From: Caldibacillus thermoamylovorans
Lineage (GTDB): Bacteria > Bacillota > Bacilli > Bacillales > Caldibacillaceae
Assembly: GCF_000751775.1 (NCBI RefSeq)
Contig: NZ_CCRF01000045.1
Coordinates: forward strand, 1 to 64,000
Length of the DNA: 64,000 bases
Direction of reading: 5' to 3'
The notes under the pieces are model-generated. The model was not told the DNA's origin, did no database searches, and saw nothing but the letters and a program-made list of their open reading frames with translations. Shown here one piece after another: positions 1-64,000 of the stretch (positions within the stretch are counted from its first letter, which is position 1; each line of letters opens with the position of its first letter). The translations under genes and the position numbers were made by a program.

Positions 1-391
1 AGTTTTATTGTCTAGCTACGAGCGCCAGCGACTGAGAAACTAACTCCCCTTTAATGTGCTCCTGCGCCATAGCCTATTCGAGGAAGCGGATGTTCAGCTC
101 GTCGCAAAGCTTCATGAAGTATATCAAGGAAGATTACTCATGAAGTTCACTCTAGGAGTAGCTTCACTACGATAAGTCAACATCGGCTCGTCACTCGCCG
201 TGTTTCCTTTTCCTTAGAAAAAGCTACTCGCTTTTTCTTCGTGCGATGCTTATTCAAGGAAGATTATTCAGAGTCCTCGAAAAAGCTAATCGCTTTTTCT
301 TCGTGCGATGTCTATTCGAGGAAGCAAATCTGTTCTCATTGCGGGGCGCTCCAGTTTGTACGTCGCTAAGCGGGCGCTCTGCGCTTTTCTT
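1..391 (+). repeat. Long dispersed non-coding repeat, copy 1
   Basis: This stretch has no credible reading frame. It matches the reverse complement of 42434-42760 nearly base for base over most of its length. Both copies share a TTTTATTGTCTAGCT end and a GCGCTCTGCGCTTTTCTT end. This copy is longer because an internal unit of about 63 bp (212-274, then 275 to about 325) is duplicated. Each unit carries a hairpin with GAAAAAGC and GCTTTTTC arms (217-237 and 279-299). The copy begins at the window edge and may extend further upstream. It resembles non-coding repeats I recall from other Bacillaceae, but I could not check this. Function is unknown. Confidence 0.9.
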
Positions 392-435
392 ACAAACTTC
401 TTTTGTCTATTAAGATCAATGCCGGGGGATAATCA

Positions 436-1851
436 ATGCCAATAAAGCATAAAACGAGATCGTTATTTATCATTATTTTAAGTTTAATCATCATTATACT
501 AGCCGCCTTCCAATGGACAAAATTGAAAGAAGGAACGGATCAAGACGATCATTTATCAGTCAAACAGCAAATTGAAATTGTTCATGATTCCGGGAAATTA
601 AAGATTAAACAGACCCTTCAAAATTTGAAAAACCATACTTATTTACTAAAATTACCTGAAGCAGGAGTTAATTTCACATTCCCGCATATGGAATTTTGGG
701 ATGAAACAAATAAAAGTATAGCTGTTCGGGATAACACTTTGACCGTTGAATATGAAATTAACACGAATCCGGATAATCAAGCTTTTTTGTTGGAAAATTG
801 GATGGTACAAATAAGTGGTGTAGAAATAGTTAACACGATCGTGAAAATTAGTGAGCTGACAAATATGGCTGGAAGTTGGGCTGCGGGTGCACCAATGACT
901 TATCATGAAGTACTTGATCAACTACAATATTATGTATTTGAAAGAAAAGGTGTTGATATTCCATTATATTGGCAAAAAGCACCGTTATTCTATACTTACA
1001 TAGGAGAAAAGATTCCTTTATATACAGATAGAAAAACTGATCAAAATCTATTGACCAGTTCAATTGACTTAGGATTAAAGCATGATAAGGAGTTTCCCGC
1101 TGTTATTTTAACGGAGCAAATAAATCCACTACAGTCTGTCTCATTAATTATTGAAAATCCTGAGATTGATCAAAACTTATTATCTTCCATATGGGTGGAA
1201 CAATTTTTGTTATCAAATTTTTGGGCAGGTAAGGATGAGGAAAAATGGGTGATGAATATTTTGGCTAAAATCATAACTGAACAACCACCGATTGATGAAG
1301 TGAAAGCACAAATTTATGCTGAACTTAAAAATAAATTGTCGAACAATGAAATTTCTATATTTATCTCATCCATTCTTCAAACCGATCAAAAGTTCACTTC
1401 TTTAGCTGAAATTGATCAATTATTAGGACGATTGAAGGGGCTAAAAACAAGCTTTTTTCAGGATATTGCAATTGAACAAACAGTGAGTCCTTTATATTTT
1501 TTTACTGATGAACCGATTTATGTGAGAAATCACAAGTTGGAGAATTATCGCGTGTATTGGATGGACGATGTTTATTATTTTCCAATTCGGCCAATCATAG
1601 AAAATTTAAATTATCAATTTGAACAGATATCTGAAGATGAAATTTTTATAACCAATGGGAAAACGACATTTCGTTTTTATGATAATAAAGACTTTTTTCT
1701 AATAAATGAGGAACAATATGGTTTGCTGACAATGAGCGATAAATTACCGTATCTAAAAATCAACAATGAATTTTATATACAAAAAGAGTTTTTTCGTAAA
1801 GTCTTTCGTATTGAAATCAATCATCAGAATAACCAATTTTTTATAAGGTAA
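436..1851 (+). CDS. Membrane-anchored protein with C-terminal stalk-like (copper amine oxidase N-like) domain
   Basis: This 471-residue protein has one N-terminal membrane segment (about residues 9-27) after a short basic tail, so most of it should lie outside the membrane. The middle part (about 35-360) matches no family I recognise. The last 105 residues alternate short hydrophobic strands with polar turns (YYFPIRPIIENLNYQFE, then ITNGKTTFRFYDN, then FYIQKEFF). That is the pattern of the stalk or copper amine oxidase N-like domain found in many Bacillus exported proteins. The ATG follows a GGGGGAT site by 5 bases. No promoter is visible between it and the upstream repeat. A mini-element starts one base after the stop. 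Function is unknown; the stalk call is by pattern only. Confidence 0.75.
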   Translation: MPIKHKTRSLFIIILSLIIIILAAFQWTKLKEGTDQDDHLSVKQQIEIVHDSGKLKIKQTLQNLKNHTYLLKLPEAGVNFTFPHMEFWDETNKSIAVRDNTLTVEYEINTNPDNQAFLLENWMVQISGVEIVNTIVKISELTNMAGSWAAGAPMTYHEVLDQLQYYVFERKGVDIPLYWQKAPLFYTYIGEKIPLYTDRKTDQNLLTSSIDLGLKHDKEFPAVILTEQINPLQSVSLIIENPEIDQNLLSSIWVEQFLLSNFWAGKDEEKWVMNILAKIITEQPPIDEVKAQIYAELKNKLSNNEISIFISSILQTDQKFTSLAEIDQLLGRLKGLKTSFFQDIAIEQTVSPLYFFTDEPIYVRNHKLENYRVYWMDDVYYFPIRPIIENLNYQFEQISEDEIFITNGKTTFRFYDNKDFFLINEEQYGLLTMSDKLPYLKINNEFYIQKEFFRKVFRIEINHQNNQFFIR

Positions 1852-1852
1852 C

Positions 1853-1958
1853 ATAAAGAAAACTCGGCGACTGCCGAGCCTTTAGGTGAGAGCAGAGCCG
1901 CAAGAGCACTTATGCGTTAGGAAAGTAGAAATTGAAAAATTTATACTTTCCTATTAGC
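1853..1958 (-). mobile_element. Structured mini-element, copy A
   Basis: About 106 bp. Read on the minus strand it is nearly identical to 60021-60126, with about three differences. It has two hairpins: a long stem with arms GGAAAGTA and TACTTTCC, and a terminal stem CTCGGC / GCCGAG with a four-base loop followed by TTTTCTTTA, which looks like an intrinsic terminator. It lies immediately after the T-tract of the csfG terminator in the same orientation, and TTTA is present at both ends. It begins one base past the stop of the stalk-domain gene. No protein is encoded, so any movement would need outside enzymes. Confidence 0.8.
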
Positions 1959-1959
1959 T

Positions 1960-2107
1960 AAAAAATAACCCTGCAGTAAACTTCTGCAGGGCTCCTTCAA
2001 ACTCTTCGTGAGTGAAGGCAAAGGGAGAGGAGAAACCGGAGGAAGAACTTATGGGGAAACGTAAGTCTTCTCCGCGGTTGGCAACAACATCTAACGTTTG
2101 ATGTTGT
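1960..2107 (-). ncRNA. csfG: Probable CsfG sporulation small RNA
   Basis: The intergenic region upstream of rsmD encodes a compact minus-strand RNA of about 148 nt. Read in that direction it has a 5' stem (arms ACAACATC and GATGTTGT), a central stem (2035-2081, outer arms AACCG and CGGTT), a C-rich single-stranded run (TTTCTCCTCTCCCTTTG), a third stem (1994-2018) and a terminator. The terminator has arms CCCTGCAG and CTGCAGGG (1969-1991) followed by TTATTTTTT. B. subtilis CsfG lies next to ylbH (rsmD) and is controlled by sigma-F and sigma-G, and the promoter here fits both. The C-rich loops suggest pairing with Shine-Dalgarno sequences, which is inference. I identify it by position, promoter and structure, not by alignment. 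Confidence 0.72.
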
Positions 2108-2113
2108 CATTTA

Positions 2114-2142
2114 CATTATGACCAAAATAGGATAACTTATAC
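2114..2142 (-). promoter_or_regulatory. Sigma-F/sigma-G promoter of csfG
   Basis: On the minus strand, GTATA (2138-2142) lies 14 bases upstream of GGTCATAATG (2114-2123). The first matches the sigma-F/G -35 element. The second fits the sigma-F -10 pattern at nine of ten positions, and its CATAATG part fits sigma-G. A start site about 7 bases on gives an RNA beginning near 2107. The sigG promoter at 34382-34410 has the same spacing. Confidence 0.65.
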
Positions 2143-2223
2143 AAATTTTATAAAATATTCTTTTTATATATTGAGGATGGACCACCGGATTGGAACAACA
2201 GCTTCTTCAATGAAAGATAATGC

Positions 2224-2253
2224 TCGACATAGTATTTTTCGTCCATTTATGAT
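2224..2253 (+). promoter_or_regulatory. Candidate sigma-A promoter for rsmD-coaD
   Basis: TCGACA (2224-2229) and TATGAT (2248-2253) are separated by 18 bases. They lie 42 bases upstream of the rsmD start, and the promoter would serve the overlapping rsmD-coaD pair. Confidence 0.5.
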
Positions 2254-2294
2254 AGGATGGATAACGTAAAATATTTGAACGATAAGGTGATCGT

Positions 2295-3352
<1,058 letters not shown>

Positions 3353-3358
3353 TCAGAT

Positions 3359-3413
3359 AAGAAACTTCAAGTTGGGTCGAAATATATAAATACCCTGTTG
3401 AAGTTTCTTTTTT
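3359..3413 (+). terminator. Intrinsic terminator after rsmD-coaD
   Basis: AAGAAACTTCAA (3359-3370) and TTGAAGTTTCTT (3398-3409) form a perfect 12-bp stem. A GGGT/ACCC pair lies inside the loop and a T-tract follows. Confidence 0.9.
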
Positions 3414-3477
3414 AATAAAGCTTTTCCGGTTAGGAAAACGCATTATTGGGTCGTCCGAGTACGTAAGTTATGGAATG

Positions 3478-4683
3478 TTACCTGAATGCTCTTCTTCCGT
3501 AAATGACTACATAAATAAATAACGAGGCAATTGTGATTATGGGTCCGTATTCCGTAAAAAATTGTAAAATATGTAAATATACATCGTTGTCGAAATTTAA
3601 AAATACCGGCATTGAATTATTTTGTCCTGTTAAACCATTCTCATATACCGGTTTCCAAATAATGAACGTAATTAAAGAAGCAAATATACCTTGCAAAAGT
3701 CTGGCAAATAAAAAAGGAGAAAAACGAATGTCACTTTGGGATAATAGACTGGCTACTTGTGCTTGAATACTAAATCCACCGAATGCAAGCAGGAAACTGA
3801 CGACAATCGCTTGTTGCAGTAGCTGGGCATTTTTTACTTCGCTAATTAATTGACTGCCGATTGTCATCTCAAATAATCCGGAAATAAATGGTATACTGAA
3901 TGCTTCAGGTAAATGAAGGATTACAAACAATATTTTAATAATTGTTGCAAGAACATCAGTAATATTTGTTAATGACAATAATGTATTAATTACCGAAAAT
4001 AAAATAATAAAACCGCCGATCATTAATAAGGTTTGTATGGAAGACGTTACTGCATCTCCTAATAATGTGCCAAAAGGTCTATTATCTTTTAATCTTGTTT
4101 CATGCATAGATTGGAATGCATTTTTCAAAGAAAAGAAGGTTTTTTCTTCCTTATTCCTCGTTTTGTCTCCTATCCCGTAATAGCGCATGACCAACCCGAC
4201 GAAAATATTTGCGGCATAATGAGAAATGGCAAAAATAATGCCAAGATACGGATTTTGGAAAAAACCAACCGCCACTGCACCAAAAATAAACAGGGGATTT
4301 GCACAACTGGTAAATGCAACCAATCTTTCTGCTTCAATTTGGGTAATATTGCCCTCATTTCTCAAACGTACCGTAAATTTGGCTCCAGCAGGATTTCCGG
4401 AAGCCATTCCCATCGCCCAAACAAACCCCCCAATGCCCGGAACGCGAAAAATCGGTCTCATAAAGGGCTCTAACAGTACGCCCAAAAATTTCACTACACC
4501 AAATCCAATTAATAATTCAGCAATTATGAAAAATGGCAAGAGGGAAGGAAAAACGACTTCCCACCAAGTGTGTAATCCCTTTATGGATGCTTTTAAAGAT
4601 TCTTTTGGATGAGAAATAAGTGCAACGGCTAAAAAAATGGCGGAGGAAGCGAAAAGTAATGTCTTTAGTCTTGAACGATTCAT
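3478..4683 (-). CDS. ylbJ: Sporulation integral membrane protein YlbJ
   Basis: This is a 401-residue polytopic membrane protein with about eight hydrophobic segments and the gate (nucleoside-recognition-like) fold, which includes the GMASGNPAGAKFTVRL stretch. In B. subtilis ylbJ is a sigma-E gene needed for normal spore cortex or spore properties. I chose the ATG at 4681-4683 because AAGGAGG lies 7 bases upstream and the protein then starts MNRSRLKTLLF. The frame stays open 18 codons further upstream but without a ribosome site. Upstream on the same strand GTATATAAA (4741-4749) and CATAAAGAA (4721-4729) loosely resemble a sigma-E promoter. The gene diverges from ylbK and is transcribed against its neighbours. 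The transported molecule is unknown. Confidence 0.9.
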   Translation of the reverse strand: MNRSRLKTLLFASSAIFLAVALISHPKESLKASIKGLHTWWEVVFPSLLPFFIIAELLIGFGVVKFLGVLLEPFMRPIFRVPGIGGFVWAMGMASGNPAGAKFTVRLRNEGNITQIEAERLVAFTSCANPLFIFGAVAVGFFQNPYLGIIFAISHYAANIFVGLVMRYYGIGDKTRNKEEKTFFSLKNAFQSMHETRLKDNRPFGTLLGDAVTSSIQTLLMIGGFIILFSVINTLLSLTNITDVLATIIKILFVILHLPEAFSIPFISGLFEMTIGSQLISEVKNAQLLQQAIVVSFLLAFGGFSIQAQVASLLSQSDIRFSPFLFARLLQGIFASLITFIIWKPVYENGLTGQNNSMPVFLNFDNDVYLHILQFFTEYGPIITIASLFIYVVIYGRRAFR

Positions 4684-4994
4684 TAGTTTCCCTCCTTGAG
4701 TATAAAGCGGGCAACTTAGTTTCTTTATGAATAGCAAAAGTTTATATACAAAAATTATTAGGTCGAAAAATTCTCCTTATAAACATAAATTTTGTGATAA
4801 AATGAATGAATAAAATTGAATTTGTTGCCTGTCCATCCTTACTCCAATAATGTATGAATAACTGAGGAAAAAAAGAATAAAATTTTTGCTTTGTACCGGG
4901 TTGGTTTTTTCCCTAATTATTGTTCTATAGTAGGTGAATAACTCATAATATGTTGTTTATACAAATTCTTAATAGAAAAATTGGGGGATGAAAG
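4684..4994. other. Divergent intergenic region ylbJ / ylbK
   Basis: This AT-rich stretch must hold the promoters for ylbJ (minus) and ylbK (plus). Apart from the weak sigma-E-like candidate for ylbJ at 4721-4749 and the GGGGG ribosome site of ylbK at 4983-4987, I recognise no element. Confidence 0.5.
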
Positions 4995-5783
4995 ATGGCA
5001 GAGCCGAAAATCGGTCTGGCATTAGGATCGGGCGGTGCCAGGGGTCTTGCCCATATTGGCGTCTTGAAGGTATTGGAGAGGGAAAACATTCCGATTTCGA
5101 TGATTGCCGGGAGCAGCATTGGTTCATTGGTAGCGGCATTTTATGCATCAGGACAAAATATCGATACAATGGTACGTGTTTCTCAAAAATTTAAGCGAAA
5201 ATATTTTATTGACTTTACAATACCAAAACTAGGTTTTATTGCAGGAAATCGAATAAAGGAATTCATCCGCGTGTTTACTTATCAAAAACGTATTGAAGAC
5301 TTAAATTTACCCCTTGCCATTATTGCAACTGACCTCCATACCGGGGAGAAGGTTATATTTAGAACCGGCGATGTTGCGGAAGCAGTTCGTGCAAGTATTT
5401 CCATTCCTGGTATTTTTATCCCAGAAACGTACCAAGGACGTCTTTTAGTTGACGGCGGGGTAAGTGACCGGGTTCCGGTTTCGGTTGTAAAAGAAATGGG
5501 AGCAGATCTGGTCATTGCCGTTGATGTAGCAGGTTTAAAAAAAAATGCGGAAATTATAACCATTTATGACGTTATTTTACAAAGCATCGATATTATGCAA
5601 GTTGAATTGGCTGAAGCTCGTGCGCTACAATCGGATATTTACATTCGTCCGCCTGTTGAAAAATACAGTTCTTATGCATTTAGTGATATTGATGAATTGA
5701 TCTTAAAAGGGGAGGAAGCAACAGAAAAAGTAATACCGAAAATCAAGCAGATGATTGGTATGTGGGAGGAGTCATACGAGTGA
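4995..5783 (+). CDS. ylbK: Patatin-like phospholipase family protein YlbK
   Basis: This 262-residue protein of the RssA/NTE-like patatin family is probably a serine lipid acyl hydrolase using a Ser-Asp dyad. The glycine-rich oxyanion loop GSGGARG is at residues 11-17, the nucleophile motif GSSIG at 39-43 (Ser41) and the DGG motif with Asp153 at 153-155, so all catalytic elements are present. There is no signal peptide, which suggests the cytosol or inner membrane face. The ATG follows GGGGG by 7 bases. Its stop overlaps the ylbL start (GTGA), which indicates coupled translation with the membrane protease YlbL. The physiological substrate is unknown. Confidence 0.93.
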   Translation: MAEPKIGLALGSGGARGLAHIGVLKVLERENIPISMIAGSSIGSLVAAFYASGQNIDTMVRVSQKFKRKYFIDFTIPKLGFIAGNRIKEFIRVFTYQKRIEDLNLPLAIIATDLHTGEKVIFRTGDVAEAVRASISIPGIFIPETYQGRLLVDGGVSDRVPVSVVKEMGADLVIAVDVAGLKKNAEIITIYDVILQSIDIMQVELAEARALQSDIYIRPPVEKYSSYAFSDIDELILKGEEATEKVIPKIKQMIGMWEESYE

Positions 5784-6799
5784 ATAAAAAAACTAAGAAA
5801 ATCAGTCTATTCATTTTACTAATCATTATTTTATTTATAAATTTTTATCCTTTACCATACTATGTAATACGTCCGGGGATGGCACAAGTTCTCGATGAAA
5901 TTATCGATGTTCAAGGTGGATATGATGAAGAAGGGGAGTTTATGCTAACAACCGTTCGTATGGGGGAAGCAAACGTCATTTCCTACGTAATGGCAAAGAT
6001 GAAAAAGTATTATTCGTTGGAACCAAAAAATGCCATCCGTTTAGAGAACGAGACAGATGAAGAATATCAAGTCCGTCAATCCTATTATATGGAAAATTCA
6101 CAAGAAAACGCATTGCAAGTCGCTTTTCAGAAGGCGGGAAAAGAAGTCAATGTCACCATGAACGGTATTTATGTTTTAAGTGTACAAGAGGGGATGCCTG
6201 CTGATGGAATTTTGAAACCGGGTGATCGAATTGTTGCCATTGACCAACAAAATTTCGATTCATCTACAGGATTTACAAATTATATACAAGGAAAACAAGT
6301 TGGTGATGATATTTCCGTCACTTTTTTTCGGAATGGTGAAAAATTAACGAGAACCGTTGCAATTGCAGAATTGTCGGAAACAAAGAAACCTGGCATAGGA
6401 ATTGTCTTAGTGGAAGACAAAAATGTAAAAACAAACCCCGAAGTAAAAATAAATACGGAACAGATTGGGGGACCATCTGCTGGTTTAATGTTTTCGCTGG
6501 AGATCTATAATCAATTAGTGAAAGAAGATATTACAAAAGGTTACCGTATTGCCGGCACAGGAATGATTTCTTCGGATGGAACAGTGGGTCCGATTGGCGG
6601 CATTGAGCAAAAAATTGTTGCTGCTGATCGGGAGGGAGCGGAGATCTTTTTTGCGCCAAATGAAAACGGGGCTAAAAATTCAAATTATGAAATGGCGAAA
6701 AAAACAGCCAAAGACATCGATACAAAAATGAAAATCGTTCCCGTTGATACAATTGACGATGCCTTAGCGTATTTAGAAAAACTTGAAGCAAAAAAATAA
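5780..6799 (+). CDS. ylbL: PDZ and Lon-type membrane protease YlbL (DdcP)
   Basis: YlbL (DdcP) is a membrane-anchored protease. In B. subtilis it acts with CtpA to remove the division inhibitor YneA after DNA damage. The 339-residue protein has one N-terminal membrane segment (about residues 9-24), a PDZ domain (about 105-195, with GMPADGILKPGDRI) and a C-terminal Lon protease domain. The catalytic serine lies in GGPSAGL (Ser233) and the lysine in GGIEQK (Lys278), so the dyad is intact. I start at GTG 5780, which overlaps the ylbK stop and lies 9 bases after GGGAGGA. A GTG at 5762 lies inside the ribosome site and is less likely. Confidence 0.94.
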   Translation: MNKKTKKISLFILLIIILFINFYPLPYYVIRPGMAQVLDEIIDVQGGYDEEGEFMLTTVRMGEANVISYVMAKMKKYYSLEPKNAIRLENETDEEYQVRQSYYMENSQENALQVAFQKAGKEVNVTMNGIYVLSVQEGMPADGILKPGDRIVAIDQQNFDSSTGFTNYIQGKQVGDDISVTFFRNGEKLTRTVAIAELSETKKPGIGIVLVEDKNVKTNPEVKINTEQIGGPSAGLMFSLEIYNQLVKEDITKGYRIAGTGMISSDGTVGPIGGIEQKIVAADREGAEIFFAPNENGAKNSNYEMAKKTAKDIDTKMKIVPVDTIDDALAYLEKLEAKK

Positions 6800-6845
6800 T
6801 GTGGACCATTCAATCCAAGTTTAAGTTTTATATCGGATTTTTACA

Positions 6846-6865
6846 GGGATGGGGCTTACCATCCC
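6846..6865 (+). terminator. Hairpin between convergent ylbL and tmcAL
   Basis: GGGATGG (6846-6852) and CCATCCC (6859-6865) form a perfect 7-bp stem midway between two converging genes. Neither side has a good T-tract, so it may stop transcription only weakly. Confidence 0.45.
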
Positions 6866-6880
6866 TCCTGTTCTTGAAAG

Positions 6881-8083
6881 CTATTCAACAATAATCGGGA
6901 ATTGTTTTTTCTCTTCTTCAATAATTTTTTGACCGTTGTTACCAAAAGCAAAGGAATAAGTTTGACTTATCTTTATGTCAAGTTGGACCGCTTTTCGCTC
7001 AGCCTGTGAAAGGTTTGAAATAATCGGGAGCGATATCCTTTCTTTTTTTTCTTTTAAATATTGTCTCCCCAGTTGATTAAAGCCGAGCACTCGTATATAT
7101 TCAGGAAACTTGTTTCTCATTTTTTCCTTTTTCGTATTTGTTAAAATATGGACACAAGCCCTTTGTAGTCTTGTCCAAGTGTAACGCTTCGTTTTAATCT
7201 TTTCCATAAAATCTTTAAAACTGGTTGCCTCCTGTGCAAAACGAATAAGGCGATATTCCATCCCTTCTTCGACTTCATAAATGTCTTTTAATTCATTCGG
7301 CTCACTATGAGAAAACCGATATTTTAGAAATGGCCAAAAATTTTCCCAGAAGGCAAAGGTGTTATATTTTTTGTAAAAGGCTGATAATTCTTGGTAAGTT
7401 GTGTCAGGAATATGACTTTGAATGTGGTCAAGTGTTCTGTTTTCAGCCAATGTTTTTCGAATACTAGTTGCACTGGATATTTTTACCGATGACAACTGTT
7501 GATCATGGTAACCTGCATGAATTCGTTCAATGGTCATGGGGACGGTTTTACTTCCGATCTCTTGTAAAGCTTTTACATAGTGATAACCTAATATATTATT
7601 TGGTTTCGATAAATCCAGTAAGTCCCGGGATGGTGCTAACTGTTGAAAAGCAAGTGAAGCTGCTTTTGGATAACTTACTCCTTCGTTCATGAATTGTCTA
7701 ATGAATCGATTATAATCTGATTCATGATTTGATATAAAATTAATCGTATTTGTAAACGTATCAATATTGCCCGATTCACTGCCGAAACAAATAAAATCAG
7801 CTTGCAAACTTGTTAAGAGATAAACAGCTCCTTCAGCAAATTTTTCGGCTTTTTGTGTACAAAAAGTATAGGGAAGTTCAATCACTAAGTCCACGCCGGC
7901 TTTTAAAGCCATATTCGTACGTGCCCATTTTGATACAAGAGCAGGTTCCCCCCGCTGTAAAAATTGTCCGCTCATTACGGCGATAACGACATCAGCATTT
8001 GTTTTCTTTCGTGTTTGTTGTAAGTGGTATAAATGTCCGTTGTGGAAAGGATTATATTCCACGATAATTCCTGCACTGATCAT
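6881..8083 (-). CDS. tmcAL: tRNA(Met) cytidine acetate ligase TmcAL
   Basis: TmcAL (YlbM) uses acetate and ATP to form N4-acetylcytidine at the wobble position of elongator tRNA-Met. The 400-residue protein has the nucleotidyltransferase signature HNGH at residues 14-17 in the N-terminal part (GIIVEYNPFHNGHLYHL), followed by SGQFLQRGEPA, which is typical of this family. The start is the first in-frame ATG, with GGAGGA (8086-8091) upstream on the minus strand. It stands alone on the minus strand between ylbL and ylbN, the same order as in B. subtilis. Length and motifs are normal. Confidence 0.95.
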   Translation of the reverse strand: MISAGIIVEYNPFHNGHLYHLQQTRKKTNADVVIAVMSGQFLQRGEPALVSKWARTNMALKAGVDLVIELPYTFCTQKAEKFAEGAVYLLTSLQADFICFGSESGNIDTFTNTINFISNHESDYNRFIRQFMNEGVSYPKAASLAFQQLAPSRDLLDLSKPNNILGYHYVKALQEIGSKTVPMTIERIHAGYHDQQLSSVKISSATSIRKTLAENRTLDHIQSHIPDTTYQELSAFYKKYNTFAFWENFWPFLKYRFSHSEPNELKDIYEVEEGMEYRLIRFAQEATSFKDFMEKIKTKRYTWTRLQRACVHILTNTKKEKMRNKFPEYIRVLGFNQLGRQYLKEKKERISLPIISNLSQAERKAVQLDIKISQTYSFAFGNNGQKIIEEEKKQFPIIVE

Positions 8084-8293
8084 ATGTCCTCCTTTTTATG
8101 TATTGTTCATTTTTTGACAGCATAAAGTGTATAAATTGGTTTTATTTTATTGTCTGGCTTCGGACATCCTGCTATTCTTATGTATCAAAATTGTTTTAAA
8201 TGCAGAAACTAGATGAAAAAACCGGTGTCATGATACACTTATATTTATTATCAATAATATCCGGATTCAATGCAAGACTGTAAAGAAAAAATA

Positions 8294-8322
8294 TTGACAA
8301 ATGTTTTTTTGCAGGCTATAAT
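8294..8322 (+). promoter_or_regulatory. Sigma-A promoter of ylbN-rpmF
   Basis: A perfect TTGACA (8294-8299) and a perfect TATAAT (8317-8322) are separated by exactly 17 bases. They lie 28 bases before the ylbN start. This is probably the strongest consensus promoter in the window, which suits a ribosomal protein operon. Confidence 0.9.
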
Positions 8323-8349
8323 AACCTTTGTTGCCTTGGGGTGATCGTA

Positions 8350-8880
8350 TTGAAGTGGTCAATGATGCAATTACAAAAATTCCGAAATAAAGGGTTAACA
8401 TTTAATGAAATGGTGAATCTGGAATCTTTAAAAAACAGAGATCCACAAATTCGTACCATTTCACCCATTCAAGTGTTTGGTACTGCGGAAATTGATTCAA
8501 AAAAAGTCACTTTTCACTTACATATTAAAGGTGAATTGGTTTTGCCGAGTACCCGTACACTTGAAGATGTCCAATTCCCTATTGATATTCAAAGTACGGA
8601 AATCTTTATGTACGAAACAGCTGAATACAATGAAGATTCCGAGTTAAATTTGCATATTATCCATGGGGAAATGATCGATTTAACGCCCGTAATTGAAGAA
8701 TTAATTTTAGTTGAAATTCCCATGCAAGTATATAATGAAGAGGAAGATGTTTCTTCGTTATTCAGTTCTGGAAGAGATTGGGAATTTATTCAGGAAGCTG
8801 ATCAGGAGAAACAGGAAAAAATAGATCCCCGTTTCGCAGAATTGGCAAAATTATTTAATCAAAAAAACTCAAACAAATGA
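8350..8880 (+). CDS. ylbN: DUF177 (YceD-family) protein YlbN
   Basis: This 176-residue YceD/DUF177 family protein is found next to rpmF across bacteria and has been linked to 23S rRNA accumulation. Its biochemical action in Bacillus is not settled. The protein is acidic, with no membrane segment and no zinc motif. I start at TTG 8350, which gives MKWSMMQLQKFR, like the B. subtilis protein, and lies five bases after GGGGTGA. The in-frame GTG at 8341 sits inside that ribosome site. rpmF follows 26 bases later on the same transcript. Confidence 0.92.
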   Translation: MKWSMMQLQKFRNKGLTFNEMVNLESLKNRDPQIRTISPIQVFGTAEIDSKKVTFHLHIKGELVLPSTRTLEDVQFPIDIQSTEIFMYETAEYNEDSELNLHIIHGEMIDLTPVIEELILVEIPMQVYNEEEDVSSLFSSGRDWEFIQEADQEKQEKIDPRFAELAKLFNQKNSNK

Positions 8881-8906
8881 ATTCATCCTTTTAAGGAGGT
8901 GTAAAT

Positions 8907-9080
8907 ATGGCTGTACCATTTAGAAAAACTTCAAAAACAAGAAAACGTCTGCGCCGGACACATTATAAACTACAAGTTCCGGGTATGGTAGAATGCCCAA
9001 ATTGTGGTGAAATGAAAAAAGCTCACCATGTTTGCCCAAAATGCGGAACTTATAAAGGGAAAGAAGTTATCGACGTTTAA
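8907..9080 (+). CDS. rpmF: 50S ribosomal protein L32
   Basis: This 57-residue basic protein, translated directly from the sequence, starts [20 protein letters not shown]. It is the zinc-binding form of L32: CPNC at residues 30-33 and CPKC at 43-46 supply four cysteines. It belongs to the large ribosomal subunit. AAGGAGG lies about 8 bases upstream of the ATG. It is cotranscribed with ylbN from the consensus promoter at 8294 and followed by a strong terminator. Confidence 0.98.
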
Positions 9081-9091
9081 GCCTAAAGAAA

Positions 9092-9124
9092 GAAGTTGCA
9101 TATTTATGTAGCTTCTTTTTTTTT
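9092..9124 (+). terminator. Terminator after rpmF
   Basis: GAAGTTGCAT (9092-9101) pairs with ATGTAGCTTC (9106-9115) over ten pairs including two G-T wobbles, followed by about ten T residues. Confidence 0.92.
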
Positions 9125-9265
9125 ACCAAAATACCTCGTGTGGAAATTTCCCTCCGTTTGGACCTGCTTAATAGAATAATTAAGAAGTCTATCGTTTCTA
9201 CTATGTGCATATATTATTACAAAAATATGTAATTTTATATTTCTGATACACGAGGAGGGTAAAAG

Positions 9266-9886
9266 ATGACAACTGTTCGTCAAGATGCATGGACAAAAGA
9301 TGAAGATTTACTTTTAGCGGAAGTTGTATTACGCCATATAAGGGAAGGTAGCACACAATTAAAAGCTTTTGAAGAAGTCGGAAAAAAATTGAGCAGAACT
9401 GCGGCTGCCTGTGGTTTTCGCTGGAATTCTTCAGTAAGGAAACAATATAAAACGGGAATTGAACTCGCAAAACGTCAGAGGAAAGAACTAAAGAAAAAGA
9501 GTCAGGATGTTTTTGATTCACATCAAGTGGATGGTGAGAAAAAAATAAAAGGCAATGAAGCTGAATTAAACGGGATATTCTCGATTGAGCAAGTCATTTC
9601 ATTTTTACAACGATTAAAAGAAAAAGAGATACAATTTGATACATCTGTAGATGAATTAAAGAAGTATAAGGAAGAACGAGATGATTTAAGGAAGAAACTA
9701 AAAGCTACACAGGAAGAAAATGAAAAGATGAAGAAGGAAATTAATTCACTGAAAGATGATTACTTAGCATTATTATCAATCATGGAAAAAGCAAGGAAAC
9801 TGGCTTTAAAGGATGAAAACCAAGAGGAAAAAATGAAATTCCAAATGGACATAAACGGAAACATTGATATGATAAAAGATAAATAA
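9266..9886 (+). CDS. gerR: RsfA/GerR-family sporulation transcription regulator
   Basis: This 206-residue protein begins with a Myb/SANT-like DNA-binding domain (about residues 5-55: [20 protein letters not shown], then [19 protein letters not shown]). A long charged coiled coil follows (about 110-185). This is the layout of RsfA and GerR (YlbO). In B. subtilis GerR is a sigma-E product that adjusts mother-cell gene expression. The position between rpmF and ylbP matches ylbO, which favours GerR over the forespore paralogue RsfA. GAGGAGG lies upstream of the ATG. I see no clear sigma-E promoter in 9125-9265. A terminator shared with the convergent ylbP follows. Confidence 0.9.
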
Positions 9887-9889
9887 TAC

Positions 9890-9925
9890 GGAAGGGGAAA
9901 TCCCTTCCATTCCTTTTGGATTCCA
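9890..9925 (+). terminator. Terminator between gerR and convergent ylbP
   Basis: GGAAGGG (9890-9896) pairs with CCCTTCC (9902-9908), followed by ATTCCTTTT. It is the only hairpin between the two converging genes. Confidence 0.75.
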
Positions 9926-9948
9926 AGTTAATGAACCGAAGAAAACAT

Positions 9949-10428
9949 TTAACTAATTTTGGCGAATTCCCCTGTTTCGCCGTTTGGAAGCCAAATCATT
10001 AGCGTACTGTTAGATTCGCCTTCTATTTTGTAGGAGACCGGAAAAAAACCATGTTTTTCCCAGAAATTTTTTGATTTTATCCTGGCAATTGTTTTTATTG
10101 GCAGTCCAAGACTTTTGGCGTAGGAAACGAGAGTTGATCCGAGCCCTTTCCTTTGATACTCCGGTAATACTTCAATTTTAGCCAGCTCTATATATTCTTG
10201 ATCCGAACCAAAATACTGATTATTTTTCTCACATCGTTTATACAGGCTCATTCGGGCTACAAGTTTATTGCCATAATAAATACCATAAAAAGGTGACTCA
10301 CAGTTATTTTCGATCATATTTGCTTGAAGATCTTCAAACATCGATAGTTGCTGAAGACCGTATTCCTTGAATACTTTAAATTCCTCCACTGTTTTGAAAT
10401 TTATCTTTAAACGCTCCACTTGATACAT
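9949..10428 (-). CDS. ylbP: GNAT N-acetyltransferase YlbP
   Basis: This 159-residue GCN5-related acetyltransferase has the acetyl-CoA pyrophosphate loop QRKGLG at residues 92-97, inside IEVLPEYQRKGLGSTLV. A C-terminal NFWEKHGFFPV segment is typical of the fold. The substrate is unknown. The ATG is preceded by AAGGGGG on the minus strand. The protein matches B. subtilis YlbP in position and size. It is a single-gene unit converging on gerR. Confidence 0.9.
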   Translation of the reverse strand: MYQVERLKINFKTVEEFKVFKEYGLQQLSMFEDLQANMIENNCESPFYGIYYGNKLVARMSLYKRCEKNNQYFGSDQEYIELAKIEVLPEYQRKGLGSTLVSYAKSLGLPIKTIARIKSKNFWEKHGFFPVSYKIEGESNSTLMIWLPNGETGEFAKIS

Positions 10429-10718
10429 GATTAATTCCCCCTTTGTTTGTAAAATATTTCTTTATAAATTATTATATAATAATAAATCAATAAATTCGAA
10501 GCAAAAAGTGTTATCGCTTACAAAATTTAAATTTTGAAAAGACCTTAATATATTTCATGCCCTTTGGCAGAGACTTTTGCGAATTAAATTAAAAGGCATA
10601 TGTGACTGTTTATAGATGGTATGACTATTTTTAATATCTTTATTTTTATGTTTTTTTCGTGTCACCTGTGGCAGTTTCTGTTAATATGAATCTAGAATAT
10701 AAGATAGGTGGCGGTTTT

Positions 10719-11600
10719 ATGCGGATCGGGATTATCGGTGGCGGTGCAATCGGGCTGCTTTTTGCCTGTTATTTAAGTAAAAGCAATCAAGTGACACTGT
10801 ATTGCAGAACAAATGAACAGGTGCGACTAATTAATAAATATGGAATTTATTTGAAACACCATGGAACTGTAGATAATTTCACAATAAAAGCGCAACCATC
10901 AGATGAAATTTCAGCTGAAGATCTTTTCATTATTGCTGTCAAACAATACCAACTGGAACAAATCGAAAGGGTATTCCATCATATTCCTTCTCAAACCCCG
11001 CTAATTTTTATTCAAAATGGAGTAGCTCATTTGAAGTTTATTGAAAATCTCTCACATGAGACTATTATCGTAGGGGTCGTCGAACATGGTGCACTAAAAG
11101 AGAAGACCAATTATGTTCATCACACCGGGGAGGGACTTACAAGACTGGCGATATTCCGTGGCAATGAACAGTTTGTTGGACCTATTATTCACAAGCTTAA
11201 TACGATTCCCTTCCCTTTTATTTTTGAAAAAGATTATCTGGAAATGGTGTTTGGAAAATTGATTGTCAATGCCGTAATAAATCCACTGACGGCCATACTA
11301 AAAGCAAAAAACGGAGAATTAATGTTAAACAGCCATTATCTTCACTTAGTTCATCTTGTCCTTGATGAAGTGGTCAAGATTTTAGATATATCCGACCGTG
11401 AAAAGGTATTTATGCGGATTAAAACGATTTGTGAGAACACAGCGAGTAATCAATCATCGATGTTAAAAGATATTCTAAACCATCGTCAAACAGAAATTGA
11501 CGGTATTATAGGCGGGCTTCTCAATATGGCAGAAACAAAAGACTTAAAGGTTCCTGTTTTACAATTTTTATATCATAGTATAAAAGGAATGGAGAGGTAA
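10719..11600 (+). CDS. panE: 2-dehydropantoate 2-reductase (ketopantoate reductase)
   Basis: This enzyme reduces 2-dehydropantoate to pantoate with NADPH for vitamin B5 and CoA synthesis. The 293-residue protein starts MRIGIIGGGAIG with the dinucleotide-binding loop GGGAIG at 7-12. It also has IAVKQYQ with the family lysine and VNAVINPLTAI with the conserved asparagine region. I start at ATG 10719 because AGGTGG lies seven bases upstream and the Rossmann strand begins there. A longer frame from 10659 adds 20 unlikely residues. The B. subtilis equivalent is ylbQ (panE). The broken DUF3397 gene follows directly and probably shares the transcript. Confidence 0.92.
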   Translation: MRIGIIGGGAIGLLFACYLSKSNQVTLYCRTNEQVRLINKYGIYLKHHGTVDNFTIKAQPSDEISAEDLFIIAVKQYQLEQIERVFHHIPSQTPLIFIQNGVAHLKFIENLSHETIIVGVVEHGALKEKTNYVHHTGEGLTRLAIFRGNEQFVGPIIHKLNTIPFPFIFEKDYLEMVFGKLIVNAVINPLTAILKAKNGELMLNSHYLHLVHLVLDEVVKILDISDREKVFMRIKTICENTASNQSSMLKDILNHRQTEIDGIIGGLLNMAETKDLKVPVLQFLYHSIKGMER

Positions 11601-11606
11601 AATCAA

Positions 11607-12129
11607 TTGGCTTCCCTTCTTTCAACGATCATTTCTGTATTTATATTATTGCCCGCTTTATTATTTATTGTTGTACTCAGTATCTTACTCTTATTGAGAA
11701 AACGGAGAAAAACAGCTTTTCAACAGGCAGCTGATATTTCAACGATCTTTTTTATACGTTAAGAATGTATAAATTTCCAGCAAAGAAGCGATTTCGACGT
11801 AGAGGGAAATTTTAAGAATTAAGTATAAGTGCTCTTGCGGCTCTGCCAACGCCTGAAGGCTCGGCAGTCGCCGAGTTTTCTTTATCCTGTCTGTTTATTT
11901 TCTTGCTATAATTATTTGGGATCGTTCATTGTTTTTCCCCCTTATTGTTTTTATGATATTATGTTTCATGTTATTTAGTTGGATTTATTGGAAAGAAAAG
12001 AGCAGATTTGATCTTACAAAAATTTTTCGCGGCTTTTGGCGATTAATGTTTTTAAGTTTCTTTCTCCTTTATGTTTGCTTAATGATGTATGGAATAATCA
12101 CCAGTGCTTTTTTTTTACTGGGTCAGTAG
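11607..12129 (+). pseudogene. DUF3397 membrane protein gene interrupted by a mini-element
   Basis: The 5' part starts at TTG 11607, nine bases after GGAGAGG. It encodes 51 residues with one membrane segment and ends ADISTIFFIR at a stop (11760-11762) just inside the mini-element. The 3' part resumes in another frame at about 11884, reads ILSVYFLAIIIWDRSLFFP, and runs to the stop at 12129. Removing 11756-11885 (130 bp, between two TTTAT copies) joins the parts in frame into a 130-residue protein. That matches the usual length of small DUF3397 membrane proteins found between panE and bshC. Function of the family is unknown. The 3' part could be translated from TTG 11929, but only as a fragment. 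Confidence 0.82.
11756..11885 (+). mobile_element. Structured mini-element, copy B, inside a DUF3397 gene
   Basis: This 130-bp insertion is bounded by TTTAT at 11751-11755 and 11881-11885. Its right half (about 11822-11885) closely matches the other two copies: GTGCTCTTGCGGCTCTGCC, then CTCGGC / GCCGAG and TTTTCTTTAT. Its left half has diverged in sequence but still folds, with AAATTTCC (11771-11778) pairing with GGAAATTT (11805-11812). The terminal hairpin plus T-tract should act as a terminator on the plus strand, upstream of bshC. Orientation matches the host gene. Confidence 0.8.
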
Positions 12130-12165
12130 AAACAACGAATGATTGAAAGGAAAGGAGATTGACAT

Positions 12166-13785
12166 ATGGAATTGCTTCAACTGCAACTTGACATAAAAAA
12201 CAAGCTGGTTCATCGATACGTTCATTTTGGAGACCACTCGTTTTTTCACTATTCTTTTCGGAACAAAGATGACCTGGTCAAAAGATATAATGAATTAACG
12301 GAGCGAACTTTTCCGCGTAAGGCATTAGCCAATCATATCCGAGAATATATGAGTAAATTCTCAATGACAAAACAAATTGAGAGCAATTTACAAAAATTAG
12401 AAAACGAAAACAGTGTTGTTGTTATCGGCGGTCAACAGGCAGGTCTATTAACGGGTCCATTGTATTCTATTCATAAAATGATTTCTATCGTTTTATTGGC
12501 AAAACAACAAGAAACATTTCTTCAACAACCGGTTGTCCCGGTATTTTGGGTTGCCGGTGAAGACCATGATATTCAGGAAGTAAATCATGTATTTAAACTG
12601 GAAAAGCAGCGTCTCGTTAAATCAATATTTCCGCAAAAATTACCAAGTGAGAAACGAATGATATCCCGGATTGAATTCGATAAAGATCAAATGGAATCTT
12701 GGTATAAAAAGATTATCGCGTCTTTTGGAGAAACCGAACATACGAAAGGGATATTACAATTTTTATACGGTTGCTTGTCCAAATCTCATACATACACGGA
12801 GTTTTTTGTAAGTATTGTGAATGAACTATTTAAAAATTATGGACTTTTACTCATTGATTCGGCACATCCTGATTTAAGAAAAATCGAAAGTACCTATTTC
12901 CAACTTATGATTGAATATGGTGAACAAATAACGGATCGCCTTCTGTCCAAACAAGAAGAATTATTGGCTCAAGGGTTCAGTAAAACGATTGAGACAAAAT
13001 CGTCCAGTCTGCAGCTGTTTCATGAAGAAAGGGAAGAACGAACATTATTACAATATGACCCGGGGAAAAATCTGATTATCGGGAGAAATATTGCTTTTAC
13101 AAAAAGCGATTTGGTTAAAGCGGCCCGAGAAAATCCGGAAAAATTCAGCAATAATGTTGTGACGAGGCCGATCATGCAAGAATTTCTATTTCCGACAATT
13201 GCGTTTGTTGCCGGACCCGGCGAAATTGCCTATTGGGCGGAACTAAAATCATGTTTTGAGCTTTTTGGACTTAAAATTCCACCGGTTTTTCCAAGAATCA
13301 ATATTTCCTTTTTAGAAAGAAATATTGAAAGTGATATAAATGATTTACATCTTTCAATAAAAAATATTTTATTGAATGGAACGGAACCGGAAAAACAAAA
13401 AACATTTAAGTCTTTACAAAATAACCAGATTGAGACACAATTAGAAATTTCAAGACAAGTCATTCGAGAACAATACGACAAGCTGGCAAATACCATCATT
13501 ACGTATGATAAAGGGTTAGAAAAAATCATTCAAAAAAATGCTCAGTTTGTTCTCTCTCAATTGGAATTTTTAAAAAATAAAACCGATGAAACGATAATAA
13601 AAAAGCATGAATTGTTATTAGCAAAGTTTGATAGAATTAATGAGTTTCTCCATCCTTTTGACGGATTACAAGAACGATGTTGGAATGTTTTTTACTTTTT
13701 AAATCAACACGGGCTGGATTTCATCGATCGTTTACTGGAATTGCCGTTTACCTGTAACGGAAACCATTATCTTGTAAAATTATAG
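12166..13785 (+). CDS. bshC: Bacillithiol biosynthesis cysteine-adding enzyme BshC
   Basis: BshC catalyses the last step of bacillithiol synthesis, adding cysteine to glucosaminyl malate. The 539-residue protein has the family glycine-rich segment VVIGGQQAGLLTGPLYS (from about residue 85), then FWVAGEDHDIQEVNHVF, and a long C-terminal coiled coil (about 395-480). AAAGGAG precedes the ATG. It corresponds to B. subtilis yllA between panE and mraZ. The terminator-like mini-element in the preceding gene may uncouple it from panE transcription. No clear promoter was found in 11886-12165, so its source of transcription is uncertain. Confidence 0.95.
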   Translation: MELLQLQLDIKNKLVHRYVHFGDHSFFHYSFRNKDDLVKRYNELTERTFPRKALANHIREYMSKFSMTKQIESNLQKLENENSVVVIGGQQAGLLTGPLYSIHKMISIVLLAKQQETFLQQPVVPVFWVAGEDHDIQEVNHVFKLEKQRLVKSIFPQKLPSEKRMISRIEFDKDQMESWYKKIIASFGETEHTKGILQFLYGCLSKSHTYTEFFVSIVNELFKNYGLLLIDSAHPDLRKIESTYFQLMIEYGEQITDRLLSKQEELLAQGFSKTIETKSSSLQLFHEEREERTLLQYDPGKNLIIGRNIAFTKSDLVKAARENPEKFSNNVVTRPIMQEFLFPTIAFVAGPGEIAYWAELKSCFELFGLKIPPVFPRINISFLERNIESDINDLHLSIKNILLNGTEPEKQKTFKSLQNNQIETQLEISRQVIREQYDKLANTIITYDKGLEKIIQKNAQFVLSQLEFLKNKTDETIIKKHELLLAKFDRINEFLHPFDGLQERCWNVFYFLNQHGLDFIDRLLELPFTCNGNHYLVKL

Positions 13786-13793
13786 CTTAAAAA

Positions 13794-13823
13794 ACTGCCT
13801 AAATATTTTAGGTAGTTTTTTTG
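13794..13823 (+). terminator. Terminator after bshC
   Basis: ACTGCCTAAA (13794-13803) pairs with TTTAGGTAGT (13807-13816) with one wobble, followed by a T-tract. It separates the ylb region from the dcw cluster. Confidence 0.92.
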
Positions 13824-13867
13824 TTTTATAAAAGGATTTTACAATTTACTGGCGAATTAAAAAAAGA

Positions 13868-13912
13868 GTGGAAGAAAGTGGGGGAATGTGGTAAATTGGT
13901 GGTATGAAGTGG
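13868..13912 (+). promoter_or_regulatory. MraZ operator: five GTGG direct repeats
   Basis: GTGG occurs at 13868, 13878, 13888, 13899 and 13909, with spacings of 10, 10, 11 and 10 bases, one helical turn each, on the same face. The last repeat overlaps the mraZ ribosome site (GGAGGG, 13911-13916). MraZ rings are known to bind such direct repeats in front of their own gene, so autorepression at transcription is expected. Confidence 0.8.
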
Positions 13913-13922
13913 AGGGATAGAT

Positions 13923-14354
13923 ATGTTCATGGGGGAATATCGCCATAATGTTGATACAAAAGGTAGATTAATCGTTCCGGCAAAATTCCGGGAATATCTC
14001 GGTGAAGTTTTTGTATTGACACGTGGCCTTGATCAATGTATTTTCGGGTACCCCATGACCGAATGGAAAGTAATCGAGGAAAAAATTAAATCCCTCCCTA
14101 TGACAAAGAAAGATGCACGTGCATTTGCCCGCTTTTTCTTCTCCGGTGCCACGGAATGTGAGATTGATAAACAAGGTCGGGTGAATATCCCCACTCCATT
14201 ACTCCAATATGGAAAAATTGAAAAAGAATGCGTGGTAATTGGTGTATCCAACCGAATTGAAATTTGGAACCAACATATTTGGGAAGAATATTTTAATCAA
14301 TCAGAGGAATCTTTTGCAGACATTGCAGAGAATTTGATTGATATTGATTTATAA
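13923..14354 (+). CDS. mraZ: Transcriptional regulator MraZ
   Basis: MraZ is the first gene of the division and cell wall cluster and represses it by binding GTGG-type repeats. The 143-residue protein contains two AbrB/SpoVT-like swapped-hairpin halves (about residues 5-50, [19 protein letters not shown], and 75-120, [18 protein letters not shown]), each with the DxxGR signature. The ATG lies seven bases after GGAGGG. It is followed 93 bases later by rsmH and heads a co-directional block reaching pbpB. Confidence 0.97.
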
Positions 14355-14447
14355 ATGGGAACAATATGTAAATGCTATTGTGTCTGCCAAACATAATGAA
14401 GGTTAGGAAAAAAACATATGTCCTAAAACAGGAAGGTAGGAGACATC

Positions 14448-15386
14448 ATGTTTCAACATACGACAGTCCTTTTACGAGAAGCTGTTGAGGGTCTAAATAT
14501 TAAGCCGGACGGAATCTATGTCGATTGTACACTTGGCGGTGCCGGGCATACGGAAGAAATTTTAAAACGATTATCAGAAAAGGGCAAAGTTTACGCTTTT
14601 GACCAGGATCTGACAGCTGTTGAAAATGCGAAAAAGAAACTTGCTATCTATGGGAATCGATTAGAAATTATTCACCGAAATTTTGCTCATTTAAAAGAGG
14701 AATTACATATTCGAAATGTGTTTCAAGTGGATGGTATTTTATATGATCTCGGCGTATCATCACCGCAATTAGACGAACCCGACCGTGGATTTAGCTACCA
14801 TCATGATGCACTTTTAGATATGCGGATGGATCAACATTCCCCCATTTCTGCAAAAGAAGTTGTGAATGAATGGCCTTACGAAAAACTGGTAAAAATTTTT
14901 TTTAAATATGGAGAAGAGAAGTTTTCCAAGCAAATTGCCCGAAATATTGAACGTTTCCGTGAAAAACAGACGATTGAAACAACGGGACAACTTGTGGAAA
15001 TTATCAAGGAATCGATACCTCTTCCGGCAAGAAGGAAGGGTGGACATCCGGCCAAACGGATTTTTCAAGCGATTCGGATTGCCGTGAATGATGAATTAAA
15101 TAGTTTTGAAAAATCACTGGAGCAAAGTATTGAGCTTTTAAAAGTCGGCGGCAGAACGGCAGTCATCACTTTTCACTCTTTGGAAGACCGCATAACCAAA
15201 ACTATTTTTAAAAAATATGCAACGATACCGGATTTGCCATCCGGATTACCTATAATTCCCGATGAATATCAACCTGTTTTAAAAGTGATAACGCGAAAAC
15301 CAATCGTACCGTCTGAAGAAGAACTTATTCGAAATAATCGAGCACGTTCGGCAAAACTGAGAATTGCTGAAAAAATAAAAGACTGA
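14448..15386 (+). CDS. rsmH: 16S rRNA (cytosine(1402)-N(4))-methyltransferase RsmH
   Basis: RsmH (MraW) methylates N4 of C1402 in the ribosomal P-site. The 312-residue protein starts [16 protein letters not shown] and has the SAM-binding motif [15 protein letters not shown] (about residues 25-39). It also has [20 protein letters not shown], the long insertion region, and the C-terminal [10 protein letters not shown] segment. GGTAGGAG precedes the ATG. It sits in its usual place between mraZ and ftsL. Length is normal. Confidence 0.97.
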
Positions 15387-15401
15387 TTAGGAGGCGTACC
15401 T

Positions 15402-15755
15402 ATGAGTAATTTGGCGAAAAAATATCAATCGGTAGAAATTCAACAACCAAAAACATTAGCAAAACCGAAAGTGAAAAAAAACCTGTTCACAAAAGGCGAG
15501 AAAGTATTGTACATACTTTTTGCAACTGTCGTTTGTTTTTTTTCTGTAAAAATCGTGTCAAACCAAGCACATATTTATCAAGTAAATAAAGAAATTCAGC
15601 AGGTAGAAGCGACGATTGAAAAACAGGAAAAAGTAACGGAAGATTTGAAGGCTCAAATGAATGAGTACAGCAATTATAAGAGGGTTATGCAAGAAGCAAA
15701 GGAACAAGGCTTAAAAAATAATGCAGATAACGTAAAGGTTGTTCCGGGGAAATGA
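15402..15755 (+). CDS. ftsL: Cell division protein FtsL
   Basis: This 117-residue bitopic membrane protein has a basic cytoplasmic N-terminus (to about residue 33), one membrane helix (about 35-53) and an external coiled coil (about 57-95). FtsL joins DivIC and DivIB in the complex that activates septal peptidoglycan synthesis. Sequence conservation is low in this family, so the call rests on architecture and its place between rsmH and pbpB. TAGGAGG precedes the ATG. The stop overlaps the pbpB start (ATGA). Confidence 0.93.
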   Translation: MSNLAKKYQSVEIQQPKTLAKPKVKKNLFTKGEKVLYILFATVVCFFSVKIVSNQAHIYQVNKEIQQVEATIEKQEKVTEDLKAQMNEYSNYKRVMQEAKEQGLKNNADNVKVVPGK

Positions 15756-17935
15756 AAAAAAGACCTAGTATGAATAAAAGAGGACTAGTATTATTTATTG
15801 GATTTAGTTTTCTGTTATTTTCTTTAACATACAGATTTTTTGTTATTCAACTGACCGGACAAGTTGAAGGGAAATCGTTAAAGGTGTATGCTGAGGAAAA
15901 ATATACAAAGCAAAGAACTTTACAAGCTTCCCGCGGTGATATTGTGGATCGAACCGGAGAACCGTTGGCAACTGATACGATTACTTATAAATTGGTCGCA
16001 ATTTTAGACCCTTCCGTTACTCCGGATAACGCAAAAACGCCGAATCATGTCGTTGATCCGGAAAAAACGGCAAAGGAATTGGCAAAATATATTCCAATGG
16101 AAGAATCGGAAATATATAAACAGTTGACAAAAGACCTGTTTCAAGTGGAATTTGGTGCAGCCGGAAAAAACTTAACCAATGAAGTAAAATCGAAAATTGA
16201 AGCATTAAAACTTCCCGGTATTACTTTTATTCGCGAGTCAAAACGAGCTTATCCAAATGGAGATTTTGCTTCCCATCTACTCGGATTTACCAATTATCAA
16301 AATAACAAGAATGGTAGCAAAACATTGGTTGGACAAATGGGCTTGGAAAAAAGTTTAGATGAGTATTTACAAGGTAAAGACGGGAAGATTACTTACAAAA
16401 GTGACAGTTGGGGATATATATTACCTTCAGCTGCAACGAAAATAACTGAACCTAAAAATGGTGACACAGTATATGTAACGATAGACAAAAAAATTCAAAC
16501 GTTTTTGGAAGACGCGATGAATGATGTACAAACGGAATATAATCCAAAAAATATAATGGGAATTGTTGCCGATGCTAAAACCGGAGCAATACTTGCCATG
16601 TCACAACGACCGACATTTGATCCGAACACGAGAGAAGGTGTTGAAAATAATTGGCATAACGTAATTGTGGAAAATGCCTATGAACCCGGATCAACGATGA
16701 AAGTAGTTACACTGGCATCAAGCATTGAGGAAGGGGTATGGAATCCGAATGAGGCCTATCAATCCGGTTCATTTTCCGTAGAAGGGGCACCGGCCATTCA
16801 TGACCATAATAAAGTAGGCTGGGGACCAATTTCGTACTTAGAAGGGATTCAGCGTTCATCAAACGTTGCAGTTGCGAATCTTGTTAAAAAAATGGGAACA
16901 GATACGTTCAGAAATTATTTGGATAAATTTAAATTTGGACAAACAACCGGAATTGAATTGCCCAGTGAAGCAACTGGAACAATTCAATATCAATGGGAAC
17001 GTGACCGCTATTCAACTGCCTATGGGCAAGCTACCAGTGTGACCGCCCTACAAATGATTCAAGCGATGACCGCTATTACTAATGAAGGGAAAATGATGCG
17101 TCCCTATTTAGTAGAGAAAATAGTGGATAACAACGGGAAAACCGTAAAAGGATCGAATATGGGTGAAGTCGGTACGCCGATTTCTGCTGATACAGCCAAA
17201 CAAGTGATTGATGTCCTAGAGTCTACGGTAACGAGCGATATCGGTACAGGGAAAGGTTTTCGTATTGATGGTTATCGTGTTGCCGGAAAAACAGGGACTG
17301 CGCAAATTTACGAAAAAGAAAAAGGCTATTTAACCGGTTGGGATAACTATTTATTTTCTTTTATCGGATTTGCACCGGCTGATAATCCGGAGTTGATCGT
17401 CTATGTCCTTGTTCAACAACCTAACTTGGACGATGAAAGTTTTGAAAGTGGATCTGAACCGGTATCGAAAATATTTAATCCGGTTATGAAAAATAGTTTA
17501 CAATATTTAAGAATCAAACCAGATGAGTCAGTAGAAAAAGCAAAAGTAATAAATGTTCCGGACTATTCATCGAAAAATACAGGCGAGGTCGTAGCAAAAT
17601 TGTCGTCGCTTGGTTTGGTACCGGTTGTCCTCGGTGATGGTGCCAACGTCCAAAAGATATATCCGGGTGTCGGGACAAAATTGTTGAACGGTGAGCGCAT
17701 TATTGTTGTTACGGATGGACAGTGGAAGATGCCGGATATTCATAATTGGTCGTTGAGTGATGTGATGAAACTTGTTCATGCAACAAATATGCAGTTTTCT
17801 TTTGAAGGGAATGGGTTTGTAACATCACAAAATCTTGATCCCGATACGGTTATTACAAAAGAGAGTAATTTACAAATCACATTACAGCCGGCAGTTAATA
17901 ACAGCGGGGAAGAGACAAATCAAACAGATGAATAA
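15752..17935 (+). CDS. pbpB: Septal transpeptidase penicillin-binding protein 2B
   Basis: PBP2B cross-links septal peptidoglycan. The 727-residue class B PBP has one membrane anchor (about 11-32), a dimerisation region, and a transpeptidase domain with STMK at 314-317 (nucleophile Ser314), SSN at 369-371 and KTGT at 513-516. Two C-terminal PASTA domains follow (about 592-720). All active-site motifs are intact. It starts inside the ftsL stop. SpoVD, a close paralogue, follows after a terminator, so the pair separates vegetative division from spore cortex synthesis. Confidence 0.97.
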   Translation: MKKRPSMNKRGLVLFIGFSFLLFSLTYRFFVIQLTGQVEGKSLKVYAEEKYTKQRTLQASRGDIVDRTGEPLATDTITYKLVAILDPSVTPDNAKTPNHVVDPEKTAKELAKYIPMEESEIYKQLTKDLFQVEFGAAGKNLTNEVKSKIEALKLPGITFIRESKRAYPNGDFASHLLGFTNYQNNKNGSKTLVGQMGLEKSLDEYLQGKDGKITYKSDSWGYILPSAATKITEPKNGDTVYVTIDKKIQTFLEDAMNDVQTEYNPKNIMGIVADAKTGAILAMSQRPTFDPNTREGVENNWHNVIVENAYEPGSTMKVVTLASSIEEGVWNPNEAYQSGSFSVEGAPAIHDHNKVGWGPISYLEGIQRSSNVAVANLVKKMGTDTFRNYLDKFKFGQTTGIELPSEATGTIQYQWERDRYSTAYGQATSVTALQMIQAMTAITNEGKMMRPYLVEKIVDNNGKTVKGSNMGEVGTPISADTAKQVIDVLESTVTSDIGTGKGFRIDGYRVAGKTGTAQIYEKEKGYLTGWDNYLFSFIGFAPADNPELIVYVLVQQPNLDDESFESGSEPVSKIFNPVMKNSLQYLRIKPDESVEKAKVINVPDYSSKNTGEVVAKLSSLGLVPVVLGDGANVQKIYPGVGTKLLNGERIIVVTDGQWKMPDIHNWSLSDVMKLVHATNMQFSFEGNGFVTSQNLDPDTVITKESNLQITLQPAVNNSGEETNQTDE

Positions 17936-17947
17936 AATACAAGATAG

Positions 17948-17995
17948 GGATTGTTCAATTTGCAGATGCAAACTCGGACAATCCTTTTCTTTTTG
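17948..17995 (+). terminator. Terminator between pbpB and spoVD
   Basis: GGATTGT (17948-17954) pairs with ACAATCC (17978-17984), followed by TTTTCTTTTT. A smaller TTTGCA/TGCAAA stem lies in the loop. It insulates the sporulation gene from vegetative transcription. Confidence 0.85.
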
Positions 17996-18025
17996 AAATT
18001 AACCCCTAGCTCATTGTTCCAATTG

Positions 18026-18055
18026 TTCTATTGTAGATTGGACATGCATATAAAT
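18026..18055 (+). promoter_or_regulatory. Candidate sigma-E promoter of spoVD
   Basis: TTCTATT (18026-18032), a 14-base spacer and CATATAAAT (18047-18055) loosely fit the sigma-E pattern. B. subtilis spoVD is a sigma-E gene. The match is imperfect in both boxes. Confidence 0.4.
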
Positions 18056-18086
18056 AAAACAGGCCTTGAAAGGAGGTTTGTTTTAT

Positions 18087-20000
18087 TTGCGCAGAGTATC
18101 TCATGTGACGGTAAGAAAACGGCTGGCATTTGTCCTTCTTGCTGGATTTTTTGTTTTTCTTGTTTTAATCTTCCGACTTGGGTTTATTCAATTTGCTTTA
18201 AGTGATATGTTAACAGAGCGGGCGAAAAACTCTTGGAACCGGGAAATCCCGTTCGAACCAAAACGTGGGGAAATCGTTGATCGAAATGGAGTTGCCCTTG
18301 CCACAAATATAAGTGCTCCGACGGTTTATGTAGTACCGAGGCAAATCAAAAACCCGGCTGACACTGCGGAAAAATTGGCAAATATTCTAAACGCAAATGT
18401 ACAGGATGTTTATCAGCAAATCACAAAAAAATCAAGTATGGAACGATTAAAATCCGGGCGAAAAATTACCAATGAAAAAGCGAAAGAAGTCGAAAACTTA
18501 AATTTACCCGGGGTCTATATAGCGGAAGATTCAAAACGATACTATCCTTTTGGCGACTATTTATCTCATGTGCTTGGTTTTACAGGAATAGACAATCAAG
18601 GATTAACAGGATTGGAACTTTCTTATGATAAAGAATTATCCGGTGCAAAAGGCTCTGTGCAGTTTTATTCAACAGCAAAGGGCGAACGGATGAAAAATAT
18701 GCCTGATGAATTTCAAGAACCTGTCAATGGATATAATCTTGTTCTCACAATTGATTCACAAATCCAGACGATTATGGAGCGGGAATTGGATAATGCCGAG
18801 GCAAAATATAATCCTGATGGACTCCTTGCCATTGCGATGAATCCAAATAATGGTGAGATTTTAGGTATGGCATCCAGACCGAATTTTGATCCATCCGATT
18901 TTCAAAACGTTGCCCCGGAAATATATAATCGAAATATTCCGATTTGGAGTACTTACGAACCGGGTTCTACCTTCAAAATAATTACGCTTGCTGCCGCACT
19001 GGAAGAAGGAAAAGTCAATCTTGAGAAGGATCGGTTTTACGATTCAGGACATGTGGAAGTCGGAGGTACGCAACTGCATTGTTGGAAAAGGGGCGGGCAT
19101 GGCTCTCAAACCTTTTTAGAGGTTGTTCAAAACTCTTGCAACCCGGGATTTATTGAAATGGGTCAACGATTAGGAAAGGATACTTTGTTTAAATATATCC
19201 ATAATTTCGGGTTCGGACAAAAAACCGGTATCGACCTAGAGGGAGAAGGTACGGGAATTCTGTTTCCTTTGGATAAAGTTGGTCCTGTTGAATTAGCAAC
19301 CACGGCATTTGGACAAGGGGTTTCCGTTACGCCTATTCAGCAAGTTGCTGCTGTCTCAGCGGCGATAAACGGAGGTACTTTATATCAGCCGTATGTGGCA
19401 AAACAATTGGTTGATTCGCAAACCAATGAGGTTGTCATGAAGAAAAGCCCGGTGGCAAAAAGAAAAGTCATTTCCGAAAAGACTTCCGAGCAGATTCGCT
19501 ATGCATTGGAAAGCGTTGTTGCACAAGGAAGCGGGAAAAAAGCATTTATTGAAGGGTACCGAGTTGGCGGGAAGACCGGTACTGCACAGAAGGCACAAGG
19601 TGGTCGATATTTAGAAAATAATTATATTCTCTCTTTTATTGGTTTTGCACCGGCGGATGATCCGCAAATCGTCGTTTATGTAGCCGTGGATAATCCAAAA
19701 AATGCTATCCAATTTGGCGGTCAGGTAGCCGCTCCCATCGTCGGCAATATTATTGAAGATAGCATGCGTGTGCTCGGTGTAGAGCAAAGGAAAAATCAGT
19801 TGGAAAAGAAAGTAACTTGGCTAGATACACCGATGATCGAAGTCCCTAATTTAGTTGGCTTGGAAAAGAACGAAATTGTTAATCAACTGTTCAATTTGAA
19901 ACTTGATATTAGCGGTGAAGGTGATAAAATTGTGAAACAGGCTCCGGATCCCGGTACAAAAGTAGAAGAAGGCTCGACTATAAGAATATATTTGGAATAA
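18087..20000 (+). CDS. spoVD: Sporulation-specific penicillin-binding protein SpoVD
   Basis: SpoVD is the class B transpeptidase that works with SpoVE in spore cortex synthesis. The 637-residue protein has one membrane anchor (about 13-33), STFK at 294-297, SCN at 350-352, KTGT at 496-499 and a single C-terminal PASTA domain (about 570-637). PBP2B has two PASTA domains. I start at TTG 18087, nine bases after AAAGGAGG, giving MRRVSHVTVRKRL, close to the B. subtilis start. A TTG at 18066 would lie upstream of the ribosome site. It is flanked by terminators on both sides, so it is a separate unit. Confidence 0.95.
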   Translation: MRRVSHVTVRKRLAFVLLAGFFVFLVLIFRLGFIQFALSDMLTERAKNSWNREIPFEPKRGEIVDRNGVALATNISAPTVYVVPRQIKNPADTAEKLANILNANVQDVYQQITKKSSMERLKSGRKITNEKAKEVENLNLPGVYIAEDSKRYYPFGDYLSHVLGFTGIDNQGLTGLELSYDKELSGAKGSVQFYSTAKGERMKNMPDEFQEPVNGYNLVLTIDSQIQTIMERELDNAEAKYNPDGLLAIAMNPNNGEILGMASRPNFDPSDFQNVAPEIYNRNIPIWSTYEPGSTFKIITLAAALEEGKVNLEKDRFYDSGHVEVGGTQLHCWKRGGHGSQTFLEVVQNSCNPGFIEMGQRLGKDTLFKYIHNFGFGQKTGIDLEGEGTGILFPLDKVGPVELATTAFGQGVSVTPIQQVAAVSAAINGGTLYQPYVAKQLVDSQTNEVVMKKSPVAKRKVISEKTSEQIRYALESVVAQGSGKKAFIEGYRVGGKTGTAQKAQGGRYLENNYILSFIGFAPADDPQIVVYVAVDNPKNAIQFGGQVAAPIVGNIIEDSMRVLGVEQRKNQLEKKVTWLDTPMIEVPNLVGLEKNEIVNQLFNLKLDISGEGDKIVKQAPDPGTKVEEGSTIRIYLE

Positions 20001-20018
20001 AATAGATGAATGAGACAG

Positions 20019-20053
20019 AAAAAAGACGCTCTTGCTAAAAGAACGTCTTTTTT
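20019..20053 (+). terminator. Terminator after spoVD
   Basis: AAAAAAGACG (20019-20028) pairs with CGTCTTTTTT (20044-20053). TCTT and AAGA add an inner stem. It is T-rich on both strands. Confidence 0.9.
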
Positions 20054-20331
20054 CATACGTAAGGATAAATTTTCCAACAGTGAAGCTCAGTTGTTTGTTA
20101 GCAAAAATTTTAAGAATAAAAATAACTAAGGCCAACATAAATAGAATATATTGAAAGTACAATGGTTATGATGGATAATCATAAATTTTTGTTTCTAAAG
20201 ATTTCTCTTGTTTTAAAAAGAGACGTAGAAAAAGAGAACAGATTCATGTAAAATGAATGATGGTATTTTTACAGTTCAAGCAATTGCTTTTAATAGGAAA
20301 TAATGTTTTCTACTTAGAAGGAGATGTTTTA
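20054..20331. other. Intergenic region before murE
   Basis: This AT-rich region should hold the murE promoter. I see no convincing -35/-10 pair, hairpin or repeat beyond the GAAGGAG ribosome site at 20318-20324. Confidence 0.5.
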
Positions 20332-21840
20332 ATGAAATTACATACATTATTAACTCATCTGCCATTTGTAAAACAGATGAATGGTGAAGATAATCCAGAC
20401 ATTTTAGCTATCGAACAAGATACGAGAAAAGTGAAAGAAGGGACCTTATTTATTTGCATTGAAGGATCAAGATTTGATGGACACGAGTTTGCTCACGAAG
20501 CTATTGAAAAAGGTGCGGTTGCCATTCTTTCAAATCGGAAATTAGCGGTGAATGTACCAAATATTATTGTTCCCGATACAAATAGAGCAATGGCGATTTT
20601 AGCCGATGCTTTTTATCAACATCCTACTCATGAACTATTTCTCGTCGGGATAACAGGAACGAACGGGAAAACATCTGTCAGTCATTTAGTTGATCATATA
20701 TTTCGTGCAGCCAATAAAAAAACCGGGCTCATTGGCACTCTGTATTCGAAATTTGGAAACAAGACGACCGAAACGAAAAATACAACCCCGGACAGTTTGA
20801 CATTGCAGAAAACATTTCGACAAATGTTGAATGAACATGTGGAAGCGGTCAGTATGGAAGTCTCTTCTCATGCATTAGTTCAAGGTCGGGCTCGGGGCTG
20901 TGATTTTGATATTGCTGTATTTACAAATTTGACACAAGATCATTTGGATTACCATAAAACGATGGAAGAATATAAGAAAGCAAAAAGTTTATTGTTTTCT
21001 CAACTTGGTAATACCTACTATGAAAACAGAAAAAAGTATGCAGTATTAAATGCGGACGATTCAACGACAGAAGAATATATGAAAATGACCTCTGCCCACA
21101 TCATTACATACGGAATGAAAAATGCCTGTGATGTTCGTGCAGAGAATGTAAATTTTACAGGTCAAGGGACAACTTTCCATTTAATAACACCGAAAGGAAA
21201 CAGGCAAGTTACGACGAAATTGATTGGTATTTTTAATGTTTATAATGTACTTGCAGCAGTTTCGGTTGGTTTAGCAGCAGGTATAAATATAGACACAATG
21301 ATTAACAGTCTATCCAGTTTTGCCGGGGTTCCCGGACGGTTTGAATTGGTTCAAGCCGGACAGAAGTTTCCGGTCATTGTTGATTATGCTCACACACCGG
21401 ATAGTTTGGAAAACGTCCTGAAAACAGTCACTTCTTTGCCTCATTCACGCATTTTTGTTGTTGTTGGTTGCGGCGGGGACCGCGATCATGGGAAGCGACC
21501 ATTAATGGCACGAATCGCATGTACATATGCCTCAGATGCCATTTTTACATCAGACAATCCAAGATCCGAGGACCCGATGGCCATATTAAATGATATGGAA
21601 AAAGGTGTAAGTGGACTTTCTTACAAAGTAATTCCTGACAGAAAAGAGGCGATTCATTACGCGATTGAACAGGCTAATGACGGGGATGTCGTCTTAATTG
21701 CAGGAAAAGGACACGAAACCTATCAAATTATCGGAGACAAGGTGATTGATTTTGATGATCGACAAATTGCCAAAAAGTGCATAACAGAAAAGTATAAAAA
21801 ATTTCAAACAACGAAACGAAATACAGATTTTGATCAATAG
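20332..21840 (+). CDS. murE: UDP-MurNAc-L-Ala-D-Glu:meso-diaminopimelate ligase
   Basis: MurE adds the third stem-peptide residue to the peptidoglycan precursor, using ATP. The 502-residue Mur ligase has the ATP loop TGTNGKT at 108-114. It has DNPR at 408-411, the signature selecting meso-diaminopimelate rather than lysine, so the cell wall should be of the A1-gamma type. The ATG at 20332 lies eight bases after AAGGAG. The frame extends 25 codons upstream but without a ribosome site. It heads murE-mraY-murD. Confidence 0.97.
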
Positions 21841-21854
21841 AAAGGGAGGACGTA

Positions 21855-22832
21855 ATGTTGTTGGAACAAGTCATTTTATATACAATTATTTTAGCATTTT
21901 TAATTACTGTCTTCCTTTCACCTTTGTTTATTCCATTTTTGAAAAGATTGAAATTTGGACAAAGCATTCGGGAAGAAGGGCCAAAATCGCACCAAAAAAA
22001 ATCGGGAACACCAACGATGGGCGGAATTATGATTTTACTCTCCATCATTGTAACGACCATCTTTATGACAAACCAATTTTCAAACATGACGGTAGAAACG
22101 TATCTTCTTCTATTGGTGACAATCGGTTTTGGGATTCTCGGATTTTTGGATGATTTTATTAAAGTAGTAATGAAAAGAAATCTTGGACTGACATCGAAGC
22201 AAAAATTATTTGGGCAAATCATTATTGCGGCAGTCTTTTATGTTATTTATCACTCCTATGGAATGCCAACAACAATCACGATTCCGGTTGTCAATTATTC
22301 GATTGAGTTGGGCTGGTTATACGTTTTATTTATCATTTTTTGGCTTGTCGGGTTTTCCAATGCGGTCAATTTAACGGATGGCCTCGATGGGTTGTTATCA
22401 GGAACGGCAGCGATTGCCTTTGGAGCGTATGCGGTTTTGGCGTGGTATCAGGATCAATTTGATATTGCCATATTCGGTGTCGCTGTTGTTGGGGCTGTAT
22501 TAGGATTTCTCGTCTTTAACGCACACCCTGCAAAAGTGTTTATGGGTGATACCGGTTCTTTAGCTTTAGGTGGTGCGATTGCAACCATGTCCATTTTAAC
22601 GAATTTAGAATTATTACTCGTCATTATAGGCGGAATTTTCGTCATTGAAACTTTATCTGTTATCATTCAAGTTGTTTCGTTTAAAACAACAGGAAAACGG
22701 GTATTCCGGATGAGCCCTTTGCATCACCATTATGAATTATCAGGCTGGAGTGAATGGCGTGTTGTCGTTACCTTTTGGACCGTCGGATTATTATTTGCAG
22801 CTTTAGGAATTTATATCGAGGTGTGGTTATAA
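21855..22832 (+). CDS. mraY: Phospho-N-acetylmuramoyl-pentapeptide transferase
   Basis: MraY transfers phospho-MurNAc-pentapeptide to undecaprenyl phosphate, making lipid I. The 325-residue protein has about ten membrane helices and the family signatures [10 protein letters not shown] (about residues 49-58), the acidic [10 protein letters not shown] segment, NLTDGLDGL and the histidine-rich PLHHHYE near the C-terminus. AAGGGAGG precedes the ATG. It ends where murD begins, with no gap. Confidence 0.98.
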
Positions 22833-24185
22833 TTGAAAAACATAACGGCGTATAAAAACAAAAAGATTTTAGTGTTAGGACTGGCAAAAAGCGGCGCAAG
22901 TAGTGCAAGTCTTTTGCACGAATTAGGTGCAATTGTCACTGTTAACGATCGAAAACCTTTTTCGGAAAATCCCGAAGCACAAACCTTACTGGAAAAAGGG
23001 ATAAAAGTGATTTGTGGGGAACATCCGAAAGATCTTCTCGATGAAGGATTTGAATTGATTGTAAAAAATCCGGGAATCCCTTATCGAAATGAATTGATCC
23101 AAGATGCAATGAAACGGGGGATACCGGTAATTACGGAAGTTGAATTAGCTTATCAAATCTCTGAAGCGAGATTTATCGGTATTACCGGAACAAACGGTAA
23201 AACGACAACAACTACATTAATTTTTGAAATGCTGAATCAAGGTAATAAAAATCCGCTTATTGCTGGAAATATTGGTACGGTCGCTTCGGATGTTGCGAGG
23301 ATTGCGACAGAGAAAAATATTATTGTGACAGAATTATCTTCCTTTCAACTGATGGGAATCGTTCATTTTCGTCCGCGCATCGCTGTGATTACAAATATAT
23401 ATGAGGCACATCTTGATTTTCATGGGTCAAGAGAACAGTATATAAACGCAAAAAAGAATATATTAAAAAACCAGACGAAAACTGATTTTGCCATTTTAAA
23501 CTTTGATCAAGAAGAAGGTAGGCAAATAGCGAAAGAAGCAAAGGGAACCGTCATTCCGTTTTCAAAAGAGAAATATTTGCCGGAAGGGGCATCGCTTAAA
23601 GATGGGTTTATTTATTTCCAAGGGGAAAAAGTGATTGATTATCAAAAAGTTGTTCTTCCCGGAAAGCATAATCTTGAAAATATTTTGGCCAGTGTTGCCA
23701 GTGCAAAATTAATGGGTGTCGCAAATGAGCATATTGAGCAAGTGCTAACAACTTTTCGCGGTGTCGAACATCGGTTGCAATTTGTCAAAGAAATTAATGG
23801 CCGAGTTTTTTATAATGACTCGAAAGCAACGAATACGTTAGCGACAAAATCTGCCCTTTCCGCTTTCAACCGTCCGATTATTTTACTGGCAGGCGGGCTT
23901 GATCGTGGGAATGATTTTGATGACCTCATTCCATCACTGAAAAATGTTAAGGCACTAATTACCTTTGGCCAAACAAAGGAAAAATTAGTTCAAACCGGCA
24001 AAAAAGCAGGGATAGAAAAGATTTTTATCGTCGATAATGTACAAGAGGCTGTCCCTTTAAGTTACGCCTTATCGGAAAATGGTGATGTCATTCTTTTATC
24101 ACCGGCATGTGCCAGTTGGGATCAATATAAAAGTTTTGAAGTAAGAGGAGACATTTTTATGGGGGCGGTGCATAAGTTAGTATAG
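22833..24185 (+). CDS. murD: UDP-N-acetylmuramoylalanine--D-glutamate ligase
   Basis: MurD adds D-glutamate to UDP-MurNAc-L-alanine with ATP. The 450-residue protein has an N-terminal UDP-binding Rossmann region (VLGLAKSGASSA), the ATP loop TGTNGKT at 118-124, the central HLDFHGS motif and the C-terminal FYNDSKATNTLATKSAL region. The start is TTG directly after the mraY stop, with GAGGTG about eight bases upstream, so translation is coupled. An imperfect inverted repeat begins at its stop codon. Confidence 0.97.
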   Translation: MKNITAYKNKKILVLGLAKSGASSASLLHELGAIVTVNDRKPFSENPEAQTLLEKGIKVICGEHPKDLLDEGFELIVKNPGIPYRNELIQDAMKRGIPVITEVELAYQISEARFIGITGTNGKTTTTTLIFEMLNQGNKNPLIAGNIGTVASDVARIATEKNIIVTELSSFQLMGIVHFRPRIAVITNIYEAHLDFHGSREQYINAKKNILKNQTKTDFAILNFDQEEGRQIAKEAKGTVIPFSKEKYLPEGASLKDGFIYFQGEKVIDYQKVVLPGKHNLENILASVASAKLMGVANEHIEQVLTTFRGVEHRLQFVKEINGRVFYNDSKATNTLATKSALSAFNRPIILLAGGLDRGNDFDDLIPSLKNVKALITFGQTKEKLVQTGKKAGIEKIFIVDNVQEAVPLSYALSENGDVILLSPACASWDQYKSFEVRGDIFMGAVHKLV

Positions 24186-24298
24186 AGGCTGTATAAGATG
24201 GACAAGGAGGAAAAATCGACAAGATGCTAGAAGCAAGAGCTTTAAAATATCATTTGCTTCCAACTGTGTTACTTTTCTTCCTTTGTGTACAGGCTCTA
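24183..24298. repeat. Long imperfect inverted repeat between murD and spoVE
   Basis: The left arm (24183-24236) reads TAGAGGCTGTATAAG and continues through GACAAGGAGGAAAAA to GAAGCAA. The right arm (24254-24298), reverse-complemented, reads TTAGAGCCTGTACA and continues through CAAAGGAAGAAAA to GAAGCAA. The arms agree at most aligned positions with small gaps. There is no T-tract, so it is not an ordinary terminator. It could be a decayed hairpin element or a leader structure. Confidence 0.55.
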
Positions 24299-24323
24299 AT
24301 CCGTGTTAATGAGGTGACCTGCT

Positions 24324-25424
24324 TTGCCAGTGAAAAAAACAACTCCGGACTTTATTTTAGTCATCGTGATATTAGCTCTTTTATCACTTGGCTTGATTAT
24401 GGTGTATAGTGCAAGTGCGGTTTGGGCCGATTACCGATTTGATGATTCGTTTTATTTTGCGAAAAGGCAGTTGCTTTTTGCTATTATCGGTTTGATTGCT
24501 ATGTTTTTTATCATGAATATTGATTATTGGACTTGGCGATCCTGGTCGAAAGTCATATTGATCACTTGTTTTGTCCTGTTAATCGCCGTTTTAATTCCGG
24601 GAATAGGGAATGTCCGTAACGGTTCCCGAAGCTGGATTGGCGTCGGGGCATTTTCTATTCAGCCGTCGGAATTTATGAAACTGGCGATGATTATATACCT
24701 TGCAAAATTTTTATCGGAAAATCAAAAAAATATTACTTCTTTTAAGAAAGGTTTAGTACCAAGTCTCGGTTTAGTTTTTACCGCTTTTGCGCTGATTATG
24801 CTTCAACCTGATCTGGGTACGGGCACCGTTATGGTAGGAACTTGCCTCATTATGATTTTTGTCAGCGGTGCTCGCATTGCTCATTTTATCGGGCTGGGTT
24901 TAATTGGTTTAGCAGGTTTTGTCGGGTTAATTGCGGCAGCACCTTATCGAATAAAACGAATTACGGCTTTTCTTGATCCGTGGGAAGACCCTTTAGGAAG
25001 CGGATTTCAAACCATTCAATCTCTATATGCGATCGGGCCGGGGGGGTTGTTCGGTCTTGGACTGGGACAAAGTAGACAAAAGTTCTTTTACTTACCGGAA
25101 CCGCAAACGGATTTTATCTTTGCCATTTTAGCGGAAGAACTCGGCTTTATTGGCGGGGCATTTGTCTTATTGCTTTTTGCCTTATTATTATGGAGAGGAA
25201 TTCGTACAGCCTTAAATGCACCTGATTTATACGGCAGCTTTCTCGCTGTTGGAATCATCTCTATGGTTGCTTTTCAAGTGATGATTAATATAGGTGTTGT
25301 CATTAATCTAATACCTGTAACAGGTATTACTTTACCATTTTTCAGCTACGGCGGTTCTTCTCTAACGTTAATGCTGATGGCGATGGGAATTTTACTAAAT
25401 ATTAGCCGCTACAGTCGAATATAG
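24324..25424 (+). CDS. spoVE: SEDS-family peptidoglycan polymerase SpoVE
   Basis: SpoVE is a SEDS glycosyltransferase that polymerises spore cortex lipid II with SpoVD. The 366-residue protein has about ten membrane helices and family signatures YSASAVWA, NGSRSWIGVG, QPSEFMKLA, QPDLGTG and the C-terminal GGSSLTLMLMA. It resembles B. subtilis SpoVE closely along its length, as I recall that sequence, more than FtsW. The start is TTG 24324, eight bases after GAGGTGA. In B. subtilis it is expressed from sigma-E promoters upstream; I could not pick one out here. Two terminators follow. Confidence 0.94.
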   Translation: MPVKKTTPDFILVIVILALLSLGLIMVYSASAVWADYRFDDSFYFAKRQLLFAIIGLIAMFFIMNIDYWTWRSWSKVILITCFVLLIAVLIPGIGNVRNGSRSWIGVGAFSIQPSEFMKLAMIIYLAKFLSENQKNITSFKKGLVPSLGLVFTAFALIMLQPDLGTGTVMVGTCLIMIFVSGARIAHFIGLGLIGLAGFVGLIAAAPYRIKRITAFLDPWEDPLGSGFQTIQSLYAIGPGGLFGLGLGQSRQKFFYLPEPQTDFIFAILAEELGFIGGAFVLLLFALLLWRGIRTALNAPDLYGSFLAVGIISMVAFQVMINIGVVINLIPVTGITLPFFSYGGSSLTLMLMAMGILLNISRYSRI

Positions 25425-25425
25425 C

Positions 25426-25503
25426 TTTCATTTCTGAGCAATTAGAAATGAAAAACTTTTTTCAGATACAGGGGAAATCGAAATTTTTGATTTCCTCTTT
25501 TTT
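25426..25503 (+). terminator. Tandem terminators after spoVE
   Basis: First: TTTCATTTCT (25426-25435) pairs with AGAAATGAAA (25444-25453), T-tract to 25462. Second: GGGGAAATC (25471-25479) pairs with GATTTCCTC (25489-25497), T-tract to 25503. Confidence 0.88.
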
Positions 25504-25653
25504 CATTTGTTTCTTTTGTCATAAAATCATAAAATGGTAATACATGAGTTTCATATTCATAAAAAGCTGTTTACATTTTTAATACATTTCCCCGAAACTG
25601 GTTGAAATGGTGTAAGATAAATTTCACAAAGAATGAGCATGAGGTGAACATCG

Positions 25654-26754
25654 ATGAGAATCGTTATAAGTGGTGGAGGAACTGGAGGACATATATATCC
25701 TGCACTTGCTTTCATTAAAACAGCAATTTCCGAAGATCCAAATACACAAGTTTTATATATCGGTACGAAAAAAGGTTTAGAGAACAAAATTGTGACGAGA
25801 AATCACATTCCTTTTGAAACAATTGATATTACCGGCTTTAAAAGAAAGTTATCGTTTGAAAATGTGAAGACAATTATCCGCTTTATTAAAGGAGTTCATA
25901 AAAGCAAAAAACTGCTGAAACAATTTAATCCCGATATTGTCATTGGTACAGGCGGTTACGTATGCGGACCGGTTGTTTATGCCGCCCACCAATTGAAAAT
26001 CCCTTCCATTATCCATGAACAAAATAGCATCCCGGGATTAACAAATAAATTTTTAAGTAAATATGTTGATAAAATTGCCATCTCTTTCAAAGAAGCTGAA
26101 CAATATTTTCCAAGCGATAAAGTGGTTTTAACCGGGAATCCTCGTGCTACCGAAGTATTAGGGCACGATGGGATTAAAGGAAGACAGTCGGCAGGTTTGT
26201 CATTAACAAAGAAAACAGTATTAATATTTAGCGGATCCAGGGGAGCAAGGCCAATTAATGAAGCCGTCGTATCGGTTATCAATGATTTTGCGATTAGGGA
26301 CTATCAAGTGCTTTACGTTACCGGGGAAATCCATTTTGAATCGGTTAAAGAGAAAATTGCCCATGCCGGAAATCCTGATAATGTTAAAGTTGTTCCATTT
26401 ATACATAATATGCCGGAAGTTCTAGCCGGTGTTGATTTAGTCGTATCCCGAGCCGGAGCAACATCAATTGCCGAGTTTACCAGTATTGGCTTGCCGAGTA
26501 TATTGATTCCAAGTCCGTACGTAACGAATAATCATCAAGAAAAAAATGCAATAAGTTTGCGAGAAGCCGGGGCAGCAACAGTGATTTTAGAGAAGGAATT
26601 AACGGGTAAAAAACTATTAGAGGCAATTGATCAAATTTTAACCGATAAAAATAAGTTGGAAAGAATGAAAAAAAATTCGAAAAAAATAGGAATTCAAGAT
26701 GCAAGTAATCGTCTTTACCGATTATGTACAGCTGTAATAAACAATAAACAGTAA
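25654..26754 (+). CDS. murG: UDP-GlcNAc:lipid I N-acetylglucosaminyltransferase MurG
   Basis: MurG converts lipid I to lipid II at the inner membrane face. The 366-residue GT-B glycosyltransferase starts with [15 protein letters not shown] (from about residue 5), the first glycine-rich loop. It has the second loop [13 protein letters not shown] and the UDP-GlcNAc motif [21 protein letters not shown]. The ATG lies eight bases after GAGGTGA. In B. subtilis murB lies between murG and divIB; here only about 100 bases separate them and murB is absent. Confidence 0.97.
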
Positions 26755-26857
26755 ATCTACTTTTTCGGTAAATTGAATTCTTAATTTTTACTTCCTAATT
26801 TATTTTGATTCCGATAAAATATGAATAGTAACCTCTTTTACAGGTGGGGTGTGAATT

Positions 26858-27682
26858 TTGCCAAATAAAGTAGTATCACTTGAAGATCGATTGCCCAAAC
26901 TAAAAGAGCAAAGAAGAAAGCGGGCAAACCGTAGACTGATCATTTTATTATTCTTCTTTTTTTTGTTTGTTTGTGGATTTATTTATATCCAATCACCTTT
27001 AAGTAGAGTAGGGGAGCTGACGATTGACGGGAATCACTTTGCTTCAAAGGAGAAAATTGTCAAGGCAAGTAAATTAACAAACAAATCGATTGTTTTGAAT
27101 ATGAAAAAAAGTACACTCGAACATCGTATTTTACAAGTACCGGAAGTAAAAAAAGTGAAAATTGATATGAAATTTCCTAACCATATCATTATTAAAGTTG
27201 AGGAATACAGGCAAATTGGTTTTTTATATATCGAAGGACAAGCAAAACCGCTTTTGGAAAATGGGCATGTGACCAGAATAACAAGTGATATGACCACACA
27301 ACCGGGTCCGGTCTTAAAAAGTTTCGATAAAGATAAACCTTTACAGATGACGATAAAGGAATTAAAAGCAATGCCTGATGAAATTCGACAATTAATTTCT
27401 GAAATTATTTTTGCTCCCAAGAACACAGATCCATACAGTATCATTGCCTTTATGAATGATGGTAATGAGGTGCATGCAACATTAAGAACTTTTGCTGAAA
27501 AAATGGTCTATTACCCGGATCTCGTTAAACAATTACAACCTGAAGAAAAAGGAATCGTTGATCTAGAAGTCGGTGTATTTTTTAAATCTTATCAATCGAT
27601 AAAAAATGGAGACACAAAAAATGATGAGCCTGTAAATGATAAACACGCAACGGAAGAAAGCGGGGAAGAAAATGAAAATTAA
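26858..27682 (+). CDS. divIB: Cell division protein DivIB (FtsQ)
   Basis: This 274-residue bitopic protein has a basic cytoplasmic tail, one membrane helix (about 24-45), a POTRA domain (about 50-120, starting GELTIDGNHFASKEKIVKAS) and a beta domain. The C-terminal tail is polar and acidic. DivIB stabilises the FtsL-DivIC complex at the septum. The start is TTG 26858 with AGGTGGGG upstream. The 3' end overlaps ylxW by 11 bases. Confidence 0.95.
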   Translation: MPNKVVSLEDRLPKLKEQRRKRANRRLIILLFFFFLFVCGFIYIQSPLSRVGELTIDGNHFASKEKIVKASKLTNKSIVLNMKKSTLEHRILQVPEVKKVKIDMKFPNHIIIKVEEYRQIGFLYIEGQAKPLLENGHVTRITSDMTTQPGPVLKSFDKDKPLQMTIKELKAMPDEIRQLISEIIFAPKNTDPYSIIAFMNDGNEVHATLRTFAEKMVYYPDLVKQLQPEEKGIVDLEVGVFFKSYQSIKNGDTKNDEPVNDKHATEESGEENEN

Positions 27683-28370
27683 TCGGGTTATTCTTTCCCT
27701 TGTCTTTTTAGTTTTAGGGTTTATGATCGCTTTTTCTTATCAATTAACAAAAAAGCAACAGAGTGATACGAGTATGACGGATCATGAATGGGAAAGGACT
27801 ATTCAATTGCGGAATGATTTAATCGATTTGGAGGAAAAGAACCGACAACTTCAAAAGGAGTTGAATGAAAAGCAAGCCAAAATCATTGCCATAGAAAATG
27901 AGATGGCTGAAAATGAAAAAAATTTATCCAAAACTGCAAAAGAGGCAGAAAAACTCCGCATGATTTTAGGAAAAGTAAAAGTCCAAGGAGAAGGAGTCAT
28001 CGTCACGTTAAATGATGGGAATTATAATCATGAAGAAGGGAACGTGAACAATTTTATTGTCCATGAACATCACGTATTGAAAACCGTCAATGAATTATAT
28101 ATCTCCGGTGCAGAAGCAATTGCGATAAACGGGAAGAGGTTAAAAAATAATTCATATATTGTGTGTGATGGTCCTGTCATTACGGTTGATGGTGAACAAT
28201 TTCCTGCCCCTTTCATCATTAGTGCCATAGGAGATAAAGATACACTCGAAAAAGCACTGACCATTCAAGGGGGCGTAAAAGATCAACTAGTCAGTGACAA
28301 TATTGTGTTTAAATTGGAAAAATTAGATCGGATTGTAATGGACCCCACTTTGGGAAACCGAGCAGACTAG
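27672..28370 (+). CDS. ylxW: DUF881 protein YlxW
   Basis: This 232-residue protein has one N-terminal membrane segment (about 5-22), a coiled coil (about 45-95) and a C-terminal DUF881 domain (about 98-232, with GEGVIVTLNDG and ELYISGAEAIAINGKR). Its role is not established; the family always lies near divIB and ftsAZ. I start at ATG 27672, after GGGGAAG, although the frame is open 12 codons further upstream inside divIB. ylxX, a paralogue of the same architecture, follows. Confidence 0.92.
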   Translation: MKINRVILSLVFLVLGFMIAFSYQLTKKQQSDTSMTDHEWERTIQLRNDLIDLEEKNRQLQKELNEKQAKIIAIENEMAENEKNLSKTAKEAEKLRMILGKVKVQGEGVIVTLNDGNYNHEEGNVNNFIVHEHHVLKTVNELYISGAEAIAINGKRLKNNSYIVCDGPVITVDGEQFPAPFIISAIGDKDTLEKALTIQGGVKDQLVSDNIVFKLEKLDRIVMDPTLGNRAD

Positions 28371-28404
28371 AAAGGTAAAGGAAATATAGAAAGTATGGTG
28401 ATCC

Positions 28405-29133
28405 ATGAAGAAGAAAAATAAAATAATGTTCTTTTTGATAACCATATTGGCAGGGTTTATGCTAGCGATTCAATTCAATACGACTCATCAAGAAAACAAT
28501 TTAGCTGATGATACGAGTGATTTATGGGAACTGCGTCAGCAATATTTGTCCGAAAAGGAATTGGAGACTTATTTTCATCAACAAATTCGTCAGTCTGAAG
28601 ATAAAATTGCTCAATACGAAACAGAAAGGCATAATCGTAATGGACAAGTTTTACAAGACACATTGAATGAACTAAAAAAAGAGGCCGGTTTGAAAGAAAT
28701 TTCCGGTCCGGGGATTATCCTATCTATAACGCCTGCCTATGAATACATTACTCCCGGTCAGAGTAAAGTATACATATCACCCGATGTATTAAGAAAATTA
28801 ATCAATGAATTGAATATGTATGGAGCTAAAGCGATATCTATTGCGGATCAACGAATCATATCAACAACAACCATTCGTAATATACAAGGTGAGACAAAAG
28901 TCGATGGTTACCCCCTTCGAAAATTTCCTTTAGAGATTAAGATCATTGCAAATGATCATGAGACAGTAAAAAAACTTTACAATCAGATGCAGATTTCAAC
29001 CGTTCCCGATGATTTTTTTATTGATAATTTGAAGGTATCGATATCAGAACCTCAGGAGGAAATCATAATTCCTGCCTATAGTAGTAGTGTTTCCGTTAAT
29101 CATATGCAAACTGTGAAAGAAGAAAGGAAATAA
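28405..29133 (+). CDS. ylxX: DUF881 protein YlxX
   Basis: This 242-residue paralogue of the preceding gene has an N-terminal membrane segment (about 5-20), a short coiled coil and a DUF881 domain (SGPGIILSITPAYEY, then ELNMYGAKAISIADQRI). The two probably arose by tandem duplication and are kept together in Bacillus. Function is unknown. The ATG at 28405 follows ATGGTGATCC, a weak ribosome site. Confidence 0.9.
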   Translation: MKKKNKIMFFLITILAGFMLAIQFNTTHQENNLADDTSDLWELRQQYLSEKELETYFHQQIRQSEDKIAQYETERHNRNGQVLQDTLNELKKEAGLKEISGPGIILSITPAYEYITPGQSKVYISPDVLRKLINELNMYGAKAISIADQRIISTTTIRNIQGETKVDGYPLRKFPLEIKIIANDHETVKKLYNQMQISTVPDDFFIDNLKVSISEPQEEIIIPAYSSSVSVNHMQTVKEERK

Positions 29134-29137
29134 CATT

Positions 29138-29500
29138 ATGTGGCTCCCCGTTTTAGGATTGGTAATCGGAATAACTTTAGGCTTATTAACAGATATGAGT
29201 GTCCCGCATGAATATCAAAACTATTTATCTATTGCTGTTCTGGCTGCCCTTGATACATTAATCGGAGGAATTAGAGCCCAATTGCAAAATTTATTTAATG
29301 AAAAAATCTTTGTTTCAGGGTTCTTTTTTAATATAATTTTAGCTGCAAGTTTAGCTTTCCTTGGCGTCCATCTTGGTGTAGACTTGTATTTAGCAGCAGT
29401 ATTTGCTTTTGGTGTTAGGCTATTTCAAAATATAGCTGTGATTAGAAGAATTTTATTGACCAAATGGGATCAGAAAAGAAAAAATGAAAAAGAAAGTTAA
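29138..29500 (+). CDS. sbp: Small basic membrane protein Sbp (DUF1290)
   Basis: This 120-residue protein has three to four membrane helices and a strongly basic C-terminus (TKWDQKRKNEKES). It belongs to the DUF1290 family that lies upstream of ftsA in Bacillus; its function is unknown. The ATG follows the ylxX stop by four bases, with GAAAGG upstream, so ylxW-ylxX-sbp form one translational run with divIB. Confidence 0.92.
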   Translation: MWLPVLGLVIGITLGLLTDMSVPHEYQNYLSIAVLAALDTLIGGIRAQLQNLFNEKIFVSGFFFNIILAASLAFLGVHLGVDLYLAAVFAFGVRLFQNIAVIRRILLTKWDQKRKNEKES

Positions 29501-29672
29501 AATTAAAGGAAAATCGGTGAAAAATAGCGAATATCTTAAATAAATCATTCAGGTTTTTCACTTTATATGAAATACTTCCAATTAAAACAGCAGTATTTTA
29601 TAGTAAGTATACACTTTTTCCATTATTTGGAACTTGTTGTTGTTCAATGAAAAGTAGGAGGAGGTGCCACAG

Positions 29673-30956
29673 ATGAACAGCAATGATATTTTTGTAAGTT
29701 TAGACATCGGTACATCCACGGTCAAAGTGATTATTGGGGAAATGGTTAATGATGTATTAAATATTATCGGCGTCGGTAATGTAAAGTCAGAAGGTCTGAA
29801 AAAAGGCTCGATTGTCGATATTGATAATACAGTCCAATCAATAAAACGTGCTGTTGAACAGGCAGAGCGGATGATTGGTATGGAGATTCGTCAAGTGATT
29901 GTTGGTATCCCTGCTCACCATGTTGACTTATTGGATTGTCATGGTGTCGTTGCTGTTAATGGAGAAAACAGGGAGATTACAAATGAAGACGTGGCAAGGG
30001 TGGTGGATGCGGCTCAAGTCATGTCAATCCCGCCGGATCGGGAAATCATCAATATTGTAAAAAAACAATTTATTGTTGATTCACAGGATGAAATTAATGA
30101 CCCCCGTGGAATGATCGGTGTACGCTTAGAAATGGAAGGATTTTTAGTTACTGGATCAAAAACATTGCTATTGAATATTCTCAGATGTGTGGAAAAAGCA
30201 GGACTTGAAATTATTGATATCGTTCTTCAGCCACTTGCATCCGGTGAGATAGCTTTATCCAAAGATGAAAAAAATCTTGGTTCTGCGCTAATTGATATTG
30301 GCGGGGGCTCCACAACGGTGACTGTATTTGAAGATGGATACATGAAAGGCACTTGTCTTTTACCCGTCGGCGGTGACCATATTACGAAAGACATTTCTAT
30401 TGTATTAAGAACTACAACAGAAGATGCTGAAAAGGTAAAATTAAAACATGGACATGCTTTTTATGACCATGCTTCTGTTGATGAAGTATTTGAACTTCCG
30501 ATCATCGGTACGAACCAAAAACAACAGTTTACACAGCTTGAACTAGCTGAAATTATTGAAGCAAGGGTTGCCGAAATTTTTGATTTCGTTCAAGATGAAC
30601 TGAGAAAAATGGGCGTAGATTATTTGCCCGGGGGGTATGTGATAACCGGAGGAGTCGCCAATATGCAAGGGCTGGCAGAACTTGCCCAAGCGATTTTTCA
30701 AAACCGTGTCCGAATCGCAATCCCTGACTATATAGGGGTGCGAGAACCACAGTATGCGACTGCAGTTGGTATGATCAAATATTTTTATAAGAATGCGAGA
30801 TTACAAGGAAGATTTCTAGATTCGGTCGTTATGCCAATGGAACAGAAGGAAAAAAGAACAGTGAAACAGCAACCTGCCAAAGGGAAAAATTCAAATTTAC
30901 ATGAAGAAAAATTAGCTAGTAAAATGAAAAGATTTCTTGGTTCTTTTTTTGAATAA
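29673..30956 (+). CDS. ftsA: Cell division protein FtsA
   Basis: FtsA is an actin-like ATPase that tethers FtsZ filaments to the membrane. The 427-residue protein has the phosphate-1 loop SLDIGTSTVKVIIGE near the start, the phosphate-2 motif LIDIGGGSTTVTVF, and a C-terminal amphipathic end (SKMKRFLGSFFE) for membrane binding. I start at ATG 29673, five bases after GGAGGTG; an in-frame TTG-type start three codons upstream overlaps that site. ftsZ follows 39 bases later. The 172-base gap upstream is expected to hold sigma-A and sigma-H promoters, but none is clear enough to call. Confidence 0.97.
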   Translation: MNSNDIFVSLDIGTSTVKVIIGEMVNDVLNIIGVGNVKSEGLKKGSIVDIDNTVQSIKRAVEQAERMIGMEIRQVIVGIPAHHVDLLDCHGVVAVNGENREITNEDVARVVDAAQVMSIPPDREIINIVKKQFIVDSQDEINDPRGMIGVRLEMEGFLVTGSKTLLLNILRCVEKAGLEIIDIVLQPLASGEIALSKDEKNLGSALIDIGGGSTTVTVFEDGYMKGTCLLPVGGDHITKDISIVLRTTTEDAEKVKLKHGHAFYDHASVDEVFELPIIGTNQKQQFTQLELAEIIEARVAEIFDFVQDELRKMGVDYLPGGYVITGGVANMQGLAELAQAIFQNRVRIAIPDYIGVREPQYATAVGMIKYFYKNARLQGRFLDSVVMPMEQKEKRTVKQQPAKGKNSNLHEEKLASKMKRFLGSFFE

Positions 30957-30995
30957 ATGCATAGGTTTAAGTAATTTGAATTAGGAGGATTTTGC

Positions 30996-32147
30996 ATGTT
31001 GGATTTTGAAACATACGTAGACCAATTAGCAACAATTAAAGTAATTGGTGTTGGTGGCGGCGGAAACAATGCAGTCAATCGCATGATCGAACACGGCGTC
31101 CAGGGGGTTGAATTTATCGCTGTCAATACAGATGCCCAAGCTTTGAATCTTTCAAAAGCGGAAATAAAACTGCAAATTGGCTCCAAATTAACCCGTGGTC
31201 TTGGAGCAGGTGCAAATCCGGAAGTTGGGAAGAAAGCCGCTGAAGAGAGTAAAGAACAAATTGAAGAAGTGATTAAAGGGGCAGATATGGTCTTTGTCAC
31301 GGCAGGAATGGGCGGTGGAACCGGAACTGGTGCGGCGCCTATAATTGCCAGTATTGCAAAAGAATTAGGTGCTTTAACTGTCGGTGTTGTTACTCGTCCG
31401 TTCAGCTTTGAAGGGAAAAAACGGGCTACGCAAGCTGCCAATGGGATTACTTCGATGAAAGAAGCCGTTGACACATTAATTGTTATTCCGAACGACCGTC
31501 TTCTTGAAATTGTGGACAAGAGCACACCGATGTTAGAAGCTTTTAAAGAGGCTGATAATGTCCTTCGTCAAGGTGTTCAAGGTATTTCTGACTTAATTAC
31601 CACTCCTGGTCTCATTAATCTCGACTTTGCCGATGTGAAAACCATTATGTCCAATAAAGGATCCGCTCTTATGGGAATCGGTATTGCCTCTGGTGAAAGC
31701 CGTGCTCAAGAAGCCGCTAAAAAAGCTATATCTTCTCCTTTACTGGAAACATCGATTGATGGTGCTCAAGGAGTTCTAATGAACATAACGGGTGGAATGA
31801 ATTTGAGTTTGTATGAAGTACAGGAAGCTGCCGATATCGTTGCCTCTGCATCTGATCAAGAAGTGAACATGATTTTTGGTTCTGTCATTAATGAAAATTT
31901 GAATGATGAAATTGTTGTTACGGTAATTGCAACCGGATTTAGGGAAGAAAACGATCAAAATAAACCAACCCGACCAACTCATAGTCATAACAAGAACCTT
32001 AATACAAACCAAACACATCAAAAACAAAATCGCGAGACACCGGTTCGAGAAGAAAAACATCAAGAACCAACTCGAACAAATTCCAGCACACAGGAAGATT
32101 TACTGGATATTCCTACATTTTTGAGAAACAGAAATAATCGAATCTGA
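30996..32147 (+). CDS. ftsZ: Cell division GTPase FtsZ
   Basis: FtsZ is the tubulin-like GTPase that forms the division ring. The 383-residue protein has the nucleotide loop [13 protein letters not shown] (about 18-30), the GTPase signature GGGTGTG at 106-112, and the T7 loop [12 protein letters not shown] disordered, asparagine- and histidine-rich linker (about 320-365) follows, then the conserved tail [15 protein letters not shown] that binds FtsA and SepF. TAGGAGG precedes the ATG. The bpr gene found downstream in B. subtilis is absent. Confidence 0.98.
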
Positions 32148-32185
32148 TATTTAGCTGTTACTCAAAGATATAAAGAAAAAATATA

Positions 32186-32272
32186 AGGCTGTTCTTGAAA
32201 CGCAGCAACTCATGCTTTACAGAATTTTTTAGAAAATCTGTAAGGGAGCTGCTTTTCGAGAACAGCTTTTTT
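32186..32272 (+). terminator. Extended hairpin terminator after ftsZ
   Basis: GGCTGTTCTTGAAACGCAGC (from 32187) pairs with a 3' arm ending GCTGCTTTTCGAGAACAGC, followed by TTTTTT to 32272. A second TTACAGA/TCTGTAA stem lies at the tip. The fold spans about 85 nt, unusually long for a terminator. Confidence 0.85.
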
Positions 32273-32385
32273 GTAGAAAAATTTTTGTGAAAACCTCGGA
32301 TTCGTTTTATTGTTTCACTTCAAGGACAGGCTGCAATAACAAAATTTCTCCTTTCGTAATAATCGAAAAAGATCATTCCGATTCT

Positions 32386-32472
32386 TTTGACAAAATCGGA
32401 GAAAATTCCTGAAAACTTCTTAAATTTTACGGTCAAAAAGCGACACACTTTTACGAGAGGCAGTGCTATACT
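32386..32472 (+). promoter_or_regulatory. spoIIG promoter region with Spo0A box
   Basis: TTTGACAAA (32386-32394), read on the other strand as TTTGTCAAA, fits the Spo0A box TTTGTCRAA completely. GCGACA (32440-32445), which overlaps a partial Spo0A box on the opposite strand, lies 21 bases before TATACT (32467-32472). B. subtilis spoIIG has a Spo0A-activated sigma-A promoter with a similarly long spacer. The assignment is by analogy. Confidence 0.5.
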
Positions 32473-32556
32473 TTTTCATAACATAAAAATACTAGAGAGC
32501 CGCCTTTTTACTAGGGCTAAGTAATTCCGTTCTTTGGAGAAAAGGGGAATGAGGGG

Positions 32557-33480
32557 TTGACCTTATATTTAGATATTATTTGGCTTTTAAATTTTTTGTT
32601 TGATAGCATGCTCTTATCATTGACCGGTGTTATATTAAAAAGAAAAATTCGAAAACGGAAAATTTTTTTTGGTGGTTTGATTGGCTCGATTATCGTGTTT
32701 GCTCCCTTTATAACGAATGCTGCTTTGTTTTCTTCTCCTCTTTTTAAAATAGCAATTTCAGTACTGATGGTATGGATTGCTTTTGGTTTCAAGCGAATGC
32801 GGTTTTTCTTTACCAATTTATCTGCATTTTATTTACTCACTTTTGCGATTGGGGGAGCGCTAATTGGTTTGCATTATTTATTTAGTTTCCAATATAACGC
32901 AGCAAATGCTTTATTTTTAACTAATATCCGTGGCTTTGGGGATCCGATCAGTTGGTTGTTTGTCATCATTGGGTTTCCAATACTTTATTTTTTTTCAAAG
33001 GATACTTTTGATAAATGTGAAACTGTCAAAATAGAGTATGAAAATCTTGTGGATGTTGAAATCTCAATTAACAATCAAACAAAACAATTAAGGGGGCTGG
33101 TAGACAGTGGAAATCAATTATATGATCCTTTGACAAAAAAACCGGTTTTAATTGTCTCACTAAGAAAAACAGCCGGTTTCTTTCCAAAAGAGGTTTTAGC
33201 GGTTTTTGAAGATGTTCATCAACTTTGGAAGGAAAATGAATTACCATCGGAATGGATGAATAAAATTTCCATCATTCCATATCGGGTTGTTGGTAAAGAC
33301 AATTTGCTTCTGGCTGCCGTTAAACCGGACAAAGTAGTTATTCGCGTTGACAAAAAGATTTATCAAACAAACCGGCTTTTGTTGGCATTTATCAATCAAA
33401 CATTATCCGCTGATGATCGTTTTGATTGTATCATTCATCCAAAAATTTTAGCACAATCGCATCACGAACAAGTTTCCTGA
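32557..33480 (+). CDS. spoIIGA: Sigma-E processing aspartic protease SpoIIGA
   Basis: SpoIIGA cleaves pro-sigma-E in the mother cell after signalling by SpoIIR. The 307-residue protein has five membrane helices (within residues 1-150) and a C-terminal aspartic protease domain with the motif [11 protein letters not shown], whose catalytic Asp is residue 183. The start is TTG 32557, nine bases after AAAAGGGG, giving [16 protein letters not shown], the family start. sigE follows 95 bases later, so protease and substrate are coexpressed. Confidence 0.96.
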
Positions 33481-33575
33481 TGGTAATGATCATAGACAAA
33501 GTCAAGTGCGTTCAATTCGTTCAAGCACGTTTCGTTTGCTTTAATCAAGTGGCTATGTTAGAGAGGGGAATGGTC

Positions 33576-34295
33576 ATGAAAAAATTGAAATTTCATTTTT
33601 ACTATTATTGGAACAAGTTGTTAAAGAAACTAAAGTTAAAAACCGATGAAATCTATTATATCGGAGGCAGTGAAGCTCTTCCGCCACCACTTTCCAAAGA
33701 AGAGGAAGAGATTTTAATCAATAAACTTCCTAAAGGGGATGAAACAGCCCGTTCGCTGTTAATTGAAAGAAATTTACGGCTCGTCGTTTATATTGCGAAA
33801 AAATTTGAAAATACCGGCATTAATATTGAAGATCTAATTAGTATTGGCACCATTGGATTAATAAAAGCGGTCAATACGTTTAATCCGGAAAAAAAGATTA
33901 AATTAGCCACGTATGCTTCGCGCTGTATTGAGAACGAAATATTAATGTATTTACGGAGAAACAATAAAGTACGCTCAGAGGTTTCTTTCGATGAACCATT
34001 AAATATTGATTGGGACGGGAACGAACTCCTTCTATCAGACGTGCTTGGAACAGAAAATGATATTATCACGAAAGATTTGGAAGCGCGTGTCGATCGAAAA
34101 CTGCTGATGAAAGCTTTACATACATTATCCGATCGTGAAAAGCAAATTATGGAATTGCGCTTTGGTCTGGTAGGAGGCGAGGAAAAAACACAAAAAGATG
34201 TTGCCGACATGTTAGGTATATCACAATCCTATATTTCAAGATTGGAAAAGAGAATATTCAAAAGATTGAGGAAAGAGTTTGAAAAAATGGTTTAA
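33576..34295 (+). CDS. sigE: RNA polymerase sporulation sigma factor SigE
   Basis: Sigma-E directs early mother-cell transcription. The 239-residue product has an amphipathic pro-sequence (about residues 1-29, ending near DEIYYIGG, the SpoIIGA cleavage region). Region 2 ([12 protein letters not shown], then [12 protein letters not shown] and [16 protein letters not shown]) and region 4 ([20 protein letters not shown]) are clear. I start at ATG 33576, seven bases after GAGAGGGG, giving the conserved MKKLK start. The frame is open 50 codons upstream, but those residues are not part of the family. Confidence 0.98.
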
Positions 34296-34381
34296 TATTA
34301 TTTTTGAAAAATATTTTTCGCTAGTTTCCTTTATTTATCAAGGATAGGAAGTTTATCGAAAAATCACTCATTTGTTACAGT

Positions 34382-34410
34382 GCATATTTTTCCTTCCCAG
34401 GGAGATACTG
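34382..34410 (+). promoter_or_regulatory. Sigma-F (and sigma-G) promoter of sigG
   Basis: GCATA (34382-34386), 14 bases, then GGAGATACTG (34401-34410) fits the sigma-F -10 pattern GGNRANAHTR at every position. This agrees with sigG being a sigma-F target in B. subtilis with later autoregulation. The start of sigG is 37 bases downstream. Confidence 0.75.
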
Positions 34411-34447
34411 AATTTTGTAAAAGCATTCCTCGGAGGAGGGAAACCTT

Positions 34448-35221
34448 ATGCGTAACAAAGTTGAAATCTGTGGTGTAGATACATCCAAACTTCCGGTTTT
34501 AAAAAATGAAGAAATGAGGGAATTATTTAAGGAAATGCAAAATGGCGATTTGTATGCCAGGGAAAAATTAATTAACGGAAATTTGCGATTAGTTTTAAGT
34601 GTGATTCAACGATTTAATAATCGTGGTGAGTATGTCGATGATTTGTTTCAAGTTGGCTGTATCGGATTAATGAAATCAATTGATAATTTTGATTTGAGTC
34701 AAAATGTTCGATTCTCCACCTATGCAGTTCCAATGATTATTGGGGAAATTCGCCGGTATCTTCGGGATAATAACCCGATCCGAGTCTCCCGGTCATTGCG
34801 TGATATTGCGTATAAATCGTTACAAATCCGCGAACGGTTAATTGCTGAAACATCGAAGGAACCGACGGCTGAGGAAATTGCCAAAGAGTTAGGTGTTCCT
34901 CAAGAAGAAATCGTCTTTGCTTTAGATGCGATTCAAGACCCGGTTTCCTTATTTGAACCGATATACAATGATGGTGGAGATCCGATTTATGTAATGGACC
35001 AATTAAGCGATGAAAAAAATAAAGATTCCAATTGGATTGATGAAATAGCATTAAAAGAGGGTATGCGCCGTTTAAATGAGCGGGAAAAAATGATCTTGAA
35101 AAAAAGGTTCTTCCAAGGAAAAACACAGATGGAAGTCGCAGAAGAAATCGGTATTTCACAAGCGCAAGTTTCTCGTCTTGAGAAAGCAGCCATTAAAGTT
35201 GTGGCAAAAAATATTCAGTAA
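34448..35221 (+). CDS. sigG: RNA polymerase sporulation sigma factor SigG
   Basis: Sigma-G directs late forespore transcription. The 257-residue protein has the N-terminal MRNKVEICGVDTSKLPVL segment, region 2 (NLRLVLSVIQRF, then FQVGCIGLMKSIDNFD and RFSTYAVPMIIGEIRR), region 3 and region 4 (TQMEVAEEIGISQAQVSRLE). CTCGGAGGAGG precedes the ATG. It has its own forespore promoter. A terminator begins at the stop codon. The B. subtilis genes ylmA and ylmC, usually between sigG and pgeF, are absent. Confidence 0.98.
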   Translation: MRNKVEICGVDTSKLPVLKNEEMRELFKEMQNGDLYAREKLINGNLRLVLSVIQRFNNRGEYVDDLFQVGCIGLMKSIDNFDLSQNVRFSTYAVPMIIGEIRRYLRDNNPIRVSRSLRDIAYKSLQIRERLIAETSKEPTAEEIAKELGVPQEEIVFALDAIQDPVSLFEPIYNDGGDPIYVMDQLSDEKNKDSNWIDEIALKEGMRRLNEREKMILKKRFFQGKTQMEVAEEIGISQAQVSRLEKAAIKVVAKNIQ

Positions 35222-35249
35222 GCCTCCTTTAAAAGGTGGCTTTTTTTTT
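35221..35249 (+). terminator. Terminator after sigG
   Basis: AGCCTCCTT (35221-35229) pairs with AAGGTGGCT (with one mismatch), followed by nine T residues. Confidence 0.9.
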
Positions 35250-35363
35250 GTTTTAAAAAAAAAGCACAAGTCATCTGTCGCTTTAGGCTAGTTAATAAAA
35301 CGAACCTAAAATTAATCATTTGTATTTTATTCTGTGAGAAAAGAACAGTAATATTAGAAACAA

Positions 35364-35391
35364 TTGCTTAATTTTGAACGAATAGTATGAT
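35364..35391 (+). promoter_or_regulatory. Candidate sigma-A promoter of the pgeF-ylm operon
   Basis: TTGCTT (35364-35369) and TATGAT (35386-35391) lie 16 bases apart and 45 bases before pgeF. It is the first visible promoter after the sigG terminator. Confidence 0.45.
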
Positions 35392-35436
35392 AAACTGAAA
35401 TATGTATTGTGTGATGTGAAGAGATGAGGGAATCAT

Positions 35437-36258
35437 ATGACTGAACCGTTCCATCTAATGGATGATTCATATTTTTTAATTAAAAATTGGCAAAAAATAA
35501 ACCCGAGAATTTTTGCGGGATTTACAACGAAAATGGGCGGAATAAGCAGTGGCCCGTATTTTAATAATAATATGGGACTACATGTTGGCGATGATAACGC
35601 TAAAGTCGTTTTTAACCGAAACCAATTTGCAAAAAAAATCAATTTTCCCATTTCCAATTGGGTGTGCTGTGAACAAACCCATGGTTCGAATGTACAGTAC
35701 ATTGCAGAAACAGATTGGGGAAAAGGGACTGAATCTTATGGAGATAGTTTAAAAGATTGTGATGGGATCTATACAGATAAAGGGGATACTTTACTTGCTC
35801 TTTGCTTTGCAGATTGTGTACCTATCTATTTTTTTGCACCAAAGTATGGACTTTTTGGAATTGTTCATGCGGGTTGGAAAGGTACGGTAAAAAATATAAG
35901 CCATTCACTCATTGAACAGTGGAGAAGTCGTGGAATTCCCGTGGAAAAAATATTCGTAACCATTGGTCCTTCCATTTGCAATCAATGCTATATTGTAGAT
36001 AATAAAATTATAGATCAAGTTGAAAAACTTCCGCTAAACGCTGTACAACGTTTTTATACTCAAGTAGAAAAAAGTCAATATCAAATCGATTTAAAAGCAT
36101 TAAATCAAGCCTTGTTAGAAAATGAAGGGATTTTGCCCGACAATATTCAAGTATCCGGTCTTTGTTCCAGCTGTGACCAAACTTATTTTTATTCCCATCG
36201 CCGCGATAAAGGACAAACAGGTCGAATGATAGGTTTTATTGGAATCAGGGAGGCATAA
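35437..36258 (+). CDS. ylmD: Peptidoglycan editing factor PgeF (YlmD, multicopper-oxidase-like fold)
   Basis: This 273-residue member of the PgeF/YfiH family has been described in E. coli as removing misincorporated residues from the peptidoglycan stem peptide; purine nucleoside activity has also been reported for the fold. Conserved metal-site segments are present: CEQTHGSNV, LCFADCVPIYF, IVHAGWKGT and SICNQCY. GATGAGGG precedes the ATG. ylmE follows three bases after the stop. The cysteines and histidines expected for the metal centre are all in place. Confidence 0.92.
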   Translation: MTEPFHLMDDSYFLIKNWQKINPRIFAGFTTKMGGISSGPYFNNNMGLHVGDDNAKVVFNRNQFAKKINFPISNWVCCEQTHGSNVQYIAETDWGKGTESYGDSLKDCDGIYTDKGDTLLALCFADCVPIYFFAPKYGLFGIVHAGWKGTVKNISHSLIEQWRSRGIPVEKIFVTIGPSICNQCYIVDNKIIDQVEKLPLNAVQRFYTQVEKSQYQIDLKALNQALLENEGILPDNIQVSGLCSSCDQTYFYSHRRDKGQTGRMIGFIGIREA

Positions 36259-36261
36259 ACA

Positions 36262-36936
36262 TTGAAAAGCGTTGAAAGTAATTTACAAATCATCACAGAA
36301 AAAATTGCGAAAGCTTGCGAAAAAGTAGGGCGAGATCCGGAAGAAGTAACGATTATCGCCGTAACAAAATATGTGAAGATTGAACGCGCTCAAGAGGCTT
36401 TGAAAGCAGGAATTATTCATTTAGGGGAAAATCGCGATCAAGAATTGCTGAAAAAATATGAAGTTTTAGGGAATCAACCGATTTGGCACTTTATCGGAAC
36501 ATTGCAAACAAGGAAAGTGAAAAAGATTATTGATAAAGTTGACTATATTCATTCCCTTGATCGGCTTTCATTAGCTGAAGAGATTCATAAACGGGCCAAC
36601 AGAAAGATACCTTGCTTTGTTCAAGTGAATGTAAGCGGGGAAGAATCGAAACATGGATTGCCACCTGAAGAAGTTCTTCCGTTTATCCAGCAATTAGCAA
36701 TGTATTCAAATATTGAAATTGTCGGTTTAATGACAATGGCACCATATATTAAAGACGAACAAATATTGAGGAACTGTTTCCGTTCCTTAAAACAGCTTCA
36801 GGATGAAATTCAAAATCTGAAATTACCTTATGCCCCTTGTACAGAATTATCTATGGGGATGTCTAATGATTATGAAATTGCCGTTGAAGAAGGGGCGACA
36901 TTTGTTCGAATCGGTACATCTTTGGTCGGTGAGTAA
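36262..36936 (+). CDS. ylmE: PLP homeostasis protein YlmE (YggS/PROSC family)
   Basis: This 224-residue single-domain alanine-racemase-fold protein binds pyridoxal phosphate without known catalysis and helps keep PLP balance. The PLP lysine is Lys36 in AVTKYVKIE. Family segments [46 protein letters not shown] and [16 protein letters not shown] are present. The start is TTG 36262 after AGGGAGG. Closely spaced with pgeF and sepF, as in most Firmicutes. Confidence 0.94.
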
Positions 36937-36954
36937 ATCGGGAGGTGAAGAATT

Positions 36955-37401
36955 TTGGGTATAAAGTCGAAATTCAAAACATGGTTTTTCTTAGATGATA
37001 ATTATGAAGACGAATACGAAGCGGAGTATGATGAACCGGTAGAATATGAAAATACCACCGGACCGTCGCGCTTCCAACAACAAAAGAAAAACGTTGTCAG
37101 TTTACAAAGTATAAAAAGTTCCTCAAAGCTCGTTTTAGTTGAACCGCGAGTTTTTAATGATGCTCAAGAAATTGCTGATCATTTAAAAAATCGCAGAACC
37201 GTTGTTGTTAATTTGCAGAGAGTCGAAAAAACAGAAGCGCGAAGAATTGTCGATTTTTTAAGCGGCACCGTTTACGCCATCGGTGGCGAAATCCAAAAAA
37301 TCGGTTCATATATTGTGTTATGCACACCGGATAATGTGGAAGTAACCGGTGCGATTTCCGACGCTTTTATCAACAATAATTTTGAAGACACGAGGTGGTA
37401 A
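36955..37401 (+). CDS. sepF: Cell division protein SepF
   Basis: SepF is a membrane-associated protein that bundles FtsZ filaments and tethers the ring. The 148-residue protein has an N-terminal amphipathic membrane-binding helix ([12 protein letters not shown]), an acidic linker (about 15-55), and a C-terminal polymerising and FtsZ-binding domain (about 60-145, with [20 protein letters not shown]). The start is TTG 36955, five to six bases after GGGAGGTGAAG. Confidence 0.95.
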
Positions 37402-37409
37402 AAGAAATT

Positions 37410-37670
37410 ATGTCAATCATTTTTGATATTATTCATTCTGTATTTAACATTTATTTTTATGCTTTACTCATTTATATTTTCATGTCTTGGATTCCCGGAG
37501 CGAGGGAGTCACAAATCGGTCAATTCCTTGGAAGTATTTGTGAACCATATTTGGAGCAGTTTCGAAAATTTATCCCGCCTATTGGCATGTTCGATTTTTC
37601 ACCAATTGTTGCGTTATTTGTTTTACAATTAGCCCAAGTCGGTTTAAATTCGATCCAAACATGGATTTAG
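37410..37670 (+). CDS. ylmG: YggT-family membrane protein YlmG
   Basis: This 86-residue protein has two membrane helices and the YggT-family centre FMSWIPGARESQIGQFLG followed by CEPYLEQFRKFIPP. The family is linked to division and osmotic stress, but no activity is established. I prefer ATG 37410, preceded by GAGGTGG; a GTG at 37395 would overlap sepF and add five residues. It lies in the sepF-ylmG-ylmH run. Confidence 0.92.
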   Translation: MSIIFDIIHSVFNIYFYALLIYIFMSWIPGARESQIGQFLGSICEPYLEQFRKFIPPIGMFDFSPIVALFVLQLAQVGLNSIQTWI

Positions 37671-37711
37671 TTATCTATCATCAATGATACATCTTGAAAT
37701 AAGGAGAAGTT

Positions 37712-38485
37712 ATGTCAATATATCAGCATTTTCGTCAGGAAGAAAAAGAATTTATTGATCAAGTACTGAATTGGATAGACTATGTTGATAAAAATTATGC
37801 AGGAAAACTGACCGATTTTTTAGACCCTAGAGAGCAATATATTGTTCAATCAATTATCGGAAAAGAGAGAAGCTGTAGAGTTCAATTTTTTGGCGGCGCA
37901 AAACAATCTGAACGTTGCCGGGCTTTTCTTCATCCGGATTACTATGAACCGGCAGAGGAAGATTTTCAAATCACTTTGTTTGAAATCATTTACCCGGAAA
38001 AATTTGTAACACTCACGCATCCTGAAATTTTAGGGAGTTTAATGAGCCTTGGCTTATCAAGGGGAAAGTATGGAGATATTCTCATCAAAAATAAACAAAT
38101 TCAATTTTTCTCTGCCAGTGAAGTAGCTGATTATATTCGTACAAATTATATGACTGTAGGAAAGACAAAAATCCAACTGCAGGTAAAGCCTATGTCAGAA
38201 AGTATAGTGACTGATGAATTGATGACGGAACATTCCGTGACTGTTTCATCCCTTAGACTTGATACGGTTCTATCGCAAGCCGGTCGCATGTCAAGGCAGA
38301 AAGTGCAAACATTAATTGGACAAGGGTTAGTTAAAGTAAATTGGACAACTGTTGATTCTCCTTCTTTTCCTTTGAAAGAAGGCGATCTCATTTCGGCAAG
38401 AGGCATAGGGAGAATTCGATTAATTACGGTTGGAGATAAAACAAAACGGGATAAGTGGAAAATCACTTTAGGAAAAATGAAATAA
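37712..38485 (+). CDS. ylmH: S4-domain RNA-binding protein YlmH
   Basis: This 257-residue protein has an N-terminal region of unknown fold (1-165) and a C-terminal S4 RNA-binding domain (about 180-245: TVSSLRLDTVLSQAGRMSRQ, then LIGQGLVKVNW). YlmH has been reported to bind stalled 50S subunits and to assist C-terminal tailing in ribosome-associated quality control, in parallel with RqcP. The RQC factor RqcH is encoded at 55-57 kb here. AAGGAGAAG precedes the ATG. A promoter for divIVA may lie in the following gap. Confidence 0.93.
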   Translation: MSIYQHFRQEEKEFIDQVLNWIDYVDKNYAGKLTDFLDPREQYIVQSIIGKERSCRVQFFGGAKQSERCRAFLHPDYYEPAEEDFQITLFEIIYPEKFVTLTHPEILGSLMSLGLSRGKYGDILIKNKQIQFFSASEVADYIRTNYMTVGKTKIQLQVKPMSESIVTDELMTEHSVTVSSLRLDTVLSQAGRMSRQKVQTLIGQGLVKVNWTTVDSPSFPLKEGDLISARGIGRIRLITVGDKTKRDKWKITLGKMK

Positions 38486-38582
38486 AAATTTATTTTTGGC
38501 AGGATTTTCCCCGCAATCTGTCGAAACTTAGTGTATAATAAAAGACAACCGTATTTTCTGATTTTTATATGGAGGTGGCATG

Positions 38583-39098
38583 ATGCCGTTAACGCCGTTG
38601 GATATACATAATAAGGAATTTGCCAAAACCTTTCGTGGGTATGATGAAGATGAAGTGAATGAATTTTTAGATCAAGTGATAAAAGACTATGAAATAATCA
38701 TTCGAGAAAAACGCGAATTAGAAAATCGAGTCAAAGAATTAGAGGAAAAATTAAAGCATTTTAGTTCCATTGAAGAAACATTGAATAAATCAATCGTTGT
38801 TGCTCAAGAGGCCGCGGAAGAAGTAAAAGGCAGTGCGCAAAAAGAGGCGAAGTTAATCATTCGCGAGGCTGAAAAGAACGCGGATCGAATTGTTAATGAA
38901 GCTCTCTCAAAAGCGAGGAAAATAGCCTTAGAAATTGAAGATTTGAAAAAACAATCAAAAGTATTCCGCAATCGATTTAAATTATTGATTGAAGCCCAAC
39001 TGGATATGATCAATTCAAACGATTGGGAACAATTAATGGAGTTTAATGTGGACGCAACCGAATTAAAGTCGGCTGAGGAGGATATCGTTATTAAGTAA
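38583..39098 (+). CDS. divIVA: Cell division and polarity protein DivIVA
   Basis: DivIVA recognises curved membrane at division sites and poles and positions MinCD and other partners. The 171-residue protein has the conserved N-terminal membrane-binding module (PLTPLDIHNKEFAKTFRGYD, then VNEFLDQVIKDYE) and long coiled coils (about 25-65 and 75-145). I start at ATG 38583, five bases after GGAGGTGG; the adjacent ATG at 38580 is too close to that site. TATAAT at 38534-38539 may be its -10 box, without a matching -35. Confidence 0.95.
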   Translation: MPLTPLDIHNKEFAKTFRGYDEDEVNEFLDQVIKDYEIIIREKRELENRVKELEEKLKHFSSIEETLNKSIVVAQEAAEEVKGSAQKEAKLIIREAEKNADRIVNEALSKARKIALEIEDLKKQSKVFRNRFKLLIEAQLDMINSNDWEQLMEFNVDATELKSAEEDIVIK

Positions 39099-39254
39099 TT
39101 GCTTAAATGGGGAGAGCCAAGAAGATGAGGGAATCAAGGACCTCTGAGTACCTGAGCTTCTGTTTTTCATATAAAAGAAAAAGGAAAACGACGGCTGTTT
39201 TTCCCGGACTTTTTGGATTTCCTCTAAAAATAACTGGATTTATGCAAATTGTTA

Positions 39255-39284
39255 TTGACTTCTATCACCATATTTGCATATAAT
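39255..39284 (+). promoter_or_regulatory. Sigma-A promoter of the ileS leader
   Basis: TTGACT (39255-39260) and TATAAT (39279-39284) are separated by 18 bases, placing the start site near 39291, just ahead of the T-box leader. The region 39099-39254 upstream holds no gene; a weak GGAAAA/TTTTCC hairpin may end divIVA transcription. Confidence 0.75.
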
Positions 39285-39321
39285 TCCTTATATCCATAAA
39301 ATATTCTCATATTATTTACAA

Positions 39322-39570
39322 ACAATGAAGGGGACAGTACAATTTTTCTGCTTTTATCCAGCGAGTCGAGGATGGTGGAAGCTCGATTAAAAAGGGAAAT
39401 TGGAAAATCACCCCGGAGTTCCTGCTCTGAAATTGAATAGTAAGGGTGGGCGTGTTTCACGTTATAAAATGAGCGGACAAAGAACGTCTTTTCTCTTTGT
39501 CTATTTGGGTGGTACCGCGGGAAAGCTTTCTCGTCCCATATACAGGGATGTGAAGGCTTTTTTATTTTAC
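39322..39570 (+). promoter_or_regulatory. T-box riboswitch, isoleucine specific
   Basis: The leader has the stem I segments GGACAGTACA and GGATGGTGGAAGCTCG and a specifier codon ATC (isoleucine) at 39407-39409 inside GGAAAATCACCCC. It also has the T-box TGGGTGGTACCGCG at 39506-39519, whose centre pairs with the tRNA acceptor end. A competing terminator follows, with an arm starting AAGCTTTCTCGTCCC near 39524 and its partner ending GGCTT, then TTTTTT by 39570. Uncharged tRNA-Ile should stabilise the antiterminator and raise ileS expression. Confidence 0.95.
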
Positions 39571-39647
39571 TTTATAGCCAAAATGATTATTCTTACCAAA
39601 ACTGGTTAACACTGTTACCAAAATTCGTATTAAGGAGGGCAATTTCA

Positions 39648-42422
39648 TTGGATTATAAAGATACATTATTAATGCCGAAAACTGATTTTCCAATGCGTGG
39701 AAATTTGCCGAAAAAAGAACCGGAAATTCAAGCACGCTGGGAAGAAATGGATATTTATAAAAAGGTTCAAGAACGGACAAAAGGACGTCCAAAATTCATT
39801 CTTCATGACGGACCACCATATGCAAACGGCAGTCTACACATGGGTCATGCTTTAAATAAAGTTTTAAAAGATTTTATTGTTCGTTCCCGGTCCATGATGG
39901 GCTACGATGCTCCGTATGTTCCGGGGTGGGATACCCATGGCTTGCCAATTGAACAAGAATTGACAAAAAAAGGTGTGAAAAGAAAAGAACTGTCCGTTGT
40001 TGAATTTCGTAAACTTTGTGAGCAATATGCTTATGAACAAGTCGATATTCAACGGACCGGCTTTAAAAAATTGGGTGTACGCGGTGATTGGGAACATCCA
40101 TATTTAACTTTACACCATTCATTTGAAGCACAACAAATTCGTGTTTTCGGTGAAATGGCGAAAAAAGGATTAATTTATAAAGGATTAAAACCGGTATATT
40201 GGTCGCCGTCATCGGAATCGGCATTAGCTGAAGCAGAAATTGAATATAAAGATATCAAATCACCATCCATTTATGTGGCATTCCCGATTAAAGACGGCAA
40301 AGGGGTGCTTGACTCGGATACAGAAATCGTTATTTGGACGACAACTCCATGGACCATTCCGGCCAACTTAGGGATCTCTGTTCATCCACATCTGCAATAT
40401 GTTGTAGTCAACGTAGGAAACAGGAAGTTCGTAGTCGCCGAAGACTTATTGAAGTCCGTCAGTGAAGAATTAGACTGGATAGATTATCAAGTCTTGAAAA
40501 CGGTCAAAGGTTCTGACTTAGAATATGTTTTAGCGAAACATCCGTTTTATGATCGTGATTCGCTTGTTATGTTGGGTGAACATGTTACAACCGATGCCGG
40601 TACCGGTTGCGTTCATACCGCTCCCGGTCATGGGGAAGATGACTTCTATGTTGGTCAAAAATATAATCTTGATGTACTCAGTCCCGTCGATGACAAAGGT
40701 TGCATGACCGAAGAAGCACCCGGCTTTGAAGGATTGTTTTACGAAGAGGCAAACAAGCATATTACGAAAAAGCTGGAAGAAGTTGGCGCATTACTTAAAT
40801 TATCATTCCTTACCCACTCGTATCCGCATGATTGGCGGACGAAAAAACCGGTTATTTTCCGAGCAACACCGCAATGGTTTGCATCCATTGATCCAATTCG
40901 TGAACAACTGTTAAAAGAAATCCATCAAGTGAATTGGTATAATAAATGGGGCGAAACAAGACTGTATAATATGATTCGTGATCGCGGTGACTGGTGTATT
41001 TCAAGACAGCGGGTTTGGGGTGTACCAATTCCGGTATTTTATGCGGAAAATGGTGAACCGATTATTACCGAAAAAACGATTGAACATGTTGCAAGCCTAT
41101 TCGAACAACATGGATCCAATATTTGGTTTGAAAGAGAAGCGAAAGACCTTCTACCTGAAGGATTCAGTCATCCGGGCAGTCCGAATGGTTTATTTACAAA
41201 AGAAAATGATATTATGGACGTTTGGTTTGATTCCGGTTCCTCTCATCATGGTGTATTAAGAACTCGTGAAGAACTTCAATTTCCGGCAGATATTTATTTG
41301 GAAGGTTCCGACCAATACCGTGGCTGGTTTAACTCTAGTCTGATTATCAGTGTTGCGGTTAACGGTGTTGCACCATATAAAGGAGTTGTATCAAACGGGT
41401 TTACTGTCGATGCGGAAGGTAAAAAGATGTCAAAGTCCATCGGAAATACCATTGTTCCTGATCAGGTGACAAAGCAATTCGGTGCCGATATTTTGCGATT
41501 ATGGGTCGCTTCTGTGGATTATACGGCAGATGTCAAAGTATTCATGGATAATTTTAAACAAGTGTCTGAAGTGTACAGGAAGATTCGCAATACGCTTCGA
41601 TTCATGCTCGGAACAACAGCTGATTTTGATCCGAAGCAGCATACAGTCCCATATGAAAACTTACGTGAAGTTGACCAATATATACTGGTAAAATTAAACA
41701 ATCTCGTGAAAAAAGTACGGCATGCTTATGAAACATATAACTTCATGGAAATTTACCATGATATGAACAAGTTTTTCACGATTGACTTAAGTTCATTCTA
41801 CTTAGATTTTGCCAAAGATGTTCTTTATATTGAAGCAGAAAATAACCCTATTCGTCGTTCCATGCAAACGGTCATCTATGAATGTCTCGTATCTTTAACA
41901 AAAATGTTAGCGCCGATTTTGGCACATACAGCCGATGAAGTATGGGCATATATAAAAGGTGTTGAGGAAGAAAGTGTCCAACTGACCGACCTGCCGGAAT
42001 ATAAAGAATACCCAAATGCCGTTCAACTGGAAGAAAAATGGTCGCAATTTATGAAATTAAGAGATGACGTGTTAAAAGCTTTGGAAGAAGCTCGCAATGA
42101 AAAAATAATTGGTAAGTCACTGACAGCAAAAGTTACTTTATATGTTCACGATGATGTAAAACAATTACTAGATTCCATTTCAGAAAATATTGGACAAATT
42201 TTCATTGTCTCTGATTTTGAAGTGGCCGGTCATTATGATGAAGCGCCAAGTAATGCATTGAAATTGGAAAAGGCCTCCATTGTCGTAACAAAAGCTGAAG
42301 GAGAAACTTGTGAACGTTGCTGGGTAGTGACAAAGGATGTCGGTCATAACCATCATCATCCGACATTATGTACCCGCTGTGCAAATATTGTAGAAGAACA
42401 TTATAGTCATTTAGTTAATTAA
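39648..42422 (+). CDS. ileS: Isoleucyl-tRNA synthetase
   Basis: IleRS charges tRNA-Ile and edits misactivated valine. The 924-residue class I enzyme has HMGH at 64-67, the editing domain (CP1, about 190-400, with [13 protein letters not shown]), KMSKS near residue 593-597, an anticodon-binding domain, and a C-terminal zinc site with CERC and CTRC pairs. This is the common eubacterial IleRS1 form. The start is TTG 39648, eight bases after AAGGAGGG. It is under T-box control, and the long repeat copy 2 starts 12 bases after its stop. Confidence 0.98.
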
Positions 42423-42433
42423 CAGATTTACCC

Positions 42434-42760
42434 AAGAAAAGCGCAGAGCGCCCGCTTAGCGACGTACAAACTGGAGCGCCCCGCAATGAGAACAGATTTG
42501 CTTCCCTGAATAGGCATCGCACGAAGAAAATGCGAATGCATTTTCGAGGAAAAGGAAACACGGCGAGGCACGAGCCGATGTTGACTTATCGTAGTGAAGC
42601 TACTCCTAGAGTGAACTTCATGAGTAATCTTCCTTGATATACTTCATGAAGCTTTGCGACGAGCTGAACATCCGCTTCCTCGAATAGGCTATGGCGCAGG
42701 AGCACATTAAAGGGGAGCTAGTTTCTCAGTCGCTGGCGCTCGGAGCTAGACAATAAAACT
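42434..42760 (-). repeat. Long dispersed non-coding repeat, copy 2 (inverted)
   Basis: This 327-bp segment is the reverse complement of most of 1-391, differing by scattered substitutions and lacking the internal duplication. It runs from AAGAAAAGCGCAGAGCGCCC to GAGCTAGACAATAAAACT. Its hairpin arms are GAAAATGC (42526-42533) and GCATTTTC (42538-42545). In copy 1 they are GAAAAAGC and GCTTTTTC, so one base pair has changed on both sides. It separates ileS from the terminator at 42805. Confidence 0.92.
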
Positions 42761-42804
42761 AATCCCAAGTTATTTACTTGTATTTTTATACTTTCTTATA
42801 CTAT

Positions 42805-42835
42805 AAAAAAGGGAAGAATTGTCTTCCCTTTTTTT
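42805..42835 (+). terminator. Terminator, probably of ileS, displaced by the repeat
   Basis: AAAAAAGGGAAGA (42805-42817) pairs with TCTTCCC and the following T-tract (42822-42835) around a short loop. Confidence 0.92.
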
Positions 42836-42976
42836 GCTTGTTTAAAAAGATTTTTACATTTCTACCTTGTATTTAATGAAATAGAAAATAGTTATAGCCG
42901 TCAGAAAGGAACAATCGGTAATAATAAACATACAATAACAATTAGAAATTGGATCACGGATGGGAGGGTACATTCC

Positions 42977-43267
42977 TTGAGTCAATCGCTACATGATCTT
43001 TATAATGAAATTGTTGCAATGAAAATTGATTTAGAAGAGCACCTTAACAATCATGAATTGTCACCTCAAGTAAAACAAATGGCCGAGGAAGAACTGTCAG
43101 ATTTAATTGCGACAATAGAAAAAATTGAAACCGGTCATTATGGCGTTTGTGAAGAAACAGGGCATCCAATCCCAGTTGAATTTTTAACTTTTCAACCAAC
43201 CGTTCGTTCCTTAAGTGAAATGAAAACATTACTGAAATATTTAAAAAAACCGGTTTTTCCCTTTTGA
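42977..43267 (+). CDS. ylyA: DksA/TraR-like protein YlyA with degenerate zinc finger
   Basis: This 96-residue protein has an N-terminal helical hairpin (about 1-55) and a C-terminal segment matching the DksA/TraR zinc finger region (HYGVCEETGHPIPVE). Only one cysteine remains of the usual four, so zinc binding is unlikely. B. subtilis YlyA is a small DksA-like protein reported to affect RNA polymerase during sporulation. The start is TTG 42977, eight bases after GGGAGGG. CATACAAT at 42929 resembles a sigma-E -10 box but has no good -35. Confidence 0.82.
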   Translation: MSQSLHDLYNEIVAMKIDLEEHLNNHELSPQVKQMAEEELSDLIATIEKIETGHYGVCEETGHPIPVEFLTFQPTVRSLSEMKTLLKYLKKPVFPF

Positions 43268-43296
43268 CAGGTATAACTATATGTCCTGTCTTTTTT
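43266..43296 (+). terminator. Terminator after ylyA
   Basis: GACAGG (43266-43271) pairs with CCTGTC (43285-43290), followed by six T residues. The stem starts within the ylyA stop codon. Confidence 0.85.
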
Positions 43297-43409
43297 GTGT
43301 ATAAACATTTTTATATCCAGTAAATAAAAAAATTCCAACGGTAAATGCAAAAAATGTTCTTTTATGCTACAATGCAAAAAGAGTCTATCTAGAGTTTGGA
43401 GGGCGTGCA

Positions 43410-43874
43410 TTGCTGTATTATTTGCTTTCAATCATCATTATCGGTTTCGATCAATTGACGAAATGGATGATCGTTAAATTTATGGATCTTGGTGAAAGTA
43501 TCCCTGTTATCGAAAATTTATTTTACATAACATCACACCGAAATCGTGGTGCCGCTTGGGGCATTTTACAAGGGCAGATGTGGTTCTTTTACCTCATCAC
43601 CGTTATTGTAGTCATTTTTATCATTTATTATTTGCAAAAATATGCGAAAGGAAAACCGCTAAATAGTATCTCATTGGCCTTCATGTTAGGAGGAGCTGTT
43701 GGCAACTTCATTGACCGTTTGTTTCGCAAAGAAGTCGTTGATTTTATTGATGTAAAAATATTCGGTTATGACTTCCCAATTTTTAATATTGCTGACTCTT
43801 CTTTAACCATCGGGGTTATATTATTAATAATTGTCATGTTTTTAGAAGAACGTAAAGAGAAAAAGGAGCAATAA
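43410..43874 (+). CDS. lspA: Lipoprotein signal peptidase II
   Basis: LspA removes signal peptides from diacylglyceryl-modified prolipoproteins at the membrane. The 154-residue protein has four membrane helices. The catalytic aspartates are in GNFIDRLF (Asp102) and FNIADSSL (Asp129), and the N-terminal GFDQLTKWM and HRNRGAAWG motifs are present. The start is TTG 43410 after GGAGGG. An extended -10 box (TGCTACAAT, ending 43373) lies 36 bases upstream without a clear -35. ylyB follows one base after the stop. Confidence 0.97.
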
Positions 43875-43875
43875 T

Positions 43876-44787
43876 ATGGAAAAGATTTTGCACATTGTCC
43901 GTGAGGATCAAGCGGGTGAAAGAATTGATAAATTGATAACATCTCTTGAAGAAGATTGGTCCCGGACGCAAGTGCAGGAATGGATTAAAGATGGTGTTGT
44001 GTCGGTTAATGGTAATAAACCAAAAGCCAATTATAAATGCGAAACTGGCGATAAACTGGTCATCAATGTGCCGGATCCTGTTCCATTAAATGTTGAACCG
44101 GAAGAAATGAATTTAGATATTTACTATGAAGATTCGGATGTTCTTGTTGTTAATAAACCGCGTGGAATGGTCGTTCATCCGGCACCGGGCCATGTAACCG
44201 GAACGCTTGTCAACGGGCTGCTTGCTCATTGTAAAGATTTGTCCGGTATTAATGGAGTGATGCGACCGGGAATTGTCCATCGTATTGATAAAGATACATC
44301 CGGTTTACTGATGGTTGCAAAAAATGATTTTGCACATGAGTGTTTAGTCGAACAACTCGTTGAAAAGTCGGTAACAAGGAAATATGAAGCGATAGTTCAC
44401 GGCGTTATTCCGCATGATTACGGAACGGTGGACGCACCGATTGGACGGGATAAAAATGATCGACAAAAAATGGCAGTGGTCGATAATGGAAAACATGCCG
44501 TCACCCATTTCCGTGTGCTTGAACGTTTTCAAGACTATACTCATATTGAATGTGAACTGGAAACAGGCAGAACCCATCAAATCCGGGTTCATATGAAATA
44601 TATCGGTTATCCGCTCGCCGGTGACCCGAAATATGGACCGAGAAAAACTTTAGAAATTGATGGACAGGCACTCCATGCCGGGGTTCTTGGCTTTATTCAT
44701 CCGAGAAAAAAGGAATATATGGAATTTCGTGCACCATTGCCCCAGGAATTTCTAGTGCTTTTAGAACAATTACGGATGAACTTGTAA
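43876..44787 (+). CDS. ylyB: RluD-type 23S rRNA pseudouridine synthase YlyB
   Basis: This 303-residue protein has an N-terminal S4 domain (about 14-70) and an RsuA/RluA-type catalytic domain with HRIDKDTSG at 135-143, whose catalytic Asp is residue 138. It also has RKYEAIVHG and the C-terminal GRTHQIRVHMKYIGYPLAGD motif. It isomerises uridines in 23S rRNA; the exact positions are inferred from RluD. GGAG lies seven bases before the ATG. Cotranscribed with lspA. Confidence 0.93.
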   Translation: MEKILHIVREDQAGERIDKLITSLEEDWSRTQVQEWIKDGVVSVNGNKPKANYKCETGDKLVINVPDPVPLNVEPEEMNLDIYYEDSDVLVVNKPRGMVVHPAPGHVTGTLVNGLLAHCKDLSGINGVMRPGIVHRIDKDTSGLLMVAKNDFAHECLVEQLVEKSVTRKYEAIVHGVIPHDYGTVDAPIGRDKNDRQKMAVVDNGKHAVTHFRVLERFQDYTHIECELETGRTHQIRVHMKYIGYPLAGDPKYGPRKTLEIDGQALHAGVLGFIHPRKKEYMEFRAPLPQEFLVLLEQLRMNL

Positions 44788-44853
44788 CGGGGAATTGATG
44801 CACTGGTCAGGTCATCACTTAATGTTTTTAATAAATAATTATCTTTTTCGCCA

Positions 44854-44882
44854 TTGACAAAATCGGAAATTCATTTTATGAT
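44854..44882 (+). promoter_or_regulatory. Sigma-A promoter of the pyr operon
   Basis: TTGACA (44854-44859) and TATGAT (44877-44882) are separated by 17 bases, upstream of the first PyrR attenuator. Confidence 0.88.
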
Positions 44883-44911
44883 CATAACAGAACTGAATAG
44901 CACCTTTAAAT

Positions 44912-44996
44912 CAGTCCAGAGAGTCTGAGAAGGGAACGGATTATTTTTTAAAAAAGAAACAGTTTATTCTCCTGCCCTCTTTGGCAGGAGTTTTTT
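44912..44996 (+). promoter_or_regulatory. PyrR-controlled attenuator 1 (pyr leader)
   Basis: CAGTCCAGAGAGTCTG (44912-44927) is the PyrR binding loop of the anti-antiterminator. It is followed by a terminator with arms CTCCTGCC (44969-44976) and GGCAGGAG (44983-44990) and a T-tract. UMP-bound PyrR should favour termination before pyrR. Confidence 0.93.
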
Positions 44997-45032
44997 ATTG
45001 AAACGGAAATGGATCACGCGAATGTTCCATAA

Positions 45033-45590
<558 letters not shown>

Positions 45591-45611
45591 AAAGATTGCC
45601 CTTTTAACAGA

Positions 45612-45730
45612 CAGTCCAGAGAGGCTGGAAAGGGGAAGGCTGAGTGTCAGTCGGAAGTAGAACCTGCTTCAGGCTGTGAATGCAACGCTACTCATTTACC
45701 TCTTTCCATATACTGGAAAGAGGTTTTTTT
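45612..45730 (+). promoter_or_regulatory. PyrR-controlled attenuator 2 (pyrR-pyrB gap)
   Basis: CAGTCCAGAGAGGCTG (45612-45627) is a second PyrR binding loop. The terminator has arms CCTCTTTCC (45699-45707) and GGAAAGAGG (45715-45723), then seven T residues. B. subtilis has pyrP plus a third attenuator here; both are missing. Confidence 0.93.
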
Positions 45731-45751
45731 ATACTAAATGTTTCTTAATGA

Positions 45752-47959
<2,208 letters not shown>

Positions 47960-47963
<4 letters not shown>

Positions 47964-49057
47964 AAAGACAATTAATTTTAGAAGACGGAACGATTTTTAT
48001 TGGCGAGGCTTTTGGAGCAAATAATGACTCAATCGGAGAAGTTGTTTTTCATACCGGCATGACCGGCTATCAAGAAATTATTACTGACCCTTCTTTTGCC
48101 GGACAAATTGTAACATTGACATATCCGTTAATCGGAAATTACGGGGTGAATCATGAAGATTTTGAAACATTTCAACCGGCAATTAAAGGATTGATTGTTA
48201 AAGAAGCGGCTGACTACCCTTCAAATTTTCGCAGTCAAATGACCATTGACACTTATTGTAAAGCAAAAAATATCCCCGGTTTGCAAGGGATTGATACGCG
48301 TAAATTAACGAGGAAAATTCGTCAATTCGGTACATTACGTGGGATGTTATGCGGGATCGATGTAAACAAAGATGAAGTGATTGATCGACTGAAACGGGAA
48401 AAGGCGGCAAACGACCTTGTATCAACCGTCTCAACCAAGCAAATTTTTCCGAGTCCGGGCCGGGGCTATCGTGTCGTTTTGGTTGATTTTGGGATGAAAC
48501 ACGGAATTCTCAGGGAATTAACACATCGAAATTGTCATGTCATTGTTGTTCCTCATAACACAACAAGTAAAGAGATACTGGCTTTACATCCGGATGGCGT
48601 GATGTTATCGAACGGACCCGGGGACCCGAAAGATGTTCCGTATGCCGTCAAAATGGTGGAAGAATTACTTGGTCAAGTTCCGCTTTTCGGAATTTGTCTA
48701 GGTCATCAATTATTGGCTTTAGCAAATGGGGCTGATACGGAAAAACTGAAATTCGGTCATCGCGGAGCCAATCACCCGGTTAAAGATGTCAGAACCGGAA
48801 AAGTCATTTTAACGTCGCAAAACCATGGCTATGCAGTGTCACTCGATTCTGTAAAAAATACGAATCTGGAAATTACTCATATTGCGATAAATGACGGAAC
48901 AGTAGAAGGGTTGAAACATAAAAAATATCCGGCGTTTTCCGTTCAATATCATCCGGAAAGCGCCCCGGGTCCGGAAGATGCCAATGATTTATTCGATCAA
49001 TTTATCGAATTGATTCAAAAATGGGAGGAAGCGGGTCATGAAACGTACAGATATTAA
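47960..49057 (+). CDS. pyrAA: Carbamoyl phosphate synthase small (glutaminase) subunit, pyrimidine specific
   Basis: This subunit hydrolyses glutamine and channels ammonia to the large subunit. The 365-residue protein has the N-terminal carbamoyl-phosphate synthase small domain and a C-terminal class I amidotransferase domain. The nucleophilic cysteine is in GICLGHQLL (about residue 246) and the histidine and glutamate in QYHPE. The start is TTG 47960, which overlaps the pyrC stop and has AAGGAG upstream, giving [10 protein letters not shown] as in B. subtilis. Also known as carA. Confidence 0.96.
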
Positions 49058-52000
49058 GTCGATTTTAGTCATCGGTTCCGGTCCGATTATTATTGGGCAG
49101 GCTGCTGAATTTGATTATGCGGGTACGCAAGCATGTTTAGCTTTAAAAGAAGAAGGATATCGGGTGATCCTTGTTAATTCCAATCCGGCAACGATCATGA
49201 CCGATACAGAAATTGCCGATGTCGTTTATATGGAACCTTTAACCGCTGATTTTATCACGCGTATTATTCGAAAAGAACGACCGGATGCACTCCTTCCAAC
49301 ATTAGGCGGACAAACCGGCTTAAATTTAGCAGTTGAATTATCCAAATCCGGTATCCTCGAACAATATGATGTCGAAATTTTAGGGACAAAATTGTCTTCA
49401 ATAGAAAAAGCAGAAGATCGGGAATTGTTTCGGGAATTAATGAATGAAATTGGTGAACCGGTACCGGAAAGCATGATTGTCCATAATTTGGATGAAGCCT
49501 ATGCATTTGTTAAAGAAATCGGTTATCCGGTCATTGTCCGCCCGGCTTTCACATTAGGCGGCACAGGCGGAGGGATCTGTGAGAACGAAAATGATTTAAT
49601 CGAGATTGTTTCAAACGGCTTAAAATTAAGTCCTGTTCATCAAGTTTTACTGGAAAGAAGTATTAAAGGTTTTAAAGAGATTGAATATGAAGTAATGCGT
49701 GACAGCAAAGACCAAGCGATTGTCGTTTGTAATATGGAAAACATCGACCCGGTCGGAATCCATACCGGTGACTCGATTGTTGTTGCACCGAGCCAAACGT
49801 TGTCGGACAGAGAATATCAATTATTACGCAATGTTTCCTTGAAAATCATTCGTGCTCTGGAAATTGAAGGGGGTTGTAATGTACAAATTGCTCTGAACCC
49901 AAATAGTTTTCAGTATTACATCATTGAAGTAAATCCGCGAGTTAGTAGGTCGTCTGCTCTCGCTTCGAAAGCAACCGGTTATCCGATCGCCAAAATTGCC
50001 AGTAAGATTGCGGTCGGCTTAACATTGGATGAAATGATCAATCCGGTTACCGGGAAAACATATGCGATGTTTGAACCGGCACTGGATTATGTTGTAACGA
50101 AAATACCGCGGTTTCCGTTCGATAAGTTCGAATCGGCAACAAGAACACTAGGTACCCAAATGAAGGCTACCGGAGAAGTTATGGCCATTGGACGGACGTT
50201 TGAAGAATCTTTACTTAAGGCGGTTCGTTCCTTGGAAGCGGGTGTTTACCATATAACAATCGATGCATTTGAAAAATTAACGAATGACTGTTTAGCAGAA
50301 AAGATTCGACAAGCGGATGATGAGCGGCTCTTTTATATTGGCGAGGCATTAAAACGGGGCATTCATATTGATGAGATACATGAATGGAGCGGGATTGACT
50401 TATTTTTCCTGCATAAGTTTAAGAAAATCATCGAATTAGAGCAAGAATTGAACGAAAATGTTTTCGATATTGAACGGTTAAGAAAAGCGAAGGAAAAAGG
50501 TTTTTCCGATAAAATCATCGCAAAACTTTGGAATATGCCGGAAATCGATGTATATCAATTGAGAAAAAAATATGGCATCATGCCGGTTTATAAAACGGTT
50601 GATACTTGTGCGGCCGAGTTTGAAGCAACCACGCCGTATTATTACGGGACATATGAAGAAGAAAATGAATCCGTAAAAACCGACCGGGAGAGCATCCTCG
50701 TTATCGGTTCAGGGCCGATTCGGATTGGTCAAGGGGTTGAATTTGATTATGCAACGGTTCATTCTGTATGGGCAATTAAAGAAGCCGGTTATGAAGCAAT
50801 CATCATAAATAATAACCCGGAAACCGTATCAACAGACTTTAGTATTTCCGATAAGCTTTATTTCGAACCGTTAACGATTGAAGATGTCATGCATGTTATT
50901 GAAGTGGAACAGCCAAAAGGAGTAGTTGTTCAATTTGGCGGGCAAACAGCGATTAATTTAGCAAATCAATTAGTCGAACATGGGGTAAACATATTAGGAA
51001 CTCAATTGGAAGATGTCGATCGTGCGGAAAATCGGAAAAAATTTGAGGAAACTTTACAAATGAACAACATTCCCCAGCCAAAAGGAAGTACAGCATTAAG
51101 TATTGCTGAAGCAGTTGAAATTGCCGATGAGATTGGGTATCCGGTATTGGTTCGGCCGTCTTATGTACTTGGCGGAAGAGCGATGGAAATTGTTTATCAT
51201 AAACAAGAGTTATTACATTATATGGAAAATGCCGTCAATGTGAATCCGGATCAACCGGTTCTGATCGATCGCTATATTACCGGAAAAGAAATTGAAGTGG
51301 ATGCCATTTCAGATGGAACGAATGTCTTAATCCCGGGGATTATGGAACATATTGAACGTGCCGGTGTCCATTCAGGGGATTCAATCGCCGTTTATCCGTC
51401 ACAAAATTTATCCGCTGCCGTAAAAGAAAAAATTGTTGATTATACTATGAAACTGGCACATTCCTTACATATTATCGGGCTTATTAATATCCAATTTGTG
51501 GTTAGCGGCGAAAATGTGTTTGTCATTGAAGTAAATCCGAGGTCAAGCCGGACAGTTCCATTTTTAAGTAAAATAACGAATATACCGATGGCCAAAATTG
51601 CCATGAAAGTCATTTTAGGAAATACGTTAAAAAACTTACATCTGCCGACCGGGCTCATTCCGGAAAAAGAAGGGGTCTATGTAAAGGTACCTGTCTTTTC
51701 GTTTGCGAAACTAAAAAATGTCGATATTTCTTTAGGACCGGAAATGAAGTCTACCGGCGAAGTGATGGGGAAAGATTACACATTAGAAAAAGCACTTTAT
51801 AAAGGTCTGGTCGCTTCAAGAATGAACATGCATACGCACGGATCGGTCATATTAACAGTGGCGGATAAGGATAAGGAAGAAGCCGGTCTGTTGGCCAAAA
51901 GATTCCACCAAATCGGTTACCGGATCCTGGCAACAAAAGGAACGGCAATGTATTTAAAAACAAAAAACATTCCTGTAGAAGAAGTGGAAAAAGTAGAAAG

Positions 52001-52249
52001 CAGCGGCACAAATAATTTATTGGATATCATCCGAACCGGGCAAGCGCAACTCGTCATTAATACGATGACAAAAGGGAAAGAAATTGCCCGAGACGGTTTC
52101 CGAATCCGTAGAGAATCGGTGGAAAATGCGGTTCCATGTCTGACTTCCCTTGATACAGCATGGGCGATTTTAAAGGTACTTGAATCACTTGTCTTCTCCG
52201 TTGATTCAATGAAACAAGAAAAGGTGCACGCCAAGGAGATGATTGAAGT

Positions 52250-52253
<4 letters not shown>
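49038..52253 (+). CDS. pyrAB: Carbamoyl phosphate synthase large subunit, pyrimidine specific
   Basis: This 1071-residue protein makes carbamoyl phosphate from bicarbonate, ammonia and two ATP. The two homologous halves are clear: [19 protein letters not shown] near residue 12 and [18 protein letters not shown] near 554. Each is followed by ATP-grasp motifs, with [19 protein letters not shown] in the first and [14 protein letters not shown] in the second. The last 130 residues form the MGS-like allosteric domain. The ATG overlaps pyrAA by 20 bases. Also known as carB. Confidence 0.97.
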
Positions 52254-54642
<2,389 letters not shown>

Positions 54643-54646
<4 letters not shown>

Positions 54647-55311
54647 TTACCGAAACGATGGTAGCTGAAAAATTGTTAGAAATTAAAGCTGTTTCACTAA
54701 ACCCGAATGAACCGTTTGTTTGGACTTCAGGAATAAAATCCCCAATTTATTGTGATAACCGGTTGATTTTAGGTTATCCTGAATTACGGAAAGAAGTTGC
54801 AAAAGGCTTGACGGGGTTAATTGAATCGCATTTTCCTGAAGTGGAATTGATTGCCGGAACTGCAACTGCTGGTATCCCACATGCTGCTTGGGTCAGTGAT
54901 CTTTTAAGTCTCCCAATGTGTTATGTACGCTCAAGTTCAAAGGGACATGGGAAAAAGAACCAGATTGAAGGTCCGGTTCAAACGGGACAAAAAGTGGTAG
55001 TCATTGAGGATTTAATTTCCACAGGGAAAAGTTCAATTCAGGCAGCAAATGTTTTGAAAGAAGCAGGTTGCCGAGTTTTAGGGATCGTTTCCATCTTTAC
55101 ATATCAATTGATTGAGGCGGAGGAGGAGTGTCGTGAAGCCAATGTTCCTTATTACTCCCTTTCTAATTTTTCTACATTAATTGATACCGCCGTCAAGAAA
55201 GGCTATTTAACGGAAGACAATGTAGCATTTGTTATGAAGTGGCGGGAAAATCCGAAAGAATGGGGAATTAGTACGTGTTATCGGCTGACTAAAAATGTTG
55301 AGCATGACTGA
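54643..55311 (+). CDS. pyrE: Orotate phosphoribosyltransferase
   Basis: PyrE forms OMP from orotate and PRPP. This 222-residue type I phosphoribosyltransferase has the PRPP motif [14 protein letters not shown] and the flexible-loop region [17 protein letters not shown]. It starts at ATG 54643, which overlaps the pyrF stop (ATGA); GGGAG lies ten bases upstream. It is the last gene of the operon; with pyrB, C, AA, AB, K, D and F it completes the path to UMP. Confidence 0.97.
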
Positions 55312-55364
55312 TTAGCAGACGGGAAGTTTTATCAGATCGGATAAATCCAAACAAAGAACAGAAC

Positions 55365-55395
55365 AAAGGAGCCGGATAATCAGCTCCTTTTCTTT
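55365..55395 (+). terminator. Terminator of the pyr operon, overlapping the rqcH 3' end
   Basis: AAAGGAGC (55365-55372) pairs with GCTCCTTT (55383-55390), then TTCTTT. The right arm lies within the last codons of rqcH on the minus strand. Confidence 0.85.
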
Positions 55396-57089
55396 AATTT
55401 TGCTACAAGTTCAGCTTTTGGTGTCACAAAGATTGTTTGTTGATGATCATAAATAACAAATCCGGGTTTCGCTCCGTTTGGTTTTCTGACATATTTCACT
55501 TTTGTACAATCAACGGGAACCCTGCTTGAGGCACGTGCTTTACTAAAATAGGCTGCGAGAACGGCTGCTTGTTCAATCGTTTCCTCTGATGGATTTCCGC
55601 TCCGAATGACAACATGTGAGCCGGGAATATCTTTTGTGTGCAACCAAATATCTTCTTTATGAGCCAGCTTCATCGTTAAATAATCATTTTGTTTATTATT
55701 TTTTCCAACAAGAATGGAAGTGCCGTCCGCCGCCTCGTATTTTTCCAATTCCGGTTGCGTTTTTTGTTTTTTCACCGTTTTTTTCTGCCGCAAACGAATA
55801 TAGCCTTGTTCGGCCAATTCTTCTTTTATTTCTTCTATATCTTTTGGAGCGGCACTCTCTAATTGTTGCAAAATGTTCTCTAAATACAACAACTCCTCTT
55901 TTGCCTTTTCCATTTGCTCCTGAACATGTATGATTGCCTTCTTACTTTTTTGGTATTTTTGAAAATACATTTGGGCATTTTCAGATGGAGTTTTATTAGG
56001 ATTTAACGGAATATCGACCGGTTTATTTTCATCATAATAGTTTTCAACCGTAATTTGCTCCATACCTTTTTGAACGGCATACATATGGGCTGTTAACAAT
56101 TCTCCATATAATTGATAAATCGAGCTGTTTTCCGCTTCTTCCATCGTTTCTTGTAATTTTTCGAGTTTCCCTTTGTTTTTATCGATTTCATTTTTGATCC
56201 GTTTTTCAATATCACCGCTGATTTGTTTCACACGATCTCTTTGTGCCTTGCCGAAATAATAGGCATCCAATAATTTGCTTAAAGTCGGGAATGATTTCTT
56301 TTCTCCCGGGATATGTTCTAGCGGAAACATATAAAAATATTCCTTTTGGTTTCCTGTTATCATTGTCGGTAATATTTCGCGTTTTTGCACCTTTTTCATT
56401 AAAGCAATAAATTCTTTCGGTACCGTTATCCGGTTGGCAAGCCCTGCCCGATGGACAACTTCTTTGGCAAACAACGGAGAAATTCCACTGAATTGGTTAA
56501 CAAGTTGCTTGTCCAGTTTCCCGCTATTGAAATCAATCTGTTTTAGAATATCTTCCTCCTTACAAAGAAACGGATTTAATTTTCCTTGAGCAGGTGGCCA
56601 AATATATGGTTGCCCCGGTAAAATGGCACGATACCGGTTAACTGCATAGGAAATGTGCTTAATACTATCAAGAATTACCTCTTTATCAGCATCAATTAAA
56701 ATGATATTACTATGTCGCCCCATAATTTCAATAATTAAATGTTTATAGGATAAATCCCCGATTTCGTTCCTGCCTTTAATTTTAAAGATGATGATCCGGT
56801 CCATCTCTTTTTGGTAGATGTCTTCAATAATATGTCCTTCCAAATGTTTCCTTAACAACATACAAAACAAGGGAGGGGTAGCCGGGTTCTCATATTCTTC
56901 TTCAGTTAATTGGACCCTGGCATAGGATGGGTGTGCAGATAAAAGTAACTTTTCATTTTTCCCCCGGGCCCGGACTGTTAATACAATTTCATTTAAAAAT
57001 GGTTGATGTATTTTCAAAATGCGTCCGCCATTTAAGACGGAAGCTAATTCATGTGTCATAACATATGTAAATAATCCGTCAAAAGACAT
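55380..57089 (-). CDS. rqcH: Ribosome quality control protein RqcH (NFACT family)
   Basis: RqcH binds stalled large ribosomal subunits carrying peptidyl-tRNA and recruits tRNA-Ala to add C-terminal alanine tails that mark nascent chains for degradation. The 569-residue protein has the NFACT-N domain with the Asp97-Arg98 pair (QKEMDRII), a helical middle, a coiled coil (about 280-325 and 385-420) and NFACT-R (IWLHTKDIPGSHVVIR). I start at the ATG giving MSFDGLFTY, six bases after AAGGGTG; six upstream codons are open but not conserved. This gene was earlier called yloA or fbpA. Confidence 0.96.
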   Translation of the reverse strand: MSFDGLFTYVMTHELASVLNGGRILKIHQPFLNEIVLTVRARGKNEKLLLSAHPSYARVQLTEEEYENPATPPLFCMLLRKHLEGHIIEDIYQKEMDRIIIFKIKGRNEIGDLSYKHLIIEIMGRHSNIILIDADKEVILDSIKHISYAVNRYRAILPGQPYIWPPAQGKLNPFLCKEEDILKQIDFNSGKLDKQLVNQFSGISPLFAKEVVHRAGLANRITVPKEFIALMKKVQKREILPTMITGNQKEYFYMFPLEHIPGEKKSFPTLSKLLDAYYFGKAQRDRVKQISGDIEKRIKNEIDKNKGKLEKLQETMEEAENSSIYQLYGELLTAHMYAVQKGMEQITVENYYDENKPVDIPLNPNKTPSENAQMYFQKYQKSKKAIIHVQEQMEKAKEELLYLENILQQLESAAPKDIEEIKEELAEQGYIRLRQKKTVKKQKTQPELEKYEAADGTSILVGKNNKQNDYLTMKLAHKEDIWLHTKDIPGSHVVIRSGNPSEETIEQAAVLAAYFSKARASSRVPVDCTKVKYVRKPNGAKPGFVIYDHQQTIFVTPKAELVAKLKKRS

Positions 57090-57288
57090 AAATAACACCC
57101 TTTTCAAATTTTATCTCGATTTCGATTGTATACGACTACCAAGGTAAATAAACCCGATTTTCTTTACAAAATGGAATCTTTCACAAGTATAGCATTTTTT
57201 AGGACAAGGATGAATAATCTTTAATGAGAAAACAAACTGGCTTAGCGATTGACAACAATTACAATAGGGAATGGAGGAATCGATTGCG

Positions 57289-59961
57289 TTGAAATATCAT
57301 GAGATGAGTCCCGAACAAGTGGAAAAGGCCGTTCAAACGTCTTTTAAAAACGGATTGACGAACGAAGAAATCAAAATAAGACGGAAACAGTTCGGATTCA
57401 ATGAATTACAAGAAGCGGAAAAGCAATCGGCATTGCTTTTATTTTTTAGCCAATTTAAAGATTTTATGGTAATCGTTCTATTAGTCGCCACACTGATATC
57501 CGGAATCTTAGGTGAATATATTGATGCAATTGCGATCATTCTTATCGTATTTGTAAACGGGATTTTAGGCTTTTTTCAGGAACGAAAAGCAGAAAAATCA
57601 CTGGAGGCATTAAAAGAACTTTCTGCCCCAATGGCAACCGTATTAAGGGGTGGTAAGTGGGAAAAAATCCCTTCTAAAGAAATTGTCCCGGGTGATATTC
57701 TCCGTTTTGCCAGTGGTGACAGGATTAGTGCGGACATCCGTTTATTCGAAATAAGTAGTTTAGAAATTGAGGAATCGGCCTTAACCGGTGAATCCGTCCC
57801 CGCAGTTAAAGAAATTGCACCAATTCATGGCGAAAATATCGGTCTCGGGGATCTGAACAATATGGCTTTCATGGGTACCATGGTGACGAGGGGAAGCGGA
57901 AAAGGGGTTGTCATTGGAACTGGTATGAAAACAGCAATGGGGCAAATTGCTGATTTATTGCAAACCGAACAAAACTTACAAACCCCATTGCAAAGAAGAC
58001 TTGAACAACTCGGGAAAATATTAATTGTCGTTGCTTTGGTTTTAACTTTACTCGTTGTCGCAATCGGAGTTTGGCAAGGCCATGATTTGTATACGATGTT
58101 TTTATCCGGTGTTTCACTAGCTGTTGCGGCGATTCCAGAAGGGCTTCCGGCAATTGTGACGATCGCCTTATCACTTGGTGTGCAACGGATGATTAAGAAA
58201 AATGCGATTGTCCGAAAACTTCCGGCTGTTGAAACATTAGGCTGTGCTTCGGTCATTTGCTCCGATAAAACCGGAACAATGACCCAAAATAAAATGACGG
58301 TTACACATTTATGGGCAAATGATCAAACTTGGACCGTTTCAGGACAAGGGTATGAACCACAAGGCCATTTTACTCGAAATAATCAAACAATGAATCCTGC
58401 CCAAGATGACCATTTTTATAAATTATTGAGTTTTAGTATGCTTTGTAATCATGCAGCTTTGATAGAGGAAAAAGGTAAATATCACGTTGACGGGGATCCG
58501 ACTGAAGGTGCTTTGCTCGTTTCCGGGATGAAAGCAGGTTTGTCAAGAGATCATTTATTGCAGGAATATCGCATTATTCAAGAGTTTCCGTTTGATTCTT
58601 CTAGAAAAATGATGACGGTCATTGTGGAAGATAAAAAAGGACATCGTTTTGCAATTACGAAAGGCGCTCCCGATATTTTAATCAGCTTAAGTGAGTCAGT
58701 ATATGTTGGTGGAAAAAAACAATATATGTCGCAAATTTGGACTAATAGGCTGCAAACAACGGTCGAACGCCTTGCTTCACAAGCACTCCGAACGATTGCC
58801 GTTGCCTATAAGCCGGTTCCAAACCGGTTATTCAATCATGAGGCAGAAGTGGAAAATGAATTGGTTTTTATCGGTTTACAAGGCATGATCGATCCGCCTA
58901 GACCTGAGGTGAAAGCAGCAATCCAAGAATGTAAAGCAGCCGGTATAAAAACGGTGATGATTACCGGGGACCATGTGATAACAGCTCGGGCAATAGGGGA
59001 ACAACTTGGGATTTTAAATAGAGACGACTTTGTTTTGGAAGGCAGGAAGTTGGAGTCGATGTCGCTTAAGGAATTGGATGAGATTGTCGATAATGTTTCC
59101 GTTTTTGCACGCGTCTCACCGGAACATAAATTAAAAATAGTCAAAGCACTGCAAAATAAAGGCCATATCGTCGCAATGACCGGTGACGGGGTAAACGATG
59201 CCCCGGCAATTAAAGCGGCCGATATCGGTATTGCAATGGGCATAAACGGGACGGATGTTGCAAAAGAATCTTCGGCATTAATCTTACTCGATGATAATTT
59301 TGCAACAATTAAAGCGGCGATCCATGAAGGGCGCAATATTTATGAAAATATTCGTAAATTCATTCGCTACTTACTCGCTTCTAATGTTGGGGAAATATTG
59401 GTCATGTTATTTGCCATGATTCTGGCATTACCTTTGCCACTTGTTCCGATTCAGATTCTATGGGTAAACCTGGTAACGGATGGACTGCCGGCAATGGCAT
59501 TAGGACTCGATCAACCTGAGGGAGATGTGATGAAGAGAAAACCAAGACATCCGAAAGAAGGTGTGTTTGCAAGGAGACTTGGCTGGAAGGTGATTTCGCG
59601 GGGATTTTTAATCGGCGTGGCTACTTTACTGGCATTTCTTATTGCATATAAACAAAACCCGGATCATTTAGAATATGCGCAAACGGTCGCCTTTGCTACC
59701 CTTGTGTTAGCCCAGTTGATTCATGTTTTTGATTGCCGCAGTGAGCATTCTATTTTTGCGAGAAATCCGTTTGGCAATCCGTATTTAGTCTGGGCAGTTC
59801 TATCCAGTGTGGTTTTAATGATTATTGTGATTTATTTTCCGCCGCTGCAAACGGTTTTCCATACCGTGGCAATTGTTCCGACAGACTGGTTGTTGATTTT
59901 GGCAATGGCAGCTATTCCAACATTTTTACTTGCAGGTTCATTATTTATAAGAAAAAAATAG
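57289..59961 (+). CDS. yloB: P-type calcium-transporting ATPase YloB
   Basis: This 890-residue P2A-type ATPase is close to B. subtilis YloB and to SERCA pumps and exports Ca2+ in exchange for protons. It has the phosphorylation motif SDKTGT (Asp326), TGES in the actuator domain, the helix-4 calcium site [13 protein letters not shown] in the nucleotide domain, and the hinge [13 protein letters not shown]. Ten membrane helices are expected. I start at TTG 57289, giving LKYHEM, which aligns with the B. subtilis start; GGAGG lies upstream and an ATG at 57271 precedes it. Confidence 0.95.
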
Positions 59962-59979
59962 AGAATGTGATATAATAAC

Positions 59980-60019
59980 GAAAGGGAATCTGGATTCAAC
60001 CAATTTCCTTTCTTTTTTT
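59980..60019 (+). terminator. Terminator after yloB, with a mini-element in its T-tract
   Basis: GAAAGGGAAT (59980-59989) pairs with ATTTCCTTTC (60003-60012) with one wobble, then seven T residues. Mini-element copy C begins right after the T-tract. Confidence 0.88.
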
Positions 60020-60020
60020 A

Positions 60021-60126
60021 GCTAATAGGAAAGTATAAATTTTTCAATTTCTACTTTCCTAACGCATAAGTGCTCTTGCGGCTCTGCTCTCGCCTAAAGG
60101 CTCAGCAATCGCCGAGTTTTCTTTAT
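60021..60126 (+). mobile_element. Structured mini-element, copy C
   Basis: Nearly identical to copy A (1853-1958) over about 106 bp. It has arms GGAAAGTA and TACTTTCC around an inner AAATT/AATTT pair, the CTCTTGCGGCTCTGC segment, and a terminal stem with one mismatch (CTCAGC / GCCGAG) followed by TTTTCTTTAT. It is co-oriented with the yloB terminator whose T-tract it follows. No coding capacity. Confidence 0.8.
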
Positions 60127-60163
60127 ACATTAATATAGTTGCTTTTATGGAAAAGGTGATGTT

Positions 60164-61027
60164 ATGGTAATGAGTATGACAGGTTTTGGCAGGAGTGAGA
60201 GAGACGGGATTGTTGTTGAAATTCGCTCAGTCAATCACCGGTATTTCGATTTCCATACCCGAATTCCGCAGCCATTACTAAAATTGGAAGAGAAAATTAA
60301 AAAAATATGTCAACAATATGTCGTACGTGGCCGTGTTGATTGTTCCATTAATATTTCCACATCCGTGCCGACAAATCGTGGATTACATATTGACTGGAAT
60401 CTTCTGGACGAGTATTATCAATTCATAAACAATTTAAAGGAACGTTATCAACTACATGAAGAAATCGGGATTACCCACTTTTTGCAACATGATGGTCTTA
60501 TTTCCGTAATTGAACAAGAAGTCGTCAACCCGGAAATGGAAAATACCATTATCATTGCAGTGGAAGAGGCTGTCCAGCAATTACGGAAGATGCGGATCAT
60601 AGAGGGGAAAGCTTTACAAAATGAAATTGCCAACTACTTGGAATTAATGGATTCATTTGTTCAAGAAATTTTCGAGGCGGCACCAATTGTAAAAGTTGAA
60701 TATGAGGAAAAACTTCGAAAAAAAATATGCGAATATACCAGTGGTCTTTTTGATGAAACAAGGGTGCTGACAGAGGTCGCCATATTTGCAGATAAAATTG
60801 ATATTTCCGAAGAGCTAACGCGTTTAAATAGTCATATAAATCAATTTCGAAAATCGCTTAACTCTATGGAACCGATTGGGCGAAAATGTGATTTTCTTGT
60901 CCAGGAGATGAATCGGGAAGTCAATACAATCGCAGCAAAAGCAAATCATGCGAATATAAGCAATAAAGTAGTTGAATTGAAAAGTATTATTGAAAAAATT
61001 CGGGAACAAGTTCAAAATATTGAATGA
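60164..61027 (+). CDS. yloC: YicC-family endoribonuclease YloC
   Basis: This 287-residue protein has the family start SMTGFGR, the N-terminal YicC domain (VEIRSVNHRYFDFHTRIP) and the C-terminal DUF1732 domain (GRKCDFLVQEMNREVNTIAAKAN). YicC proteins act as endoribonucleases and in E. coli affect sRNA stability. The ATG at 60164 follows AAAAGGTGATG. In B. subtilis remA (ylzA) follows; here the 81-base gap before gmk is too short for it. Confidence 0.93.
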   Translation: MVMSMTGFGRSERDGIVVEIRSVNHRYFDFHTRIPQPLLKLEEKIKKICQQYVVRGRVDCSINISTSVPTNRGLHIDWNLLDEYYQFINNLKERYQLHEEIGITHFLQHDGLISVIEQEVVNPEMENTIIIAVEEAVQQLRKMRIIEGKALQNEIANYLELMDSFVQEIFEAAPIVKVEYEEKLRKKICEYTSGLFDETRVLTEVAIFADKIDISEELTRLNSHINQFRKSLNSMEPIGRKCDFLVQEMNREVNTIAAKANHANISNKVVELKSIIEKIREQVQNIE

Positions 61028-61087
61028 TCCATATTTTATCGTTTATAAATATAAACCATACATAATATTAGTGTTTTTTATCAATGA

Positions 61088-61726
<639 letters not shown>

Positions 61727-61921
61727 ATGTTATATCCTTCGATCGATTCTTTATTGGAAAAAGTAAACTCGAAATATTTGTTGGTCACCATTGCTTCAAA
61801 ACGTGCCCGGCAAATGCAAGAATTGAATGATTACCAACTAGATCATTACGTTTCCCAAAAAAATGTCGGAAAAGCATTAGAGGAAATTAACGACGGCGTT
61901 TTAGTGAAAGATGCAGAATAA
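61727..61921 (+). CDS. rpoZ: RNA polymerase omega subunit
   Basis: This 64-residue protein matches RpoZ (YloH): [19 protein letters not shown], then ASKRARQMQ, the segment that wraps the beta-prime C-terminus. The ATG directly follows the gmk stop, with GGGGGT inside the gmk 3' end as ribosome site. A terminator follows. Confidence 0.95.
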
Positions 61922-61964
61922 AAAAGGCACCAAGGTTTTTTAAAAAATTCAGATAAAAGAGTGG

Positions 61965-61995
61965 AGCAATCGGATGTACCGATTGCTTTCTTCCT
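61965..61995 (+). terminator. Terminator after gmk-rpoZ
   Basis: AGCAATCGG (61965-61973) pairs with CCGATTGCT (61979-61987), followed by TTCTTCCTTTT. The remaining gap to coaBC (61996-62183) shows no clear element. Confidence 0.85.
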
Positions 61996-62183
61996 TTTAT
62001 ACATTAAAGAATATATAAATTTGGACGCCCAAGTTTTCTTTATTCTAATAGCACTTCTCTATTTTTATGGTATGATTGTACAAAGGTAATCATTGCTCGG
62101 GTAACATCATTCGTGACATGCAATTCATCTAAAATTGAATCAACCTTTTTGAAAAGAAACTTTCAGTGAAAAGAGGTAAAAAC

Positions 62184-63383
62184 ATGCAGAAAAAAGTATT
62201 GTTGTGTGTATCCGGCGGAATTGCTGCATATAAAGCCGTCCAGTTAACAAGTAAACTAACGCAAAATGGTTTTGATGTGAAAGTAATGATGACAGGAAAT
62301 GCGACAAAATTTGTTACGCCTTTATCTTTTCAGGCGATTTCCCGCAATGATGTATATACAGATACTTTTGATGAAAAAGACCCGGCAAAAATTGCTCATA
62401 TTGACTTAGCCGATTGGCCGGATGTCATTATAATTGCACCGGCGACAGCGAATATCATTGGAAAATTGGCAAACGGGATTGCAGATGATATGGTATCGAC
62501 GACTTTACTCGCTACAGAGAAACCTGTATTTATTGCACCGGCCATGAATGTTCATATGTATAATCACCCCGTTGTCCAAGAAAATATAGCGCGTTTGAAA
62601 TCATTCGGATATCATTTTATCGAGCCGAGTGAAGGTTATTTGGCTTGCGGGTATGTTGGCAAAGGAAGGCTTGAAGAACCTGAAATCATTGTTGAGCATG
62701 TAAAAACATTTTTTGTTCAAAACAAGCAACAATTTTTACGAGGAAAGACGGTGTTAATTTCCGCCGGTCCAACCCGAGAAAAGATTGATCCGGTTCGTTA
62801 TTTATCTAATTATTCATCGGGAAAGATGGGCTATGCGATTGCCGAAGTGGCGCAACATTTGGGGGCAAATGTGATCCTTATTTCCGGTCCGGTGAGCCTG
62901 GAAGTGCCCGTCGGAGTACAGATCATCCGGGTTGAAAGTGCTGAGGAGATGTATGAAGCGGTTCTGCAGTATTTTGATGAAGCCGATATTGTTATTAAGT
63001 CTGCCGCTGTCAGTGATTACCGGCCGAAAAAAATCTTACAACAAAAGATGAAAAAACAATCACAGGAACTTGTCATCGAATTGGAACGTACAGTCGATAT
63101 TTTAGCAGAATTAGGAAAAAGGAAAAAGGCTCAATTTTTAATAGGGTTCGCTGCTGAAACGAATCATGTTGAAGAATACGCGAAACAAAAATTACAGAGT
63201 AAAAATGCGGATATGATCGTCGCCAATAATGTCATGCAAGAAGGGGCCGGGTTCGGAACGGATACGAATATAGTAACCTTTTATAAAGCGAACAATGAAA
63301 AGAAACAATTTCCTAAATTAACGAAACATGAAGTCGCATATGAAATTTTAAAAGAAGCATATGAAGCAAAAAAGGGCGAGTAG
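62184..63383 (+). CDS. coaBC: Bifunctional phosphopantothenoylcysteine decarboxylase / synthase
   Basis: CoaBC joins cysteine to 4'-phosphopantothenate (C-terminal CoaB half) and decarboxylates the product (N-terminal CoaC half) to 4'-phosphopantetheine. The 399-residue protein has the flavin motif SGGIAAYKA near residue 10, APAMNVHMY, and the active-site cysteine in ACGYVGKGR. The CoaB half begins near residue 185 (GKTVLISAGPTREKIDPVR). I start at ATG 62184 after AGAGGT. priA follows one base after the stop. Confidence 0.97.
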   Translation: MQKKVLLCVSGGIAAYKAVQLTSKLTQNGFDVKVMMTGNATKFVTPLSFQAISRNDVYTDTFDEKDPAKIAHIDLADWPDVIIIAPATANIIGKLANGIADDMVSTTLLATEKPVFIAPAMNVHMYNHPVVQENIARLKSFGYHFIEPSEGYLACGYVGKGRLEEPEIIVEHVKTFFVQNKQQFLRGKTVLISAGPTREKIDPVRYLSNYSSGKMGYAIAEVAQHLGANVILISGPVSLEVPVGVQIIRVESAEEMYEAVLQYFDEADIVIKSAAVSDYRPKKILQQKMKKQSQELVIELERTVDILAELGKRKKAQFLIGFAAETNHVEEYAKQKLQSKNADMIVANNVMQEGAGFGTDTNIVTFYKANNEKKQFPKLTKHEVAYEILKEAYEAKKGE

Positions 63384-63384
63384 T

Positions 63385-64000
63385 ATGAATAGAATTGCAA
63401 GTGTAATCGTTGATGTACCAACCGCACAAACGGATCGGTCATTTGATTATTTGATTCCTGATGAATTAAAGGATAATTTGGAAGTGGGCATGCGCGTCAT
63501 TGTCCCTTTTGGTAACAGGCAGGTTCAAGGTTTTGTTATTGCTTTTAAAGAAACATCCACCGTGTCCGGTTTAAAAGAAATTATCGAACCAATGGATATT
63601 GAACCTGTTCTTAATCAGGAACTTTTACAGTTGGGGGAATTTTTGGCTAATGAAACACTTTGCTTAAAAATTTCCGCCTATCAGGTCATGTTGCCTCCTG
63701 CGTTAAAAGCAAAGTATGACAAATATATAACGTTAGCGAAGGATCGAGAAATCGGGGAATTGCCAAAGGAACTGGAACCTCTCTTTTTGAAACAGAAAAA
63801 AGTAAACTGGAAAGACGCGGAAAAGCTCGTACCATCATCCTATTTGTATCGACAAGCACGGGCAGGTTTATTTGATGTTTCATATGAAATTAAAAATAAA
63901 GGAAATAAAAAGAAAAATATTTACTATGTGCCGTTTTCGGATCAAGCTCAATTTTTAAATAAACTAAATCAATTGAACCTTACCGGTAAAAAGCAGTTAC
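63385..64000 (+). CDS. priA: Primosomal helicase PriA, N-terminal part (cut by the window end)
   Basis: The frame starts at ATG 63385, one base after the coaBC stop, with GGGCGAG upstream, and runs open to the window edge (205 codons). It encodes the N-terminal DNA 3'-end binding domain: IASVIVDVPTAQTDRSFDYL, then VGMRVIVPFGNRQVQGFV and LPPALKAKY. PriA restarts collapsed replication forks. The helicase domains and zinc motifs lie beyond the window. Order coaBC-priA is conserved in Bacillus. Confidence 0.93.
   Translation, partial: MNRIASVIVDVPTAQTDRSFDYLIPDELKDNLEVGMRVIVPFGNRQVQGFVIAFKETSTVSGLKEIIEPMDIEPVLNQELLQLGEFLANETLCLKISAYQVMLPPALKAKYDKYITLAKDREIGELPKELEPLFLKQKKVNWKDAEKLVPSSYLYRQARAGLFDVSYEIKNKGNKKKNIYYVPFSDQAQFLNKLNQLNLTGKKQL

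Follow-up and report, generated by a model that had tools for sequence, protein, structure and literature searches.

Upstream of rsmD in Caldibacillus thermoamylovorans lies a structured element that Rfam describes as a cis-acting leader of that gene on the plus strand, and that the original prediction took for CsfG, a sporulation small RNA read from the minus strand. Which strand carries the functional element, is it CsfG, and what might its product do? The DNA analysed (the window) comprises positions 1–64,000 of contig NZ_CCRF01000045.1 (GCF_000751775.1). The predicted arrangement of GTATA, a 14-base spacer and GGTCATAATG, followed by a structured C-rich RNA of about 148 nt with a strong terminator next to rsmD, was located in full on the minus strand (2142–1959). 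The predicted RNA has three hairpins together with a C-rich linker of 18 nt and ends in an intrinsic terminator. The features, with the evidence for each, are as follows.

2138–2142, minus strand: GTATA, the −35-like box of a sigma-F/sigma-G-type promoter (conservation in 74 loci)
2124–2137, minus strand: promoter spacer, 14 bases
2114–2123, minus strand: GGTCATAATG, the −10-like box (conservation in 74 loci)
1959–2108 (both ends inferred), minus strand: CsfG small RNA gene, with the RNA at about 2108–1961 (RF00516 on the opposite strand; model R1)
2083–2108, minus strand: helix 1, 2108–2100 with 2091–2083 (fold and covariation)
2037–2074, minus strand: helix 2, 2074–2062 with 2051–2037, loop CGUUUCCCCA at 2061–2052 (covariation)
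2033–2045, minus strand: CUUCCUCCGGUUU, a 13-nt complement of the 16S rRNA in two Bacillales records (3 of 3000 dinucleotide shuffles reach 13 nt)
2023–2035, minus strand: UUUCUCCUCUCCC, in the C-rich linker (identity across core-bearing loci)
1994–2018, minus strand: helix 3, CCUUC 2018–2014 with GAAGG 1998–1994 (fold and covariation)
1959–1993, minus strand: CsfG intrinsic terminator, hairpin 1993–1967 plus T run (fold and covariation)
2295–2864, plus strand: rsmD (ylbH), 16S rRNA methyltransferase (PF03602, 193 bits)
2864–3352, plus strand: coaD (PF01467, 88 bits)
436–1851, plus strand: gene for a protein with a C-terminal stalk-type domain, convergent with CsfG (PF07833, residues 377–466, 25.3 bits versus a cut-off of 24.2)

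The promoter end of CsfG faces rsmD, and the order rsmD–coaD matches that annotated in a Bacillus velezensis record. The stalk-domain gene lies on the far side, as had been predicted; the arrangement is not peculiar to this genome. PF07833 homologues (∼ 17–31% identity) occur in many other CsfG loci, which makes the protein a conserved neighbour, and also in some loci without CsfG. A scan for named relatives of the stalk-domain protein returned none. A second terminator-like hairpin (1882–1859, minus strand) is found between CsfG and this gene.

Conservation was assessed in two alignments. A1 contains 74 loci of the window's own order (73 distinct sequences) taken from the better-scoring matches, and leans to conserved copies; A2 holds 44 members that have diverged further (40 of the class, four of the order) that were aligned to the model, and leans to that model. 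Across the 74 loci, 55 alignment columns show no change. The G, A, T and A of GTATA never vary and the remaining T is present in 70 of 74; in the GGTCATAATG box the two Gs are found in 68 and 69 loci, A2119 in all 74 and A2117 in 73. A strict promoter pattern is matched by 58/77 order loci (0.4% of shuffles) and 17/40 class loci (1.3%). At the level of sequence, the conserved boxes bear out the claim of a sigma-F/sigma-G-type promoter, and we infer from them that the Caldibacillus copy is probably under dual sigma-F/sigma-G control.

Covariation supports the four-helix structure. In A1, 97.7% of the cells are paired, 16 of the 37 pairs show double changes, and the covariation score (0.162 versus 0.090 after shuffling) was equalled in none of 500 shuffles. 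In A2, double changes reach 28 of 37 pairs, with a covariation score of 0.429 versus 0.142; slid versions of the structure score 0.094 or less. Double changes are seen in six of ten helix 1 pairs in A1 and in all ten in A2. Helix 2 is largely frozen in A1 (12/13 pairs invariant) and has double changes at 4/13 pairs in A2, and the terminator has them in eight of nine pairs in A1.

Folding energy alone cannot fix the strand, because both strands fold about equally well: the minus strand at −51.1 kcal/mol (z = −5.6) and the plus strand at −56.6 kcal/mol (z = −5.2), with 0/200 shuffles as good in either case. Read on the minus strand, pairs contain 154 G-U versus 29 A-C cells in A1 and 111 versus 18 in A2. 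The first pair alone supplies 62 (A1) and 30 (A2) of the G-U cells, without which the counts are 92 versus at most 29 and 81 versus at most 18. Since the roles of G-U and A-C would swap on the plus strand, this excess favours the minus strand, where the strongest terminator and T run also lie. In 113 of 117 order and class loci, all of which pair CsfG with a neighbouring rsmD, CsfG is antisense to and upstream of rsmD (in one case 530 nt away). In the other four it has the same direction as rsmD (L035 and L067 belong to one family, L260 and L261 to a second), and GTATA and the −10-like box, judged by eye, travel with the RNA. A fifth inverted unit, L374, lies outside the class and brings the total to 5/149 loci. 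An element that can be inverted together with its promoter and terminator is an independent gene and not a leader of rsmD; in the window, CsfG likewise forms an apparent antisense unit of its own upstream of rsmD and not a structured leader on the sense strand.

The plus-strand cis-acting ylbH leader stated by RF00516 is thus very unlikely. That family was built on the plus strand and matches at 103 bits, the plus strand folds well too, and two weak sigma-A-like matches are found on it, at roughly shuffle level. Against this stand the G-U changes, the position of the terminator, the inverted units and a B. subtilis northern blot in which the ylbH-leader element was silent on the annotated strand and strong on the reverse strand, and was proposed to be CsfG (PMC3574147). 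We give almost no credence to a plus-strand small protein (MGKRKSSPR...), for which a GGAGG followed after eight bases by an ATG inside the conserved core would speak, and reject it because its frame ends are scattered, after 9 to 70 residues across 74 loci, and the frame is unconserved beyond the core.

Is the RNA CsfG? RF00516 (‘ylbH leader’) is the sole Rfam match over its cut-off at this locus (release 15; plus strand, 1959–2077). R1, a full-length minus-strand model built from A1, scores the copy at 147 bits (2110–1956), the copy itself belonging to the training set of R1. The comparison with a covariance model that was proposed in the original prediction comes out in favour of CsfG, at 103 bits versus a cut-off of 50, though the family models the opposite strand. 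Together with the reverse-strand RNA of B. subtilis (PMC3574147), the minus-strand covariation, the promoter-like boxes, the synteny and the co-occurrence with SigG (see below), this makes it almost certain that the RNA in the window is CsfG, encoded opposite to its Rfam entry. B. subtilis CsfG (S547; Marchais et al., 2011) shares the position beside rsmD, the strand and the C-rich regions. The far side differs: B. subtilis has ylbG where Caldibacillus has the stalk-domain gene, and in a B. velezensis record the CsfG motif sits between YlbG and RsmD. The window copy is an ordinary, well-conserved CsfG. Its interest arises from the comparison with its relatives: the public family stands on the wrong strand, some units are inverted, whole clades have lost the RNA, one natural copy is reduced, and short forms lie beside rsmD outside the class.

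CsfG is described as controlled by sigma-F and sigma-G in sporulation, restricted to the forespore and endowed with three C-rich regions (PMC8216469, PMC9147052, PMC4409812). Expression outside sporulation, in anaerobic growth, on glucose exhaustion and perhaps under oxidative stress, is also described (PMC8216469, PMC4409812), and disruption of such sRNAs is reported to cause no obvious defect in sporulation (PMC9147052). We compared the distribution of CsfG with that of SigG. RF00516 matched 362 of 397 order genomes at E ≤ 1e-3, 358 of them over its cut-off; 15 of the 35 matchless genomes were recognised by their absence from the match list. Fifteen genomes with best TIGR02850 matches of 1e-39 to 1e-35 were taken as lacking SigG, the 381 others having matches at ≤ 1e-133 (by the model's own cut-off 368 are over and 13 of the 381 under; G001, 80% complete, was set aside). 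CsfG was found in 361/381 genomes with SigG versus at most 1/15 without (a marginal match in G253, E = 3.1e-4), a co-occurrence with a Fisher p of ∼ 1e-15 among genomes of one order, which are not independent. SigG and CsfG scores also fall together (Spearman 0.45; 47 order families, one genome each), but as each model may be biased towards Bacillus, the correlation may only reflect distance from that genus and we build nothing on it.

The 20 genomes that have SigG and no RF00516 match belong to two genera, g44 (12) and g90 (8), and in 19 of them nothing core-like was found within 900 nt upstream of rsmD. A reduced copy in G045 (L115, 1279–1387, minus strand; 22.2 bits) has GTATA-like and −10-like boxes, GGTTTCTCCTCTCCC and a terminator and neither 5′ helix; 11 other sampled genomes of its genus are without CsfG beside rsmD. 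Across 36 genomes without a clear RF00516 match, R1 scores reached at most 31.5 bits, and the linker was present in one of 30 opened loci, the reduced copy of G045. A low score is no proof of absence, because true copies outside the class score only 23 to 38 bits. Among 80 named rsmD loci (a set that overlaps the loci above), CsfG lies antisense upstream in 68. The 12 without it are from Domibacillus (three), Lysinibacillus (four), Paenisporosarcina, Planococcus, Exiguobacterium, Kurthia and a metagenome assembly; in these 12 genomes R1 scored at most 27 bits anywhere, and the linker was found in 0/12 opened loci.

Beyond the order, R1 (whose E-values are rough) matched 188 of 299 genomes sampled from the class, including 26 that belong to the order. 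In a sample of 249 genomes from the phylum it matched 49 at E ≤ 1e-3; 43 of these fall outside the class, with scores of only 23 to 38 bits. Forty of these 43 matches were opened (G782, G699 and G815 were left out). The core is present in 34, of which 32 adjoin rsmD (31 antisense, one sense); none of the six coreless matches does. As rsmD is not part of R1, its adjacency supports these matches independently; the core gives no such support, because R1 itself selects for it. The linker and the adjacency to rsmD thus extend past the window's own class. RF00516, which covers the identical locus and sequence, differs in modelling the opposite strand and in lacking the 5′ helix, and its cut-off recovers one and loses 17 of 18 tested members of these 34 core-bearing loci: the public family is on the wrong strand and too narrow.

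The forms outside the class are without helix 1. In 16/34 an upstream GAAGAG- or GGAAG-like stretch could cover CUCUUCC (4.8% of shuffles), and a promoter-like pattern is found in 13/34 (4.4% of shuffles), which leaves some of them without an evident promoter. Counted over all core-bearing loci, rsmD adjoins CsfG in 149/151; such near-constant adjacency, even of inverted units, suggests that the neighbourhood is kept, rather than that transcription is shared. Among the papers searched, none places CsfG outside the Bacilli; the wider distribution may already be published and is not claimed as new. The CsfG motif had no exact match in virus contigs and none in phages at E 0.01, and among plasmids it was found in one B. 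velezensis record of 807 kb.

What might the RNA do? UUUCUCCUCUCCC is identical in 77/77 order loci, 40/40 class loci and 34/34 core-bearing loci outside the class (151/151), all chosen with models or motifs that contain it. It is retained in the reduced copy of G045, which has lost both 5′ helices. The short out-of-class forms and this reduced copy point to UUUCUCCUCUCCC as the working part of the RNA. We suggest that CsfG would be transcribed in the forespore as this develops, starting at a sigma-F/sigma-G-type promoter of its own on the strand opposite rsmD and stopping at a terminator of its own. Two unpaired parts, UUUCUCCUCUCCC and the helix 2 loop with UUUCCCC, would then most likely bind to mRNAs at G-rich Shine-Dalgarno regions and keep these mRNAs from being translated during spore maturation, in the manner of C-rich RNAs such as RoxS. 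For this picture the transcription unit, its strand and structure, the conserved element and the co-occurrence with SigG are drawn from the genome comparison, sigma-F/sigma-G control and expression from papers on B. subtilis; the Shine-Dalgarno pairing and its effect on translation would follow by analogy. We hold the identity as CsfG and this mechanism jointly with moderate confidence; counting against them are the target searches described below, the 20 SigG genomes that have no RF00516 match, the expression described outside sporulation and the reported lack of an obvious sporulation defect on disruption.

A C-rich region of RoxS has been shown to be key for its binding to ppnKB mRNA at the ribosome-binding site, and CsfG is named among the C-rich RNAs (PMC4409812). 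RoxS/RsaE and FsrA likewise have C-rich regions, predicted to be single-stranded, with which they can reach ribosome-binding sites (PMC8216469, PMC4409812). They differ from CsfG in their regulators (ResDE and Fur) and in that RoxS and FsrA have known targets. For CsfG, two papers report no identified mRNA target (PMC8216469, PMC9147052), though the introduction of a 2025 paper counts it with the RNAs that regulate sporulation mRNAs (PMC12456014). The earlier proposal that the C-rich loops find their targets at ribosome sites is thus plausible by analogy with RoxS, but the searches run here gave no conserved target. A Shine-Dalgarno–ATG–GGGAAA pattern run over eight genomes picked up csfG itself along with a scatter of isolated sites. 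A 14-base complement of the linker (G-U allowed) occurred 182 times in 49 genomes, including ∼ 40 csfG copies, versus 138 for the reversed pattern, which is no excess, and among 20 examined loci other than csfG that carry the linker complement no gene recurs. One match led to ctsR, which was followed in 30 loci, with a start found in 19. Its linker pairing (−16.7 versus −11.5 kcal/mol for 256 background start regions) is inseparable from Shine-Dalgarno strength, because that also exceeds background (−15.9 versus −12.1 kcal/mol).

Access to the linker is a further consideration. The C-rich single-stranded parts and the terminator are present in the predicted fold of the window copy, and the former are partly paired in the folds of many relatives. 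With flanks, at least 12 of the 13 linker bases are free in the minimum free energy folds of 8/74 order and 1/40 class loci (means 10.5 and 7.5). Such folds would speak against easy access, though they include flanks from outside the RNA. The widely conserved 13-letter pyrimidine stretch and the place beside rsmD make the search for a CsfG partner more concrete.

Shine-Dalgarno pairing has to be weighed against other partners. An unlikely one, though the strongest of these contenders, is a putative forespore RNA-binding protein for which the conserved core would be the binding site, CsfG acting through binding or titration of that protein. A linker that stays unchanged across many families and the Hfq association reported for B. 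subtilis CsfG (PMC3574147) are consistent with such a partner, but an hfq mutant reduces CsfG only modestly (PMC3574147). More doubtful still is a broader reading in which CsfG is an ancestral forespore RNA that predates the split of the classes within the phylum, is tied to rsmD and has as its partner the translation apparatus, whether 16S rRNA or Shine-Dalgarno sequences generally, and not a few mRNAs. If true, CsfG would damp translation across the whole maturing spore.

Pairing with 16S rRNA in place of mRNAs is improbable and the weaker alternative to Shine-Dalgarno pairing. CUUCCUCCGGUUU is exactly complementary to AAACCGGAGGAAG in the 16S rRNA of Bacillales (Mesobacillus and Paenibacillus records), and more pairing is possible at UCCCC; the best duplex, at −42.6 kcal/mol, is equalled in 3/200 shuffles, and the near-constant neighbour rsmD encodes a 16S rRNA methylase. 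The match was, however, a post hoc observation. The 13-mer stays intact in only 74/77, 34/40 and 26/34 loci (order, class and outside), versus 151/151 for the linker, with which it has only UUU in common; in the out-of-class loci L371, L382, L391, L397, L398, L404 and L405, CCGG is replaced by CCAG, CCAA or CCG. The Paenibacillus 16S rRNA examined (one record) is standard, though it need not represent the class members with altered 13-mers, and the linker complement was not found in the two 10-kb rRNA loci examined. The stretch of 16S rRNA complementary to CUUCCUCCGGUUU is paired in the mature subunit, which also counts against this pairing.

Two further observations concern the window at large. 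Its first 460 nt contain direct repeats of 46 nt (217–262 and 279–324, 91%) as well as shorter repeats. Over Rfam cut-offs elsewhere in the window are a T-box leader (39316–39541) and PyrR binding sites (44899–44999 and 45596–45733).
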